Assembly: GCF_003050935.1 (NCBI RefSeq) | Contig: NZ_QAOX01000002.1 | Span: 434,001-498,000, forward strand | Origin: Luteibacter sp. OK325 | GTDB taxonomy: Bacteria > Pseudomonadota > Gammaproteobacteria > Xanthomonadales > Rhodanobacteraceae | Direction: 5' to 3' | DNA length: 64,000 bases | Shown here: positions 1 through 64,000 of the stretch, piece after piece | Layout: each line of letters begins with the position of its first letter | Position numbering within the stretch: position 1 is the stretch's first letter | Notes under the pieces: generated by a model | Told to the model about the DNA's origin: nothing | What the model saw: only the letters and a program-made list of their open reading frames with translations | Databases searched by the model: none | Made by a program: the position numbers and the translations under genes

Positions 1-53
1 AGCAAGAGTACGGCGACAGACAACACGCGCGGCTTCAGACGAATATCTGACAT
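1..53 (-). CDS. N-terminal fragment of an unidentified, probably exported protein
   Basis: Reading leftward from an ATG at 53, the first codons give MSDIRLKPRVLSVAVLL, a basic start followed by a hydrophobic run like the beginning of a signal peptide or membrane anchor. A purine-rich GGGGAT lies about 10 bases upstream of the ATG. The gene runs off the left edge, so only 17 codons are visible and nothing can be said about its function. It is divergent from katG across a 274-bp spacer. The call rests only on an open frame, a plausible ribosome site and the hydrophobic start. Confidence 0.45.
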   Translation of the reverse strand, partial: MSDIRLKPRVLSVAVLL

Positions 54-191
54 TGGAGATCCCCATAGGCGGACAAGATGAAGCAAATAAATACGAATGC
101 GAACGCGTCGTATTTGTGATTGCGCATGTGTGCCGTCTTCAGGGCATTTGGTTTAACCCGTTTGCAAATCCGTGTCTTACACGCGTTTTCG

Positions 192-228
192 ATAGGCCCA
201 GCCTCTTATCCCGATAACTTCAATCAAT
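192..228 (+). promoter_or_regulatory. Candidate OxyR binding site upstream of katG
   Basis: The stretch contains ATAG, CTCT, ATAA and CAAT at 192, 203, 214 and 225, each separated by exactly 7 bases. The established OxyR consensus is ATAG-N7-CTAT-N7-ATAG-N7-CTAT, so 13 of 16 consensus positions match with perfect phasing. It ends directly in front of the proposed -35 element, where OxyR normally contacts RNA polymerase. No oxyR gene is in the window. Confidence 0.6.
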
Positions 229-257
229 TTCTGCAATGCCCGACCTCGCCGTATAGT
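229..257 (+). promoter_or_regulatory. Candidate sigma-70 promoter of katG
   Basis: TTCTGC at 229-234 and TATAGT at 252-257 are separated by 17 bases. The -10 is good and the -35 is poor, as is usual for activator-dependent promoters. Transcription would start near 264, giving a leader of roughly 64 bases to the katG ATG at 328. The element directly abuts the proposed OxyR site. Confidence 0.45.
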
Positions 258-276
258 CGAGTGCATGCGTTCATAG

Positions 277-2595
<2,319 letters not shown>

Positions 2596-2622
2596 GGCAA
2601 CAAGTAAGAACGTGCGATCCCG

Positions 2623-2659
2623 AAAGACCCGTCCCGACACCATGCCGGGGCGGGTCTTT
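2623..2659 (+). terminator. Hairpin terminator after katG
   Basis: A 14-bp stem (AAAGACCCGTCCCG with CGGGGCGGGTCTTT, one G-T wobble) encloses a short loop 27 bases after the katG stop. The downstream arm ends in only three T residues, so termination strength is uncertain. Confidence 0.6.
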
Positions 2660-2725
2660 CGCTATCCGGCGACCAGGCAACTTTCCCGCTATCGGGAGGC
2701 ACACATGCTGGACACTTTTTTTATT

Positions 2726-2745
2726 TGTGGGAACCGGCTCCCACA
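2726..2745. repeat. Shortened REP-like palindrome
   Basis: TGTGGGA and TCCCACA flank a 6-base centre just before the dienelactone hydrolase gene. These are the outer arms of the REP family found elsewhere in the window with the inner GCTTCAGC part missing, so it looks like a remnant copy. A run of seven T residues lies just to its left. Confidence 0.55.
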
Positions 2746-2766
2746 CACTGACTGAGGAACGAAGTA

Positions 2767-3462
2767 ATGCACGAGAGCATCACCATCAAGACGGAAGCGG
2801 GCGACTTTGCTGCTTACGTGTCCTACCCCGAAGCCGAGAAAGCACCGGCAGTCGTCGTGCTGCATGAAGTGTTCGGTGTGAATGAAGATGTCCGGCAGAC
2901 CTGCGACGCCCTCGCTGCCCAGGGTTTCATCGCCGTCGCGCCCGACCTCTTCTGGCGTCAGCAGCCGGGAGTCGATCTTAGTGTCACCTCCGAGGCCGAC
3001 TGGAAAGCCGGTCTCGCGCTTTACATGGCTTACCAGCGGGACGAAGGCGTTACCGACATCGTCGCCACCATCGCAGCCGCCGGCAAACTCAAGGGAGCGA
3101 CGGGTAAGGTCGCCGTCATGGGCTACTGCCTTGGCGGCCTGATGACCTTCCTCACCGCCGCACGCGGCAAGGTCGACGCTGCGGTCGCCTTCCATGGCGG
3201 CGACACCGAGAGCTATCTCGCCGAGGCGGGCTCGATTGCCGCCCCCTTCCTGATGCATCTCGCCGAGGAAGATGAGTACATTCCGAAGACGGCGCAGGCG
3301 GATATCAAGAAGGCACTGGCCGATAAACCCAACGTCACCATCTACAGCTACCCGGGCTGCAACCACGCATTCTCGCGGCACGGCGGCGCACATTACGACG
3401 CAGCGGCCGCCAAACTAGCCAACGACCGCACCTGGGCCTTCCTGAAAGAAAAGCTCGCCTGA
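2767..3462 (+). CDS. Dienelactone hydrolase family protein
   Basis: A 231-residue cytoplasmic alpha/beta hydrolase of the dienelactone hydrolase family, which opens lactone or ester bonds using a Cys-Asp-His triad. The nucleophile is Cys121 in GYCLGG, Glu34 sits in LHEVFG as the family's auxiliary acid, and His200 is in NHAF. Length and motif order are typical. GAGGAACG lies just before the ATG. No aromatic-degradation genes surround it, so the true substrate is unknown; many such proteins act on general esters. It ends a few bases before a large REP hairpin. Confidence 0.9.
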   Translation: MHESITIKTEAGDFAAYVSYPEAEKAPAVVVLHEVFGVNEDVRQTCDALAAQGFIAVAPDLFWRQQPGVDLSVTSEADWKAGLALYMAYQRDEGVTDIVATIAAAGKLKGATGKVAVMGYCLGGLMTFLTAARGKVDAAVAFHGGDTESYLAEAGSIAAPFLMHLAEEDEYIPKTAQADIKKALADKPNVTIYSYPGCNHAFSRHGGAHYDAAAAKLANDRTWAFLKEKLA

Positions 3463-3466
3463 CCCT

Positions 3467-3520
3467 TGTGGGAGCCGCTTCGGCGGCGATTGCCAGATCG
3501 CCGCCGAAGCGGCTCCCACA
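3467..3520. repeat. Perfect REP inverted pair between convergent genes
   Basis: Two 24-bp REP units, TGTGGGAGCCGCTTCGGCGG plus CGAT and its exact reverse complement, are separated by 6 bases. It fills the space between two convergent genes and would form a very stable hairpin in either transcript, so it can act as a bidirectional transcription barrier. Confidence 0.85.
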
Positions 3521-3524
3521 GTAC

Positions 3525-4289
3525 CTAGGCGTTCCGCGCAGCTTCCTCGATCAGCGCAGCGACTTCCTTCGGGTGCGACTCGTACACCGAGTGGCTGGCG
3601 CCCTGCACTTCTATGGTGTGGCTGTGCGCGCGCTTGGCGTACATCCGCTCGAGATCGGGATTGATAATGCGATCGGCGGTAGCCACCGCGTACCAGCTGG
3701 GCTTGGTCTTCCACGCCGGCTTCCCCGCGGGAACAGTGAACACCTCGGCGGCCGTGAGCTCCTGGGCCTGCGCCTCGAATTCCGCTTGCGGCTTCGGAAG
3801 GTCGGCCGCGAAGTCGGCCGGATAGAACGCCGGATCGAGATAGGTAAAGCCATCGGCGGTTTTCTTCACGGCCTTGGTCTTGTTCGGATAGAGCTTGCCG
3901 TTACCGACTTCGGTCTCGCCCTCGTCGAGCGCGTGCGCGGCGATATAGACGAGCCCCACGACCTTGGGATCATTGCCGACATCGGTCACGATCGCGCCAC
4001 CGTAGCTGTGGCCGACGAGGATGGTCGGTCCATCCTGCAAGTCGACGATGCGCTTCACGGCGGTGACATCGTCGTTGAACGAAGTGAGCGGATGCTCAGC
4101 GACAGATACGTGGTAACCGTCCTTCGTCAGGATGTCGTACACCGGTTTCCATCCGCTGCCGTTCACCCACGCACCGTGCACCAGAACGATGTTCTTCGCC
4201 GGCGTGGCCGCGGCGGCCGGATTGTTCATGGCAGCCACACCGAGCATGAGGCCGGTGGAAAAAAGAAGAGCCTTTGTCGTGGTACGCAT
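3525..4289 (-). CDS. Exported alpha/beta hydrolase
   Basis: A 254-residue serine hydrolase of the alpha/beta fold. The nucleophile elbow is GHSYGG (Ser95), the oxyanion region is LVHGAW, and a C-terminal GASHSVYESHP supplies the likely catalytic His. The ATG at 4289 gives MRTTTKALLF and a hydrophobic stretch ending in AAAATPA, a typical signal peptide with a cleavage site near residue 29. The in-frame upstream ATG at 4334 would bury it. AGGAC precedes the chosen start. Periplasmic esterase or salicylate-esterase-like activity is likely but the substrate is not readable from sequence. Confidence 0.88.
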   Translation of the reverse strand: MRTTTKALLFSTGLMLGVAAMNNPAAAATPAKNIVLVHGAWVNGSGWKPVYDILTKDGYHVSVAEHPLTSFNDDVTAVKRIVDLQDGPTILVGHSYGGAIVTDVGNDPKVVGLVYIAAHALDEGETEVGNGKLYPNKTKAVKKTADGFTYLDPAFYPADFAADLPKPQAEFEAQAQELTAAEVFTVPAGKPAWKTKPSWYAVATADRIINPDLERMYAKRAHSHTIEVQGASHSVYESHPKEVAALIEEAARNA

Positions 4290-4452
4290 TATCGTGTTTG
4301 TCCTCGGATCGGCGTTGATTTCGAACGAGGACACATCGTGCGCCCCTACGCCTTACCGAAAACTTTCTCGAAAATGACGACCCCGTAAACGCAGCGGCAG
4401 CGCTGCCAAGCCACGACGATTTGCTTCAAATCCGTCCGATTGAAACTGAAGC

Positions 4453-4989
4453 TCAGGCCAACGTCGTCAGTTCGACCGGGAGCACCGTGTCGCCACTGAT
4501 GATCTGCGCCTGGCCGTCCTGGACCATGAATTGAATCTGCATGGTGCGCTGGGTGAGCGCAGCGAGTGCTTCGACCGTGGCCGGCGCGATGTCGATCACC
4601 GAAACGTTTTTCGTGCGCGCCACGGCGGCCGAGGTCTTCTTCCACCAGACTTCGGCACTGCGTCCGCTGTAGGTGTAGACGATGACGCGATTGGCGCGGC
4701 CGGCTGCACGACGGATGCGCTGTTCGTCGGGCTGGCCGACTTCGATCCACAGATCTACCTCGCCGGTCAGCTCCTTGCGCCACAGGTCGGGCTCGTCCTC
4801 GGAGCTGATGCCCTTGCCGAAGGCCAGTGAATCATCGGCGTTCAGCGCGAACGCGAGCACGCGGACCATCATGCGCTCGTCGGTTTCCGACGGGTGCTGG
4901 GCGATGGTCAGGGGGTGCGCCTGGTAGTAGTGCCGGTCCATGTCGCTGACCTGCAGATCGGCCTTGAAGACCGTGGATTTGAGTGCCAT
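4453..4989 (-). CDS. yaeQ: YaeQ family protein
   Basis: A 178-residue protein matching YaeQ from end to end. It has the MALKSTVFKADLQVSDMDRH start, the DERMMVRVLAFAL segment, and the WIEVGQPDE and VIVYTYSGRSAEVWW motifs. YaeQ has a PD-(D/E)XK nuclease-like fold and was first reported as a multicopy suppressor related to RfaH; its biochemical role is unresolved. It is divergent from the channel gene on its right. Identity is secure from the motifs, function is not. Confidence 0.93.
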   Translation of the reverse strand: MALKSTVFKADLQVSDMDRHYYQAHPLTIAQHPSETDERMMVRVLAFALNADDSLAFGKGISSEDEPDLWRKELTGEVDLWIEVGQPDEQRIRRAAGRANRVIVYTYSGRSAEVWWKKTSAAVARTKNVSVIDIAPATVEALAALTQRTMQIQFMVQDGQAQIISGDTVLPVELTTLA

Positions 4990-5075
4990 GGGCTGATTCT
5001 ACAGGAGTCCGTCCCCTTCCCCTCAGCGCCGGCTCGCGGGATGATCAGGTCCGGGGTCAAGACGGGGGTATTTGC

Positions 5076-5708
5076 ATGCCGCATCAGGATCAGCAGGTCG
5101 AACGGCTCACGTTCTTCTCGGACGCCGTCTTCGCCATCGCCATGACCTTGCTGGTCATCGATATCAAGGTGCCTGAGCCGGCCGTCAGTACAGACGAGGC
5201 CTGGGTGCAGGCCCTGGCCAACCTCATTCCGCACTTTGTCGGTTTCGTGCTTACTTTCTATGTCGTGGGAGCGCTCTGGGCCGCCCACCACCGCACGTTC
5301 GGGCGGCTGGGCCACTATGACCCGGCCATCGTCTGGCCCAACCTGACGCTGCTCATGATGGTTGCCTTCATCCCGTTTCCAACGGCCCTGATGAGCACTC
5401 ATTTCAACGACCGCGTGCCACAGATGTTCTACGCTTTCACCCTGGTGGTGACCGGCCTTTGCCAGTACCGGCTGGTGAAACGCGCGCTCCGGCAGCCTTA
5501 TCTGTACCGGGATGTCAGTGCGGACGACGTCTCCATCGCGATCCGCCGCAGCCTCGGCATGCCTGCGATGGCGCTCGCAGCGATCATCGTTGCCATCTGG
5601 TGGCCAGGCCTGAGCAACCTGCCGCTCATGGCGACCCCGTTCTACGTCATGTTGGTGGCACGGATGAAGAAGGCCCCGCCGGCCGCGGCTTCGACCGACC
5701 AGCCCTGA
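5076..5708 (+). CDS. TMEM175-type potassium channel family protein (DUF1211)
   Basis: A 210-residue integral membrane protein. Near its start it carries RLTFFSDAVFAIAMTLLVID, the RxxxFSDA signature of the bacterial TMEM175 family, whose members are leak potassium channels lacking the classical selectivity filter. Four or more further hydrophobic segments follow. I place the start at ATG 5076 (MPHQDQQVERL), because the upstream extension to 4983 overlaps the yaeQ start and is not family-like. It ends four bases before the stop of the convergent hybrid kinase. Channel activity is inferred from the family. Confidence 0.85.
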   Translation: MPHQDQQVERLTFFSDAVFAIAMTLLVIDIKVPEPAVSTDEAWVQALANLIPHFVGFVLTFYVVGALWAAHHRTFGRLGHYDPAIVWPNLTLLMMVAFIPFPTALMSTHFNDRVPQMFYAFTLVVTGLCQYRLVKRALRQPYLYRDVSADDVSIAIRRSLGMPAMALAAIIVAIWWPGLSNLPLMATPFYVMLVARMKKAPPAAASTDQP

Positions 5709-5712
5709 TACA

Positions 5713-7653
5713 TCACGCCGTTCCGCGTATGGCCGCAAGCAAGGCGTCGCGACCGAACGGCTTCTGCAACTGCACGGCGATTCCTGCCGCAGCGACCGGC
5801 AACTCCGCGTAGCCGCTCGCAAGCACCACGCGCAGGCCGGGCCGCATCGTGGCGAGCCTGGCGGCAAGCTCGGACCCGGTCATGCCGGGCATCGCATGAT
5901 CGGTCACGACGGCGACGAGTTCACTGATCGTTTCCAGACTTCGGAGTGCTTCGTTCGCCGAGGCCGCGCCACGCGCGTCGTAACCGGCATAGTTGAGCAT
6001 CTCGACCGCCGTGGAGAGGACGAGCGGATCGTCGTCCACCACGAGGATGACAGGCAGTGGCCCCAGGGTCTCCGAGATAGCCCTGATAACGCGGGTGGGC
6101 CCGGCAGGAGCGGTAGCCGGCAGTGTCGCGGCTCCCAAGGGTGCAACGGGCAGAAAGATCGAGACGGTCGTGCCACCGGTCTCGCTGCTCTCCAGTTGCA
6201 GGGCCCCACCTGATTGCTGGGCGATGCCGTGCACCATCGACAGACCGAGGCCGGTGCCTTTGCCGACGCCCTTCGTCGTGAAGAAAGGCTCAGTCGCGCG
6301 GGCGAGCGTCGCAGCGTCCATGCCCAAGCCGTTGTCGGTAATCGACAGGCGTACGTACCTGCCGGGAACGACATGCAGGATATGCGGGCCGTGAACCTCT
6401 TCGGTCACTGCCCGGATGGTGATGACACCGCCGTCCGCCATGGCGTCGCGGGCGTTGACGCAAAGATTGAGGACGCAGAGCTCGAGCTGGTTGATGTCAC
6501 CGATCACATCGGGAAGTGCGAGAGGAAAACGGACTTCGATCGCGATGGACGGGCCTAGCGATGTGCGTAGGAGGTCCGACATGCCCGAAACCAGCGTGAT
6601 GATATTGACCGACTCCAGGTGCAGCTGCTGGCGACGCGCAAAGGCGAGCATGCGCTGGGTCAGGCTGACCCCGCGCCGCACGCCGCTCAAGGCGTTGCCG
6701 ACCAGGCGATTCATGCGCTCCGGCAATTCGACGTGGTCGCGCATGAGTTCCAGGTTGCCTTGCACCGCCATCAACAGGTTGTTGAAATCGTGCGCCACAC
6801 CACCGGTCAGCTGGCCGACCGCTTCGAGCTTCTGCGACTGGAAAAGCGCCTCGCGTGCCTCTTCCAATGCTAGTGCGGAGGCACGTCGCTCGGTGACGTC
6901 ACGGGTGACCTTGGCAAAGCCGATGACCTTGCCTGCATCGTCCGTAATGCGGTCGATCACCACGTGCGCCCAGAAACGGCTACCGTCCTTGCGCAGACGC
7001 CAGCCTTCGGTTTCGATCCGTCCTTCGCGCACCACGGCCTCGAGGTTGGTCGTCGGTTCGCCGCGCGCGACATCTTCCGGGGTGAAGAACGCCGAATAGT
7101 GGCGTCCGATCACTTCGTGAGGCGCGTATCCCTTGATCCGTTCGGCGCCCGAGTTCCAGCTGGTGATGTGGCCGCCGGGATCGAGCATGTAGATGGCGTA
7201 GTCGGCCACGCCCTGGACCAGCACGCGAAACTGCTCCTGGCTGTTCCTCAGTTCCTCGTCGACGCGCTTGCGTTCGGTGCGGTCACGCATGACCACGCCA
7301 AAGCCGAGCGGCGTGTCGCCATCGCGCACGGGATCGACGAGGATCTGCGCCCAGAATCGCGAGCCGTCCTTACGCACCAGCCAGGTGTCCAGCTCACTGC
7401 GCCCTTCGCGAAGCGCCAGGTCGAGCAAGGCCGCGGGTGCGTCAGCGTCGTTATCGTCGCCTGAGAACAGCAAGGAAAAAGGAGCGCCGACCATGTCCTG
7501 GGCGGCGTAACCGGTGGCATGAAACGCGCCAGCGTTCCATGTCGCCACGGAACCCTCCGGTTGCAGCCAGAAAATCGCGTAGTCCGAAATGCCTTCGACA
7601 AGCCGGCGGTAAGCGGAATCGTCCATGGTCGTGGGGTCGGTCGGAGTGCGCAT
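5713..7653 (-). CDS. PAS-PAS hybrid sensor histidine kinase with receiver domain
   Basis: About 646 residues, without an obvious transmembrane segment, so probably a cytoplasmic sensor. There are two consecutive PAS domains with WNAGAFHATGYA and WNSGAERIKGYA cores. Each is followed by a PAC-type segment (RKDGSRFWA). Next comes the dimerisation box GGVAHDFNNLLMAVQGN with the phospho-His, an ATPase with LNLCVNARDAM, DNGLGMD and GTGLGLSMVHG, and a C-terminal receiver (VVDDDPLVLS, phospho-Asp in VTDHAMPGMTG). The receiver has no output domain, so phosphate must pass on to another protein. No partner is adjacent. The start is uncertain among 7680, 7653 and 7626. Confidence 0.9.
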   Translation of the reverse strand: MRTPTDPTTMDDSAYRRLVEGISDYAIFWLQPEGSVATWNAGAFHATGYAAQDMVGAPFSLLFSGDDNDADAPAALLDLALREGRSELDTWLVRKDGSRFWAQILVDPVRDGDTPLGFGVVMRDRTERKRVDEELRNSQEQFRVLVQGVADYAIYMLDPGGHITSWNSGAERIKGYAPHEVIGRHYSAFFTPEDVARGEPTTNLEAVVREGRIETEGWRLRKDGSRFWAHVVIDRITDDAGKVIGFAKVTRDVTERRASALALEEAREALFQSQKLEAVGQLTGGVAHDFNNLLMAVQGNLELMRDHVELPERMNRLVGNALSGVRRGVSLTQRMLAFARRQQLHLESVNIITLVSGMSDLLRTSLGPSIAIEVRFPLALPDVIGDINQLELCVLNLCVNARDAMADGGVITIRAVTEEVHGPHILHVVPGRYVRLSITDNGLGMDAATLARATEPFFTTKGVGKGTGLGLSMVHGIAQQSGGALQLESSETGGTTVSIFLPVAPLGAATLPATAPAGPTRVIRAISETLGPLPVILVVDDDPLVLSTAVEMLNYAGYDARGAASANEALRSLETISELVAVVTDHAMPGMTGSELAARLATMRPGLRVVLASGYAELPVAAAGIAVQLQKPFGRDALLAAIRGTA

Positions 7654-7733
7654 GGCGTCAAGGTACTGCCTCCGGCCCACTACCTCGTGAAGGCTTCTTC
7701 ACATGGCGCATGGAGACGGGGAGCGGAGGTGGC

Positions 7734-8090
7734 TCAGTCTTCCTCGGGATTGACCGGAGCAACGTCCATGCCGTCATACGCGCCCAGGCCATGCTCGGCG
7801 GCAAACCGGTAGAACTCCCCGTTGCGCGCGTCAAGGCTATCGGGCGTGTGGACCTCGATCTTCTCGATGTGGAGCATCCACAGATCGGGATCGGCAGGTT
7901 CGTCCTTGTCGGCCAGGAACACGTCGACGAAGCGATAGCCCTGCTGTTCGAGGACGGGCGCCACGGCGCGCAGCTTCTCCGCGGAGGCGTCGGTGAAGAA
8001 GAAGCCCCAGATCAGCGGTTCGGACAGGTCCCAGTCCGTGTTGTCGGCGATCTGTTCGAACATCATCACAAGCTGGTCTTTCTCGATCAC
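7734..8090 (-). CDS. RraB-like ribonuclease E regulator family protein
   Basis: A 118-residue acidic protein resembling the RraB family, which binds RNase E and modulates mRNA turnover. Features are the alternating FFFTDASAEKLRAVAPVLEQ segment and the C-terminal EFYRFAAEHGLGAYDGMDVA, which matches the family's YDGW/YDGM signature. I choose the GTG start at 8090 (VIEKDQL) because AGGA lies about 9 bases upstream; the longer ATG frame from 8168 adds a non-conserved tail. Sequence distance from Escherichia coli RraB is large, so RNase E inhibition is an inference. Confidence 0.75.
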   Translation of the reverse strand: MIEKDQLVMMFEQIADNTDWDLSEPLIWGFFFTDASAEKLRAVAPVLEQQGYRFVDVFLADKDEPADPDLWMLHIEKIEVHTPDSLDARNGEFYRFAAEHGLGAYDGMDVAPVNPEED

Positions 8091-8263
8091 GGCGGTATTT
8101 CCTGGAATAAGCCCCGCAGGATACTGCGAAGACGGCTTTTTTGTATCTGAACGTATCAGCGGAAGCACGCGATACAGAGCGTTTCAAAACCGTGGAGACC
8201 GGTGCAATCAGCACGCCACCGGCGGCGTTACTGTACGTCCCACAGACCACGGGAGAGATTGCG

Positions 8264-9328
8264 ATGTCGGACGTACTGGATCAGAAGAGGCGGAAGTTCA
8301 TGGGCGCCGCGGCGCTGGGCATGGCGCTTGCACCGTTCGGCCTGGGTGCCATCGCCAGCGCCAGTCCCGTGAGCGGGACCACCGGCGCTGCTACCAGCGG
8401 TGCCGCCGATGCCCCGGCCGGCGGGGCCACGTCGTTCCATGCGCTCAAGCAGGTCAAGGCCGGCGTCCTCGATATCGGTTACGCCGAAGACGGTCCCCGC
8501 AAGGGTCCCGTCGTCATTCTCCTGCACGGCTGGCCCTACGACATCTACAGCTTCGTGGACGTCGCGCCGATCCTGGCGGCGGCGGGATACCGCGTGATCA
8601 TTCCCTACCTGCGCGGCTACGGCAGCACGCAGTTTCTCTCGGCGGACACGCCGCGCAATGGCCAGCAGGCCGCCATCGCCTCCGACATCATCGCCCTGAT
8701 GGATGCCCTCAAGATTAAGAAGGCCACCGTGGCCGGCTTCGACTGGGGCGCCCGCACGGTCAACATCATGGCAGCGCTCTGGCCCGAGCGCATCAAGGCG
8801 ATGGTATCCGTCAGCGGCTACCTCATCGGCAGCCAGGAAGCGAACAAGAAGCCACTGCCGCCGAAGGCCGAGTTGCAATGGTGGTACCAGTTCTACTTCG
8901 CCACCGACCGCGGTCGCGACGGCTACGCGCAGCACACGCATGATTTTGCCCGCCTGATCTGGGAACAGGCATCCCCACAGTGGCACTTCGACGACGACAC
9001 GTTCGAGCGCTCCGCCCCCGCCTTCAACAATGTCGACCATGTAGCGGTGACGATCCACAACTATCGCTGGCGCCTCGGGCTTGCCGAAGGCGAACCGCAG
9101 TACGACGCACTTGAAACAAAGCTGGCCACCTTCCCCACCATCGGCGTGCCTACGATTACGATGGAAGGCGATGCCAATGGCGCTCCCCATCCGGATCCGG
9201 CTAATTACGCCAAAAAGTTCACCGGCAGGTACGAGCACCGGCTGATCAGCGGAGGCATCGGCCATAACCTGCCGCAGGAGGCACCGCAGGCATTCGCCAA
9301 GGCGATCATCGACGTCCAGAAGGTCTAA
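8264..9328 (+). CDS. Exported epoxide hydrolase-like alpha/beta hydrolase
   Basis: A 354-residue hydrolase with an Asp nucleophile in GFDWGARTVN, an HGWP oxyanion motif and a C-terminal GGIGHNLPQEAP His. This is the arrangement of epoxide hydrolases and haloalkane or haloacetate dehalogenases rather than of serine esterases. The N-terminus QKRRKFMGAAALGMALAPFG looks like a twin-arginine export signal (RRKFMG). I use ATG 8264 with GGGAGAG upstream. Its stop overlaps the stop of the convergent next gene by 4 bp. The substrate is unknown. Confidence 0.88.
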   Translation: MSDVLDQKRRKFMGAAALGMALAPFGLGAIASASPVSGTTGAATSGAADAPAGGATSFHALKQVKAGVLDIGYAEDGPRKGPVVILLHGWPYDIYSFVDVAPILAAAGYRVIIPYLRGYGSTQFLSADTPRNGQQAAIASDIIALMDALKIKKATVAGFDWGARTVNIMAALWPERIKAMVSVSGYLIGSQEANKKPLPPKAELQWWYQFYFATDRGRDGYAQHTHDFARLIWEQASPQWHFDDDTFERSAPAFNNVDHVAVTIHNYRWRLGLAEGEPQYDALETKLATFPTIGVPTITMEGDANGAPHPDPANYAKKFTGRYEHRLISGGIGHNLPQEAPQAFAKAIIDVQKV

Positions 9329-9873
9329 CGAAGATCGACTTCGTCGCCGAGCCTCTCGACCACGACGGCAAGCTTGTTTTCACGTAACGCGAAGGCCGAA
9401 TGTCCCGGCTCCAGATCGCCGACCGCCACGCGATCGCGTGCGGCGGCGGCGTTCGCGTCGGCCTTGCGTACGGAGAGATCGAATACCACCGGTGAGAGGC
9501 CGGTGACGTCGACGTCCAGGCGGTCGCCGCTTTCGGTGTCCTGTGCGCTGGAACTGCCTTGCTGGGAAGTCGAATAGACGAGGCCTTGGGAGTCCACCAC
9601 GACGACCTCGATCCGGTACGGCTTGCCCTCGTACGTTGCCGTGACGACGAACGTCTTGACGAAGGCGACCGTCTGCGCGGTGTACGGAACCGGCGGAATG
9701 AGTTCATCGGCGACCGGCGCCGTGCCCGTGGCCGGGCGTGGCAAGGACAGGATCTGGATCACCGGCACGCCCGCGTGGACCGAAGCGACTGCATGCGTCG
9801 CACCGGGTGGGCCTGCAGCCAGAACCGCGGCCGGCAAGGCCAAAGCCATGATCGTGAGCATCGCGGCACGCAT
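9325..9873 (-). CDS. Hypothetical secreted protein
   Basis: A 182-residue protein that I do not recognise. It begins MRAAMLTIMALALPAAVLAAG, a clear signal peptide, followed by a mostly beta-rich sequence with no cysteine and no catalytic motif that I can identify. The ATG at 9873 is preceded by AAGGACGG; the longer frame from 9951 lacks support. It probably resides in the periplasm or outside the cell. It is convergent with the epoxide hydrolase-like gene, overlapping by 4 bp. Confidence 0.7.
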   Translation of the reverse strand: MRAAMLTIMALALPAAVLAAGPPGATHAVASVHAGVPVIQILSLPRPATGTAPVADELIPPVPYTAQTVAFVKTFVVTATYEGKPYRIEVVVVDSQGLVYSTSQQGSSSAQDTESGDRLDVDVTGLSPVVFDLSVRKADANAAAARDRVAVGDLEPGHSAFALRENKLAVVVERLGDEVDLR

Positions 9874-10021
9874 GCCCGACCGTCCTTGAGTCAACGTCGA
9901 AGGCCATTTAGCGCCCGGTATTACCCATTTTCCATCCGTACTTGTACGCACAACCGGCCAGAACCCTAGAATAGCGACCCCATTATCGCTTTCCGCCGTT
10001 CGCCCGGCACCAGGAGTTTCC

Positions 10022-10864
10022 TTGTCGCACTATGCCGGTCCCCTGCTGACGCTCCCGCTCGCCCGGACGCTGCTGGTCGCGCGCGACGCGGGAGCCTCGG
10101 TATGGGCGGGGTCGATGGATCTGGGGCGCTCCGACGAAAGCGTCGTGTTGCTGCCTGACGCATGGCAGCGATCCGGCCAGATCTTCCCGTACCCGGGCAA
10201 ACTCAAAGACCGCACCATCTATTTCTGGGACGGCGATGACTTCTCGCCGGTATCTCGCTTCTCGGGCTCGCTGATCAAGCTGGTGCCCACCGACTGGGGT
10301 GCGCCGACCTTCGAGATCGACGGCATCAAGATGCTGCCCACCTCGAAGGAATCGCCCTTTGAGGACGCTCGCCGCAAGATTGCGCTTGTCGAACCTCGTG
10401 GCAAGGTGGTGCTCGATACCTGTGGCGGCCTCGGTTACTTCGCGGCATGCTGCCTGGAGGCGGGTGTCGGGAGGATCATCTCGTTCGAAAAAAACGAGGA
10501 CGTGCTGTGGCTGCGCACCCTGAACCCGTGGTCGCCCGACCCGGATGCCTCATCGAGCGCGGGGCGCCTGCAACTCACCCATGGCGACGTGTCGCTGGCG
10601 ATCGGTCAGCTCGCCGATGCATCGATCGACGCCCTGTTGCACGATCCACCGAGGTTTGGCATTGCCGGTGAGCTTTACTCGCAGGTGTTCTACAACGAGC
10701 TCGCGCGGGTGCTCCGCCGCGGCGGGCGCCTGTTTCATTACACAGGCAGCCCGAACAAACTCACCAGTGGTCGCGATGTGCCACGCGAGGTCGCCAAACG
10801 TCTGGAGAAAGCCGGCTTCAAGGCCGATCTGGCGTTGGACGGCGTGCTCGCGATCCGTCGGTAG
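10022..10864 (+). CDS. Archaeal-type class I SAM-dependent methyltransferase
   Basis: A 280-residue protein with a Rossmann methyltransferase domain in its C-terminal two thirds. Motif I is DTCGGLGYFAACCLEAG, an acidic FEKNE follows, then LNPWSPD and motif IV HDPPRFGIAGELYS, then FYNELARVLRRGGRLFHYTG. The DPPRF-x-x-AGELYS and LNPWS signatures are ones I associate with methyltransferases described mainly from archaea (COG2521-like). The first about 110 residues are unassigned. The only sensible start is TTG 10022, with AGGAG 5 bases upstream. Substrate unknown; nucleic acid or small-molecule methylation are both possible. Confidence 0.8.
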   Translation: MSHYAGPLLTLPLARTLLVARDAGASVWAGSMDLGRSDESVVLLPDAWQRSGQIFPYPGKLKDRTIYFWDGDDFSPVSRFSGSLIKLVPTDWGAPTFEIDGIKMLPTSKESPFEDARRKIALVEPRGKVVLDTCGGLGYFAACCLEAGVGRIISFEKNEDVLWLRTLNPWSPDPDASSSAGRLQLTHGDVSLAIGQLADASIDALLHDPPRFGIAGELYSQVFYNELARVLRRGGRLFHYTGSPNKLTSGRDVPREVAKRLEKAGFKADLALDGVLAIRR

Positions 10865-10898
10865 GTCCACGCAACGAGCAGCCTGGTCATACTCCCGG

Positions 10899-11741
10899 TC
10901 AGGCGGATCGGGTCAGCCGCCTCGCCTCTACCAGCCTGGCAACGCGCTCCTTGTCGACAGCGGCCGCCGGCGTATAGATGATCAGGCCAAGCTCGGGCCG
11001 GCCGTCGACGGCGAATGACGAATATTCCAAAGTGACTTCGCCCACCAGTGGGTGCGCGAACTGCTTCGTGCCTTCACCGTAGCTTTGCAGGTCGTAGTCG
11101 TTCCAGATGGCCTCGAAGGCGGGGCTCAGCGCGATCAGTTCGTCCACGAAGCCCCTCACGCGGTCCGTCGCGCCGAGTCGTGCGATGTCCGCACGAAATG
11201 CCGCCACGGCGAAACGTGCGTGATCTTCCCAATGGCGCGTCTTGTTGCGCACGCGATCGGTGGCAAAGAGCAGCTTCAACACGTTGCGCTGTTCCGGCGG
11301 AAGGACACCGTATTCGGTGAGCACGGCTGCCGCGGCGGCGTTCCAGCCGATGATGTCCCACTGCGCGGTTTTCACGATTGCCGGACTCGTCTCCAGCGAA
11401 TCGAGCACGCGCTGCAACTGCGGTGAGATCGCAGCGGACGGCTGGTAGGTGACTTCAGGCGGCCGGTTCTGTGCCAGCAGGAACAAGTGCTCGCGTTCGA
11501 CGGCCGTGAGGGCCAGGGCGGCGGCAAGACGATTCAGTACTTCGGTAGAGGGCGCACCGCCACGGCCCTGTTCGAGCCAGGTGTACCAGGTGGCGCTCAC
11601 GTTCGCGCGCAGGGCAACTTCTTCGCGTCGCAGGCCAGGCGTACGCCTGCGCGTGGTCGGCATGCCGAAGGCCGCTGGATCGAGCTTCGCCCGGCGGTCC
11701 TTCAGGTAACTGCCAAGCAGGTTTTCTTGCGGGGTGCTCAT
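10899..11741 (-). CDS. MmyB-type helix-turn-helix transcriptional regulator
   Basis: A 280-residue regulator. Residues about 8-75 form an Xre-type helix-turn-helix with the family signature RRRTPGLRREEVALRANVSATWYTWLEQGR. The rest is the MmyB-like ligand domain (PAS-like fold) with ETSPAIVKTAQWDIIGWNAAAAA. Family members bind fatty-acid-like or other small ligands and often control a neighbouring gene. Here the neighbour is a divergent MFS exporter starting 99 bp away, which is the likely target. Confidence 0.92.
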   Translation of the reverse strand: MSTPQENLLGSYLKDRRAKLDPAAFGMPTTRRRTPGLRREEVALRANVSATWYTWLEQGRGGAPSTEVLNRLAAALALTAVEREHLFLLAQNRPPEVTYQPSAAISPQLQRVLDSLETSPAIVKTAQWDIIGWNAAAAAVLTEYGVLPPEQRNVLKLLFATDRVRNKTRHWEDHARFAVAAFRADIARLGATDRVRGFVDELIALSPAFEAIWNDYDLQSYGEGTKQFAHPLVGEVTLEYSSFAVDGRPELGLIIYTPAAAVDKERVARLVEARRLTRSA

Positions 11742-11840
11742 CCGTTGAGCCTACTACGATGCCCATTCCGTCCGTAGAGGAGGAAGTGTCTGGACGTTGT
11801 CAGGCCTGTAGTCCGCAAGACCGGGCGGCATATAGGTGCG

Positions 11841-13076
11841 ATGAATAATCAATCCCTACCGAGCACCTCAAGCCCCGCCAGGGATGGCTGGCTGGCCGTG
11901 GCTGCCGTGACGCTGGCTGCCTTCGCCTTCGTCACCACGGAATTCCTGCCGATCGGCCTGCTCCCGCAAATCACCGGCGAACTCCACCTCAAGACCGGTA
12001 TCGGCGGCCTGATGGTCACTACGACCGGCCTCGTGGCGGCCATCGCGGCACCACTGACCACGATGCTTGCCGGCCGCCTCGACCGCCGCAACGTGCTCAT
12101 GCTCCTATCGGTGTTGCTGATGGCGGCCAATATCGTCGCCGCATGCGCCACGGGATTCGCCACCATGCTCTTCGCCCGCGCACTCCTGGGCATTGCGCTG
12201 GGTGGCTTCTGGGCGGTCGCGCTTGCCGCGGGTGGCCGCTTGGTACGCCCCGAGAAGGCCGCCCTCGCGACAGCCACGATGTTCGCCGGCATCACGTTCG
12301 CCACGATCATCGGCGTGCCGCTGGGCACCCTCATCGGTAGTGTCGCTTCCTGGCGCTACGCCTTTCTTGCCACCGGTGCGCTGGTCCTTATCGCCCTGAT
12401 CGCACAGTTCTTCCTCTTGCCCCGGCTACCATCGGACACCGTGGTGAAGACGGCTGACTTTCGCAGCCTGCTGCGCCGGTCGACCTCGCGCCTGAGCCTG
12501 ATCATGATGGCGGTCGTTATCGCCGCGCACTTCACCGCTTACACGTATATCGCGCCGTTCCTGATCGAGCGTGCCGGCTTCGATGAGCGCGGCATCACGG
12601 CGGTGCTGCTCGGCTTCGGTGTGGTCGGCTTCATCGGCAATTTCATCGCCCCCAGGGCGATCGCGAAGAACCTGCGCTGGTCGCTCGCCGGCACGATGCT
12701 CCTTCTTGGCGCCACCATCTTCGCGCTGCCGCTTCTGGGCATGTCCCACGCAGGCGCCAGTGCCGACATCCTGCTCTGGGGCATGGCTTATGGCGCACTG
12801 CCTGTCGCGCTGAGCGTCTGGGTTTCACGCTACGCCGGTGACCACCCGGAAGCCGGTTCGGCCCTCTTCGTCATGACCTACCAGCTTGCCATCGCAGCCG
12901 GCTCGTTCATGGGTGGTCGGGTGGTCGACAGTGTCGGCGTGGTGTCTGCCCTGGTGGTCGGTGGTGTCGCTGTCGTCGTCGCGCTGGGCTTGCTCGCAAC
13001 ATTAAACCAGCATGCCGCCGGAGACCTCGATGCGCTGACCGCTGATCCAGCGGTTATCGTCCGACAGCAGGGATGA
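11841..13076 (+). CDS. MFS drug-efflux type transporter
   Basis: A 411-residue 12-helix inner-membrane transporter of the drug:proton antiporter (DHA1) class. It begins with a cytoplasmic tail and the TTEFLPIGLLPQI helix-1 motif characteristic of AraJ/CmlA/YdhP-like exporters. LAGRLDRRNVLML fits the loop 2-3 motif A. It probably exports a toxic compound sensed by the divergent MmyB-type regulator. Its last 25 codons run into and antisense to the end of the SDR gene (75-bp tail overlap). The terminal sequence after LGLLATLNQHA is hydrophilic and may be a recent read-through extension. Confidence 0.92.
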   Translation: MNNQSLPSTSSPARDGWLAVAAVTLAAFAFVTTEFLPIGLLPQITGELHLKTGIGGLMVTTTGLVAAIAAPLTTMLAGRLDRRNVLMLLSVLLMAANIVAACATGFATMLFARALLGIALGGFWAVALAAGGRLVRPEKAALATATMFAGITFATIIGVPLGTLIGSVASWRYAFLATGALVLIALIAQFFLLPRLPSDTVVKTADFRSLLRRSTSRLSLIMMAVVIAAHFTAYTYIAPFLIERAGFDERGITAVLLGFGVVGFIGNFIAPRAIAKNLRWSLAGTMLLLGATIFALPLLGMSHAGASADILLWGMAYGALPVALSVWVSRYAGDHPEAGSALFVMTYQLAIAAGSFMGGRVVDSVGVVSALVVGGVAVVVALGLLATLNQHAAGDLDALTADPAVIVRQQG

Positions 13077-13781
13077 AATCATCGCGCCGAGGTCGTCCGG
13101 CAACCCCACGCGACCCAGCGCCGTCATGTCCGAGATGCGCTTGGCCAGCGCCGGGGTGTCACGCACCATGCCACCACTGAAGTCGGTAGCGACCGCGCCG
13201 GGAGCCACCGTGTTTACCGCGATGCCGCGGGGGCCGAGCTCTGCGGCCATGTAGCGCGTCAGCACTTCCACGGCGCCCTTCATCGCACCGTACGCGGAGC
13301 TACCGGGCATGGAGACACGCGCGAGGCCGGACGAGATATTGATGATGCGTCCGCCGTCGACGATCAACGGCAGGAGCTTCTGCGTGAGCAGGTACACACC
13401 CTTGAAGTGGACGTTGTAGATGGCGTCCAACTCCTCTTCGGTGGTCTGGTCGAACGCCTTGTGCAACGACTGGCCCGCGTTGTTCACCAGGAAGTCGAAG
13501 CGCTCGGCGCCGAGTTCACCGATGGCCGTCCTCGCACGCCCGACGAACGCATCGAAAGAAGCGGCGACGCCGGTGTCCAGCTTCAGCGCGATGGCCCGCC
13601 TGCCCTGCTGTTCGACGGCGGCGACGACGTTGGCTGCCTCTGCCTGATTCTCGCGATAGGTAAAGATGCTGTCGACGCCGCGTGCCGCCAGGTGGAGCAC
13701 GGTGCTACGGCCGATGCCGCGGCTGCCGCCAGTGACGAGGGCGATCTTCGTCACGTTACTTGCTGGGTTTGTGCTGGTCAT
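13002..13781 (-). CDS. SDR family oxidoreductase
   Basis: A 259-residue short-chain dehydrogenase/reductase. The cofactor motif is TGGSRGIG at residues about 18-25, NNAG follows, and the catalytic elements are ISSGLA and YGAMK (Tyr-x-x-x-Lys). Substrate is unknown. The ATG at 13781 (MTSTNPASN) is 114 bp from the divergent AraC-type regulator, the usual arrangement for a regulator and its target. The frame continues open upstream to 14564 but that part is a shadow of the AraC gene. Confidence 0.93.
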   Translation of the reverse strand: MTSTNPASNVTKIALVTGGSRGIGRSTVLHLAARGVDSIFTYRENQAEAANVVAAVEQQGRRAIALKLDTGVAASFDAFVGRARTAIGELGAERFDFLVNNAGQSLHKAFDQTTEEELDAIYNVHFKGVYLLTQKLLPLIVDGGRIINISSGLARVSMPGSSAYGAMKGAVEVLTRYMAAELGPRGIAVNTVAPGAVATDFSGGMVRDTPALAKRISDMTALGRVGLPDDLGAMISSLLSDDNRWISGQRIEVSGGMLV

Positions 13782-13860
13782 GGGTTGTCCTTCGGTTTGG
13801 GGCCTGTGCAAACGATAGGCCCGTCCATGCCACGACGGAATGCGCGAACCCGGCCCATTC

Positions 13861-13889
13861 TTGCCTGATCCTGCTTCCAGGCATACGAT
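13861..13889 (+). promoter_or_regulatory. Candidate leaderless promoter of the AraC-type gene
   Basis: TTGCCT at 13861-13866 and TACGAT at 13884-13889 are separated by 17 bases. The ATG at 13896 is only 6 bases beyond the -10, so transcription would start at or next to the start codon. No Shine-Dalgarno sequence is visible, which agrees with a leaderless message. Confidence 0.35.
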
Positions 13890-13895
13890 GCCGAC

Positions 13896-14780
13896 ATGAT
13901 TCCCGAACTGACCCAGAGCCTGCTCCGTCATACCGATGGCCGGGACCCTTACGGCCCGTACCTGACCGACGTGCCCGGCCTGGTGCTGTTGCGGTCCGAC
14001 CACGAAAAGCCGCCCGCCCACCTCATATTCAAGCCCGCCCTTTGCATCGTCGTGCAGGGCGCGAAATGGGCCGTGTTCGGTGACCGCCACCTGGACTACC
14101 GTGCGGGCCAGGCGCTTATCGTGAGCGTGGAAACACCGGCGCTGGGGCGTGTGGTGGAAGCCAGTCCGACGGAGCCCTTCCTCGGCATCATCATCGAATT
14201 CGATCTCGCGATCATGCGCGAGGTGGCCGACGCGCTCGGCACGCCTGCGCCGGGCGGCGAAGGTCCCGGCTTTGGCGTCTTCGTCACGGATTTCGACGGG
14301 CCGCTGGCCGATTGCACCGTGCGCCTCGTGCGCCTGCTGGACACGCCCCAGGCCATTGCATTGCTCCAGCCGGCGATCATGCGCGAGATCGCGTACTGGC
14401 TGCTCAGCGGCCCCCACCGCGCGGAGGTGGCCCGCATGGTGCTGGCCAACACACATGCCCATCGCGTGATCACCGCCATTCACCGTTTGCGCGACCGTTT
14501 CGCCGAGCCTGTGCGCATCGACGATCTGGCCGCGGGCGCGCAGATGAGCACGTCCGCCTTTCATCGCCAGTTCCGCCGCCTCACCGCCATGACCCCGCTG
14601 CAGTATCAGAAACAGCTGCGTTTACTCGAAGCACGACGGCTGATGGTGGGCGAAGCCGCCAGTGCCGAGACGGCCGCCTTCGCCGTCGGCTACGAGAGTG
14701 CCTCACAGTTCAGTCGTGAGTATTCGCGGATGTTCGGCCTTCCGCCGCGGCGTGATGCGAAACTGCTGCAGCAGGCATGA
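13896..14780 (+). CDS. AraC family transcriptional regulator
   Basis: A 294-residue regulator. The N-terminal half is the AraC_N ligand domain (ALCIVVQGAKWAVFGDRHLDYRAG). The C-terminal half is the double helix-turn-helix: IDDLAAGAQMSTSAFHRQFR, then AAFAVGYESASQFSREYSRMFG. Regulators of this subgroup usually control an adjacent oxidoreductase; the divergent SDR gene is the obvious candidate. A REP pair follows the stop. Confidence 0.93.
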   Translation: MIPELTQSLLRHTDGRDPYGPYLTDVPGLVLLRSDHEKPPAHLIFKPALCIVVQGAKWAVFGDRHLDYRAGQALIVSVETPALGRVVEASPTEPFLGIIIEFDLAIMREVADALGTPAPGGEGPGFGVFVTDFDGPLADCTVRLVRLLDTPQAIALLQPAIMREIAYWLLSGPHRAEVARMVLANTHAHRVITAIHRLRDRFAEPVRIDDLAAGAQMSTSAFHRQFRRLTAMTPLQYQKQLRLLEARRLMVGEAASAETAAFAVGYESASQFSREYSRMFGLPPRRDAKLLQQA

Positions 14781-14792
14781 GCCTCCGCTTCT

Positions 14793-14862
14793 TGTAGGAG
14801 CCGGCTATGCCGGCGATGGGGCTTGAGGCGACCTGGTTATCGCCGCTGAAGCGGCTCCTACA
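14793..14862. repeat. REP inverted pair
   Basis: Two REP units in opposite orientation, TGTAGGAGCCGGC...GGCGA on the left and TCGCCGCTGAAGCGGCTCCTACA on the right, lie between the AraC-type gene and the phosphatase. Both carry TAGGAG instead of the more common TGGGAG. Confidence 0.75.
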
Positions 14863-14923
14863 GGAGGCCATGAAAAGCTGGGGTCATGATGTTGGTCTGG
14901 CCGGGGCGTAGAATGTCGGGTTT

Positions 14924-15601
14924 ATGTGTGGAGTGTCTCCCTTGGCCTTCCCCTTTTCCCTGGTCATTTTCGACCTTGACGGCACGCTGGTGGATAGCGC
15001 GGCCGACATCGCCGAATCGGTCAATCGCACGCTGCGCGACTGGAAGCTACCGACCTACGACGTCGGGCAGATCACCGAGTGGATCGGCGAGGGCTCGCGC
15101 AAGCTCATCACTTACGCCTTTCGTCATGCCGGCAGTGACGCGGATATTGACAAGGTGATGCCCGGTTTCCTCGAACACTATGCCGAGACGGCGCTGGATG
15201 GCATCGCCTACGACGGCGTGGTCGATACACTGGCTGCCCTGCACGCCCAGGGCGTGAAGCTTGCGGTGTGCACGAACAAGAACGAGGAGTTCGTGCACCC
15301 CCTGCTCGAGGCGCGCGGCATGCTGCGGTACATCGACGGCATCGTCGGCGGCAACACTTTGCCCGAACGCAAGCCCAGCGGCGTGCCGCTACTGCACCTG
15401 GCCAGCGAAGCCGGGGTCGCAACGAGCGACACGCTCATGGTCGGTGATTCCGAGAGCGACGTGCTCGCCGCGCGCGATGCCGGCCTGCCCTTCGTGATGG
15501 TGAGCTACGGCTATCGCAAGTCGCTCGACCTGCATGCGATCGGCGCGCTGGCGGTGATCGACCGCATGCCGGACCTGCTCGCTATCGGTAACTCTCGATA
15601 A
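14924..15601 (+). CDS. gph: Phosphoglycolate phosphatase-type HAD hydrolase
   Basis: A 225-residue HAD hydrolase that dephosphorylates 2-phosphoglycolate or similar small phosphates, salvaging DNA-repair by-products. Motif I is FDLDGTLVDS, motif II is CTNKN, the Lys is in ERKPSGVPLL, and motif III is MVGDSESDVLAA. Length and order fit Gph. The start is either ATG 14924 or TTG 14942; the TTG has GGAG 8 bases upstream and may be the real one. The 3-prime end overlaps the beta-lactamase-like gene by 20 bp. Confidence 0.88.
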   Translation: MCGVSPLAFPFSLVIFDLDGTLVDSAADIAESVNRTLRDWKLPTYDVGQITEWIGEGSRKLITYAFRHAGSDADIDKVMPGFLEHYAETALDGIAYDGVVDTLAALHAQGVKLAVCTNKNEEFVHPLLEARGMLRYIDGIVGGNTLPERKPSGVPLLHLASEAGVATSDTLMVGDSESDVLAARDAGLPFVMVSYGYRKSLDLHAIGALAVIDRMPDLLAIGNSR

Positions 15602-16967
15602 CCGCCTTGATCAGCGCGACATCGTCCTCGATGCCGTAGTCGGGCGGCGCCGAGTAGCCGAACCGCGTGATCACCAGCTTCTCGGACGGCACGATGTAGA
15701 TGCGCTGGCCCATCGTGCCGCTGGCGAAGAAGCCATCCTTGGGAAAGCCCCCTTCCACACGCCATTTCGCCGGACGGCTCGGCCCGTCATTGGTCCAGAA
15801 GCCAGCGCCGTACGGCGCGCCCAGCGTCGACGTGCGCGACCAGGCGACCCACTCGCGCGGTAGCAGCCGCTCGCCGGTCGGAGCGACGCCGTCGTTGAGG
15901 TACAGCAGGCCGAACTTCGCGTAATCGCGGGCGCTGGCGTAGAGGTAAGTCGACCCTATGAACGTGCCCTTGCCGTCGAACTCCATCGTGACATCGTGCA
16001 TGCCCAGGCTCCGGAAGAGCCTGCTTTGTGCGTACGCCCGCAGACCCGCCGGACCGCCGCCGATCAACTCGCCGATCTTCCTGTCGAGCAGCACGGTGTC
16101 GGCCGAGGTGTATTCGAATGTTTTTCCGGGTGGCTCTTTCGCCGGCTGCGCGGCCGCAAAGCCGGCCATGTCGCCATGCAGGAATTCCATCTGCGCCACG
16201 GGACTGAAGGCCGACTCCGCTTCCTCTGCCGCAAGGCCACTACGCATGCGCATGAGGTCTTCCACCGTGATGGAGGCACGCGCGTCGCCGGGCTGCCGCC
16301 ATTCCGGCGGATCCAGGGGTTGGTCGACGCGCAGCTTGCCTTCACTGACAAGCATGCCGAGCAGCGCATTGGTCAAGGACTTGGCGACCGAGAAGCTGAT
16401 CAGCGGGGTGTGCACGTCGAAGCCATCGGCGTAGCGCTCAGCCACGACGACACCGTCCTTAACGACCACCACGGCCTTCACCTGCTTCACCGGTTCGCCC
16501 TCGCGCTCGATGAAGAGTCGATCCAGCGCCGCGGCCACCGCCGGTTTGCGCGTGGCGACGGCCTCGTCCGGCGCGAAGTCGTCGTCGAGTCGCCCGGAGG
16601 TCGTGGCCTCCGGCGGATCCGCCACCAGGGGCACATTGCCCGGCAGGTCGAGACGGCAGCCGTAGCCCCGGGTGAAGCTCGCACGGGCCAGCGATCGCAA
16701 GGGGCTCGACACTTCCACGCTCTGCGTCTCCGGCGACACATGCACGCTGAGCAGGTGTCCCGCGACGCTGCCGATCATCGGCACCACGAGCTCGTCGTAG
16801 GTACGTTTGGGATCCTGGCCGCCGATGAAAGTCATCGAGCAGACGTGGTGAGCAGCCACGCCCGCGGCGACGCGCAGCGCCTGGTCGGGACGGAACACCA
16901 TCCATGCCGAAGCGGCGGCGACCATCACGATGCCTCCGACGATCAGTGCTTTCTTACCCACGGTCAT
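15582..16967 (-). CDS. Serine beta-lactamase/class C-like hydrolase, membrane-anchored
   Basis: A 461-residue member of the beta-lactamase-related serine hydrolases. A single N-terminal hydrophobic segment (KALIVGGIVMVAAASAWMV) serves as signal or anchor. The catalytic SVAK tetrad lies in ISFSVAKSLTNALLG, and YTS in FEYTSADTVLL takes the place of the usual Tyr-x-Asn. About 150 residues precede the catalytic domain. Such proteins are often esterases or peptidases and not antibiotic lactamases, so resistance should not be assumed. It lies downstream of the LytS/LytR genes on the same strand, 110 bp away. Confidence 0.88.
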   Translation of the reverse strand: MTVGKKALIVGGIVMVAAASAWMVFRPDQALRVAAGVAAHHVCSMTFIGGQDPKRTYDELVVPMIGSVAGHLLSVHVSPETQSVEVSSPLRSLARASFTRGYGCRLDLPGNVPLVADPPEATTSGRLDDDFAPDEAVATRKPAVAAALDRLFIEREGEPVKQVKAVVVVKDGVVVAERYADGFDVHTPLISFSVAKSLTNALLGMLVSEGKLRVDQPLDPPEWRQPGDARASITVEDLMRMRSGLAAEEAESAFSPVAQMEFLHGDMAGFAAAQPAKEPPGKTFEYTSADTVLLDRKIGELIGGGPAGLRAYAQSRLFRSLGMHDVTMEFDGKGTFIGSTYLYASARDYAKFGLLYLNDGVAPTGERLLPREWVAWSRTSTLGAPYGAGFWTNDGPSRPAKWRVEGGFPKDGFFASGTMGQRIYIVPSEKLVITRFGYSAPPDYGIEDDVALIKAVIESYR

Positions 16968-17077
16968 CCCCTCTGCTTTTGCCCAGTCTGGGGCAAGCGA
17001 GAGTTGTCGGCGTGGTCTGCCGGGACGAATGCCGGCTGGCCAGGGACGAACGGCCGGCTTTGTCCGGGCGACGCGCG

Positions 17078-17839
17078 CTAGAGCTCCAGTGCGAGCCCCG
17101 GCGGCAGCTGGCCGAGGTAGCGGCGGGTCCAGGTCACCCGGGCGCCGTCGCGCAGGAGCAGCCGCTGCTCACCCTCCGGCCAGGGCTTCAGTTCGCGGAT
17201 CGCATCCAGCCTGACCACCGTCGAGCGGTTGATCCGGACGAAGTGCAATGGCGACAGGCGCGTCTGCATGGCATCGAGCGTGCCACGCAATCGGTGCGGT
17301 GTGCCTTCCACATAGACGTCGATGTAGTTGCGGTCCGACTCGATGCGGTCGATGCGGTCGACATGAACCAGCTCCGCGCTGTCGCCCTTCGGAAGGAGCA
17401 GGCGCTCGACATAGTGCGCGGGCGGCGGCAAGGCATCGAGCAACCCGTCCACGCGCACGGCGAGCCCCGCTGAGGGAACGAGCAACCGGCACAGCCGTGC
17501 GGCGAGGCGATCGAACCGTTGCGGGCCCACCGGCTTCAACAGGTAATCGAACGCGTGCACCTCGAACGCTCGCACGGCATGGGTGTCATGCGCCGTGACG
17601 AAGACGATCTCCGCCGGCAACGGCTCGCCCAGCGCCTGCAACACGCCGAAGCCGTCCATGCCCGGCATGCTGATGTCGAGGAAGACCACGTCCGGGCGCA
17701 AACGCTGGATGAGGGCGACTGCTTCCACCCCGCTACCGGCCTCGCCAATCCATTCCAGGCCGTCGGCCGTGGCGAGATAGCGGCGCAGCTTGGCGCGCGC
17801 AGGCGCTTCGTCATCGACCACGACGACACGCAGGCTCAT
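17078..17839 (-). CDS. LytTR family response regulator
   Basis: A 253-residue response regulator. The receiver (VVVDDEAPARAKL, phospho-Asp in VVFLDISMPGMDG, KP in YLLKPVG) is followed by a LytTR DNA-binding domain (IDRIESDRNYIDVYV and FVRINRSTVV). It pairs with the LytS/AlgZ-type kinase just upstream; its ATG overlaps the kinase TGA as ATGA, indicating translational coupling. In this group such pairs (AlgR/AlgZ-like) control surface or virulence traits, but no target can be named here. Confidence 0.93.
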   Translation of the reverse strand: MSLRVVVVDDEAPARAKLRRYLATADGLEWIGEAGSGVEAVALIQRLRPDVVFLDISMPGMDGFGVLQALGEPLPAEIVFVTAHDTHAVRAFEVHAFDYLLKPVGPQRFDRLAARLCRLLVPSAGLAVRVDGLLDALPPPAHYVERLLLPKGDSAELVHVDRIDRIESDRNYIDVYVEGTPHRLRGTLDAMQTRLSPLHFVRINRSTVVRLDAIRELKPWPEGEQRLLLRDGARVTWTRRYLGQLPPGLALEL

Positions 17840-18903
17840 GCCGCTGCCCAACGTCGCGCCGGCAACCAGACGGTCACCACCGAGCCGCCGCCCACGGCCG
17901 CATCGCGGCTCACACCGGCGGCGTCGCCATACAGGTGACGCAGTCGCGCATCCACATTGCTGTATCCGATGCCGTGGCCAGGACGTGCCGTGCCGCCACC
18001 GAAGTCGCGAACGCGCAGGGTCAGCCTGCCCGCCTCACGCTTCGCATCGACACAGACGCGTCTGCCTTCGCCGCTGCCACCGTGCTCGATCGCGTTCTCC
18101 ACCAGCGGCTGCAGGATCAGGAACGGTACGTGCAGATCATCGAGGGCCGCATCGCCCTCCACGTGCGCATCGAGCCCGTTGCCGAAACGCGCCCGCTGGA
18201 TATCCAGGTAGAGCGACAGCAGTTGCCACTCGTCGGCAAGCCGATGCTCCTGCGTCGTCGCCGACAGCGTGGCGCGCAACAGCTCGCCGATGCGCGAGAG
18301 CATCTCGTCGGCGACCTGCGGCCGCTCGTACATGAGCTCCGAGACGGCATTGAGGGTGTTGAACAGGAAGTGCGGGTTCAACTGCAGGCGCAACGCGTCC
18401 AGACGCGCGTCAGACAGCGCCGATTCCAGCTGCGCAGCGCGTAGCTCCCTCGCCTGCCCTTCGCGGTAACGATCGAACAGCCACAGTCCCAGGGCGATCA
18501 CCGCATAGAAGAACAGCTGTGTCGGCATTTCCATGAGGTAGCGCCACCCCGTGGGCGGCGCCGCGTAGCGTGCGTAGCCCGCCAGCGGAAACACCATTAG
18601 CCGCAGGCCCAGCATCAGGCTGGTCTGCGCCACGGACAGCGAGAGGAACAATCCCAGGTGGCCGAGAAGGCGCGCCGGGACCGAGGCGATGCCTGCGATT
18701 CGACGCAGGAGCGAGAACAGCACCGGCAGAAAAACGCCGAAGCTCAACGAGCCGGTGAGTTCGTCGATCAGCTTCAGCGCAAACAGCGACGGCACGTGGT
18801 TGGCGATATCGATGAGATACCGGTTGGACGCCCTGAGCAAACCAATGGCCACCAACAACGCGACCCAGAGGATCGCGACGTAGCCTTTCTTCCCTGTCTT
18901 CAT
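17836..18903 (-). CDS. LytS/AlgZ-type sensor histidine kinase
   Basis: A 355-residue inner-membrane kinase. Four or five hydrophobic helices occupy residues about 8-165. A short coiled segment follows, then the His_kinase box with LNPHFLFNTLN carrying the phospho-His, and an ATPase with PLVENAIEHG and GHGIGYSNVDARL. No periplasmic sensor domain is evident, so it probably senses a membrane signal. I use ATG 18903 (MKTGKKGYV) at the start of helix 1. It is translationally coupled to the downstream LytTR regulator and lies 64 bp after msrA on the same strand. Confidence 0.92.
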   Translation of the reverse strand: MKTGKKGYVAILWVALLVAIGLLRASNRYLIDIANHVPSLFALKLIDELTGSLSFGVFLPVLFSLLRRIAGIASVPARLLGHLGLFLSLSVAQTSLMLGLRLMVFPLAGYARYAAPPTGWRYLMEMPTQLFFYAVIALGLWLFDRYREGQARELRAAQLESALSDARLDALRLQLNPHFLFNTLNAVSELMYERPQVADEMLSRIGELLRATLSATTQEHRLADEWQLLSLYLDIQRARFGNGLDAHVEGDAALDDLHVPFLILQPLVENAIEHGGSGEGRRVCVDAKREAGRLTLRVRDFGGGTARPGHGIGYSNVDARLRHLYGDAAGVSRDAAVGGGSVVTVWLPARRWAAA

Positions 18904-18967
18904 GTCGAGGCCCCCGCCCCTGTCTTGCGTGCCGGCCCTTATACCAGAGCCGGCACACAAGGCGGGA

Positions 18968-19468
18968 TCAGGCGGCGCGCCTGGGCAGCACCCAATCCGG
19001 GCGGATGAAATGACAGGTGTAACCGTTCGGGTACTTCTCCAGGTAGTCCTGGTGCTCGGGTTCGGCCTCCCAGAAAGGGCCTGCCGGTGACAGTTCAGTC
19101 ACCGCCTTGCCCGGCCACAGGCCTGAGGCATTGACGTCCGCGATGGTGTCTTCGGCGACGGCCTTCTGCTCGTCATCGAGGTAGAAGATGGCCGAACGAT
19201 AGCTCTCGCCCCGATCGTTTCCTTGCCGATTCAGCGTAGTCGGATCGTGGATCTGGAAGAAGAACTCGAGAATCTTGCGGTAACTCACCCTGGCCGGATC
19301 GAACTCGATCTCGATCGCCTCGGCATGACTGCCGTGGTTACGGTAGGTGGCGTTGGGCACGTCGCCGCCGGAATAGCCCACCCGCGTGGCGATGATGCCC
19401 GGCTGCCTGCGAATCAGGTCCTGCATGCCCCAGAAACAACCGCCGGCGAGAATGGCGCGCGCAGTCAT
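18968..19468 (-). CDS. msrA: Peptide methionine (S)-S-oxide reductase MsrA
   Basis: A 166-residue enzyme that reduces the S form of methionine sulfoxide in proteins. The catalytic Cys is in GGCFWG near the start. Glu and aspartate residues of the GYSGG and [17 protein letters not shown] region are present, and a C-terminal GYTCHF supplies a resolving Cys. The ATG at 19468 overlaps the msrB TGA as ATGA, so the two genes form a coupled msrB-msrA operon. No signal peptide, hence cytoplasmic. Confidence 0.95.
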
Positions 19469-19926
19469 AGGACACCTCCTGTTTCGCTGTCGAACATGTG
19501 GACGTACTGGCCGTAGCCTTCCTTTTCGAGGTCGGCGACGGGGATGAAGCGCAGCGACGCCGAATTGATGCAATAGCGCAGGCCGCCCTGGTCACGCGGG
19601 CCGTCGGGAAAGACATGGCCGAGATGACTATCCGCATTCGCCGAGCGCACTTCGGTGCGAATCATGCCGTGGGTGATGTCGCGCTTCTCGTCGACATGGT
19701 CGGCTTCGAGCGGGCGCGTGAAGCTGGGCCAGCCGCAACCGCTGTCGAACTTGTCGAAGGACGAGAACAACGGCTCGCCTGAGACGATATCGACGTAGAT
19801 GCCCGGCTCTTTGTTGTCATTGAATTCGTTGTGGAACGGTCGCTCGGTGCCGCTCTGCTGGGTCACCCGGAACTGTTCGGGCGTCAGCTTGGCGAGGGCT
19901 TCGGGGGTCTTGCGATAGTCGGACAT
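19465..19926 (-). CDS. msrB: Peptide methionine (R)-S-oxide reductase MsrB, zinc-less form
   Basis: A 153-residue enzyme reducing the R form of methionine sulfoxide. The catalytic Cys is in RYCINSASL and the resolving Cys in [18 protein letters not shown] is also present. The two CxxC pairs that bind structural zinc in most MsrB proteins are absent: the first site reads [11 protein letters not shown] and the second [12 protein letters not shown]. This is a known zinc-free variant. The ATG at 19926 has GGAGG upstream. It is the first gene of the coupled msrBA unit. Confidence 0.95.
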
Positions 19927-20047
19927 GGGGACCTCCAGAGGGATGAAGATCGGGGCTGCAGGCCAGTTGCGGGCCCGCTCCACCGCTCGTTCCATAATGC
20001 GGTCGAACCCCGTGGAAACAATAGTAAGGACTTGCCCTCAGGCATCC

Positions 20048-20134
20048 TGTGGGAGCCGATTCATCGGCGAAAACCAGGTCGCGACACCGTCCAGGCCCTC
20101 GCTCCGCAGGAATCGCCGATAAATCGGCTCCTAC
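20048..20134. repeat. REP inverted pair
   Basis: TGTGGGAGCCGATTCATCGGCGA on the left and TCGCCGATAAATCGGCTCCTAC on the right bracket about 40 bases between msrB and the downstream kinase. The inner arms are the ATTCAT variant. The rest of the 19927-20154 gap shows nothing else that I recognise. Confidence 0.75.
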
Positions 20135-20154
20135 GAAGAGCCAGAAAAACGAAC

Positions 20155-21489
20155 CTATGAAGACCCAGGTAGCCGGACCGAGAACCGGGCGCCACCACCC
20201 GGCGCATCGAGCACACCGATGCTCCCCCCATGCCGCGCCACGATCTCCTGCACCAGATGCAGCCCCAGCCCCGTCCCCACGCTGCTCGGTCGCAACCGAT
20301 AGAACGGGGTAAACACCTTCGCCCGCTCGGCCTCGGGAATACCGGGACCCTCGTCGCTGATCTCGAACGTGGCACCCTCCGTCACCGCGACATGGATCAG
20401 GCCCTTGCCACCCGCGTGCGCGATCGCATTCTGGATCAGGTTGGTCACGGCGCGGGACAGGGAGAGGCGGTCGCCCATGACCACGACGGCATGCTCCGGC
20501 GCATCCATGGCCAGCTCGTAGCCCGCGTCCAGGACCAGGGGCGCCACGTCGGCACTGACCTCGCGCACGAGGGTCACCAGGTCGAGCGGCTCGAACTCGG
20601 TGACCTGCTTGCCCAGCCGCTGCAGGTCGAGCAACTGTTCGGCGATATTGGCCAGTCGGGCCAGGTCGGTCAGCAGGCGGGTTCGCGCCTCGCCGGGGGG
20701 CAAGGTATGCAGCCTGGCTTCGAGGATCGCGATGGGCGCGCGCAGTTCGTGGGCCGCGTCCGCGAGGAAACGGTCGCGCGCATCGTAGCCCTCGCCCAGG
20801 CGCTCCAGTGCAAGGTTGAACGCGCGCACCAGCGGCTGCAGCTCGCGGGGCACCGCGCCGTCCTCCAGCTGGGCGCCGCGCTCGTCGATATTGATGCGCT
20901 GCGCCTGGTCGGCCACCTTGCCGACACCGGCCATCGATCGATGGATGAGCCAGGGAACCGCCACCAGGGTGACCAGCACCAGCGGTAATCCGATACGCGT
21001 ACCGATATAGACCGAGAACTTGACGAAGACGCGTGCGAGACCGAGCAAGGGCGCACCGCCGACGATCACATGAAGACGACCGTATGCCGTGTTCTCGACA
21101 ATGACGCGCATGGCCAGTTCATAGGGTGCGCTCGTCGTATGCACCTCGGACGATTGCAGCGAAGCGAGCGAATCGACCAGCGACCGATAGCCCTGCGGAA
21201 CCGTGCCGTGACTCAGGCGATGTCCCTGCTCGTCGGCGATCACGAACCACATCCGCGGTGCGGCGTCGAGGACGGCGCGCAGGTCGTCATCGGTATGTAG
21301 CTGCATCGCGCCATGGTCAACCGTCACGGCATGGGCGATGTCACGCGCGAGGCCTTCATCGATGTATGCCGCCCGCGTATCGAGGAGGCTCCAGGTCAGC
21401 GCAGCGATAGTAACGAGCAGGATGACGATCTGCAGCACGCTGAGGCGAACGCCGAGCTGGACGGTGAGTGACTTAGCGTGCCTGCCCAT
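20155..21489 (-). CDS. QseC/PmrB-type sensor histidine kinase
   Basis: A 444-residue membrane kinase. One helix near residues 17-37, a periplasmic domain of about 120 residues, and a second helix (GLPLVLVTLVAVPWLI) come first. A HAMP-like linker follows, then a HisKA box FLADAAHELRAPIAILEARL with the phospho-His. The ATPase domain carries NLIQNAIAHA, DEGPGIP and GTGLGLHLVQEI. It starts inside the end of the OmpR-type regulator (17-bp overlap), so the two are one operon. The divergent mipA gene suggests an envelope-related signal. Confidence 0.94.
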   Translation of the reverse strand: MGRHAKSLTVQLGVRLSVLQIVILLVTIAALTWSLLDTRAAYIDEGLARDIAHAVTVDHGAMQLHTDDDLRAVLDAAPRMWFVIADEQGHRLSHGTVPQGYRSLVDSLASLQSSEVHTTSAPYELAMRVIVENTAYGRLHVIVGGAPLLGLARVFVKFSVYIGTRIGLPLVLVTLVAVPWLIHRSMAGVGKVADQAQRINIDERGAQLEDGAVPRELQPLVRAFNLALERLGEGYDARDRFLADAAHELRAPIAILEARLHTLPPGEARTRLLTDLARLANIAEQLLDLQRLGKQVTEFEPLDLVTLVREVSADVAPLVLDAGYELAMDAPEHAVVVMGDRLSLSRAVTNLIQNAIAHAGGKGLIHVAVTEGATFEISDEGPGIPEAERAKVFTPFYRLRPSSVGTGLGLHLVQEIVARHGGSIGVLDAPGGGARFSVRLPGSS

Positions 21490-22162
21490 CGCGCACCTCC
21501 CGCAGCAGATAGCCAATGCCGCGGATCACGTGGATTTCCACGCTCGCGTTCGCCTCCACGAGCGCCCGGCGCAGCTTGGACACGTGCGCATCCAGGGCGT
21601 TCGACTGAATGGCATCGTCGAAACCGTAGACCGCCTCCTGCAAGACCTCCCGCTGCACCGTGCGCCCATGGCGATAAGCCAGCGCTTCGAGCAGCAACAG
21701 CTGGCGACGCTGCAGGCGCAACGGCTGGCCGTCCACGTGGGCATCGCGAGCGGTGAAGTCGAAGGAGAGATTGCCCACGGTGGCAACCGGCAACGCGATT
21801 TGCGCGGGGCGACGCGAAATCGCCCGGATCCTCGCCAGCAGCTCTTCGATCGCGAAGGGCTTGACCAGGTAATCGTCCGCGCCGAGATCCAGGCCATCGA
21901 TACGATCGGCAAGCGAGCCGCGAGCGGTCAGCATGATGACCGGAAGGTCGGCATGCGTGGCTCGTGCCTTGAGCAAAAGAGTCGCTCCGTCACCGTCGGG
22001 CAGTTGCCTGTCGAGCAGGAGCAGGTCGTGCACCTTGCATTGCAGGGCCTCGGTGGCGTGCGCGATATCCGTCGCGATGTCCACGAGCATGCCGTGCCGA
22101 TGCAGGCCAGCCTGGAGCGCGGCGGCCATCTCCGGCTCGTCTTCCACCAGCAGTATGCGCAT
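21473..22162 (-). CDS. OmpR/QseB-type response regulator
   Basis: A 229-residue regulator: a receiver domain (LLVEDEPEMAAAL, phospho-Asp in LLLLDRQLPDGDG, KPF in YLVKPFAIEELLARI) and a C-terminal winged helix (LLLEALAYRHGRTVQREVL...SKLRRALVEA). It is transcribed ahead of its kinase with a 17-bp overlap. I start at ATG 22162 (MRILLVEDEP). Upstream, between it and mipA, lie two tandem 11-bp boxes that look like its own binding site. Confidence 0.95.
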   Translation of the reverse strand: MRILLVEDEPEMAAALQAGLHRHGMLVDIATDIAHATEALQCKVHDLLLLDRQLPDGDGATLLLKARATHADLPVIMLTARGSLADRIDGLDLGADDYLVKPFAIEELLARIRAISRRPAQIALPVATVGNLSFDFTARDAHVDGQPLRLQRRQLLLLEALAYRHGRTVQREVLQEAVYGFDDAIQSNALDAHVSKLRRALVEANASVEIHVIRGIGYLLREVRDGQAR

Positions 22163-22215
22163 GCAGAACCTCCCGAAGGGGCGCGATCCTAACACGAGCT
22201 AAATGCCCGTCAGGC

Positions 22216-22237
22216 CGGGCAATGTTCGGGCAATGTC
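22216..22237 (+). promoter_or_regulatory. Tandem 11-bp half-sites, candidate binding site of the OmpR-type regulator
   Basis: CGGGCAATGTT is followed immediately by CGGGCAATGTC, a head-to-tail repeat matching at 10 of 11 positions with an 11-bp period. OmpR/PhoB-family regulators bind exactly such direct repeats of about one helical turn. It sits in the 120-bp spacer between the regulator operon and mipA, so it could control both. Confidence 0.55.
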
Positions 22238-22282
22238 CGTTTCCCACCATCCGGAGCCTATCGTCCCCATGAGTCTTCCCGT

Positions 22283-23059
22283 ATGTCGGTATCCCGTTCG
22301 CGTTCCGCCTCGCTGCTCACCCTGATCGCCGGATTCGGCCTGTCTGGCGCCGTATCGGCCCAATCCGCGGATGACCGCGCACCAGGCTGGAGCCTCGGTA
22401 TCGGCGCCGCATGGGCCCCCAGCCCGTATCGCAGCTATGACAACAAGGCCTTGCCCCTGCCCCTGGTGAACTACGAGGGTAAGTCGTTCTACTTCCGTGG
22501 CGCCTCGGCCGGCTACAAGCTGTTTTCGACGCCCTCCGACGAGATCTCCCTGCTCGTCTCCCCGTTCGCCAACCGCTTCCGTCACCAGGACACCGACAAC
22601 GCACAGCTGAAACAGCTGTCCAACCGCAACATCTCCGGCATGGCCGGCGTGGCGTGGAGGCACAAGGCGGAATGGGGCGTCGTGTCCGCCAGCGCACAGA
22701 AGGAATTCACCGGCCACGGCGGCGGCACCCTGCTCGACGCCGGCTACAGCTACCCGTTGAAGAAGGGCGCTCTCACGCTCATCCCGACCGTCGGCATCTC
22801 GCGCAGCAACGGCGCGCTCAACGACTACTATTACGGCGTGAGTGGCCGCGAGGCCCTGCGCAGCGGCCTGCCTGCGTACCACGCCGATGGTGGCACCGCT
22901 CCCTACGTGAACCTCATGGCGAACTACCGCTTGTCGCCTTCCTGGGTCACCTCGGCCGGCATGCGCTACACCATCCTCCCGGATGCGGTGAAGGACAGCC
23001 CCATGGTCAACGCCGATCACACACGTAGCTTCTTCGTCTCACTCAGCCACGTATTCTGA
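22283..23059 (+). CDS. mipA: MipA/OmpV family outer-membrane protein
   Basis: A 258-residue exported beta-barrel of the MipA/OmpV family. A signal peptide (SLLTLIAGFGLSGAVSAQS) is followed by alternating amphipathic strands (WSLGIGAAWAPSPYRSYD, FYFRGASAGYKLF) and a C-terminal SFFVSLSHVF ending in Phe, the usual barrel assembly signal. MipA is described as a scaffold for peptidoglycan enzymes and as an outer-membrane pore. It is divergent from an OmpR-type two-component pair, a recurrent pairing that implies control by it. No strong ribosome site is visible. Confidence 0.9.
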   Translation: MSVSRSRSASLLTLIAGFGLSGAVSAQSADDRAPGWSLGIGAAWAPSPYRSYDNKALPLPLVNYEGKSFYFRGASAGYKLFSTPSDEISLLVSPFANRFRHQDTDNAQLKQLSNRNISGMAGVAWRHKAEWGVVSASAQKEFTGHGGGTLLDAGYSYPLKKGALTLIPTVGISRSNGALNDYYYGVSGREALRSGLPAYHADGGTAPYVNLMANYRLSPSWVTSAGMRYTILPDAVKDSPMVNADHTRSFFVSLSHVF

Positions 23060-23062
23060 GCG

Positions 23063-23263
23063 ATGGCCGACCGGATCATGCGTCGGATAGCGGACCTGGC
23101 CTACGGCATCGACCCCGATCACCAGGCGGTCTGGGACTGGCTCCTGCTTACGCCCATCCAGGAGCTGGGCGGCCGGACCGCCGTGGAAATCGCACTCGCC
23201 GGTGAAGGCGAGTGCGTGGTTTCCCTGCTGGAATCGGTGGCGGCCGGCAAGCGAAACCTCTAG
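23063..23263 (+). CDS. Orphan ParS/MbcA/Xre toxin-binding-domain-like small protein
   Basis: A 66-residue protein starting 3 bases after the mipA stop, so likely translated by coupling. The pattern WLLLTPIQELGGRTAVEIAL, then GEGECVVSLLESVAAG, resembles the C-terminal toxin-binding domain (DUF2384) of Xre-type antitoxins that pair with RES toxins. The N-terminal helix-turn-helix half of those antitoxins is missing and no RES toxin is adjacent. It may be a remnant antitoxin or a stand-alone protein. Family assignment is by eye. Confidence 0.6.
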   Translation: MADRIMRRIADLAYGIDPDHQAVWDWLLLTPIQELGGRTAVEIALAGEGECVVSLLESVAAGKRNL

Positions 23264-23279
23264 TCCGCGAACCTGTCGG

Positions 23280-23630
23280 CTACTCGTGCATCATCGCCTG
23301 ATGCACCGACAGGGGCATCGGCATCATGTTGACGTTGGCGTTGTGCATCACCCACAGCGAGCCGGCAACGACCACCGCGATCAGGAACGTCGTGCAGGCG
23401 AAGATCGCCGTATTCGCGCGCTGGCTTCGTGCCGAGCCAAGGTGCAGGAAGTACACCAGCTGGACGAACAACTGCGCGACGCACAAAGCGACGATGAGCG
23501 CCAGGCGCCCATTTGCCGGAACGACATTCGACATGACCGCGCCGAACGAAGCCAGGGTCAACGCCACGGAAAGGATGAAGCCGGACACGTAGCTCCGCAT
23601 GCTGCCGTGGGCCTGGGAATCGTGACTCAT
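23280..23630 (-). CDS. cyoD: Cytochrome bo3 quinol oxidase subunit IV
   Basis: A 116-residue three-helix membrane protein, the small assembly subunit of the cytochrome bo3 terminal oxidase. Helices are SMRSYVSGFILSVALTLASF, LALIVALCVAQLFVQLVYFL and a third ending VVVAGSLWVMHN. It is the last gene of cyoABCD, with a 4-bp overlap with cyoC. No heme O synthase gene (cyoE) follows it; a convergent small ORF ends 16 bp away. Confidence 0.95.
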   Translation of the reverse strand: MSHDSQAHGSMRSYVSGFILSVALTLASFGAVMSNVVPANGRLALIVALCVAQLFVQLVYFLHLGSARSQRANTAIFACTTFLIAVVVAGSLWVMHNANVNMMPMPLSVHQAMMHE

Positions 23631-24232
23631 GGGGTGAACTCGCGCAGATAGACGAAGGTGAAGACGCAGATCCAGATCAGGTCGAGGAAGTGCCAGAACA
23701 GGCTCAGGCAGGCGAGCCGACGACGGACGATGCCGTCCAGGCCGAAGCGCAGTACCTGGTGCATCATCACGCCGAGCCAGACCAGACCCGAAAGCACGTG
23801 CAGGCCGTGCGTACCGACCAGCCCGAAGTACGCCGAAAGGAAGGCACTACGCGAGGGGCCCGCACCGTCGTGGATCAGCTCGACGAACTCGTGCACCTCC
23901 ATGGCGATGAAGCCGAGGCCGAGCAGGAAGGTGATCGCTAGCCAACCGACCAGCACGCGCCGGCGCCCCGCCGCGGCGCCGAGCATGCCGGCGCCGAAGG
24001 TGAAGCTGCTCAGCAACAGCAACATGGTTTCGGTCAGCACGAACGGCAGGCCGAAAAGCTCCCTGCCCCCCGGTCCTCCCGCCGTGGCACCGGCAAGCAC
24101 CCCGAACGTCGCGAACAGTGTCGCGAAGATCAGGCAGTCGCTCATCAGGTAGATCCAGAAGCCCACCGTGGTCATCGACCCATCGTCGTGCTCCGCGTGG
24201 CCATGTCCGGCCGTGGCAAGGGTAGTGCTCAT
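23627..24232 (-). CDS. cyoC: Cytochrome bo3 quinol oxidase subunit III
   Basis: A 201-residue five-helix subunit III of the heme-copper quinol oxidase. It has GFWIYLMSDCLIFATLFATF, the helix pair with AMEVHEFVELIHDGAGP, and GTHGLHVLSGLVWL. The ATG at 24232 (MSTTLATAGHGH) lies 2 bases beyond the cyoB stop; the longer upstream frame is a shadow of cyoB. It overlaps cyoD by 4 bp, so translation is coupled along the operon. Confidence 0.95.
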   Translation of the reverse strand: MSTTLATAGHGHAEHDDGSMTTVGFWIYLMSDCLIFATLFATFGVLAGATAGGPGGRELFGLPFVLTETMLLLLSSFTFGAGMLGAAAGRRRVLVGWLAITFLLGLGFIAMEVHEFVELIHDGAGPSRSAFLSAYFGLVGTHGLHVLSGLVWLGVMMHQVLRFGLDGIVRRRLACLSLFWHFLDLIWICVFTFVYLREFTP

Positions 24233-24234
24233 GC

Positions 24235-26244
24235 TCAGGCGGCCTCGTCGTAGCGTGTGGCGGCGGTAGGATGGGTCTTCGGTAGCCGCGCATAGCGTGC
24301 CCGCTCGATCGCGGCGACTTCGGCGGCGGGTACGTAGTAGTCGACGTCGCGGTCGTAGGTCCGCACGATGAAAGCGATGATCATGCCGAGCAGCGACACG
24401 ATCGCCAGCGGCCAGATGTGCCAGACAAGCGCGAAGCACAACGCGAGCGAGATGGCGGCGATGATGAAGCCTGCGCCCGTGTTCCGCGGCATGTGGATGT
24501 CCTCATACGCCGCCGGCTCGACATACGCGGTGCCCGCCTTCTTCGCATCCCAGTGCGGTTCGAGCGACGTGATCACCGGTACATGGGCGAAGTTGTAGAA
24601 CGGCGCCGGCGAGGCGGTGGACCATTCCAGGCTGCGGCCGTCCCAGGGATCACCCGTCATGTCGAGGTTGGCGTTGCGGTTGCGGATGCTGACGACCAGC
24701 TGGATACCAAGGGCGGCGATGCCACAGGCGATGACCAACGCGCCGATCAGCGCGACGACCAGCCACGGCTGCCAGGCAGGATCGTCATAGTGGTTCATGC
24801 GCCGCGTCATGCCGTCCAGGCCAAGCACATACAGCGGCATGAAAGCGAGGTAGAAGCCGACCAGCCAGCACCAGAACGACACCTTCCCCCAGAACTCATT
24901 GAGCGTGAACCCGAACACCTTCGGGAACCAGAAGCCGATCGCGGCCAGGCAGCCGAACAGCACGCCACCGATGATCACGTTATGGAAGTGCGCCACGAGG
25001 AACAGGCTGTTGTGCAAGACGAAGTCCGCACCGGGCACGGCGAGCAACACGCCGGTCATGCCGCCGATGGCGAAGGTGACCATGAAGCCGATCGTCCACC
25101 ACACCGAGGAGTGGTAGCGGATCCGCCCGCGGAACATGGTGAACAGCCAGTTGAACAGCTTCACGCCGGTAGGAATGGAGATGATCGAAGTCATGATGCC
25201 GAAGAAGGCGTTGACGTTCGCGCCCGAGCCCATGGTGAAGAAGTGGTGCAGCCAGACGAAGAACGACAGCACGCCGATGGACGAGGTGGCGTACACCATC
25301 GACTTGTAGCCGAACAGAGGCTTGCCCGAGAACGTGGAAATGATCTCCGAGAACGCGCCGAAGCAAGGCAGGATAAGGATGTAGACCTCGGGATGACCCC
25401 ATACCCAGATCAGGTTGATGTACATCATCGCGTTCCCACCAAGCTCGTTGGTGAAGAAGTGCATGTCCAGGTAGCGGTCGGCGCTGAGCAGCGCGAGCGT
25501 GGCGGTCAGCACCGGGAACACGCCGATGATGAGAATGTTGGTGATGAGCGCCGTCCAGGTAAACACCGGCATGCGCATGAGCGTCATTCCCGGTGCACGC
25601 ATGCGAAGGATGGTCACCACCAGGTTGATACCGGTCAGCAAGGTGCCCAGGCCGGAGACCTGTAGCGACCATATGTAATAGTCCACGCCCACCGTGGGGC
25701 TGTATCCCAGTTCGGATAGTGGCGGATACGCCACCCAACCGGTCGCGGCGAAGTCGCCGACGAACATGGACATCATCACCAACACCGCGCCCACTGCCGA
25801 CAACCAGAAGCTCAGCGAGTTGACGAAAGGAAAGGCCACGTCACGTGCGCCGATCTGCAGCGGCACCACCACGTTCATCAGGCCGAGGATGAGCGGCGTG
25901 GCGACGAAGAAGATCATGATCACGCCGTGGGCGGTGAAAATCTGGTCGTAGTGGTGCGGCGGCAGGTAGCCGGTCGAGCCGTTGGCGGCGATGGCCTGCT
26001 GCGCGCGCATCATCAGCGCATCGGCGAAGCCGCGCAGCAGCATGACCAGCGCGAGGATGATGTACATCACGCCGATGCGTTTGTGGTCAACCGAGGTCAG
26101 CCACTCGCGCCAGAGGTAAGTCCACTTGCGATAGTACGTAATGGCGGCGATAAGGGCCGCGCCACCGAGCATCACGATAACCAGGGTCCCCATGATGATG
26201 GGCTCGTGGAACGGGATGGCGGACAGATCGAGTTTGCCGAACAT
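24235..26244 (-). CDS. cyoB: Cytochrome bo3 quinol oxidase subunit I
   Basis: A 669-residue catalytic subunit that oxidises ubiquinol and reduces oxygen while pumping protons. Heme and copper ligands are visible: His in [11 protein letters not shown], the His-Tyr crosslink pair in [13 protein letters not shown], the His pair in WLHHFFTMG, and two His in [11 protein letters not shown]. Fifteen helices are expected from the length. It lies 5 bases after cyoA. This makes the organism aerobic with a high-oxygen quinol oxidase. Confidence 0.97.
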
Positions 26245-26249
26245 GCGGT

Positions 26250-27215
26250 TCAGTCCTTCGCCGGCGACGTCAGGGGAAGCGTGTCCGCACGCTGCGGAGC
26301 GAGTGCGGAGGGAATGCGGGCTACGGTGCCGGAAGGGCCGCAGATTTCGCCACCGGCGGCCTTCGGCATGAATTGATCGACCACGTGCTCGAACAACCCG
26401 GTTTCGACGTTGCCGAACTTGCGCGCCGGCTCATGCTCGCTGGGTGCCGTCAGCGCGTGGTAGCCATCGGCGGTGAGTGCCGGCGACGAGGTACGGGTGC
26501 GCTTTATCCAGTCCGCGAAGTCGGCATCGCTCACCGCGATCGTGTCGAAACGCATGCCCGAAAAGCCCGCACCGCTATATGCCGACGAACGCCCCGCATA
26601 CGTACCCACCTCATCGGCAATCAGATGAAGGCGGGTTTCCATGCCCGCCATCGCATAGACCTGGCTACCCAGGCGCGGAATGAAGAACGAGTTCATTAAC
26701 GAGTCTGCGGTCAGGTGGAACTCGATCGGCGTGCGCGCCGGCACGACCAGTTCATTCACCGTGGCCACGCCGTAGTCGGGATAGATGAAGAGCCACTTCC
26801 AGTTGAGAGCGACCACCTCGACCTTCAACGGCGGACGTTCGGAAGCCAGCGCCTTGTACGGATCCAGGGCGTGGGTACTCCGCCAGATCAGCACGGCAAG
26901 GACGGCGACGATCACGCAGGGAATCGTCCACACGACGACTTCGATCGCGGTGGAGTGCGACCACTCGGGCGCATAGGTGGCCTCGGTGTTCGTGGCGCGG
27001 TAGCGCCAGAAAAAGTACAGGGTGAGCGCGATGACCGGAATGACCACGAGCAACATCAGCCCCGTCGAGAGCAGGATGAGGTGACGCTCCTGGTTGCCGA
27101 TATCGCCCTTCGGATCGAACAGCGCAAGACGGCAGCCCTGAAGGAGTAACGCGCCGCCCACGGCGGCAAGACGCAGCGCGGGCCGATAGATTCGGTGGAA
27201 CAGCGACGCAAACAT
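26250..27215 (-). CDS. cyoA: Cytochrome bo3 quinol oxidase subunit II
   Basis: A 321-residue lipoprotein subunit II. The signal peptide ends in the lipobox LLLQGC (Cys28). Two transmembrane helices follow ([20 protein letters not shown] and a second about 40 residues later). The periplasmic cupredoxin domain has lost its copper-A ligands, as expected for quinol oxidases. I start at ATG 27215 ([10 protein letters not shown]); an alternative at 27227 adds four residues. First gene of cyoABCD; a MocR-type regulator is divergent, 65 bp away. Confidence 0.95.
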
Positions 27216-27220
27216 GTATG

Positions 27221-27304
27221 CATCCATATAGGGATGCGGCGCATACTATGCGTCGACAATATCCATACATCGGTGGCATTGTGACGCGGACAAGCTCCAT
27301 ACAA
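27221..27304. promoter_or_regulatory. Repeated ATCCATA boxes between cyoA and the MocR-type gene
   Basis: Direct repeats CATCCATATA (27221), ATCCATACAT (27261) and a weaker CTCCATACAA (27295) occur across the divergent start region, spaced about 40 and 34 bases. MocR/GntR-aminotransferase regulators are known to use short direct repeats. A possible -10, TACTAT at 27244-27249, faces the regulator gene. This is a candidate operator for autoregulation and cyo control. Confidence 0.4.
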
Positions 27305-28687
27305 GGGCTCGACTGGGCGGCGGCACTCAACGAGGAGGGACCGCGCTACCTGCAGGTGGTCCGTTTCATGGAAAGGGCGATCACCGACGGGCGCCTGCGG
27401 CCAGGCGACCGCCTGCCGCCGCAGCGGCAACTGGCTACCGCGCTGGGCATGGACCTGACCACGGTGACCCGTGCCTATGCGGAGGCTCGCGAACGCAAAC
27501 TGCTCCACGCCAACGGCGCCATGGGGACCTTCGTCTCCGCCCCGCGCTTCGACACGGCGCAGGTCGTGGACCTGGGCATGAACATCCCGCCGCCACCGCA
27601 AGGTATCGACCTCACTGCCCTGCTCAAACGTGGCGTGGATCAGATACTCACTCACACCGATTCCCACCTGCTGATGAGCTATCACCCGGGCGGTGGCAGC
27701 GACGCCGATCGCGCTGCGGGGGTCGCGTGGCTCGCCCCCATGCTGGGCCGGCTGGATGACTCACGCGTGGTCACCTGCCCGGGTGCGCAGGCGGCCCTTG
27801 CCGCCCTCGTCCTCGCGCTGAGCGACGCCGGCGAAACCATCCTGACCGAGCCGGTGTTGTATCCCGGCATGATCAGCGCCGCCACGCAGCTCGGCCGCCG
27901 GCTCTTCGCCGTTGCTAGCGACGCCGACGGCATGCTTCCCGATGCGCTCGAGAAGGCTGCCCTGGCACACCAGGCGCGCGTCATCTATCTCAACCCTACC
28001 CTGCGTAACCCGACGGCCACGACGATGCCCCTGGCGCGCCGGGAACAGATCGTCGCGATCGCGCGGAAGCACGACCTGCGCATCATCGAAGACGATCCCT
28101 ACTGGCCTCTATGCGACGCAGCGCCTCCACCGCTGGCTCGCCTCGCACCGGAACGGAGCTGCTACATCTCCACGCTGTCGAAGGCGCTTACCCCAGGCCT
28201 GCGGACGGCCTATGTCGTGACACCGGACGCCGCATCGCGTTCCACTTTCCTGGGCAGCCTGCGCGCCGTCACGCTGATGTCGACGCCGGTGATGACCTCA
28301 CTGGCGACGCAATGGATTCATGACGGGACGGCTGTGCGGCTACTCGAGGCAGTGCGTGCAGAGGCGCGGGAGCGACAATCGATGGCGGCGCGGATCCTGC
28401 GCCCGGCGAGTCTCGCGACCATAACCGAGGCTGCCTCGACGGAAGCGATTCACCTCTGGCTGCCTCTGCCGGGACGCTGGACCGCGCGATCACTGACGAT
28501 GACGGCGCGCATGGAAGGCCTTGCGGTCACGCCTTCGGATGCCTTCTCGGTGGGCTCACCGAAAGAGCAGGCAATCCGGATTTCGCTGGGCGGCGTGAAG
28601 GACCGCATGCGCCTGAAGCAGGGGCTGGATCGGCTGATGCAGGTGATGGAGGGTGGCGATCCTGCCGTCGATTCGGTGGTTATCTAG
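27281..28687 (+). CDS. MocR-type regulator (GntR helix-turn-helix fused to PLP aminotransferase fold)
   Basis: About 468 residues. An N-terminal GntR winged helix (YLQVVRFMERAITDGRLRPG, LPPQRQLATALGMDLTTVTR) is joined to a fold-type I aminotransferase domain. The aminotransferase part has NPTLRNPT, DDPYW and STLSKALTPGLR, with the Lys that would bind PLP. Such proteins sense PLP or amino-compound ligands and regulate a neighbour. The divergent neighbour is cyoABCD, an unusual target for this family. Start is uncertain: GTG 27281, ATG 27248 or ATG 27218; I prefer the GTG because it leaves the shared spacer free. Confidence 0.88.
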   Translation: MTRTSSIQGLDWAAALNEEGPRYLQVVRFMERAITDGRLRPGDRLPPQRQLATALGMDLTTVTRAYAEARERKLLHANGAMGTFVSAPRFDTAQVVDLGMNIPPPPQGIDLTALLKRGVDQILTHTDSHLLMSYHPGGGSDADRAAGVAWLAPMLGRLDDSRVVTCPGAQAALAALVLALSDAGETILTEPVLYPGMISAATQLGRRLFAVASDADGMLPDALEKAALAHQARVIYLNPTLRNPTATTMPLARREQIVAIARKHDLRIIEDDPYWPLCDAAPPPLARLAPERSCYISTLSKALTPGLRTAYVVTPDAASRSTFLGSLRAVTLMSTPVMTSLATQWIHDGTAVRLLEAVRAEARERQSMAARILRPASLATITEAASTEAIHLWLPLPGRWTARSLTMTARMEGLAVTPSDAFSVGSPKEQAIRISLGGVKDRMRLKQGLDRLMQVMEGGDPAVDSVVI

Positions 28688-28718
28688 TGAGCCGCACATA
28701 GTGAGCCGCACAAGAAGC

Positions 28719-28850
28719 ATCGCCGATGAATCGGCTCCCACAAGGAGCTGAAAAGACCCGCCTGTGTGGGAGCCGCTTCAGCGGCGATGCCCCATGTGGG
28801 AGCCGCTTCAGCGGCGATGCCCCATGTGGGAGCCGCTTCAGCGGCGATGC
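28719..28850. repeat. REP cluster with a perfect 30-bp tandem triplet
   Basis: One reverse unit at 28719-28742 (ATTCAT-type inner arms) is followed by three forward units at 28765, 28795 and 28825. The three forward units repeat every 30 bp without a mismatch; each holds TGTGGGAGCCGCTTCAGCGG, then CGATGCCCCA. It lies between the convergent MocR-type gene and zwf. Confidence 0.85.
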
Positions 28851-28856
28851 TCTTTC

Positions 28857-30344
28857 TCAGGCAGCGATATCCTCAACCCACACATGCCCCGCCTGCATCA
28901 GCAACGCGCGTGCCGAATCCGGACCCCACGTACCCGCCTCGTAGCTATCCGGACCCGCAGCGTCCTCGCTCCAGCCCTCGAGGATCGGTGTGACCCACTG
29001 CCATGCGGCCTCGGTTTCGTCCTTACGCACGAACAGCGCCGGGCTGCCCTTGACCGCATCGAGCATCAGGCCTTCATAGGAATCGCGGTAACGAATGCGC
29101 TCGGGCTGGCCGAGCTTCGATAGCGCGTCCACTTCATCGAGCCCGAAGCTATTGCCCGGATGCTTGACGAACAACGGCAATGTGACGCTCTCGTTCGGCT
29201 GCACGCGAATCACCAGGCGGCTGCCCGGACGTGCTTCGCCGAACAGGCCGGGCTCACCGGTGCGGAACTGCACCACCACTTCAGTCACCTTCTCCGGCAT
29301 GCGCTTGCCCGAGCGCAGGTAGAACGGCACACCCTGCCAACGCGGGTTGTCGATTTCCGCTTTCAACGCCACGAAGGTCTCCGTGTTGCTCTCGGTTTCG
29401 CCGGGAAGCTCCTGGCGATACGCCGGGACCGACTTGCCGCCCGTCGTACCTTGCACGTACTGGCCGCGGGCCACGTTGGCACGCAGGTTGTTGCGATCGA
29501 GCGGCTTGAGCGACTTCAGCACGCGAACCTTCTCGTCGCGGAGCGCGTCGGCATCGAGCGAACTCGGGCGTTCCATGGCGACCACGGTAAGCACCTGCAG
29601 CAGATGGTTCTGGATCATGTCGCGGAGCGCGCCGGAGCCGTCGTAGTAACCGCCGCGGCCTTCCAGGCCCACCGTTTCGGCCGCAGTGATCTGCACGTAG
29701 TCGATGGACTCACGGTCCCACATGCGCTCGAGCATCGGATTGGCGAAGCGCAGCGCGATGATGTTCTGCACCGCTTCCTTGCCCAGGTAATGGTCGATGC
29801 GGAAGATGCTGTTCTCCGGGAAGTAACGGCCCACGTTCTCGTTGACCTTGCGTGCGGTATCCAGGTCGGTGCCAATAGGCTTCTCGAGAACGATGCGCGA
29901 GGTCTCGCTGCGCAGGCCCTTTTCGGAAACGTTACGGGCAATCTCGCCGTAGAGATCCGGCGCGGTCGCCAGGTAGAACACCCGGACCCGACCCTCACCG
30001 GCGTTGGACTCGAGCAGACCCTTCAGCCCGTCCCAGTTACCGGTCGATTCGGCGCCGTTGAGGCTCACATAGTGAACCAGACGCAGGAACCGGTTTACCG
30101 TCGCGTCGGTCAGTTCGTCGGCGCGCACATGCTCGTCCAGCGCTTTGCGGGCGCGCTCACGGTACGTCTCATTGTCCAGCGGCGAGCGTGCCGTGCCGAC
30201 AATCCGCGAGTCGCTGGTGATCTGGCCTTCGGCGAAACGGCGGTACAGCGCGGGCAACAACTTGCGCATGGTGAGGTCGCCGGTGGCGCCGAAGATAACG
30301 TAGTCGAAAGATTCGACGGGTTCGAGCTGGGTTGAAGTGGTCAT
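28857..30344 (-). CDS. zwf: Glucose-6-phosphate 1-dehydrogenase
   Basis: A 495-residue enzyme of typical length that oxidises glucose-6-phosphate with NADP, feeding the Entner-Doudoroff and pentose phosphate routes and supplying NADPH. The cofactor loop is FGATGDLTMRKLLPALY near the start and the active-site motif is RIDHYLGKEAVQN. ATG 30344 (MTTSTQLEPV) is the natural start. It stands alone here, without edd, pgl or a HexR-type regulator beside it. A REP cluster sits at its 3-prime end. Confidence 0.96.
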   Translation of the reverse strand: MTTSTQLEPVESFDYVIFGATGDLTMRKLLPALYRRFAEGQITSDSRIVGTARSPLDNETYRERARKALDEHVRADELTDATVNRFLRLVHYVSLNGAESTGNWDGLKGLLESNAGEGRVRVFYLATAPDLYGEIARNVSEKGLRSETSRIVLEKPIGTDLDTARKVNENVGRYFPENSIFRIDHYLGKEAVQNIIALRFANPMLERMWDRESIDYVQITAAETVGLEGRGGYYDGSGALRDMIQNHLLQVLTVVAMERPSSLDADALRDEKVRVLKSLKPLDRNNLRANVARGQYVQGTTGGKSVPAYRQELPGETESNTETFVALKAEIDNPRWQGVPFYLRSGKRMPEKVTEVVVQFRTGEPGLFGEARPGSRLVIRVQPNESVTLPLFVKHPGNSFGLDEVDALSKLGQPERIRYRDSYEGLMLDAVKGSPALFVRKDETEAAWQWVTPILEGWSEDAAGPDSYEAGTWGPDSARALLMQAGHVWVEDIAA

Positions 30345-30537
30345 GGTGAACGATTTCCGGGGAGGCACTAGACGGGTGAATGAATGCGGTGCGCCGGCGC
30401 CCTTTCAAGTGCCTCGATCCAAATGAATCTTGCGTGGGAGGCATAAGTGTTATGACCGGTCGCATATGACAGGTGGCGAGGGGGCGTCCCCATGCATGGG
30501 TGGAGCAACTCACACCAACCACCAGGAACACCGAATC

Positions 30538-31284
30538 ATGAGCAAGCTGAAAGAGAAAGTCGCGGTCGTCACGGGCGCTTCCAAGGGCATCGGCGCCGCG
30601 ATTGCCAAGTCGCTCGCCGCCGAAGGCGCCGCCGTGGTCGTCAACTACGCCTCGAGCAAGGCCGGCGCCGACAAGGTCGTCGCCGAGATCCAGGCCGCCG
30701 GTGGCAAGGCCGTCGCCGTCGGTGGCGACGTCTCGAAGCAGAAGGATGCCGAGGGCATCGTCAATGCCGCCATCGAGCACTTTGGCCGTCTGGACATCCT
30801 TGTGAACAATTCGGGTGTGTATGAATTCGCCTCGATCGACACGACGACCGAAGAACTGTTCCACCGTACCTTCAACGTCAACGTGCTCGGCGTGATCCAG
30901 GTGAGCCAGGCCGCTTCGAAGCACCTCGGCAAGGGCGGCAGCATCATCAACATCGGCTCGGCCGTGACTCGCATCACGCCCGCCGAGAGCGCCGTCTACA
31001 CGGGCACCAAGGGTGCCGTCGACGCCATCACCGGCGTGCTCTCCCGCGAACTGGGCCCGCGCGGCATCCGCGTCAACTCCGTGAACCCGGGCATGGTCCA
31101 GACCGAAGGCACCGAAAGCGCCGGCTTCATCGGTTCGGACTTCGAGACCTGGGCCGCTGGCCAGACCCCGCTTGGCCGCATCGGCCAGGTCGGCGACATC
31201 GCACCGATCGTGACCTTCCTCGCTTCCGATGAAGCCGGCTGGCTGACCGGCGAGCTGATCGTTGCGTCGGGTGGTATGCGCTAA
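30538..31284 (+). CDS. SDR family 3-oxoacyl-ACP reductase-like oxidoreductase
   Basis: A 248-residue short-chain dehydrogenase. It has the TGASKGIG cofactor motif, NNSG in place of the usual NNAG, a Ser in INIGSAVT, and YTGTKGA as the catalytic Tyr-x-x-x-Lys. The overall form resembles FabG-like or glucose dehydrogenase-like enzymes; the substrate is unknown. ATG 30538 follows AGGAACACC. It is divergent from zwf across 193 bp in which I see no clear promoter. Confidence 0.93.
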   Translation: MSKLKEKVAVVTGASKGIGAAIAKSLAAEGAAVVVNYASSKAGADKVVAEIQAAGGKAVAVGGDVSKQKDAEGIVNAAIEHFGRLDILVNNSGVYEFASIDTTTEELFHRTFNVNVLGVIQVSQAASKHLGKGGSIINIGSAVTRITPAESAVYTGTKGAVDAITGVLSRELGPRGIRVNSVNPGMVQTEGTESAGFIGSDFETWAAGQTPLGRIGQVGDIAPIVTFLASDEAGWLTGELIVASGGMR

Positions 31285-31295
31285 GCGTCAAAAGC

Positions 31296-31394
31296 ATCGC
31301 CGCTGAAGCGGCTCCCACACAGAGCGACACCTCCTGTGGGAGCCGATTCATCGGCGATGCCCTTCGCTCCTGTGGGAGCCGATTCATCGGCGAT
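31296..31394. repeat. REP cluster, three units
   Basis: One reverse unit (31296-31319, CTTCAG-type inner arms) is followed by two forward ATTCAT-type units at 31335-31358 and 31371-31394, repeating every 36 bp together with their spacer. It lies between two convergent genes. Confidence 0.85.
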
Positions 31395-31414
31395 GCCCTT
31401 CGGCTCAATCCCCC

Positions 31415-31981
31415 TCAGTCCGCCGAATCCCCCAACCCATAAAGCTCCGGGTGAAGAAACGGTGCCATCGCCAGCACCATGGCCTGCGTATAAGCGCTCT
31501 CACGCGTCGCATGCCCATTGGTGACCAGGCCGATCGCCCCACCCTGCTGCTTGATGTTGACCGTGCCGAACAGCCGGTCCATCACGTGTCCGAGTTCTTC
31601 GCCGTCCAGCAGCGACTCGTACACCGCCGGAGGCAGCGGCAGCCATGCGCTGCAGCCGACCGATACATAGCCCTGGCTGGCGATAGCCACATAGCCGAAT
31701 GTTCCCGGTCCGTCCTCCGTCACGTCCACGCCGCCTTCCAGGGCGACGTAGAAGTCCGCATCTCCGTTCTGGCGACAGAAGTTCATCCGGTTGACCGCGC
31801 CTTCGCGTGTCTCAGCGGCTGTCATCGGCTGGTCGGGCACGCCGGATGGCGCATGCATGCCCTCGCATTCCAGCAGCCTGCCGGGGAACAGCGGCGCCAG
31901 TGCGTTACGCACGGCACCGACCTTGACCGGATTGCGCGAACCGACGAGCACGCGGATCGGCGCCGTATCTTGAGCGGACAT
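31415..31981 (-). CDS. yjjX: Inosine/xanthosine triphosphatase (YjjX, DUF84)
   Basis: A 188-residue house-cleaning phosphatase that hydrolyses ITP and XTP so they are not built into RNA or DNA. Motifs include VLVGSRNPVKVGAVRNAL at the start, SGVPDQPMTAAETREGAVNR, ALEGGV and the late TNGHATRESAYTQAMV. Length and order match YjjX. Encoded just beyond the chemoreceptor gene on the same strand. Confidence 0.93.
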   Translation of the reverse strand: MSAQDTAPIRVLVGSRNPVKVGAVRNALAPLFPGRLLECEGMHAPSGVPDQPMTAAETREGAVNRMNFCRQNGDADFYVALEGGVDVTEDGPGTFGYVAIASQGYVSVGCSAWLPLPPAVYESLLDGEELGHVMDRLFGTVNIKQQGGAIGLVTNGHATRESAYTQAMVLAMAPFLHPELYGLGDSAD

Positions 31982-32033
31982 CGACGGAAACCTGGTGGGG
32001 ACGATCGTGATATTAGCAGCCGCGCTTCGCTCT

Positions 32034-33944
32034 TTAGAGTCGAAAACCGCCGACTACCTCTTCCAGCCTATGTGTCTGCTCTTCCATCGCTTTGGCTGCC
32101 GCGGCAGCTTCTTCGACGAGCGCCGCGTTCTGCTGGGTCATGTCGTCGAGTTGCGTCACGGTGCGACTGACCTCGTCGATACCCTGGCTCTGCTCCTGGC
32201 TGGCAGCCATGATCTCTTCCATGAAGGTGGCGACACCGGCGACGTTGCGGGTGAGTTCGTCCATGCTCGTGCCCGTGCGCTTGACCAGCTCGGCACCCAG
32301 CGCCACGTCTTCCGACGCCCCGGCGATCAGCGCCTTGATATCGCGGGCCGCCGACGCCGAGCTTTGCGCAAGGCTGCGTACTTCACCGGCGACCACGGCA
32401 AAGCCACGACCCTGCTCGCCCGCACGCGCCGCTTCCACCGCGGCATTCAGGGCAAGCAGGTTGGTCTGGAAGGCAATGCCGTCGATGACGCCGACGATGT
32501 CGGCGATCTTCGCCGAGGAGTCACTGATCGCGCCCATGGTCGTGACGACCTGGGCCACCACCTCGCTGCCGCGATGTGCCGCCGCGGCCGCATCGCGCGC
32601 AAGCGTGTTGGCCTGTTTGGCGTTGTCGGCATTCTGGCGCACGGTGGCCGTGAGCTCCTCCATCGAGGCGGCCGTTTCTTCCAGCGAACTTGCCTGTTCC
32701 TCGGTGCGTTGTGAGAGATCCATATTGCCGCTGGCGATCTGGGTCGCGGCGGAGGAGATCGCGGTGGAGCTCGCCTGCACGCGGCGCATCATGTCCTGAA
32801 GGCGTGCGATGAACCGGTTGAAGCTGTCGACGACGGCGTTGTACTCACTGCCACTGCCTGCCGGCAGGCGGCGCGAGAGATCGGCTTCACCGGAATTGAG
32901 CTCCTCGATGTTGACCTTCAGCGTGTCCAGCTGCTTCATCAGCAGACGAATGCCGAACACCAGCGCCGCCAGCAACAGTAGCGCCAGCGGCAGCTGCACC
33001 GCAGCCAGCTTGCCCATGATGCGGCTGCTGTCCTGCGTGAGCAGGCGTGTCGGCAGGCTGGTCGCGAGCACCCAGGGCGTACCGACGATCGGTCGCAGGA
33101 ACAGCGTCTGCGATTCGCCGTCCAGGTAGTCGCGCTCCACCTGCTTCGCTTTGCCCAGCTCGGGCATGGCATCCTTCACCTGCGCGATCATCGGCGAGGT
33201 CGCCGCGAGATCGGCCAGCTTCTTCAGGACGATCTCGTCCTTGATGTACGTGGTGTTGCTGACGATCGTGCCGTTCGGCTCGACGATCAGGATCTGGCCG
33301 TGCACCTTGCCTTCCATGTCGGCGACGAGCCGGTTGAAGAAGCCCAGCGTCACGTCCACGGTGGATACACCGAAGACTTCGTCGCCCTTGTAGATCGTCA
33401 TGGCGCAGTTCGTCCGCGGCTGTGCGCTGGCAGCATCCTTGTATGCATCCGCCCAGAGGCAGTGACCACGCGGGGCGGAAAGGCCGTTCTTGTACCAGCT
33501 CTGCTCCCAGTATTTCAGCGCATCGGACTGGTTCCAGTGCGTATTGACGACGAGGTTGCCGGTGGCGGCATCACGGGCGACGAAGGTGCTGTCGCGTTCC
33601 TTCGTCGGCTCGCGCTTGAACGGTAGCGGCCAGATACCGCCGCCGAACACGTCCTGGTCGCCGTACTGGTCGACCAGGCCAGGCTGCAACCGGTCGATCG
33701 ACGCACTATCCATCAGCGCCACGGTCTGCGTGATGCTGCGCTGCTGCGCCTCGACCTGATGCAGCTTGTTGGTGATGGCCAGGCCGATCTCGTCCACGTT
33801 GCGACCGACCCGTTCGGCTTCGCTGCGGCGAAGGTCGGGCGTCACGTACAACCGGATCACGACGAAGGTCAGGACGACGAGCGCAAGAAAATACGCCAGG
33901 ACGAAGGCGGTATACCTCGTCTGGGTGGAGCGGAAGAGATTCAC
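32034..33944 (-). CDS. Methyl-accepting chemotaxis protein with dCache-type sensor
   Basis: A 636-residue receptor. A first membrane helix ([20 protein letters not shown]) is followed by a periplasmic sensor of about 270 residues with the [13 protein letters not shown] pattern of double-Cache domains. The second helix is [18 protein letters not shown], then comes a HAMP domain and a long coiled-coil signalling domain whose hairpin tip holds [20 protein letters not shown]. There is no C-terminal CheR-binding pentapeptide. No other chemotaxis gene is nearby, so it is a dispersed receptor of unknown ligand. Confidence 0.95.
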
Positions 33945-34014
33945 GAAGGTTGCCGATCAGGTATGGGGAACACCCGTTACGGCGGGGCTTCGGGTTTCTT
34001 TAGGGAAAGGACGT

Positions 34015-34158
34015 TGTGGGAGCCGATTCATCGGCGATGGGGGCCTACGGCTTTCTCGCTTCGTTGGCTTTTCGCCGATGAATCGGCTCCCACATGTCCC
34101 TTTTCGCCGATGAATCGGCTCCCACATGTCCCTTTTCGCCGCTGAAGCGGCTCCCACA
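34015..34158. repeat. REP cluster, four units with 32-bp spacing
   Basis: One forward unit at 34015-34037 is followed by three reverse units at 34072-34094, 34104-34126 and 34136-34158, each separated by TGTCCCTTT-like linkers to give a 32-bp period. The last unit has CTTCAG-type arms, the others ATTCAT-type. It lies between the pgm stop and the chemoreceptor start. Confidence 0.85.
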
Positions 34159-34172
34159 TGTCCTGATGAAAC

Positions 34173-35813
34173 TCAGCCCAGGGCTTTATCGACCATGGAC
34201 TGGGCTTCCTCGAGCACCTTCGCCAGGTGTTCCTTGCCGCGGAAGCTCTCGCCGTACACCTTGTAGATGTCCTCGGTGCCCGACGGCCGGGCGGCGAACC
34301 ACGCCTGGTCGGACATGACCTTGATGCCGCCGATGGCCTGGCCGTTGGCCTGGTTCACCACCGCGACGATCGGATCACCCGCCAGGGTCTTCGAGGTGAC
34401 CTGCTCCGGCGCCAGTTTGGAGAGGCGCCCCTTCTGTGCGTGCGTGGCCGGCGCATCGATGCGCGCATTGGCCGGGTCACCGAGCTTTTCGGTGATCTCG
34501 CGGTAGATCTGGCCGGGGTCGCGACCCAGCTTCGCGGTCATCTCGCCGGCCAGCAGGGCGGCGGCTATGCCGTCCTTGTCGGTCGACCAGGCGGCCGCGT
34601 TCCGGGTCAGGAACGAGGCACCGGCGCTTTCCTCGCAGCCGAAGCCCAGGCTGCCGTCGAAGAGACCCGAGACGAAGTACTTGAAGCCCACGGGCACCTC
34701 GAGCAAGGGCCTGCCGAGATGCTTCGCGATGCGGTCGAGCAGGCCGGTGCTCACGGCGGTCTTGCCCACGGCGGCATCGTCGCGCCAGCCCGGACGATTC
34801 TGGAACAGGTACCAGGCCGCGGTGGCCAGGTAGTTGTTCGCCGGCATGAGCCCGGCGCTCGGTGCAACGACGCCATGGCGGTCATGGTCGGTGTCGCACG
34901 CAAAGGCAACGTCGAACTTGTCCTTCAGGCCGATCAGGCGCTGCATGGCATACGAGGACGATGGGTCCATGCGCACGCGGCCGTCCCAGTCCAGCGACAT
35001 GAAGGAGAACGTCGGGTCCACTACATCACTGACCACGGTGAGGTTCAGTTTGTAGCGGTCGCCGATGGCTGCCCAATAGTGCACGCCGGCGCCGCCGAGT
35101 GGATCCACGCCCATGCGCACGTCGCTGCCGCCGATAAGGTCAAGGTCGAGCACATCGCCGAGGTCGTCGACATAACGCTGCAGGAAGTCGTACTCGATCG
35201 TGCTCGCCGCACCCTGCGCCTGCGCGAATGTCAGGCGCTTCACCTCGCGCAGGCTGCTCTCAATCAGGGCGTTGGCACGTGCGGCGATCCACGAGGTCGC
35301 ATCGGTATCCGCGGGGCCACCGTGCGGTGGGTTGTACTTGATGCCACCACTCTCCGGCGGATTGTGCGACGGCGTGATCACGATGCCATCGGCCTTTCCG
35401 CGCTCACGGCCATGGTTGAACGCGAGGATAGCGTGGGAGACCGCGGGCGTCGGTGTGAACTCGCCGCCCTTGGAGACGTGCGTGACGACGTGATTGGCGG
35501 CAAGCACTTCGAGCGTGCTCTCGAAAGCGGGCTTCGACAAGGCATGGGTGTCGATGCCGACGAAGAGCGGGCCATCGATACCGGCCTGGGCACGGTAATC
35601 GCAGATCGCCTGGACCACGGCCCAGACGTGCCACTCGTTGAACGAGCGATCGAATGAGGAGCCACGATGACCGGAGGTGCCGAAAACCACACGCTGCTCG
35701 GGCACCGAGGGATCGGGCCGCAGGTCACGGTAAGCGGCAAGAAGCGCAGCGATGTCGACCGGCTGGATCTCAGTTGCGGGCTTGCCCGCGAGCGGACTGA
35801 TCTTGGCACTCAC
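34173..35813 (-). CDS. pgm: Phosphoglucomutase (alpha-D-glucose phosphate specific)
   Basis: A 546-residue enzyme interconverting glucose-1-phosphate and glucose-6-phosphate, linking central metabolism with polysaccharide synthesis. The phospho-Ser loop is ITPSHNPPESGGIKYNP, the metal loop holds DTDHDRHG, and the substrate loop is CEESAGASF. I start at GTG 35813 (VSAKISPLAG) because AAGGAG lies 9 bases upstream and the length then equals that of E. coli Pgm. The ATG at 35861 has no comparable ribosome site. It is downstream of the RcsB-like gene on the same strand. Confidence 0.95.
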   Translation of the reverse strand: MSAKISPLAGKPATEIQPVDIAALLAAYRDLRPDPSVPEQRVVFGTSGHRGSSFDRSFNEWHVWAVVQAICDYRAQAGIDGPLFVGIDTHALSKPAFESTLEVLAANHVVTHVSKGGEFTPTPAVSHAILAFNHGRERGKADGIVITPSHNPPESGGIKYNPPHGGPADTDATSWIAARANALIESSLREVKRLTFAQAQGAASTIEYDFLQRYVDDLGDVLDLDLIGGSDVRMGVDPLGGAGVHYWAAIGDRYKLNLTVVSDVVDPTFSFMSLDWDGRVRMDPSSSYAMQRLIGLKDKFDVAFACDTDHDRHGVVAPSAGLMPANNYLATAAWYLFQNRPGWRDDAAVGKTAVSTGLLDRIAKHLGRPLLEVPVGFKYFVSGLFDGSLGFGCEESAGASFLTRNAAAWSTDKDGIAAALLAGEMTAKLGRDPGQIYREITEKLGDPANARIDAPATHAQKGRLSKLAPEQVTSKTLAGDPIVAVVNQANGQAIGGIKVMSDQAWFAARPSGTEDIYKVYGESFRGKEHLAKVLEEAQSMVDKALG

Positions 35814-35965
35814 CGAAGCTATCTCCTTGGGCGGTGCACGCACGGCACCTCGACCCGACATTGTAGGCCGCGCCGCTGAACGGAGTTGTCAATGTTTTCA
35901 GAATTCTTCCATGTCGCCTACGTCATCACGCCGCTATCGTGACGGCGGTCTCTCGCCCGCGAGTC

Positions 35966-36604
35966 CTAAAGCCGCAGCCGGTCGATGTATTCAAAGATTT
36001 CCGCATCCGTTTCGAGGCCGAGCTTGCGCATCGCATTGGTTTTCTGCTGACTGATGGTGGAGAGTCCCCGCCCGGTTTCCCGGGCGATGTCCGTCACACT
36101 ATTGCCGCCGGCGAACAGGCGAAGGATCGTCACCTCGCGCGGCGACAGATCCGCCAGTGTTCCCGACTTTCCCATCGGCGTGCCCGGCGGCGCGCCGAGC
36201 AACGCCCGTACCGATGATCCGAGGTAGACATGGTTCGACACGATTTCCACCAACGCCTCCGGAATTTCCCGCGCATCGCCGGACTTGCCGATCAGCCCGA
36301 GCACACCCGTCGCGAGGATCTCCCGATAAAGCGCCGGATTGGCCAGGGTGGTAATGACCATCACGGGGAGTGCCGGAAACCGCCCGCGCAGCTCCGCAAG
36401 CAAGGCCAGGCCGTCACGGCCCGGTGCGGGCATGCTGAAGTCCGTAATCAGGGCATCGCAAGGGGTGTCGAGCAGCAGCGCGAGCAACTCGTCGGGCGAC
36501 TGCGCCTCGCCCGCGATAGTGGCCAGGCCATCTTTGGCCAACGCCAGGCTGAGGCCTTTGAGCACGACGGGGTGATCGTCGGCCAGCATAACGCGGTACA
36601 CCAT
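35966..36604 (-). CDS. RcsB-like LuxR-family response regulator
   Basis: A 212-residue regulator. The receiver has LADDHPVVLKGLSLAL and the phospho-Asp in ALITDFSMPAPGRDG. The C-terminal helix-turn-helix is LSPREVTILRLFAGGNSVTD, then STISQQKTNAMRKLGLETD. The DHPVVL start, the ITDFSMP-x-x-x-x-DG spacing and the SQQKTNAMRKLG recognition helix are closer to RcsB than to NarL/FixJ regulators. ATG 36604 has AAGGA 7 bases upstream. The divergent neighbour is an ATPase-Hpt protein, its likely phosphodonor. Confidence 0.9.
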   Translation of the reverse strand: MVYRVMLADDHPVVLKGLSLALAKDGLATIAGEAQSPDELLALLLDTPCDALITDFSMPAPGRDGLALLAELRGRFPALPVMVITTLANPALYREILATGVLGLIGKSGDAREIPEALVEIVSNHVYLGSSVRALLGAPPGTPMGKSGTLADLSPREVTILRLFAGGNSVTDIARETGRGLSTISQQKTNAMRKLGLETDAEIFEYIDRLRL

Positions 36605-36631
36605 GAGTGATCCTTTCCCGAGGGCGCGAAG

Positions 36632-37486
36632 TTGAGCACATCGCGTATCGGTACGCCAAGCTGGAGACACTATCTCGCACGCGTGACACGACTGTTCGGC
36701 AGCCTCGCGCGCCGCTTCGAACGGCTTCGTCCGGTCGACGACCTGCCAGCCCTGCTCGCCGAACTTGGTCGCCGTTATGCGCCGCTGGCCAGGGCCGACG
36801 AAACCGCGCTGGAACTGGACGTGGATCCCGCCGTGGCACCCGATCTGACCGGTGCGATGGATGAACTGGGAACGGTTCTGGGTAGCCTGCTCGAGCGCGC
36901 GATCGACGTCGCGGCGGGTGGTTACGTTGCCTTGCAGGTGGACCTCGTTGGCGAGACGCCGACCAGCCAGACGCTGCACCTGACCGTGGCCGACGATGGC
37001 CCTCCCACGCTGGCCACTGATCCGAAAATGCTCATACCGAAGACCTCGATCGAACGTCTCGGTGGCCACCTCCAGGTCGAGTCAGGGCCCGAGGTCGGCA
37101 CGCGCGTCATCGTCGAACTGGCCTTCGCCATGCCACGACGCCTGCCACGTGTGGATATCGACGCACTGAGGTCAACCCTCGGAGGCCAGGCCGCCCTGGT
37201 CGAAGTGATCGCCGCGCTCGACCTGGCGCTCAGTCGCGACCTCACCGATCTCGAAAGGCTGCTTTCGGAAGGCGGCGTCGATCATCTGCAAGCGTGGCTG
37301 CACCGCGTTTCCGGTGTGCTCGGCATGGCCGAAGCCAGCGAACTGGCCCAGGCGGGGCTACTGCTGGAGTGCGACCTTGCCGACGGCCGCGGCGATGCGA
37401 TCGACCGCGCGATCGGTAGCTTCGGCGAAGACGCCGCAGCCGTCCTGGCCCTGCTTCGCGACCACCGCGACGGCGATCGGCTATAG
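36632..37486 (+). CDS. Degenerate kinase ATPase domain fused to Hpt domain (RcsD-like truncated phosphotransfer protein)
   Basis: A 284-residue cytoplasmic protein. Residues about 60-165 look like a histidine-kinase ATPase fold that has lost key residues. The N-box position reads GSLLERAIDVAAGG without Asn, the G1 box is ADDGPP, and no GLGL box is seen. Residues about 175-280 form an Hpt domain, with the probable phospho-His in WLHRVSGVLGMAEASELAQA. There is no sensor, membrane segment or HisKA box. This resembles the back half of RcsD. The start TTG 36632 has GAGGG 7 bases upstream; only 27 bp separate it from the divergent RcsB-like ATG. Confidence 0.75.
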   Translation: MSTSRIGTPSWRHYLARVTRLFGSLARRFERLRPVDDLPALLAELGRRYAPLARADETALELDVDPAVAPDLTGAMDELGTVLGSLLERAIDVAAGGYVALQVDLVGETPTSQTLHLTVADDGPPTLATDPKMLIPKTSIERLGGHLQVESGPEVGTRVIVELAFAMPRRLPRVDIDALRSTLGGQAALVEVIAALDLALSRDLTDLERLLSEGGVDHLQAWLHRVSGVLGMAEASELAQAGLLLECDLADGRGDAIDRAIGSFGEDAAAVLALLRDHRDGDRL

Positions 37487-37496
37487 TTTCGGGGCC

Positions 37497-38848
<1,352 letters not shown>

Positions 38849-40255
38849 TCATGCGACCTGGCGTTGCACGATCCGCCAGAGCCGCTCGGCGTAGGCGGCC
38901 GCGTGTTCGGCCGGCACATTGGTCACGCCCAGCAGCAGTCCGCCGCGAGGTGCCACGCCCGTCGCGTACCAGGGCGACATCGGCAGCGGCGACAGGTCCT
39001 CGGCCAGCGCGGCCCGGGCCACGCTCACATCGTCCACGCCTTCGGGCAGATGCATGCGGATGGCAAGGGCGCCGGCTTCGTGTTCGATCCCAAGCCGGGT
39101 CAATGCGGCGCCGAGCGCATCGCGTCGCTCCGCGTACGCGCGCTTCATGCGCCGGAGATGACGCAGGTAATGGCCGTCGCGCATATAGGCTTCGACCGCC
39201 ATCTGCACGGAGGGCGATGGCGCGGGATCCAGCGTGCCGACCACTTCGGTCACCGCCCCGATCGCAGCGGGCGGCACGACCAGATAACCCACCCGTATGG
39301 CGGGAGATATGGTCTTGCTGAAGGTACCGATGTGGATGACCCGCCGGTTATCCATCGAGGCTAGTGCGGGCGCGGCCCGCCGGCCGAGCTGGAGTTCGCC
39401 CAGATAGTCGTCTTCGACGATCCAGCGGTCGCCGGCATGGGCCCAGTCGAGCAAGGCATGGCGCCGGTCCAGCGAAAGCGTCACACCGAGCGGTGCCTGC
39501 TGGCCCGGCGTGACCAGGGCCAATCGGGCGTCCGGAGCACGCGCTATCCCGGCCGCTACGTCCAGGCCCTCGCCATCCACGGGCACCGACACGCACGACA
39601 GTCCCGCCCAGGCCGCGGCGGTCCGTGCGAAGGGGTAGCCGGGTTCCTCGACCCAGGCCTGGGCACCATGGAGCTGCAGCGCACGCATGGCGATACCGAA
39701 AGCCCCGGCGTAGCCGTTAGTCACGAACACCTGTGAGGGATGACACGCGAAGCCCCGCGCGACGGCCAGGTAGCCGGCGATCTCGGCGCGCAGCTTCGGC
39801 TCACCACGCCCATCGGGATAACCCACCGGCGTGGCCGCGGCTTCACGAGCCGCCTGCGCCAGCATCCGGGACCACAGGGCCGTGGGGAAAAGATCCGCCG
39901 CCGGCACACCGATCTGGAACGGCACGGGCTGCGTCGCACCGGTGGGAAAGGCGCGTAGCGTCTCGCGGACACGCGGCGCTTCGGGGTCCGGCCGCTTGGC
40001 GGGCGGACGCCGCGCGACGTGGGTGCCCGCGGCACCGGCCGCGATAATGAACTGCCCGTCGGAAAGGCGCTCATAGGCGGTGCGTACCGTCCCCCTCGCC
40101 ACGCCCAGCTGGGCGGCGAGATCGTTCCAGGAAGGCAGACGGGCCCCGGGTGCGAGGCGTCCTTCGCGGATCGCGGCGCGGATGCCGTCCGCGATCTGCT
40201 CGGACAGCGACAGCCGCCCTGCGCGGTCGAGGGAAATGCCGAAGGAACCGTCCAT
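38849..40255 (-). CDS. MocR/PdxR-type regulator (GntR fused to aminotransferase)
   Basis: About 468 residues. A GntR winged helix (SLSEQIADGIRAAIREGRLA, then LAAQLGVARGTVRTAYERLS) is fused to an aminotransferase fold with VTPGQQAPLGVTLSLDRR, VEDDYLGEL and the PLP-Lys in GTFSKTISPAIRVGY. It resembles PdxR, the activator of PLP synthesis genes, but no pdxST is present. The divergent gene is an AhpD-like protein, the likely target. The start may be ATG 40255 or 40279; neither has a strong ribosome site. Confidence 0.9.
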   Translation of the reverse strand: MDGSFGISLDRAGRLSLSEQIADGIRAAIREGRLAPGARLPSWNDLAAQLGVARGTVRTAYERLSDGQFIIAAGAAGTHVARRPPAKRPDPEAPRVRETLRAFPTGATQPVPFQIGVPAADLFPTALWSRMLAQAAREAAATPVGYPDGRGEPKLRAEIAGYLAVARGFACHPSQVFVTNGYAGAFGIAMRALQLHGAQAWVEEPGYPFARTAAAWAGLSCVSVPVDGEGLDVAAGIARAPDARLALVTPGQQAPLGVTLSLDRRHALLDWAHAGDRWIVEDDYLGELQLGRRAAPALASMDNRRVIHIGTFSKTISPAIRVGYLVVPPAAIGAVTEVVGTLDPAPSPSVQMAVEAYMRDGHYLRHLRRMKRAYAERRDALGAALTRLGIEHEAGALAIRMHLPEGVDDVSVARAALAEDLSPLPMSPWYATGVAPRGGLLLGVTNVPAEHAAAYAERLWRIVQRQVA

Positions 40256-40366
40256 GGACCGATGGTACATCGCAGGCACGCGTTCTTGGCTCTTTCGAGT
40301 GGCCCGTCAAGCTCACAGACTCTGGCCCATCCTAAAAAACATCCACGCCTGCCCGGAGTACATGCC

Positions 40367-40834
40367 ATGAGCCACCGCATCGACTATATGAAGATCGCTC
40401 CCGACGCCATGAAAGGCTTTGTCGCCGTCTACGGCTACCTCGGGCAGAGTGGACTGGACAAGCACCTCATCGACCTCGTCTTCCTTCGGGTATCGCAGAT
40501 CAACGGCTGTGCTTTCTGCATCGACATGCACTCGCAGGACATGCACAAACACGGCGTGCCCTTCGAGAAGCTGATCCTGACCGGTGCCTGGCGCGAATCA
40601 GGCGAGGTCTTCAGCCAGCGTGAAAAGGCCGCGCTGGCCTGGGCCGAGTCGGTCGCGCTGGTCGCGGACACCGGCGTGCCGGACGCTGACTACGACGCCG
40701 CCGTCGCCGAGTTCAGCGACAAGGAGCTCGCCGATCTCTCCACCGCGATCGCATTGATGAGCGCCTTCAACCGGATGGGGGTGGCCTTTCGTAATAAGCC
40801 GGTGACGGCTTCGGGGCTTGCCCGGGCGGCCTGA
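40367..40834 (+). CDS. AhpD-like carboxymuconolactone decarboxylase family protein
   Basis: A 155-residue protein of the AhpD/CMD fold. The redox motif is NGCAFCIDMHSQD, a CxxC followed by His, as in alkylhydroperoxidase AhpD-like proteins that relay electrons to peroxiredoxins. The helical core RVSQINGCAFC and the later FSQREKAALAWAESV and ELADLSTAIALMSAFNR are typical. ATG 40367 is used. It is divergent from the MocR-type regulator, a common pairing in proteobacteria. Confidence 0.92.
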   Translation: MSHRIDYMKIAPDAMKGFVAVYGYLGQSGLDKHLIDLVFLRVSQINGCAFCIDMHSQDMHKHGVPFEKLILTGAWRESGEVFSQREKAALAWAESVALVADTGVPDADYDAAVAEFSDKELADLSTAIALMSAFNRMGVAFRNKPVTASGLARAA

Positions 40835-40953
40835 GCCTTCGCCACGCAATACCTTGCGGTTAGACCGTAGGTAGTGTGGCGGTGCGAGCAAGTTAGTACG
40901 ACGCTTCCCGTGCCTGGCAGGGCGGGTCCGACCTCAGGGGAGCGATCATCATC

Positions 40954-41910
40954 ATGGGCGTGCAGCCTCTCGATCCACAAGGTTTCTCAACGCACCGGAT
41001 CAACCGGCTGCACCACGATTTCCATCACCACCCCCTGTTTCAGCTTCCGGAACTGGCGCGGCTGGCGAAGGAACTCATGCCCCTGGAAAAGTGCCGATTC
41101 ATCAAGCCCGGCATGACCCAGGCCTCGGCGTTCCGCCATGATGCGCAGCATCCCGACGGACGCGATATCGACGAGGTCTTCGAGCGGATCGAAGAGACCG
41201 GCTCCTGGATAGCGCTCTACAACGTCGAGGCGATACCGCGCTACCGCGCCCTGCTCGAGGCCATCATCGATGGCGTGAGAGCGACCATCGAGCGCGAGCA
41301 ACCGGGTATTTTCAACGTCACCGGTTTCATCTTCATCTCGGCGCCGCCCTCGGTGACGCCTTTCCATATCGATCGCGAGAACAACTTCTGGCTCCAGCTG
41401 CACGGCAGGAAGGTGCTGAGCGTCTGGGAGCCTTCCGACCGCGATGCCGTCACGGCCGCCCATGTGGAGGACTTCATCGTCAGCCACACGCTGCGCGACG
41501 TGAGGCTTAATGAATCGTCACGTGCATCGAGCCATGAGTTCGATAGCGGGCCCGGCGACGGTGTGTATTTCCCGACCACCTCACCGCACATGACACGCAC
41601 CACCACGGACTGGGCGAAACCGGGCGACGGCGTATCCGTTTCCATCGGCGTCACCTTCTATACCAAGCACACGGTGCATCTCGCACGCGTGCACCAGTTC
41701 AATCGCGTGTGCAGAAAATACTTGCGGGTGACACCGGCCTACCCGGGCGCGTCACCGTGGCGCGATGCCGTGAAGGCGCCATTCGGCCTCGCGCTGGCCA
41801 TCTCCCGGCAATGGACCCTTCGCGCCCTGACCTTCTGGCAGGGACTGAAGGCGCACAAACGCCCCGAGGAAGGATGGTTGGGCGAGAAGGCCCCGCCCGG
41901 CTCGTATTGA
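40954..41910 (+). CDS. Cupin-like (JmjC-type) domain protein
   Basis: A 318-residue protein whose central part resembles JmjC/cupin iron- and 2-oxoglutarate-dependent oxygenases. The His-x-Asp pair is in PFHIDRENNFWLQLHGRK and a distal His in SPHMTRTTTDW. FNVTGFIFISAPPSVTPF is the lead-in strand. Proteins of this kind commonly sit beside TonB receptor genes in this order, and a large TonB receptor follows 0.4 kb downstream. Substrate (protein, peptide or small molecule) cannot be inferred. CAGGGGAG lies upstream of the ATG. Confidence 0.8.
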   Translation: MGVQPLDPQGFSTHRINRLHHDFHHHPLFQLPELARLAKELMPLEKCRFIKPGMTQASAFRHDAQHPDGRDIDEVFERIEETGSWIALYNVEAIPRYRALLEAIIDGVRATIEREQPGIFNVTGFIFISAPPSVTPFHIDRENNFWLQLHGRKVLSVWEPSDRDAVTAAHVEDFIVSHTLRDVRLNESSRASSHEFDSGPGDGVYFPTTSPHMTRTTTDWAKPGDGVSVSIGVTFYTKHTVHLARVHQFNRVCRKYLRVTPAYPGASPWRDAVKAPFGLALAISRQWTLRALTFWQGLKAHKRPEEGWLGEKAPPGSY

Positions 41911-42316
41911 GTTAAGCGCCTTAGCACCGCTCGTTACAATTGAACCCGAAATTTTCTTGAGTTCAACGTCACGTTGCCTGCGGTTCATTCTGATGAAATG
42001 AAAACGAAACCAACGTGGGATTTTGAGGCGTCTCAAAATCAAGATACTTACGAACTCGTTCGGTAACAACCGGAAAAGCCGATAGATTCGTAAACGACAC
42101 CATTCGTATACGCCTACGATATTCATGAAAATCCACCGCTGTCGTAATTCCAGGCGCTCGTGTTAAGTGCTTGTGTACACCCGGTGATGATGAAAGACTC
42201 GATGGCAGACAAGGTCTTCCCCTACTAACGACCTCGTCATTTCAAGCGCGTTCAGCCACCTGACAACCACGTCGGGCTAGACCGCTTTGCCTAAAATAAG
42301 CGTAAGGGTCGTCATC
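41911..42316. other. AT-richer intergenic region before the TonB receptor
   Basis: About 400 bases without a gene and clearly lower in GC than its surroundings. It contains the dyad at 42019-42040 and a looser inverted pair TTGAAC (41940) and GTTCAA (41961). I see no tRNA, no recognisable riboswitch and no good sigma-70 promoter with correct spacing; TAAAAT at 42292 could be a -10. The upstream region of a large receptor gene is expected to hold regulatory sites. Confidence 0.6.
42019..42040. promoter_or_regulatory. Perfect dyad upstream of the TonB receptor
   Basis: GATTTTGAG and CTCAAAATC are exact reverse complements separated by GCGT. The arms are AT-rich and no U-tract follows, so an operator is more likely than a terminator. 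Its distance to the receptor start is about 280 bp. Confidence 0.4.
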
Positions 42317-45106
42317 ATGAAACGTAATAAGCTCACGTGCGCCTTGGCCGCGTTTCTTCTAACTCCCGTTGCAAGTACTGCGTGGGCACAGGCTGCCGGC
42401 CCCGACGCAACCCCACAGGACACCAGTGCCACGCCGAGCACCCTGCAGACCATCACGGTGACTGGCTCAGCCATTCCGCGTATCGATACCGAAACCGCTT
42501 CGCCGGTGACCACGATCTCTGCCAAGGACATCGCCCGCAGCGGTTACACCACCATTTCCGATGTCGTGCGCTCTATCTCCGCCGACAACAGTGGCTCGAT
42601 TCCCAACAGCTTCACCAACGGCTTTGCGGCGGGCTCGTCGGGTGTGGCCCTGCGCGGCCTGACAGTAAACTCCACCCTGGTACTGATCGATGGCCATCGT
42701 GCCGCCAACTACGCCGTCGCCGATGATGGCCAACGTTCCTTCGTCGATCTGAATACGATCCCGCTGGCCGCGGTCGATCGCATCGAAGTGCTGAAGGACG
42801 GCGCCTCCTCGCTGTACGGTGCCGATGCCATTGCCGGTGTGGTCAATGTAATTCTCAAACCTGGCTACCAGGGTGTGGAAGCGTCGGCTGACGTAGGCAA
42901 CTCTGCCCATGGCGGTGGCTTTACGCGCAAGGGTACTTTCCTTGCCGGCGGCGGCGACCTGAACAAGGACGGTTACAACGCCTACTTCAGCGCACAGTTT
43001 GAGGAGGACAACGCCATCCAGGCGGGCGACCGCGGCTTTCCCTACAACACCCAGGACTTGAGCAGCATCGGTGGCGCCAATCTCCAGCCCGGCCAGCCGG
43101 CCAATGGCTCAGGTTCGATCTACGGCTCGGTGACCCCCGGCACGCTGGGTACGCCAGGCGACGTGACCACGGGTATTCCGAACGACGGTGCCACCGCGAG
43201 CCTGCTGACGGGTGGCTGCGGTGTCAAAGGCACTCTTACCACCGACAAGTCGGGTACCTACTGCCAGCAGAACACGACCGCGCAGTACACCCAGATCCAG
43301 GCAAAGATGAAAGAAGGCGGCGTCTATGGCCGCTTCACCGTGAAGATCAATGACACCACGAAAGCGTACGTGTCGCTCAGCTACATGGAGACAAAAACCG
43401 ATACGGTCAATTCCCCGGCCCAGGTCCAGACTTCGACGCCAAACAACACCAACAATATTGCGTTGCCGGCGTATTTGAGCAACGGCAGCCTCAACCCGAA
43501 CAACCCGTTCGCGTCGAGTGGCCAGGCGGCGCTGCTCAACTACGCGTTCGGCGATATCCCCCGCGGTGGCACCTACGATAACCACAACCTGCGTATCGTT
43601 GGCGATGTCGCAGGCACCTGGGGCGAATGGAACTACGACGCGGCGCTTGTCCTCAACCACACCAGCCTGGATACCCAGCTGTACGGTTACCTGCAGTACG
43701 CCGGCCTGATCAACGCGATCAATACCGGTAGTTACAATTTCCTCAATCCGGCGTCGAACAGCTCGGCGGTACGTAACGCCCTCGCGCCCGGCTACAACAA
43801 GACCTCGACCTCGGACCTCGATGCCGTCGACCTGGCGGCCAATCGCAGCTTGTTCGACTTGCCCGGCGGCGCCCTGGGTATGGCGGCAGGTATCCAACTG
43901 CGCCACGAAGCACAGAACGACCCGTCACTGAATCCGGGTAACGAGTTCCAGGGCCTGGGCAATGCGCAGACCCGGGGCAGCCGCGATGTCGAAGGGGCTT
44001 ATCTTGAATTCGACGCACCCTTGCTGGATTCGCTGGAGGCGGACTTGTCCGGCCGCGTCGATCATTATTCGGATATCGGCACCGAGTTCGCGCCCAAGCT
44101 GGGCCTGAAGTGGAAGCCGCTCGATTGGCTGGCGGTGCGTGGCACGTTCTCCAAGGGCGTGCGTGCGCCGAGCTTTTCGGAGAACGGCTCGAGCTCCAAC
44201 GAAGGTTTCGTGACTTACAACCCGCCGGCTTCCTTTGCTGCGGAACATGGCAACAACGGCTATGTGCAGGCGTACCAGCTGGCCCAGTTCACTGATGCCA
44301 ACAAGAACATCAAGCCGGAACGCGCGAAGAGCTATACGCTGGGCATCGTGTTGCAGCCGACGAGCTGGCTGAATGCGTCATTCGATTACTATCACATCAA
44401 GAAAACCGATGTGATTACGTCGACCGACCCCGGTGCGATTCTGGATGCGTATTACGCGGGCCAGGCCCTGCCGACAGGTACCCAGGTGATCGCCGACAAA
44501 CCCGATCCGCTCAATCCCAACGCGTTGGCACGGCCGATCGAAGTGATCGGAAGCTATATCAATGCCAACTCCCTGGTGACCGATGGCCTGGATGTCGACC
44601 TGCAGGGGCATTTCACCTTCGGTAACGGTATCCAGTACATCTCCGACTTCAGCGGTACGGATATCTTTTCCTGGAGGCTGACGCTGCCTGATGGCACGGT
44701 GGAATCGTTCGCCGGCACGCACGGTCCTTACAACCTCTCTTCCGGCGCCGGTACGCCGCGGTATCGTGAGTCGTGGTCGAACACCATGATCTGGAACAAC
44801 CTTACCCTCACCGGAACCTTCTATCACACCAGTGGCATGAAGAACACGGCGCCGGACGTGTATGGCAGTGACTGCATTCCCGATGGCTATTCCAGCTGCA
44901 CTGTCGGTTCGTTCACCGAGTTCAACCTCACCGGCAGCTACCAGTTCACGCCGAAGATCGCCGTGACCGCTTCAGTCATGAACGCGTTCGATCGTAAGGC
45001 GCCGCTGGACGTGGCCAACTATGCCGGCGTCAACTACAACCCGACCTATGCCCAGGACGGCGCTATCGGCCGGTTCTTCAACCTGGGGGTAAAGGTCAAG
45101 TTGTAA
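42317..45106 (+). CDS. TonB-dependent outer-membrane receptor
   Basis: A 929-residue outer-membrane transporter. The signal peptide is KLTCALAAFLLTPVASTAWA and a TonB box-like TLQTITVTGS follows. The plug domain is visible in SPVTTISAKDIARSGYTTIS, VALRGLTVNSTLVLIDGHR and the IEVLKDGASSLYGADAIAGV motif. A barrel of about 22 strands follows, with LKWKPLDWLAVRGTFSKGVR and RAPSFSENGSS. The substrate is unknown; receptors of this style in the order often import carbohydrates or peptides and not siderophores. ATG 42317 is chosen because it opens the signal peptide. Confidence 0.95.
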   Translation: MKRNKLTCALAAFLLTPVASTAWAQAAGPDATPQDTSATPSTLQTITVTGSAIPRIDTETASPVTTISAKDIARSGYTTISDVVRSISADNSGSIPNSFTNGFAAGSSGVALRGLTVNSTLVLIDGHRAANYAVADDGQRSFVDLNTIPLAAVDRIEVLKDGASSLYGADAIAGVVNVILKPGYQGVEASADVGNSAHGGGFTRKGTFLAGGGDLNKDGYNAYFSAQFEEDNAIQAGDRGFPYNTQDLSSIGGANLQPGQPANGSGSIYGSVTPGTLGTPGDVTTGIPNDGATASLLTGGCGVKGTLTTDKSGTYCQQNTTAQYTQIQAKMKEGGVYGRFTVKINDTTKAYVSLSYMETKTDTVNSPAQVQTSTPNNTNNIALPAYLSNGSLNPNNPFASSGQAALLNYAFGDIPRGGTYDNHNLRIVGDVAGTWGEWNYDAALVLNHTSLDTQLYGYLQYAGLINAINTGSYNFLNPASNSSAVRNALAPGYNKTSTSDLDAVDLAANRSLFDLPGGALGMAAGIQLRHEAQNDPSLNPGNEFQGLGNAQTRGSRDVEGAYLEFDAPLLDSLEADLSGRVDHYSDIGTEFAPKLGLKWKPLDWLAVRGTFSKGVRAPSFSENGSSSNEGFVTYNPPASFAAEHGNNGYVQAYQLAQFTDANKNIKPERAKSYTLGIVLQPTSWLNASFDYYHIKKTDVITSTDPGAILDAYYAGQALPTGTQVIADKPDPLNPNALARPIEVIGSYINANSLVTDGLDVDLQGHFTFGNGIQYISDFSGTDIFSWRLTLPDGTVESFAGTHGPYNLSSGAGTPRYRESWSNTMIWNNLTLTGTFYHTSGMKNTAPDVYGSDCIPDGYSSCTVGSFTEFNLTGSYQFTPKIAVTASVMNAFDRKAPLDVANYAGVNYNPTYAQDGAIGRFFNLGVKVKL

Positions 45107-45658
45107 TCAGCGCCGGAAGCAGCCGAGCGCGTGGTCGTCGACGATGCCGACGGCCTGCATCCAGGCGTAGGTGATGGTCGGGCCGACGAACTTGAAGCCA
45201 CGCTTCTTGAGGTCCTTCGAGATAGTCGCCGATAACGGGGTCTGCGCGTGCACGGTGCGTCCGTCGCCGCGCAGCGCCTTGCCCTCGGTGAATGACCAGC
45301 AATAGGCGTCGAACGTCTCGCCGCGCGCTTTCATGTCTTCGTAAACGCGCGCGCCGTTGATCGTAGCCTCGATCTTCGCGCGCGAACGAATGATGCCGGG
45401 ATCGTCCAGCAGACGCAGGATGTCCTTCTCACCGAAACGCGCCACCTTCGCCGGATCGAATCCCTTGAAGGCCTTGCGGAAGGTCTCGCGCTTGCGCAAC
45501 ACAGTGATCCAGGCGAGACCCGCCTGGAAGCCTTCGAGCATCAACTGTTCCCAGAGCATGCGCGAATCGTGCAGCGGCACGCCCCATTCCTCGTCGTGGT
45601 AATCGGTGTAAAGCGGGTCACTGCCCGCCCACGTGCAACGTTTCGGTTCCTTGCTCAT
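45107..45658 (-). CDS. tag: DNA-3-methyladenine glycosylase I
   Basis: A 183-residue base-excision enzyme removing 3-methyladenine from alkylated DNA. Family motifs are CTWAGSDPLYTDYHDEEWGV at the start, LMLEGFQAGLAWITVLRKRE, and FKFVGPTITYAWMQAVGIVD near the end, including the Cys and His residues that bind structural zinc. ATG 45658 overlaps the preceding TGA by one base, so it is co-translated with the SnoaL-like gene. Convergent with the TonB receptor gene across only a few bases. Confidence 0.95.
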   Translation of the reverse strand: MSKEPKRCTWAGSDPLYTDYHDEEWGVPLHDSRMLWEQLMLEGFQAGLAWITVLRKRETFRKAFKGFDPAKVARFGEKDILRLLDDPGIIRSRAKIEATINGARVYEDMKARGETFDAYCWSFTEGKALRGDGRTVHAQTPLSATISKDLKKRGFKFVGPTITYAWMQAVGIVDDHALGCFRR

Positions 45659-46119
45659 CAGAGCCCCAGGTCCGAGAGGCCGGGATGGTCGTCCGGACGC
45701 CGACCCAGCGGCCAATGGAACTTGCGCTCGCTTTCGGCGATGGGCAGGTCGTTGATGCAGGCATAGCGATGGTGCATTTCACCCTCGGCATCGAACTGCC
45801 AGTTCTCATTACCGTAGGAGCGGAACCAGTTGCCGCTGTCGTCGTGCCATTCGTAGGCGAAACGCACGGCGATACGATCACCGGTGAACGCCCAGAGCTC
45901 CTTGATCAGCCGGTAGTCCTGTTCCTTCTGCCACTTACGGGTGAGGAAGGCGACGATCTCCTCGCGCCCGGTGGCGAACTCGGCACGATTCCGCCACTGA
46001 CTGTCGACGCTGTAAGCGAGTGACACCTTGGCCGGATTGCGGCTGTTCCAACCGTCTTCGGCCAGACGGACTTTCTGCACGGCGGATTCATGGGTGAACG
46101 GAGGGACGGGCGCGGCCAT
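45658..46119 (-). CDS. SnoaL-like/NTF2-fold protein (DUF1348)
   Basis: A 153-residue protein of the DUF1348 family with an NTF2-like cone fold. Conserved segments include [58 protein letters not shown] and a C-terminal [15 protein letters not shown]. The function of the family is not established. It is coupled to tag and lies 70 bp after an Old Yellow Enzyme gene on the same strand. Confidence 0.92.
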
Positions 46120-46189
46120 GGGGAGACACTCCAGATCGAGGGAGCCGCCAGTGTACCTATCGGCGCACTGGCACCCTTGCCATTTCTTC

Positions 46190-47353
46190 TTACGAGAAGT
46201 GTCCTTCGCCGTCCTCGGTCCAGCCCGCTTCGGGCCGCATGTGCTCCGGCACGGCGAACAGGTGCCGGAAGCGCGAGGGCTGCGAACGCAGGTATTGCTT
46301 TGGTGGATGGTGGATCACGCCGCCCAGCTGGGCAGCCGCATGCCAGGGCCAGTGGGGGTCGTACAGCACCGTACGCGCCAGGGCGATCATGTCGGCATCG
46401 CCCGTGGCCACGATGGCCTCGGCCTGTTCGGCTTCGGTAATCAGGCCGACGGCGACTACGGGCATGTTCACAGCCGCCTTCACCGCGCGGGCGAAGGGCA
46501 CCTGGTAGCTGGGACCGACCGGAATCTTCTGCGCGGCATCGAGCCCTCCCGTAGACACGTGGATGGCGTCGCAGCCGTGGTCTTCGAGCGCCCGGGCGAA
46601 CACGAGGGTCTGCTCCAGGTCCCAGCCATCCTCGACCCAGTCGGTCGCCGAGACACGCATGGTGACGGGGCGATCGGCCGGGAACGCAGCACGAACGGCA
46701 TCGAACACTTCGAGCGGGAAACGCATCCGGTTTTCCAGCGAGCCGCCGTACTCGTCGGTCCGCTGGTTAGAGATGGGCGACAGGAACTGGTGCAACAGGT
46801 AGCCGTGGGCGCCGTGCAACTGGACGACGTCGATATCCAGACGCGCGGCGCGCACCGCGGCGGCGGCAAAAGCATCGCGGACGCGGGCGAGGCCTTCGCG
46901 ATCCAGGGCGGTCGGGGCGACATAGTCGTCGAGGAAGGGCACAGCCGACGGCGCCTCGGTCTGCCAACCGTGTACGTCGTCCGGCGCAAGCTGGGCGCCG
47001 CCAACCCATGGCGTATCGGTCGAGGCCTTGCGACCCGCGTGGTTCAGCTGGATGGCGATCGGCACGTTCGACCACTTGCGGACGCCGTCGAGCGTCCGCT
47101 TCATCGCAGCTTCCGTGGCGTCATCCCACAGGCCCACGTCGGCCCAGGTAATCCGTGCCTCGGGCAGCACGGCGGTGGCTTCGATCGTCACCAGGGCCGC
47201 GCCAGAATTGGCCAGCGTGCCCAGGTGCATCAGGTGCCAGTCGTTCATCTGGCCGTCCACGGCCGAGTACTGGCACATCGGCGCGATCACGATCCGGTTG
47301 GTCAGGTCGAGGTTGCGTACACGGATCGGTTTGAACAGCGCGGGTTGGGCCAT
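46190..47353 (-). CDS. Old Yellow Enzyme family NADH:flavin oxidoreductase (YqjM-like)
   Basis: A 387-residue FMN enzyme that reduces activated alkenes such as enones and nitro compounds with NAD(P)H. Diagnostic segments are [20 protein letters not shown] (the Cys-containing YqjM-type FMN loop), [11 protein letters not shown] with the substrate His, [20 protein letters not shown] and a late [20 protein letters not shown] 47353 (MAQPALF) is the start; the upstream extension is non-family sequence. It probably belongs with the aldo/keto reductase and LysR regulator to an electrophile-response group. Confidence 0.94.
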
Positions 47354-47447
47354 AGAGTGTCTCCTCGGTACTGCGTGGGGCTGGTGCTTGATAAGGGATG
47401 AGGCTTGATACCGTGTTGGGGTATCCGTTGCTTGAAAAAAAGGGCGC

Positions 47448-48461
47448 TCAGGCGAGGCCGGGGAGTGGAGCCTCCGGCGACACAAGGCCTTGCTGGCGCA
47501 TCTCGCGCCAGAAGTCGGCGGGTATGACGGCCTTCAGCGCAGCGTGGTCCTCGGCAATACGCGATGGCTTGCTGGCACCGGGAATCACCGCCGCCACAGC
47601 GGGATGGGCCAGCACGAACTGCACGGCGGCAGCCTTTACCGGTACATCGTGTCGGGCGGCCAGCGCCTTGATCTTTTCGACACGGGCGATAATCTCCGGC
47701 GACGCCGCCTGGTATTCGAAGTGCGTGCCGCCGGCCAGGATGCCGGAGCTATAAGGACCACCAACGACGATGTCGACGCCCTTCGCCGCTGCGGCCGGCA
47801 TCAGGCGCTGCAGTGCATGGGCGTGATCGAGCAACGTATAGCGTCCGGCGAGCAACGTGGCATCCGGGCGGGCGTTGGTGAGGCCCAGCAGGAGCTCCAC
47901 CGGCTCGGTCTTGTTCACGCCCAGACCCCAGCCCTTGATAACGCCTTCATCGCGCATGCGATCCAGCGCGCGGAAGGCGCCCGTGCGCGCGATCTCGAAC
48001 TTGCCCAGCCACTCGTCGCCGTAAAAGTCCTGTGCGATGTCGTGCACCCAGACAAAATCGATATGTCCGACGTTCATGCGCTTCAGGCTGTCCTCGATGG
48101 ACTGGTACGTGCCTTTTTCCGTGTAGTCGTCGATGACTTTGTTCGGGCGACCGAAGGCGAACACACCACCCTTCTCGCCCAGGTCCCTGGCGCCGGTTTC
48201 CAGCTCGTCAAGGACGATACGGCCGACCTTGGTACTGAGCGTGTATTCGTCACGCGGGTGCTTCGCCAACATCTGGCCCAGACGGATTTCAGCGAGGCCG
48301 GCGCCGTAGAACGGCGCGGTGTCGAAGAAACGCGTGCCCTGCTCCCAGGCGGCTTCGACCGTGGCGGCAGCCTCGTCTTCAGGAATGTTGCGGAACATGT
48401 TGCCCAGTGGGGCGGTGCCGAAGCCCAGCGGGCCGGCCAGAAGCTTGTCGCGAATGGTCAT
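47448..48461 (-). CDS. Aldo/keto reductase
   Basis: A 337-residue NADPH-dependent reductase with the AKR barrel. The catalytic Asp and Tyr lie in FFDTAPFYGAGLAEIRLG, the Lys in LSTKVGR, and the His in FVWVHDI. The sequence resembles D-threo-aldose dehydrogenase or pyridoxal reductase-like AKRs. ATG 48461 (MTIRDKLLAG) is used. A run of seven T residues lies just past the stop on its strand (47435-47441) and may help terminate transcription. Divergent from the LysR-type regulator. Confidence 0.92.
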   Translation of the reverse strand: MTIRDKLLAGPLGFGTAPLGNMFRNIPEDEAAATVEAAWEQGTRFFDTAPFYGAGLAEIRLGQMLAKHPRDEYTLSTKVGRIVLDELETGARDLGEKGGVFAFGRPNKVIDDYTEKGTYQSIEDSLKRMNVGHIDFVWVHDIAQDFYGDEWLGKFEIARTGAFRALDRMRDEGVIKGWGLGVNKTEPVELLLGLTNARPDATLLAGRYTLLDHAHALQRLMPAAAAKGVDIVVGGPYSSGILAGGTHFEYQAASPEIIARVEKIKALAARHDVPVKAAAVQFVLAHPAVAAVIPGASKPSRIAEDHAALKAVIPADFWREMRQQGLVSPEAPLPGLA

Positions 48462-48613
48462 GGGGTGTCTCCAGGTCGAAGGGGTACCGTGGCGGGATTC
48501 GTTCCGCGTCATCACGAATAAGGCCTGACGAGTAATATGAAACCCGACGGTGCCAGCGGCAAGACGGTCCCGGCTATCGACACTGATGCCCTCAATTCAC
48601 GAATAGGTGGCTT

Positions 48614-49537
48614 ATGGACAACCGGGCGGGAGAGATGGAGGCCTTCATGCGGGTCGTGCAGTCCGGCAGCTTCGCGGGCGCGGCGCGGAGTTTCGGCCTG
48701 TCGCCCTCGGCGATCAGCAAACTCGTCGCGCGACTGGAAAGCCGCCTCGGCACGCGCCTGATCGTGCGCACCACGCGCACCCTGCAACTCACCTCGGAAG
48801 GCGAGACGTACTATGCCCGTGCGTTGCGGGTCCTGGCCGATATCGACGAGACCGAGCGCCTTGTCGCCCATGGCGGTGCGGCCGTGCCGTCGGGAAAGCT
48901 GCGCGTGAACGCCTCGGTGTCGTTCGGCGTACGCAAGATCGTCCCGTTGATTCCTGAATTCCTCGCGGCCTATCCGCTGGTGGAGCTGGACCTGTCCCTC
49001 AACGACAATATCGTCGACCTGGTGGAGGACCGCGCCGACGTGGCCATACGCGTCGGTGTGCTGCCCGACTCCGGCCTGAAGGCGCGCAAGATCAGCGAGG
49101 CGGGTCACGTGGTGTTTGCCTCGCCGGCGTACCTGGAACGGCGCAGCATGCCGGCCAGTCCCGAGGACCTCGCCGACCACAACTGCCTGGTCTTCAACCT
49201 GGGCCGCACGTTCAATGCGTGGCCCTTCCTGGACCCTGCGACCGGCAAGAGCCGGCCCGTCCCGATCAGCGGCAACTTCCAGGCGAATAACGGCGAGACG
49301 CTACGGCGCATGGCGGTCGACGGCTTAGGTATTGCGCGGCTGTCGTCGTATCACGTGGAGCGTGACATCGCCGCGGGGCGGCTGGTACCCATTCTCGAGG
49401 AGTTCAATGCGGGTGAGCGGCAGGTCACGCACGCGGTGTTCGTCGGGCACGAACACCTGGCGACGCGCGTCCGGGCTTTTGTGGATTTCCTCGCCGAGCG
49501 GGTGCCGGCTTCGGAGGATTGGTATCGGCAGGACTGA
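48614..49537 (+). CDS. LysR family transcriptional regulator
   Basis: A 307-residue regulator. The N-terminal winged helix is FMRVVQSGSFAGAARSFGLS, then PSAISKLVARLESRLGTRL, and the rest is the two-lobed effector domain. The closest style is the CrgA/AaeR-like group that regulates adjacent oxidoreductases. It is divergent from the aldo/keto reductase over 152 bp, so it probably controls that gene and the co-oriented Old Yellow Enzyme. Confidence 0.94.
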   Translation: MDNRAGEMEAFMRVVQSGSFAGAARSFGLSPSAISKLVARLESRLGTRLIVRTTRTLQLTSEGETYYARALRVLADIDETERLVAHGGAAVPSGKLRVNASVSFGVRKIVPLIPEFLAAYPLVELDLSLNDNIVDLVEDRADVAIRVGVLPDSGLKARKISEAGHVVFASPAYLERRSMPASPEDLADHNCLVFNLGRTFNAWPFLDPATGKSRPVPISGNFQANNGETLRRMAVDGLGIARLSSYHVERDIAAGRLVPILEEFNAGERQVTHAVFVGHEHLATRVRAFVDFLAERVPASEDWYRQD

Positions 49538-49550
49538 ACCGCTGGGCAGC

Positions 49551-49997
49551 TCAAACCACCTTCTTTACCCTTGTCTGGGCCGGGGGCAGCGGACTCCCGC
49601 CGGCCGTGCGCGGAGTCATGACGGGTACGGGCTTCCCGGTGTCGGTGTCGATCAGGCGAGAGTACTTCTCGCCACGGTCGAAGAGATGCTTCTCGCCCCA
49701 CTGGCGTAATGCCACGACCACGGGGAAAAGGCTTTCTCCTCTCCGGGTGAGCACGTATTCCTGATAAGCGCTGCCATCGGCAGCAGGCTGACTGACGAGT
49801 ACATCGGCATCGACCAGTTTGCGCAGGCGATCGGCGAGGATGTTGCGGGCCACGCCCAGGCCTCTCTGGAAATCGCCAAAGCGACGAACCCCATCGAACG
49901 CATCGCGAACGATGAGCAACGACCAGCGATCACCCATGACATCGAGTGATCTTCCGACGGGGCAGGTTCGATTGCTGTCTACGGAGTGTTCGGTCAT
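49551..49997 (-). CDS. HxlR family transcriptional regulator
   Basis: A 148-residue winged-helix regulator of the HxlR type. CPVGRSLDVMGDRWSLLIVRD with the N-terminal Cys is the family hallmark, followed by FGDFQRGLGVARNILADRLR and the beta-wing YVLTRRGESLFPVV. HxlR proteins often respond to aldehydes or quinones through this Cys. Two dyads in the 99-bp spacer to the divergent MFS gene are its likely operators. Confidence 0.93.
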   Translation of the reverse strand: MTEHSVDSNRTCPVGRSLDVMGDRWSLLIVRDAFDGVRRFGDFQRGLGVARNILADRLRKLVDADVLVSQPAADGSAYQEYVLTRRGESLFPVVVALRQWGEKHLFDRGEKYSRLIDTDTGKPVPVMTPRTAGGSPLPPAQTRVKKVV

Positions 49998-50027
49998 GCG
50001 GAGTTCCTGAGATGCACCTGCCTAAAG

Positions 50028-50042
50028 GTTGCATTTTGCAAC
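50028..50042. promoter_or_regulatory. Dyad 1 between hxlR-type gene and MFS gene
   Basis: GTTGCA-TTT-TGCAAC is a perfect 6-3-6 inverted repeat, 31 bp from the regulator start. It is a candidate HxlR operator. Confidence 0.5.
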
Positions 50043-50061
50043 TACATTGCCTAGCCTTCAA

Positions 50062-50082
50062 CTAGTTTCACTTTGCAACTAG
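50062..50082. promoter_or_regulatory. Dyad 2 between hxlR-type gene and MFS gene
   Basis: CTAGTT and AACTAG flank a 9-base centre that includes TTTGC, so the right half (TTTGCAAC) repeats part of dyad 1. It lies just before the ribosome site of the MFS gene and could repress its transcription when occupied. Confidence 0.45.
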
Positions 50083-50096
50083 CAAGAAGGATCTCC

Positions 50097-51323
50097 ATGG
50101 CGGATACCCTGCCCCGCGGCCTTGTCGCACTGTTCGCCTGCGCGAGCGGCCTCAGCGTCGCCAATGTCTATTACGCACAGCCTTTGCTGGATGCATTGGC
50201 GCACGACTTCTCGATCCCGCGCGCAGCGATCGGGGGCGTCGTCCTCGCAACCCAGGCAGGATCGGCACTGGCCTTGATGTTCCTCGTCCCATTGGGTGAC
50301 CTGTGGAATCGCCGACGGCTCATGCTTGCCCAGGCGACTTCGCTGGCAATGGTCCTGTTTGGCGTCAGCCTCGCCGCTTCACCGCTGGCACTCCTGGCCG
50401 GCATGCTAGGTGCGGGCCTGCTGGGAACGGCCATGACCCAGGGGCTTATTGCATATGCCGCTAGCGCAGCCGGACCGGACGAGCGCGGTCGCGTCGTCGG
50501 AGCGGCACAGTCGGGTGTGTTCGTCGGATTGTTGCTGGCGCGGGTGCTCGCCGGCGGCATCAGTGATCTCGCTGGTTGGCGTGCGGTCTACGCGGCGTCC
50601 GCCGCGGCGATGCTCGTGCTGGCCACCCTGCTTTGGCGAGCCCTGCCCGTCCTGCCTGCTACTTCCCAGCAGCTGGGCTATCCGCGCCTGATCGCCTCCA
50701 TGTTCGGGCTTCTGCGCAGCGAACGGGTGCTGCGTGTCCGCGGCACCCTTGCGATGCTCATGTTTGCCGCGCTCAACATTTTCTGGAGTGCGCTGGTGTT
50801 GCCGCTGAGCGCTCCTCCTTATGGCTATTCGCACACGGCGATCGGGGCCTTCGGGCTGGTGGGCGCGGTGGGGGCGCTGTCCGCAGCGCGTGCCGGACAC
50901 TGGGCCGATCGAGGCTTCGGTCAGCGCACGACGGCGATCGCGCTGGTCCTGCTGATCGCCGCATGGGCACCGCTGGCCCTGATGGGGACATCGCTGTGGG
51001 CGCTCCTGCCCGGCATCGTTCTGCTCGATCTTGGCGCCCAGGCCATTCATGTAACAAACCAAAGCATGATCTTCACAAGACGACCCGACGCGCACAGTCG
51101 TATGGTCGGTGTATACATGCTGTTTTATGCGGTGGGCAGCGGGCTGGGTGCCATGGCGACGACGTCGGTCTACGCGGTCGGCGGATGGCCGGGCGTCTGC
51201 CTGCTAGGCGCGGTCGTCAGCATCGCAGCACTCATCTTCTGGATTGCAACGCTTGAACGAGGAAGGCACGCGTGTCCGAACAACCTGGAACCTCCCCGGC
51301 GGATAACCATTCCGACTCGGTGA
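50097..51323 (+). CDS. MFS transporter (drug or sugar efflux type)
   Basis: A 408-residue 12-helix inner-membrane transporter. The first helix begins VALFACASGLSVANVYYAQP, the pattern of the YnfM/AraJ-like MFS group. The loop 2-3 motif is LGDLWNRRRLMLA, and conserved helix 5 GGISDLAGWRAVY is present. AGAAGGA precedes ATG 50097. It is divergent from an HxlR-type regulator and overlaps the thioredoxin-like gene by 52 bp, so it probably exports a redox-active toxicant as part of a stress response. Confidence 0.92.
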   Translation: MADTLPRGLVALFACASGLSVANVYYAQPLLDALAHDFSIPRAAIGGVVLATQAGSALALMFLVPLGDLWNRRRLMLAQATSLAMVLFGVSLAASPLALLAGMLGAGLLGTAMTQGLIAYAASAAGPDERGRVVGAAQSGVFVGLLLARVLAGGISDLAGWRAVYAASAAAMLVLATLLWRALPVLPATSQQLGYPRLIASMFGLLRSERVLRVRGTLAMLMFAALNIFWSALVLPLSAPPYGYSHTAIGAFGLVGAVGALSAARAGHWADRGFGQRTTAIALVLLIAAWAPLALMGTSLWALLPGIVLLDLGAQAIHVTNQSMIFTRRPDAHSRMVGVYMLFYAVGSGLGAMATTSVYAVGGWPGVCLLGAVVSIAALIFWIATLERGRHACPNNLEPPRRITIPTR

Positions 51324-51760
51324 TCATCGCCTGCCCCGTCGACGCGGCGCTCAACCGCGTGCCGAGGGACAGGTTGGGACAAGACCCCAAGTGCGGCACG
51401 TGCCATAACCGACTCTTCCCGGGCAAGGCCGTCGATATGACTGCGGCAAATTTCGAGCGACATACAGTGAAAAGCGAGCTGCCGGTAGTCATCGACTTCT
51501 GGGCCGCCTGGTGCGGACCCTGCCGTACGATGAGCCCGAATTTCGAAGCGGCGGCGAAAGTGCTCGAGCCGCGCGTGCGCATGGCCAAGCTCGATACCGA
51601 GGCCATGCCGGAGATTTCAGGGCGCTACGCGATCCGCAGCATCCCGACCATGATCATGATTCACGAAGGCCGCGAAGTCGCTCGAACGTCGGGTGCCATG
51701 CCGACCCAGGCGATCGTGCAGTGGATCAACAACGCTCTCGCGCAGGCTCGTCTCGGCTGA
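51272..51760 (+). CDS. Thioredoxin 2-type protein with an altered zinc site
   Basis: A 162-residue TrxC-like thioredoxin. The C-terminal domain has the canonical WAAWCGPCRTM active site. The N-terminal extension matches the zinc-binding domain of TrxC (ALNRVPRDRLGQDPKCGTCH), but the first pair reads CPVD where TrxC has CxxC, leaving three cysteines and an Asp. Start is GTG 51272 with GAGGAAG upstream. It overlaps the end of the MFS gene by 52 bp and is likely cotranscribed. Zinc binding may be changed or lost. Confidence 0.9.
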   Translation: MSEQPGTSPADNHSDSVIIACPVDAALNRVPRDRLGQDPKCGTCHNRLFPGKAVDMTAANFERHTVKSELPVVIDFWAAWCGPCRTMSPNFEAAAKVLEPRVRMAKLDTEAMPEISGRYAIRSIPTMIMIHEGREVARTSGAMPTQAIVQWINNALAQARLG

Positions 51761-51795
51761 TCATCTAAAACGTACTGACCAGGTTTCCCGCTGAC

Positions 51796-52692
51796 ATGAC
51801 CCAGAAACGCATTCTTCTACAGACCACCATCGTACCGACCGCGGATGACTGGAGCATCGCGCGCTTCTCACTGCTTCGCGAACTGCTCGGTCGTGCGCGT
51901 GCCACAGACGGAGAGCCTCTTTACGAGGTCGTGGCGCGCGACCGTGGGGCGCCGCCCGGCTCGTCCGATCCGGTGCTCGCCACCCTCGATGAGAGCGACT
52001 TCGACCAGTTGTGGTTGTTCGCAGTGGATGTCGGCAATGGCCTCAATGACGAGGAACGGGCTGCCATCGATCGCTTCCGGCAACGCGGCGGCGGCCTGCT
52101 GGTCGCGCGCGATCATATGGACCTTGGCTGTTCGGTCTGCGACCTGCAGGGTGTGGGACGGGCGCACCACTTCCATACGCATAATCCGGATCCGGATGTT
52201 TCGCGCCGCGTCGTCGATGACCCCTACACCACTGCCATTCTTTGGCCGAACTTTCATTCGGGTGCTAATGGCGATTTCCAGGAGATCTCGCCTGTGGGTG
52301 AGGTGCATCCGGTCCTCGCCGATCCTGATGCGCCAGGAAACGCTTTACGCTACCTGCCCTCCCATCCGCACGAAGGTGATGTCACGGCGCCCTCTGGCGA
52401 TGCCAGTGCTCGCGTCATCGCGACCGGAAAGAGCGAGGTGACCGGTGCGCCGTTTGCGATTGCCGTGGCGTTCGAACCGCAGCCTGACGGAACCGGGCCC
52501 GCCGTCGCGCAGTCGACGTTTCACCACTTTGCCGATTACAACTGGGACCCGGATCATGGGAAGCCGAGTTTTGTTAGCGAGGTGCCGGGCGGAAGTTTGC
52601 GGGTAACGCCTGAGGCAAAGAGATCTACGGAGCTTTATGTGACTAATCTGGCACGGTGGTTAGGAACGAGAAGCGGCAACCAGCCTAAATAG
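51796..52692 (+). CDS. Hypothetical protein with a ThuA/glutamine-amidotransferase-like fold
   Basis: A 298-residue soluble protein without a signal peptide. LWLFAVDVGNGLNDEERAAI, the strand GGGLLVARDHMDLGCSVC and the metal-like HHFHTHNPDPD and LWPNFHSGANGDFQ motifs recall the class I amidotransferase/ThuA fold, but the catalytic role is unknown. Several His and Asp residues could bind a metal. It starts 35 bp after the thioredoxin gene, so cotranscription is plausible. It ends 8 bp beyond the stop-side end of the convergent hipA. Confidence 0.7.
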   Translation: MTQKRILLQTTIVPTADDWSIARFSLLRELLGRARATDGEPLYEVVARDRGAPPGSSDPVLATLDESDFDQLWLFAVDVGNGLNDEERAAIDRFRQRGGGLLVARDHMDLGCSVCDLQGVGRAHHFHTHNPDPDVSRRVVDDPYTTAILWPNFHSGANGDFQEISPVGEVHPVLADPDAPGNALRYLPSHPHEGDVTAPSGDASARVIATGKSEVTGAPFAIAVAFEPQPDGTGPAVAQSTFHHFADYNWDPDHGKPSFVSEVPGGSLRVTPEAKRSTELYVTNLARWLGTRSGNQPK

Positions 52693-54013
52693 GTGCAGCC
52701 GCCTCTGATAGAAAAAGTTCCGCCTGCTTGCGCATGCCGAGGGAAACAGGTTCCCAGATCCTCTCTGGAAATCCATCGGGCAAGCGTGACTCGACCGCAT
52801 CGAGGGCATCCCCGACACCTTCGACAAACGCGATCATGGCGGCCCACACAGCGAGGCCACCATTTCTCCGCGCGAGCGCGTGCCAGTGCCGCGCGCGAAT
52901 GGTGTACAGATCGTAGTGCGCGTTTTTCGACCGAAGAGCCATGGCGAGCCGAACATCACGTAAATGCAATTGCCCGCTCTTCTTGCCGACATACGGCCAG
53001 ATAGACAACACGTCGTATAGAGGAGTCATGTCGTAGGCATTCCCCTGACGCAGGAAAATGGAAAAATTCTTGGCGTGCCCATCTGGCGCAGCCATCAACC
53101 AGAACGCCAGCTGCGCCAGTTGAAACGCCAGCCGGTCGGTTCCCGCATCGGAGCTTCCGGCGAGAAGTGCCAGTCCGTCCGAGACCGATGGGCCACCGTC
53201 GTCCTCGTATTTCAGCCGCGGCGGCAAACCGAAAGCCTGGCAAAAGTCCTCCTGCGGCAAACGGATAATCCACCGTCCGTCGGGAGCCCATTCACGGTCG
53301 AAGCGTTCGACGATCAATGCGCGTTGGTCGCCGAATGTCGCCATGTCGGTGCGAGCTGCGGGAAGGCCAAGCGCCTGGATAATCTGCGCACAAAGCCACT
53401 CATTCTCGACCGAATCGAACATATCGATCCGGCTGGTATTGGCGATTACGCCTAGTGGCAACTTGAAGATGTGTGTGCTTGGCGTGGCGCCAAGCGGCCT
53501 GCACCAACTTCCACCGATATGTGCGAACGCCGTTTTCTCTTGAGCGCCGGCCAGCGAGATTCGAAACGGAGGTGTGCCGTCGCGGACCGCGCCCGCGGGA
53601 TCCGTCGGTACCGAGCGAAGCGCCGCAGCGATCTCGGCGTCGTTCAGCGGCTCGGATAGGATGCGGTCCCAGCCATCCGGCGTCGTGCCCTCCGGAAGTA
53701 ACTGCACAGCGCCCACGCAATCGCGACCGATCGCTTCAAGCAAGGCGAAGGCATCGAGCGATCGTGTGCTGAACCTTCTTCCGATGCGTTCGCGAATACG
53801 ATCGTTATCAGGTAGCAGGTTATCGAAATAGTTCTCGACCACTGGCCCGGTGATCGAGAGGGTCGGCGTCAACGGCAACGACAGCGAGAGCGGCCGAGCC
53901 TTCTCGGAAGCCAACCACGAGGTCGCGTAGGCGAACGTGTGGGAGCCGCGATCGACCCGCCACATGCCTACGTGCTCACCGTTCATCCATGCGCTCAGGA
54001 CACCCACTACCAA
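52685..54013 (-). CDS. hipA: HipA family serine/threonine kinase toxin
   Basis: A 442-residue HipA-type kinase toxin. HipA proteins phosphorylate a tRNA synthetase or other target and slow growth, promoting persistence. The N-terminal subdomain has GPVVENYFDNLLPDNDRIRE. Kinase elements are the P-loop-like SLAGAQEKTAFA, the ATP Lys in HIFKLP, the catalytic APDGHAKNFS and the metal Asp in YDMTPLYDVLS, all intact. Length agrees with E. coli HipA. It overlaps the hipB end by 7 bp, consistent with a coupled hipBA operon with antitoxin first. Confidence 0.94.
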   Translation of the reverse strand: MVVGVLSAWMNGEHVGMWRVDRGSHTFAYATSWLASEKARPLSLSLPLTPTLSITGPVVENYFDNLLPDNDRIRERIGRRFSTRSLDAFALLEAIGRDCVGAVQLLPEGTTPDGWDRILSEPLNDAEIAAALRSVPTDPAGAVRDGTPPFRISLAGAQEKTAFAHIGGSWCRPLGATPSTHIFKLPLGVIANTSRIDMFDSVENEWLCAQIIQALGLPAARTDMATFGDQRALIVERFDREWAPDGRWIIRLPQEDFCQAFGLPPRLKYEDDGGPSVSDGLALLAGSSDAGTDRLAFQLAQLAFWLMAAPDGHAKNFSIFLRQGNAYDMTPLYDVLSIWPYVGKKSGQLHLRDVRLAMALRSKNAHYDLYTIRARHWHALARRNGGLAVWAAMIAFVEGVGDALDAVESRLPDGFPERIWEPVSLGMRKQAELFLSEAAAPI

Positions 54014-54285
54014 GCGCCCTTCTTGGGCGTGATGGTGGCATCCGCTGACGGCGCAGGTCGCTGTGCAGGCCCTCCGTCGCGCACGACCAGAGAGGCTTGC
54101 AAGGCAGATAGAAGCTTCATCAGCTGCTCGACGCTGACCACCCCCGGATTGTTTTCGATCTCGGCAATCCGGGCCTGGCTGACGCCGATCAGCTCGCCGA
54201 CCGCCGCTTGCGTCAGACCCCGCTCCTTCCTGAGCGCGCGGAGATACTCACGCAGTTCATTGGGCAAGCGGATCGGATAGTCCAT
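54007..54285 (-). CDS. hipB: HipB-type antitoxin, Xre family
   Basis: A 92-residue antitoxin with an Xre helix-turn-helix (RALRKERGLTQAAVGELIG, SQARIAEIENNPG) and a C-terminal tail rich in Pro and Ala. HipB dimers bind operators and HipA and repress the operon. ATG 54285 (MDYPIRLPNEL) is chosen; the 54327 extension crosses the operator. Three related operator boxes lie directly upstream. Confidence 0.93.
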   Translation of the reverse strand: MDYPIRLPNELREYLRALRKERGLTQAAVGELIGVSQARIAEIENNPGVVSVEQLMKLLSALQASLVVRDGGPAQRPAPSADATITPKKGAW

Positions 54286-54317
54286 GGGCGTCTCCCGTGT
54301 CGACGCCAATATATAGT

Positions 54318-54382
54318 CTGGAGCCAATATTTACCATATATCGGCTCCAGTACATATTATCCATTTATAGGCTTTAGTACAT
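54318..54382. promoter_or_regulatory. Three related operator boxes upstream of hipBA
   Basis: TATCGGCTCCAGTACAT (54339-54355) and TATAGGCTTTAGTACAT (54366-54382) are direct repeats 27 bp apart. A third copy lies inverted at the left, so that CTGGAGCC at 54318 and GGCTCCAG at 54343 form a perfect 8-bp dyad with a 17-base centre. The right-most box is next to the end of guaA. The centres are strongly AT-rich. These fit an autoregulated HipB operator array, although the core differs from the TATCC-N8-GGATA described for E. coli. Confidence 0.6.
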
Positions 54383-54383
54383 G

Positions 54384-55940
<1,557 letters not shown>

Positions 55941-55966
55941 CGGGCAGCCTGCAGTTCGAAAGTCTG

Positions 55967-55997
55967 AAAAAGCAGAACGCCCACTTGAGGCGGGCGT
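55967..55997 (-). terminator. Hairpin with T-tract between guaB and guaA
   Basis: On the minus strand ACGCCC and GGGCGT pair across a 9-base loop, and a run of five T residues follows six bases later. It resembles an intrinsic terminator or attenuator after guaB, so guaA expression may be reduced relative to guaB or driven separately. Confidence 0.45.
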
Positions 55998-56021
55998 CCT
56001 GGGTCACCTGGAGCGAGCGCC

Positions 56022-57517
<1,496 letters not shown>

Positions 57518-57549
57518 GCGTGCGTTGCAGCAAAACGACATAAGGTAAA

Positions 57550-57663
57550 TGTGGGAGCCGCTTCAGCGGCGAAAAGCCAACGGAGCGGTGTAGCTGCAAG
57601 GCCAATCGCCGATGAATCGGCTCCCACACAGACCCGGGCATCGCCGATGAATCGGCTCCCACA
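57550..57663. repeat. REP cluster, three units
   Basis: A forward CTTCAG-type unit at 57550-57571 is followed by two reverse ATTCAT-type units at 57605-57628 and 57640-57663, between the guaB promoter and the folD stop. Confidence 0.8.
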
Positions 57664-57671
57664 AAGGCGCA

Positions 57672-58526
57672 TCAGGCGTCGATGGCTTCCGCGGCCTCGA
57701 GCGTGTTCTCCATCAACGTCGCCACGGTCATCGGCCCGACACCGCCCGGCACAGGCGTAATCCAGGACGCGCGCTCAGCTGCCGGCGCGAACTCCACATC
57801 ACCCACCAGGCGACCGTCCTCAAGTCGATTGATGCCGACATCGATAACCACGGCGCCCGACTTCACCCACTCGCCCTTGACCAGTCCCGGCTTGCCGGCG
57901 GCCACGACGAGGATATCCGCCTGACCGACGAATCCTTCGAGATTCTGCGTGAACTTATGGCAGCAAGTCACTGTACAACCAGCGATAAGTAACTCAAGCG
58001 CAAGCGGTCGACCAACGTGATTGGACACCCCGACGATGACCGCATGCCGGCCCCGCACGGGATAGTCGGTATGCCCAAGCAAGGTCATGACGCCCTTGGG
58101 CGTGCACGGACGCAGGCCGAACCGACGCAGGGCGAGGCGGCCCACATTCACGGCCTGGAAGCCGTCCACATCCTTACCCGGATCGATCCGGTCGACCAGC
58201 GCGTCTTCGTCGATGTGCCCGGGCAACGGAGACTGCACGAGGATGCCATGGACGGCGGGATCGGCATTGAGGTTGTCGATGAGGGCGAACAGATCCTCTT
58301 GCGTCGTCGTCGCAGGCAGGTCATAGCCGTACGACTCGAACCCGACCTGCTGGCAAGCCTTGCGCTTGTTTTTCACGTACACCGCGGAAGCCGGATCCTC
58401 GCCCACCAGCACCACGGCAAGGCCCGGCTTGCGCCGACCCTCGGCGACGCGTTTGGCAACGCGGCGCCCGATATGTTCGAGCAGTTCGTGGGCGATGCGC
58501 TTACCGTCGAGGATGCGTGCGGTCAT
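57672..58526 (-). CDS. folD: Bifunctional methylenetetrahydrofolate dehydrogenase/cyclohydrolase
   Basis: A 284-residue enzyme converting 5,10-methylene- to 10-formyltetrahydrofolate, feeding purine and formyl-Met synthesis. Catalytic Lys is in [13 protein letters not shown]; other signatures are [20 protein letters not shown], the NADP loop [16 protein letters not shown] and the terminal [19 protein letters not shown] 58526 ([10 protein letters not shown]) is the start. Divergent from the GNAT gene across 94 bp. Confidence 0.96.
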
Positions 58527-58620
58527 GAAGAATTCGCCCTGCGAAAACGAGACATTATCGCTGCAAAGCATCATGTGTAGAAGTGCGCCCGGCCGACCTC
58601 GCCGCGTGCATACTCGCTCC

Positions 58621-59187
58621 ATGACCCTCGATACCGTTCCCTACCCGCACGACCTGACCGACGGCGTCCTGAGCCTGCGTGCCCACCGCATGGCGGATGC
58701 CCCCTTCCTGGCTGAGGCCGTGCGCGAATCGGTGTCCACCGTAGGGCGCTGGCAGGACTGGTGCACGGCCGGTTACAACGATGCCGCGGCAGAGAGTTGG
58801 ATCGGCCTCTGCCGACAGACCTGGCTGCTCGGCGACGGCTTCGAAATGCTGATCGTCGACGCTGACACGGACGCGATCCTCGGCGGAATGGGCGTCAACC
58901 ACCTCAACCGCGAGCAACGATTTGCAAACCTCGGGTACTGGGTGAGAGAGTCAGCACAAGGTACTGGTATTGCAGGACATTGCGGTCGCATGGCCGCCAG
59001 GTTTGCCTTCGAAACGGTCGGCGTTGCGCGACTGGAGATCGTTGCGGCCCATGACAACGTCGCAAGCCGCAGAACCGCTGAACGAATCGGAGGTAAGTTC
59101 GAAGGAGTGTTACGCAACCGATTGGTTGTAAATGATATATCGGTCGATGCTGCTATGTACTCTCTGGTTCCGGACGACATCGCCTAG
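58621..59187 (+). CDS. GNAT N-acetyltransferase, RimJ/RimL type
   Basis: A 188-residue acetyl-CoA dependent acetyltransferase. It begins with a typical [20 protein letters not shown], the core motif A is [20 protein letters not shown] (the CoA-binding turn, degenerate at QGTGIA), and the C-terminal [19 protein letters not shown] is characteristic of the RimJ/RimL group. Substrate could be a ribosomal protein or a small molecule. ATG 58621 is used. Confidence 0.9.
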
Positions 59188-59191
59188 CCCG

Positions 59192-59279
59192 TCGCCGGCG
59201 TAGCCGGCTCCCACAAGGAGCCTGGCTCCCACTAAGGAGCCTGGCTCCCACAAGGGGCCTGGCTCCCACAAGGGGCCTA
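59192..59279. repeat. REP unit followed by a degenerate 18-19-bp tandem repeat
   Basis: A REP unit (TCGCCGGCGTAGCCGGCTCC...) runs into three copies of CCTGGCTCCCACAAGGGG or CCTGGCTCCCACTAAGGAG. Each copy repeats only the outer REP arm. It occupies nearly the whole space before the convergent rhodanese-MoeB stop. Confidence 0.75.
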
Positions 59280-60446
59280 GCCTGCCGCGGCGCACATCCG
59301 CTCCAGATCGACATACCCAGTGAATCGCGCGTCGCGCCCGCACCCCGGGCACTCCGGGTCACGCTTCAACGTCAGTTCGCGAAAACGCATAGCGAGCGCG
59401 TCGTAAGTCAGGAGGCGTCCGACCAGCGGCTGCCCGATATCCAGTATGAGCTTCATCGCCTCGGTGGCCTGCACCATTCCGACCAGCCCGGGTAACACGC
59501 CCAGCACGCCTGCCTCGCTGCAGTTCGGTGCGTCCGCGGCGGCTGGCGGCTCAGGGAACAGGCAGCGGTAACACGGAGAATCCGCACGGCGTGGATCGAA
59601 GACACTCGCCTGGCCGGTAAATCGCTCGATCGCCGCGTACACCATCGGGATACCCAGCTGTCGCGTCGCCGCTGCCAGAAGGTAGCGGGTCGCGAAGTTG
59701 TCGGCGCCGTCGATCACCACGTCGTGCTCGCGAATCAGGGCCTCAACGTTGTCGGCGCAAAGGCGCTCGACGACGCAGTGCACATGGATGCGCGGATTCA
59801 ATGCGGCCAGCGTCATCCGTGCGGATGCGGCCTTACTCATGCCGACGCGGGCATCCGCATGGACCACCTGCCGATGCAGGTTGGAGCGCTCGACACGGTC
59901 GTCGTCGATCACCGTGAGGTGACCCACGCCGGCGGCAGCAAGGTAGAGCAAGGCAGGCGCACCGAGCCCACCCGCGCCGATCACCACCACGCGCGCATTC
60001 GTCAGCTTCGCCTGGCCAGCTTCGCCCACCTGGGGTAGCAACACCTGGCGCGCATACCTCTCGGCGGCGTCGGCATCGAGCGCACCGGCGACGACGGGAA
60101 GACCCGCCACCTTCCAGGCACCCATGCCGCCATTGACGGACGAGACGCTCCGATAGCCCATGCGTTGCAGGGCTTCGGCGGCCAACAGCGAGCGCTGGCC
60201 ACTGCCACAGAGAAGGAGGATGTCGCGATCACGGTCAGGCTCGGCCTGTTCGATCCGCAGCTCGAGGAACCCGCGGGACAGACCCAGCGCGCCGGTCGGC
60301 GTGCCACTGGCACGCTCGTTGTCCTCACGGACGTCGACGAGCAACGCACCGCCAGCCTGCCGGACGAAGGCCTCAGCGGCGGCGACTTCAGGAACGCGCA
60401 GGCGCAACTCGGCCAGCCAACGTTCCCGATCCAGACCTTCAGACAT
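59277..60446 (-). CDS. moeB: Rhodanese-MoeB/ThiF fusion, sulfur-carrier adenylyltransferase
   Basis: A 389-residue protein with a rhodanese domain at residues about 20-120 (active Cys in LLCGSGQRSLLAAEALQRMGY) ahead of a ThiF/MoeB E1-like domain. The E1 part has the ATP loop VIGAGGLGAPALLYLAAAG, DDRVERSNLHRQ and DGADNFATRYLL. Zinc pairs CYRC and CPGC and a conserved NCSEAGVLG are present. It activates the C-terminus of a sulfur-carrier protein for molybdopterin, thiamin or tRNA thiolation. The rhodanese domain comes first, the reverse of the human MOCS3 arrangement. Confidence 0.93.
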   Translation of the reverse strand: MSEGLDRERWLAELRLRVPEVAAAEAFVRQAGGALLVDVREDNERASGTPTGALGLSRGFLELRIEQAEPDRDRDILLLCGSGQRSLLAAEALQRMGYRSVSSVNGGMGAWKVAGLPVVAGALDADAAERYARQVLLPQVGEAGQAKLTNARVVVIGAGGLGAPALLYLAAAGVGHLTVIDDDRVERSNLHRQVVHADARVGMSKAASARMTLAALNPRIHVHCVVERLCADNVEALIREHDVVIDGADNFATRYLLAAATRQLGIPMVYAAIERFTGQASVFDPRRADSPCYRCLFPEPPAAADAPNCSEAGVLGVLPGLVGMVQATEAMKLILDIGQPLVGRLLTYDALAMRFRELTLKRDPECPGCGRDARFTGYVDLERMCAAAG

Positions 60447-60472
60447 GCGAGGCTCCCCGATGAGGGCGACGC

Positions 60473-61870
60473 TTACTTTTCGCGCCGTTTCGCGTTACGG
60501 ATCATGCGCTGACGCTTTTGCTGCTGGCTATCCGACAGGACGTTCTTCTTGCCCGCGAACGGATTCTCGCCATCGCGGAAATCGATGCGGATCGGCGTGC
60601 CTTCCAGCTTGTACCGCTTCCGGAAGAAGCCTTCCAGGTAACGACGATACGCCGGCGCGATGTGCTTGGTGCGGCTGCCGTGGATGATGATCGTCGGCGG
60701 GTTGAAACCGCCGGGATGTGCGTAGCGCAGCTTCGGGGCATGACCGCGAACCAGCGGCGGCTGATAGGCCTCGTAGGCTTTCTCGAGCGTCCGCGTCAGG
60801 TCACTGGAGGTCATTACCTTGGTCGCAGCCGCGTGGGCACGGACGACAGCCTTCATCAGTTCGCTGAGGCCGGAGCCGTGCAGCGCCGAGATGAAGACGG
60901 TCTTCGCCCACTCGACGAAGGCCAGGCGGCGCCCGAGCGCGGCCATGCACTGGTCGCGAGCGTACTTGTCCATGCCGTCCCACTTGTTGACGGCAATGAC
61001 CAGCGCGCGCCCCTCTTCCATGGCACCGCCGATGAGGGTGAGATCCTGGTCGGCGAGGTTCTCGCGCGCGTCGATCATCACCACCGTAACCTGCGAGGCA
61101 GCAATGGACTGGAGCGTCTTGATAACACTGAATTTTTCTACCGCTTCCTCGACACGTGCGCGGCGACGGACACCGGCGGTATCGATCAGCGTGAAGCGCT
61201 TGCCGTCCCGCTCGAGCGGAACGCGAATGGGGTCGCGCGTGGTGCCGGCCACATCGGAGACGATGAGGCGCTCCTCGCCGAGCAGACGGTTGATCAGGGT
61301 GGACTTGCCCGCATTGGGGCGTCCCACGATGGCGACACGGATACCCTGGTCGGCAAGACCCGGATCGTCGTCGCGATCGTCGGGCAGGTGGTTGAGCGAG
61401 CGCTCCACCAGCACGTCGACGCCGCGGTTGTGCGCCGCCGACATGGGCAGGGTTTCAGCCATGCCGAACGAGGCGAACTCACCGAGCGCCACGGCCTCGT
61501 CGACGCCGTCGGTCTTGTTGACCACGACGATGACCGGCTTGCCGCTGCGGCGCAGCTCGTTGAGGATGCTGGCGTCCTGCGGGAGCACGCCGTCACGCGC
61601 ATCGACGACGAAGACCAGCAGGTGGGCTTCCTCGATGGCGAGGCGAACCTGTGTCGCCGTCAGGCCCTCAATACCTTCGTCGCTGCCCGACAGACCACCC
61701 GTGTCCACGACCACGAAGGGTCGCGGACCAAGACGACAGACACCGTAGTGTCTGTCACGAGTAACGCCGGGCATATCGGCGACGAGGGCGTCCCTGCTAC
61801 GCGTCAGCGCATTATAGAGGGTCGACTTACCGACATTGGGGCGGCCGACCAGGGCGACGACGGGCAACAT
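60473..61870 (-). CDS. der: GTPase Der (EngA)
   Basis: A 465-residue essential ribosome-assembly GTPase with two consecutive G domains and a C-terminal KH-like domain. G domain 1: [24 protein letters not shown] domain 2: [26 protein letters not shown]. The KH-like part contains [18 protein letters not shown]. Standard length. It lies downstream of bamB and yfgM on the same strand, the conserved yfgM-bamB-der order. Confidence 0.97.
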
Positions 61871-61893
61871 GGGAGGGGCAGTATTCCTGTGGA

Positions 61894-63093
61894 TCAGTTC
61901 GTCGGGATGCGGTAGGCGCCGATATGGCCCTCGACATCTTCGACGTATACGGTGTCACCCACCACGACGGGCTGGGCACGAATGGCTTTGCTGGACAGGC
62001 GCTCGCGGGCTACGATCTTGCCGTTGCTGCCGTCGATCCAGTGGATGTGGCCGTCGAGATCGCCGACCACCGCGTACTTGCCCTGCGCCGCAGGACCGGT
62101 GAGCCAGCGGTACTTCAGGTCACCCTGCTTCCAGATATTGGCGCCGGTCGACTTGTCGAAAGCGAACACCTGGGACTCGTCGTCCACGCCGTAGACGGCG
62201 TTTTCGTGCACGTCCAGCGAGGTGAAGGTCGAGAAGCCGTGGTTCCACAGCGGGCGACCGCTGGGGCCGTCGATCGCGGTCAGCTGACCGTGATATGCCG
62301 CACCGTAGAGGGTGGCACCGTCGAGGACGAGCGCGCCATCGGCGTCGCTCAGGCGATCGATTTCGGTACGGCCTTCGCCGGTGGCGAGGGTCTGCTCCCA
62401 GAGCTTCTCGCCGTTGTCGAGACGGATGGCGGTGAGCTTGCCGGCGTCGGTGCCCATGAACACGACGCCGTTGGCGACGAGCAGGCGGCCGTTGCCACGC
62501 AGGCTGAGCAGCGGCACCACGGCCTGGTCGTAGGCCCAGCGACGTTCGCCGGTGGTGGTGTCGATGCCATAGACGCGACCGTCGTTGCAGCGAACCACGA
62601 CGAGGTCGCCGACGATGACCGGCGCAGTGATGACTTCCGAGGAAACCTCGGCAGCCCAGCGACGCTCGCCGTCCTTCGCGTTGATGCCGTACAGATGGCC
62701 GTCGAGCGTGCCGATGGCGACCAGGTCACCCGCGGCGCCCGGGCCACCCGAGAAACGGGCGTCTTCGCGCTTGTCATCGCCCCAGCCGAACCAGCCGTGC
62801 TGGCGGATGCTCTTGGACCACAGCTTCTTGCCGGTCGAGGCTTCGAAAGCCGCGATCTTTCCGTCGGTGCTGGCGGCGTAGACAACGCCGTCGACAACCG
62901 CAGGACGCATGCGTACGCCGGACTCCGCCGCACCGTCACCGATGCTGGACTTCCACAGGCGCTGGACCTTGACGGTCGGCTCGAACTTCTTGTCGAGCGG
63001 GGTCGGCGGTTCGACGTTTTCCTTCTTGAACGAATGGCAGCCGGCCAGAACGACCAGCGACGAAGTCAACGCGATTGCCCAAAAACGTTTCAT
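61894..63093 (-). CDS. bamB: Outer-membrane assembly lipoprotein BamB
   Basis: A 399-residue lipoprotein of the BAM complex that inserts beta-barrel proteins into the outer membrane. The signal peptide ends in the lipobox LAGCHSF. Eight WD-like PQQ blades follow, each with GxxYxxxxxGxxxAxD-type strands such as [20 protein letters not shown]. The ATG overlaps the yfgM stop by 4 bp, so the two are coupled. Confidence 0.96.
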
Positions 63094-63740
63094 GCACCCT
63101 GCTTCCCGGCCACTGCCAGATCATCGAGCTTCGTTTGAACCACACCGCGCTGCGGTGCGCTGTCGCCCATCGCGGCGATCGCCGCCTGATAGGCTTTGCG
63201 TGCGTCGTCGTGGCGTCCAAGCTTGACCAGCGCATCGCCACGGAGTTCCTGTGCGATCGCAGCGAACGACTTGCCTTGCATGGCGTCGAGCGTCGCGATG
63301 GCTTCTTCTGCCTTGCCCTGGGCGAACTTCAGCTGCGCCATGCGCAGATCGACCAGGGATTTGAGCGTTTCGTCCTTGGCATGGGCTTTGGCCCATTCCA
63401 GGTCACCACCGACCTTGTCCAGCTGACCGGCGACCAGATTGCGCTGGGCACGTTCGCTGGCGGCAAATACCGACCAGGCGGTGTCCGGGTAGTCCTTCAA
63501 CAGACCCTCGGTGCGCACGTCGATCTCGGTGGCTTTGTTCTGGGCAACGGCCAGCTGCAACGCCGTGTAATCGCTGGCGGCGGCCTGCTCATGACCGGCG
63601 CGATGGGACTTCCACTGCTGCCAGCCGAAGATCAGCACCAGGCCAAGCACGATGCCGACGAGGATGGACACGCCATTCTTGCGAAGCCATTGCTGGACTC
63701 GCTCGCCCTGCTCGTAATCGTCGTATACGTCGAAAGACAT
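63090..63740 (-). CDS. yfgM: YfgM-like tetratricopeptide ancillary protein
   Basis: A 216-residue inner-membrane protein. A short cytoplasmic start (MSFDVYDDYEQGERVQQWLR) is followed by one helix (GVSILVGIVLGLVLIFGW) and a periplasmic TPR-like domain. YfgM is an ancillary SecYEG translocon partner linked to PpiD and the periplasmic chaperone network. ATG 63740 is used. First gene of yfgM-bamB-der in the window. Confidence 0.93.
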   Translation of the reverse strand: MSFDVYDDYEQGERVQQWLRKNGVSILVGIVLGLVLIFGWQQWKSHRAGHEQAAASDYTALQLAVAQNKATEIDVRTEGLLKDYPDTAWSVFAASERAQRNLVAGQLDKVGGDLEWAKAHAKDETLKSLVDLRMAQLKFAQGKAEEAIATLDAMQGKSFAAIAQELRGDALVKLGRHDDARKAYQAAIAAMGDSAPQRGVVQTKLDDLAVAGKQGA

Positions 63741-63845
63741 GCAATCACCCACTGCGCTCCGCGCAGCCAAACTTTGGAGGGAACGAGCCCACACCGGCCA
63801 TCAGCGATGGAGTGGCATGGATCAATAGGTAAGGATAACCGAAAG

Positions 63846-63867
63846 CGCGGGCCGGCGGGCCCGCGCG
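63846..63867. terminator. Strong GC hairpin downstream of the partial gene
   Basis: GCGCGGGCC and GGCCCGCGC are exact complements around a 4-base loop. It lies 27 bp beyond the stop of the partial gene at the right edge. Only a short T-rich stretch (CTTTCGGTT) follows on the minus strand. Confidence 0.55.
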
Positions 63868-63893
63868 AACACGCTACGGTCGCGGAAACCGGT

Positions 63894-64000
63894 CAGTACG
63901 AGACCGGCGCCGCCTTGCCGTCGTGGATATCGACGCGGAAGCGAGCCACGTTGGCACGACGGAAGGTGTCGATCTCCACCGGCTGGCCGTCGATCGTGGC
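63894..64000 (-). CDS. C-terminal fragment of an unidentified protein
   Basis: An open minus-strand frame enters from the right edge and stops at 63894 with the end ATIDGQPVEIDTFRRANVAR, then FRVDIHDGKAAPVSY. Thirty-five codons are visible. I do not recognise it. In related genomes hisS usually precedes yfgM, but this tail does not look like HisS. A hairpin follows the stop. Confidence 0.5.

Follow-up and report, generated by a model that had tools for sequence, protein, structure and literature searches.

Luteibacter sp. OK325 carries a divergent gene pair consisting of an RcsB-like response regulator and a partner that joins a degenerate kinase ATPase domain to an Hpt domain. The pair is located in a window of 64,000 nucleotides, by which the whole stretch of DNA analysed is meant, and its features are listed in Table 1. 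It probably forms a dedicated phosphorelay output module, in which the pseudokinase-Hpt protein acts as an RcsD-like adaptor of separate origin, taking phosphoryl groups from an unlinked hybrid kinase and handing them to the regulator. An earlier note on this DNA had read the two genes as a miniature Rcs-like phosphorelay. Both frames are intact at the positions it gave, and orthologous divergent pairs in 21 of 23 Luteibacter genomes place the arrangement above chance. Among the open-licence texts of PubMed Central, a scope that leaves subscription journals outside, no paper on such a regulator/pseudokinase-Hpt pair was found.

Table 1. Features of the regulator/pseudokinase-Hpt locus (positions within the window).
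Feature	Position	Strand	Remarks
RcsB-type response regulator, 212 aa, ATG start at 36604	35966..36604	-	Frame intact; Pfam, solved-structure sequences, tree
Receiver (residues 5-118) and LuxR/GerE helix-turn-helix (residues 153-203) of the regulator; phospho-acceptor D55 aligned to RcsB D56	within 35966..36604	-	
Pseudokinase-Hpt protein, 284 aa, TTG start	36632..37486	+	Frame intact; orthologues
Degenerate kinase ATPase (CA) domain, residues 34-168, without N-box Asn and GxGLGL lid	36731..37135	+	
Hpt helical domain, residues 172-282	37145..37477	+	Pfam, family profile, model, structural matches
Codon of H224, presumed phospho-acceptor histidine in WLHRVSG	37301..37303	+	Invariant in 21/21
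Intergenic region between the divergent start codons, 27 bp	36605..36631	.	
DNA block at the TTG start, GGGGCGCnnAGTTGAGCACA-like	36621..36640	+	Common to the 21 loci
Sir2-type deacetylase gene (sir2), 10 nt downstream of the pseudokinase-Hpt gene	37497..38324	+	Possible shared transcript
Phosphoglucomutase-like gene (pgm; presumed name), syntenic flank only	34173..35861	-	Kept in 21/21 loci

The regulator is assigned to the RcsB type by several comparisons. Pfam detects a receiver (Response_reg, 3e-17) and a helix-turn-helix (GerE, 3.3e-8), and the acceptor aspartate is intact, as is required of RcsB response regulators. RcsB is the top NCBIfam model with 115 bits, which is under the equivalog cut-off of 235 bits, and among the sequences of solved structures RcsB is likewise the best match (113 bits), ahead of NarL (41 bits) and EvgA (37 bits). 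All 21 orthologues have D55, and so do all 17 further RcsB-like regulators of the alignment. A tree built from 44 regulators separates RcsB and all of its relatives used from E. coli EvgA, FimZ, NarL, UvrY, and UhpA by a split with 100% support. The earlier assignment to the RcsB type is thereby borne out, and the grouping with NarL/FixJ and away from RcsB, which the earlier note had named as contrary evidence, did not appear. The motifs it quoted hold in part: the receiver motif ITDFSMP and the recognition-helix motif are present, the latter agreeing with RcsB at 8 of 12 positions, whereas the spacer before DG in E. coli RcsB aligns as five residues and not as four.

The 21 Luteibacter regulators form one clade with 100% support. 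Their sister, also with 100% support, is a regulator of another genus (genome G032; 51% identity), and this regulator together with the kinase-paired regulators of the order is placed nearer to them than E. coli RcsB, whose position within the RcsB-like side of the tree is supported by 65% only. Since its sister is the G032 regulator, the Luteibacter protein is, as judged from sequence, RcsB-like, yet E. coli RcsB is not its nearest relative. Two side observations can be added. The column of RcsB Lys180 is occupied by Ser in all 21 Luteibacter regulators of the locus (GRGLST) and by Lys in most related regulators, hinting at a changed DNA recognition. Furthermore, an RcsB-like regulator at L084 5110-5943 (G000:C4:304256-304876) stands beside E. 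coli RcsB in the tree with weak support (65%), and no complete kinase gene was found in the 15 kb around it.

The pseudokinase-Hpt protein consists of two domains. The profile searches proposed in the earlier note match both of them, albeit under the curated Pfam cut-offs, as HATPase_c reaches 23.7 bits (7.1e-5) against a cut-off of 26.4 and Hpt (PF01627) 16.8 bits (0.0082) against 24.6. Receiver and HPTransfase families are not matched in Pfam, and neither are HisKA and sensor families at E ≤ 10, as expected from the earlier description of a protein without sensor or HisKA box. AlphaFold modelling with the 21 orthologues yields a two-domain model with a mean pLDDT of 87 for the whole protein and 93 for residues 169 to 284 alone. 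In structural comparison, residues 34 to 168 of the model match the kinase ATPase domains of GacS (Z 18.8) and RetS (Z 18.4), with ETR1 next (Z 18.3). The C-terminal model matches Hpt proteins, the top two with Z 14.8 and 13.5, and 13 of its first 14 structural matches are named Hpt-type proteins, while the remaining one, 4euk, has an uninformative title. Because the weakest of these 14 scores no higher than the first non-Hpt helical bundles (Z 11.3), weight is given to the top rows only. Foldseek returned no match for the C-terminal model at E ≤ 0.001, the best having an E-value of 0.045. Structure prediction thus gives a kinase ATPase fold and an Hpt fold, and the lack of an Hpt four-helix bundle, which would have spoken against the earlier reading, was not observed. 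The ATPase match stops at residue 168 and the first Hpt helix starts at residue 176. Only 33 residues precede the ATPase domain, and the protein is predicted to be soluble.

The ATP site was read by eye in the 21 orthologues against an alignment of kinases. The column of the N-box asparagine, which precedes Ala in kinases, holds Arg, His, Leu, Gln, Lys, Gly, or Ala and in no orthologue Asn; in the L032 orthologue, an Asn is found one column earlier. A complete DxGxG motif and the GxGLGL box are also absent from all 21. The divergent ATPase fold and dead ATP site described earlier are therefore features of the whole orthologue set, and an intact ATP site was not encountered. Kinase activity could have been kept through an unusual ATP site, as the ATPase fold is retained, modelled with high confidence, and under purifying selection. 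This is nevertheless extremely unlikely, given that these motifs are missing in 21/21 and that the protein has no HisKA domain to phosphorylate.

Conservation is strongest in the Hpt part, which is modelled as a helical bundle with a conserved presumed phospho-histidine followed by xxxG. The motif W-L-H-R-x-x-G-x-L-G is nearly invariant, with H224 and G228 present in all 21 orthologues, in accordance with the Hpt domain and plausible histidine proposed before. Within HRVSG, Ser or Ala occupies a position at which many Hpt domains carry Lys, a point against the adaptor role, as are the sub-threshold Pfam matches of both domains and the Foldseek result. The mean pairwise identity is 55.6% in the Hpt part, as against 40.5% in the ATPase part, and 29% in the N-terminal 35 residues. 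In nine pairs chosen by hand out of 210, dN/dS ranges from 0.18 to 0.34 for residues 36 to 282, from 0.15 to 0.35 for the Hpt part, and from 0.18 to 0.60 for the ATPase part. In view of the conserved Hpt motif, the identities, and these ranges, the gene is maintained under purifying selection, the constraint being weaker in the ATPase part. That it is a decaying, functionless fragment has next to no likelihood: it does resemble a truncated kinase with a poorly conserved N-terminus, but the open frame, the start codon, the place, and the Hpt residues are retained in 21 genomes, and the dN/dS values argue against decay.

The relatives of the pseudokinase-Hpt protein were sought beside related regulators, at 16 loci (L073 to L088) picked by hand among the top regulator matches. 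In 13 of the 16 loci, the RcsB-like regulator has as its neighbour a complete kinase, in which the HisKA, N-box, and GxGLGL motifs are present, and in 12 of these 13 the kinase lies on the opposite strand; at L073 (G032), L084, and L085, no complete kinase was found beside the regulator. The kinase of L077, with 1257 aa, is complete and is adjoined by two G029 regulators of the tree. In 14 unorthodox kinases of the order, both the ATPase and the Hpt segment are matched by the profile of the 21 orthologues, with full scores of 24.9 to 66.7 bits. These are 12 of the 13 kinases (that of L077 being left out) and one each from G015 and G020. E. coli EvgS, RcsC, and RcsD score 19.9, 15.6, and 15.1 bits with the same profile. 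The higher scores of the 14 kinases are partly expected, since these are phylogenetically closer than the E. coli proteins. The fairer comparison is that RcsD, by the family profile, does not rank above RcsC or EvgS. Moreover, the NCBIfam RcsD model gives the pseudokinase-Hpt protein 8.9 bits (E 0.31) against a cut-off of 634. Kinship with RcsD is not supported by these scores.

The earlier note had given the protein the role of RcsD, and the inactive ATPase core with an Hpt domain stands, while a tie to RcsD itself is not supported. Because the RcsD scores are poor and the unorthodox kinases score best, the RcsD role may be analogous, and the protein looks like an unorthodox kinase reduced, separately from RcsD, by the loss of the sensor, the H-box, and the receiver domains. 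The simplest history would be the deletion of these domains from an unorthodox kinase. An intermediate kinase was not seen; as the sister regulator in G032 has neither a kinase nor an Hpt protein adjoining it, a reduction in place was not caught at an intermediate stage. The alternative is a true Rcs system that shares a common ancestor with the enterobacterial one, its partner being a truncated RcsD. The grouping of the regulator with RcsB is in line with this, as is the combination of pseudokinase and Hpt domain, which RcsD also has according to PMC13317618. Common ancestry is very improbable, however, considering the two sets of RcsD scores, the closer relationship of the regulator to that of G032 and the kinase-paired regulators of the order than to E. 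coli RcsB, and the stretch from residue 168 to 172, which leaves no space for an ABL domain.

The distribution of the pair was followed in 23 Luteibacter genomes including that of the window, with partner matches at E ≤ 1.3e-28. In each of the 21 genomes that have it, the regulator is encoded divergently beside the partner, and the pair is absent from G015 and G020. The orthologous locus of Luteibacter sp. dw_328 shows 73% identity. The profile of the orthologues was also run on 233 genomes of the family; the ten best first-look candidates scored per genome included no further member, and the profile matches outside the genus at E ≤ 1e-6 are frames of at least 645 aa, i.e. large kinases. The combination of pseudokinase-Hpt protein and RcsB-like regulator appears so far confined to one genus, Luteibacter.

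The gene order is pgm on the opposite strand, regulator, partner, and sir2 on the strand of the partner; pgm, whose product we take to be phosphoglucomutase-like from its sequence, is found in all 21 loci and sir2 in all 20 loci reaching that far. In these 20, the stop codon of the partner and the start of the sir2 gene homologous to that of the window are -7 to 24 nt apart. A tree of the sir2 gene alone places G015 and G020 in one group (91%) next to the genomes that have the pair. In G015 and G020, about 6 kb containing other genes separate pgm from sir2. From the distribution, this tree, and the layout of the locus in G015 and G020, a single event probably accounts for the pattern, either a gain of the pair in the main Luteibacter clade or its loss from the other clade. 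On the far side of pgm, the two pair-less genomes contain an unorthodox kinase together with two RcsB-like regulators encoded divergently (L123 2338-7308 and L124 1763-6563). A sir2 gene is also located near the sister regulator in the genus of G032, with an LTA-synthase-like gene, named from its sequence, between the two. According to PMC5651002, E. coli RcsB is deacetylated by the sirtuin CobB, with Lys154 and Lys180 as known sites. As an analogy for the sir2 neighbour, CobB-type deacetylation fails at these sites, because the two columns are occupied by Arg and Ser, respectively, in all 21 Luteibacter regulators of the locus.

The TTG start codon of the pseudokinase-Hpt gene is kept in all 21 loci. 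The gap between the divergent starts, 27 bp here, measures 68 to 72 bp in 19 of the 20 other loci and 45 bp in one. Around the TTG start, at 36605-36640, the DNA is much more conserved than the following 35 residues of the protein. A scan of the genome found no second copy of the GGGGCGCnnAGTTGAGCACA-like block with fewer than three mismatches; at three mismatches, there are four further matches compared with two in a reversed-pattern control. With a single near-match, at the locus itself, and these numbers beyond it, the block was dropped as a regulon operator, and it is probably the translation start and not a regulon site.

Several known systems can be compared with the Luteibacter pair. 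As in enterobacterial RcsD, an inactive kinase core is followed by an Hpt domain, the gene adjoins that of an RcsB-type regulator, and autokinase activity is not expected. PMC13317618 describes RcsD as an inactive kinase that has an ABL and an Hpt domain, and PMC13317618 and PMC5651002 describe it as a membrane protein with a periplasmic sensor and the ABL domain. In contrast, the 33 residues ahead of the ATPase domain in the Luteibacter protein match no sensor family at E ≤ 10 and seem to leave no room for a membrane anchor, and in the model no ABL domain would fit before the Hpt domain. Furthermore, the Luteibacter genes are divergent, and the sequence kinship is with unorthodox kinases. With the unorthodox hybrid kinases of the order (EvgS/BvgS-type), the protein shares homologous ATPase and Hpt segments and the divergent position beside an RcsB-like regulator. 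Unlike these, it is devoid of sensor, transmembrane part, HisKA, and receiver, and its ATP site is broken.

A similar division of labour is reported for P. aeruginosa PA14 in PMC3842833, where the hybrid PvrS acts on RcsB through the Hpt domain of RcsC, so that the Hpt domain comes from a relay/phosphatase kinase and the phosphate from another hybrid. RcsC is a complete unorthodox sensor there, whereas the Luteibacter protein keeps only the pseudo-ATPase and Hpt domains. The free Hpt module HptB of P. aeruginosa receives phosphoryl groups from several unlinked hybrid kinases, as stated in PMC5085249. The Hpt part has HptB among its best structural matches (Z 13.5), but HptB consists of one Hpt domain and lacks an ATPase domain. 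In alphaproteobacteria, the phosphotransferase ChpT has a degenerate kinase ATPase domain, and it transfers through a HisKA-like helical domain ahead of the ATPase fold. In the Luteibacter protein, by contrast, the presumed phospho-histidine is placed in a true Hpt domain after the ATPase fold, and neither HisKA nor HPTransfase is matched in Pfam.

For the Luteibacter module, the domains, the broken ATP site, the conserved His and Asp, the conserved pairing, the purifying selection, and the kinship with unorthodox kinases were observed, whereas the phosphotransfer, its donor, a docking role of the ATPase domain, and the regulon are inferred. An Hpt protein with no kinase and receiver of its own would have to be charged by another receiver, in agreement with the earlier idea of a phosphodonor outside the pair. 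An unlinked hybrid kinase without its own Hpt domain would phosphorylate its own receiver, from which the phosphoryl group would pass to H224 of the pseudokinase-Hpt protein and on to D55 of the divergently encoded regulator, which would then bind DNA. If the donor kinase acted as a phosphatase, the flow would be reversed. The ATPase domain is presumably unable to hold ATP and is most likely retained as a surface on which the donor or the regulator docks.

In the genome, 20 frames join a kinase ATPase domain and a receiver. The 15 of these without a Pfam Hpt match are possible donors, although one (C4, 1187 aa) does carry an Hpt domain by the profile of the 21 orthologues. The adaptor role is favoured because of these 15 frames and the analogies with PvrS/RcsC, HptB, and RcsD. 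Among the 15 is the PAS hybrid at 5713-7680 of the window, which the earlier note had suggested as donor. It is present in 17 of the 23 genomes at E ≤ 1e-120, the only threshold used, and four of the six genomes without it carry the pair, namely G005, G006 (80% complete), G013, and G018. The PAS hybrid is thus ruled out as an obligate partner at this threshold and is a weak candidate for the donor. Since the genus has just two pair-less genomes, the co-occurrence of the PAS hybrid with the pair has little power. A 253-residue frame with receiver and Hpt domain and without a kinase, at G000:C7:152667-153338 (L009), is another possible relay part.

An Hpt domain is able to drain a regulator as well as to feed it. 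The main rival to the adaptor reading is accordingly a protein that serves mainly as a sink or regulator-binder, draining phosphoryl groups to H224 or holding the regulator inactive; the regulator would then receive its phosphate from another kinase or from acetyl phosphate. The dead ATPase domain and the missing receiver would suit such a role, and a free Hpt fragment of RcsD is reported to alter Rcs signalling in Yersinia pestis (PMC10191623). The sequence is equally compatible with draining and feeding, but the genome is rich in hybrid kinases without an Hpt domain that are in need of a partner, and the sink is considered rather unlikely.

Among kinase relatives, RcsD is the textbook example of reduction to the phosphotransfer part. 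The Luteibacter protein would represent a second reduction, unrelated to the first, that removed even the sensor, membrane anchor, dimerisation, and receiver domains but kept the dead ATPase domain. It would thus be a minimal natural test of the role of a pseudo-ATPase domain in a relay, and its small size and 21 natural variants would make it easy to assay. The case would also illustrate how linear two-component systems turn into branched ones. As a more tentative suggestion, Luteibacter may possibly have evolved its own RcsD, a soluble pseudokinase-Hpt hub whose dead ATPase domain is a docking platform and which connects one or several unlinked hybrids to one RcsB-like regulator. If this is true, a repeatable route to branched phosphorelays would be for an unorthodox kinase to lose sensing and catalysis.
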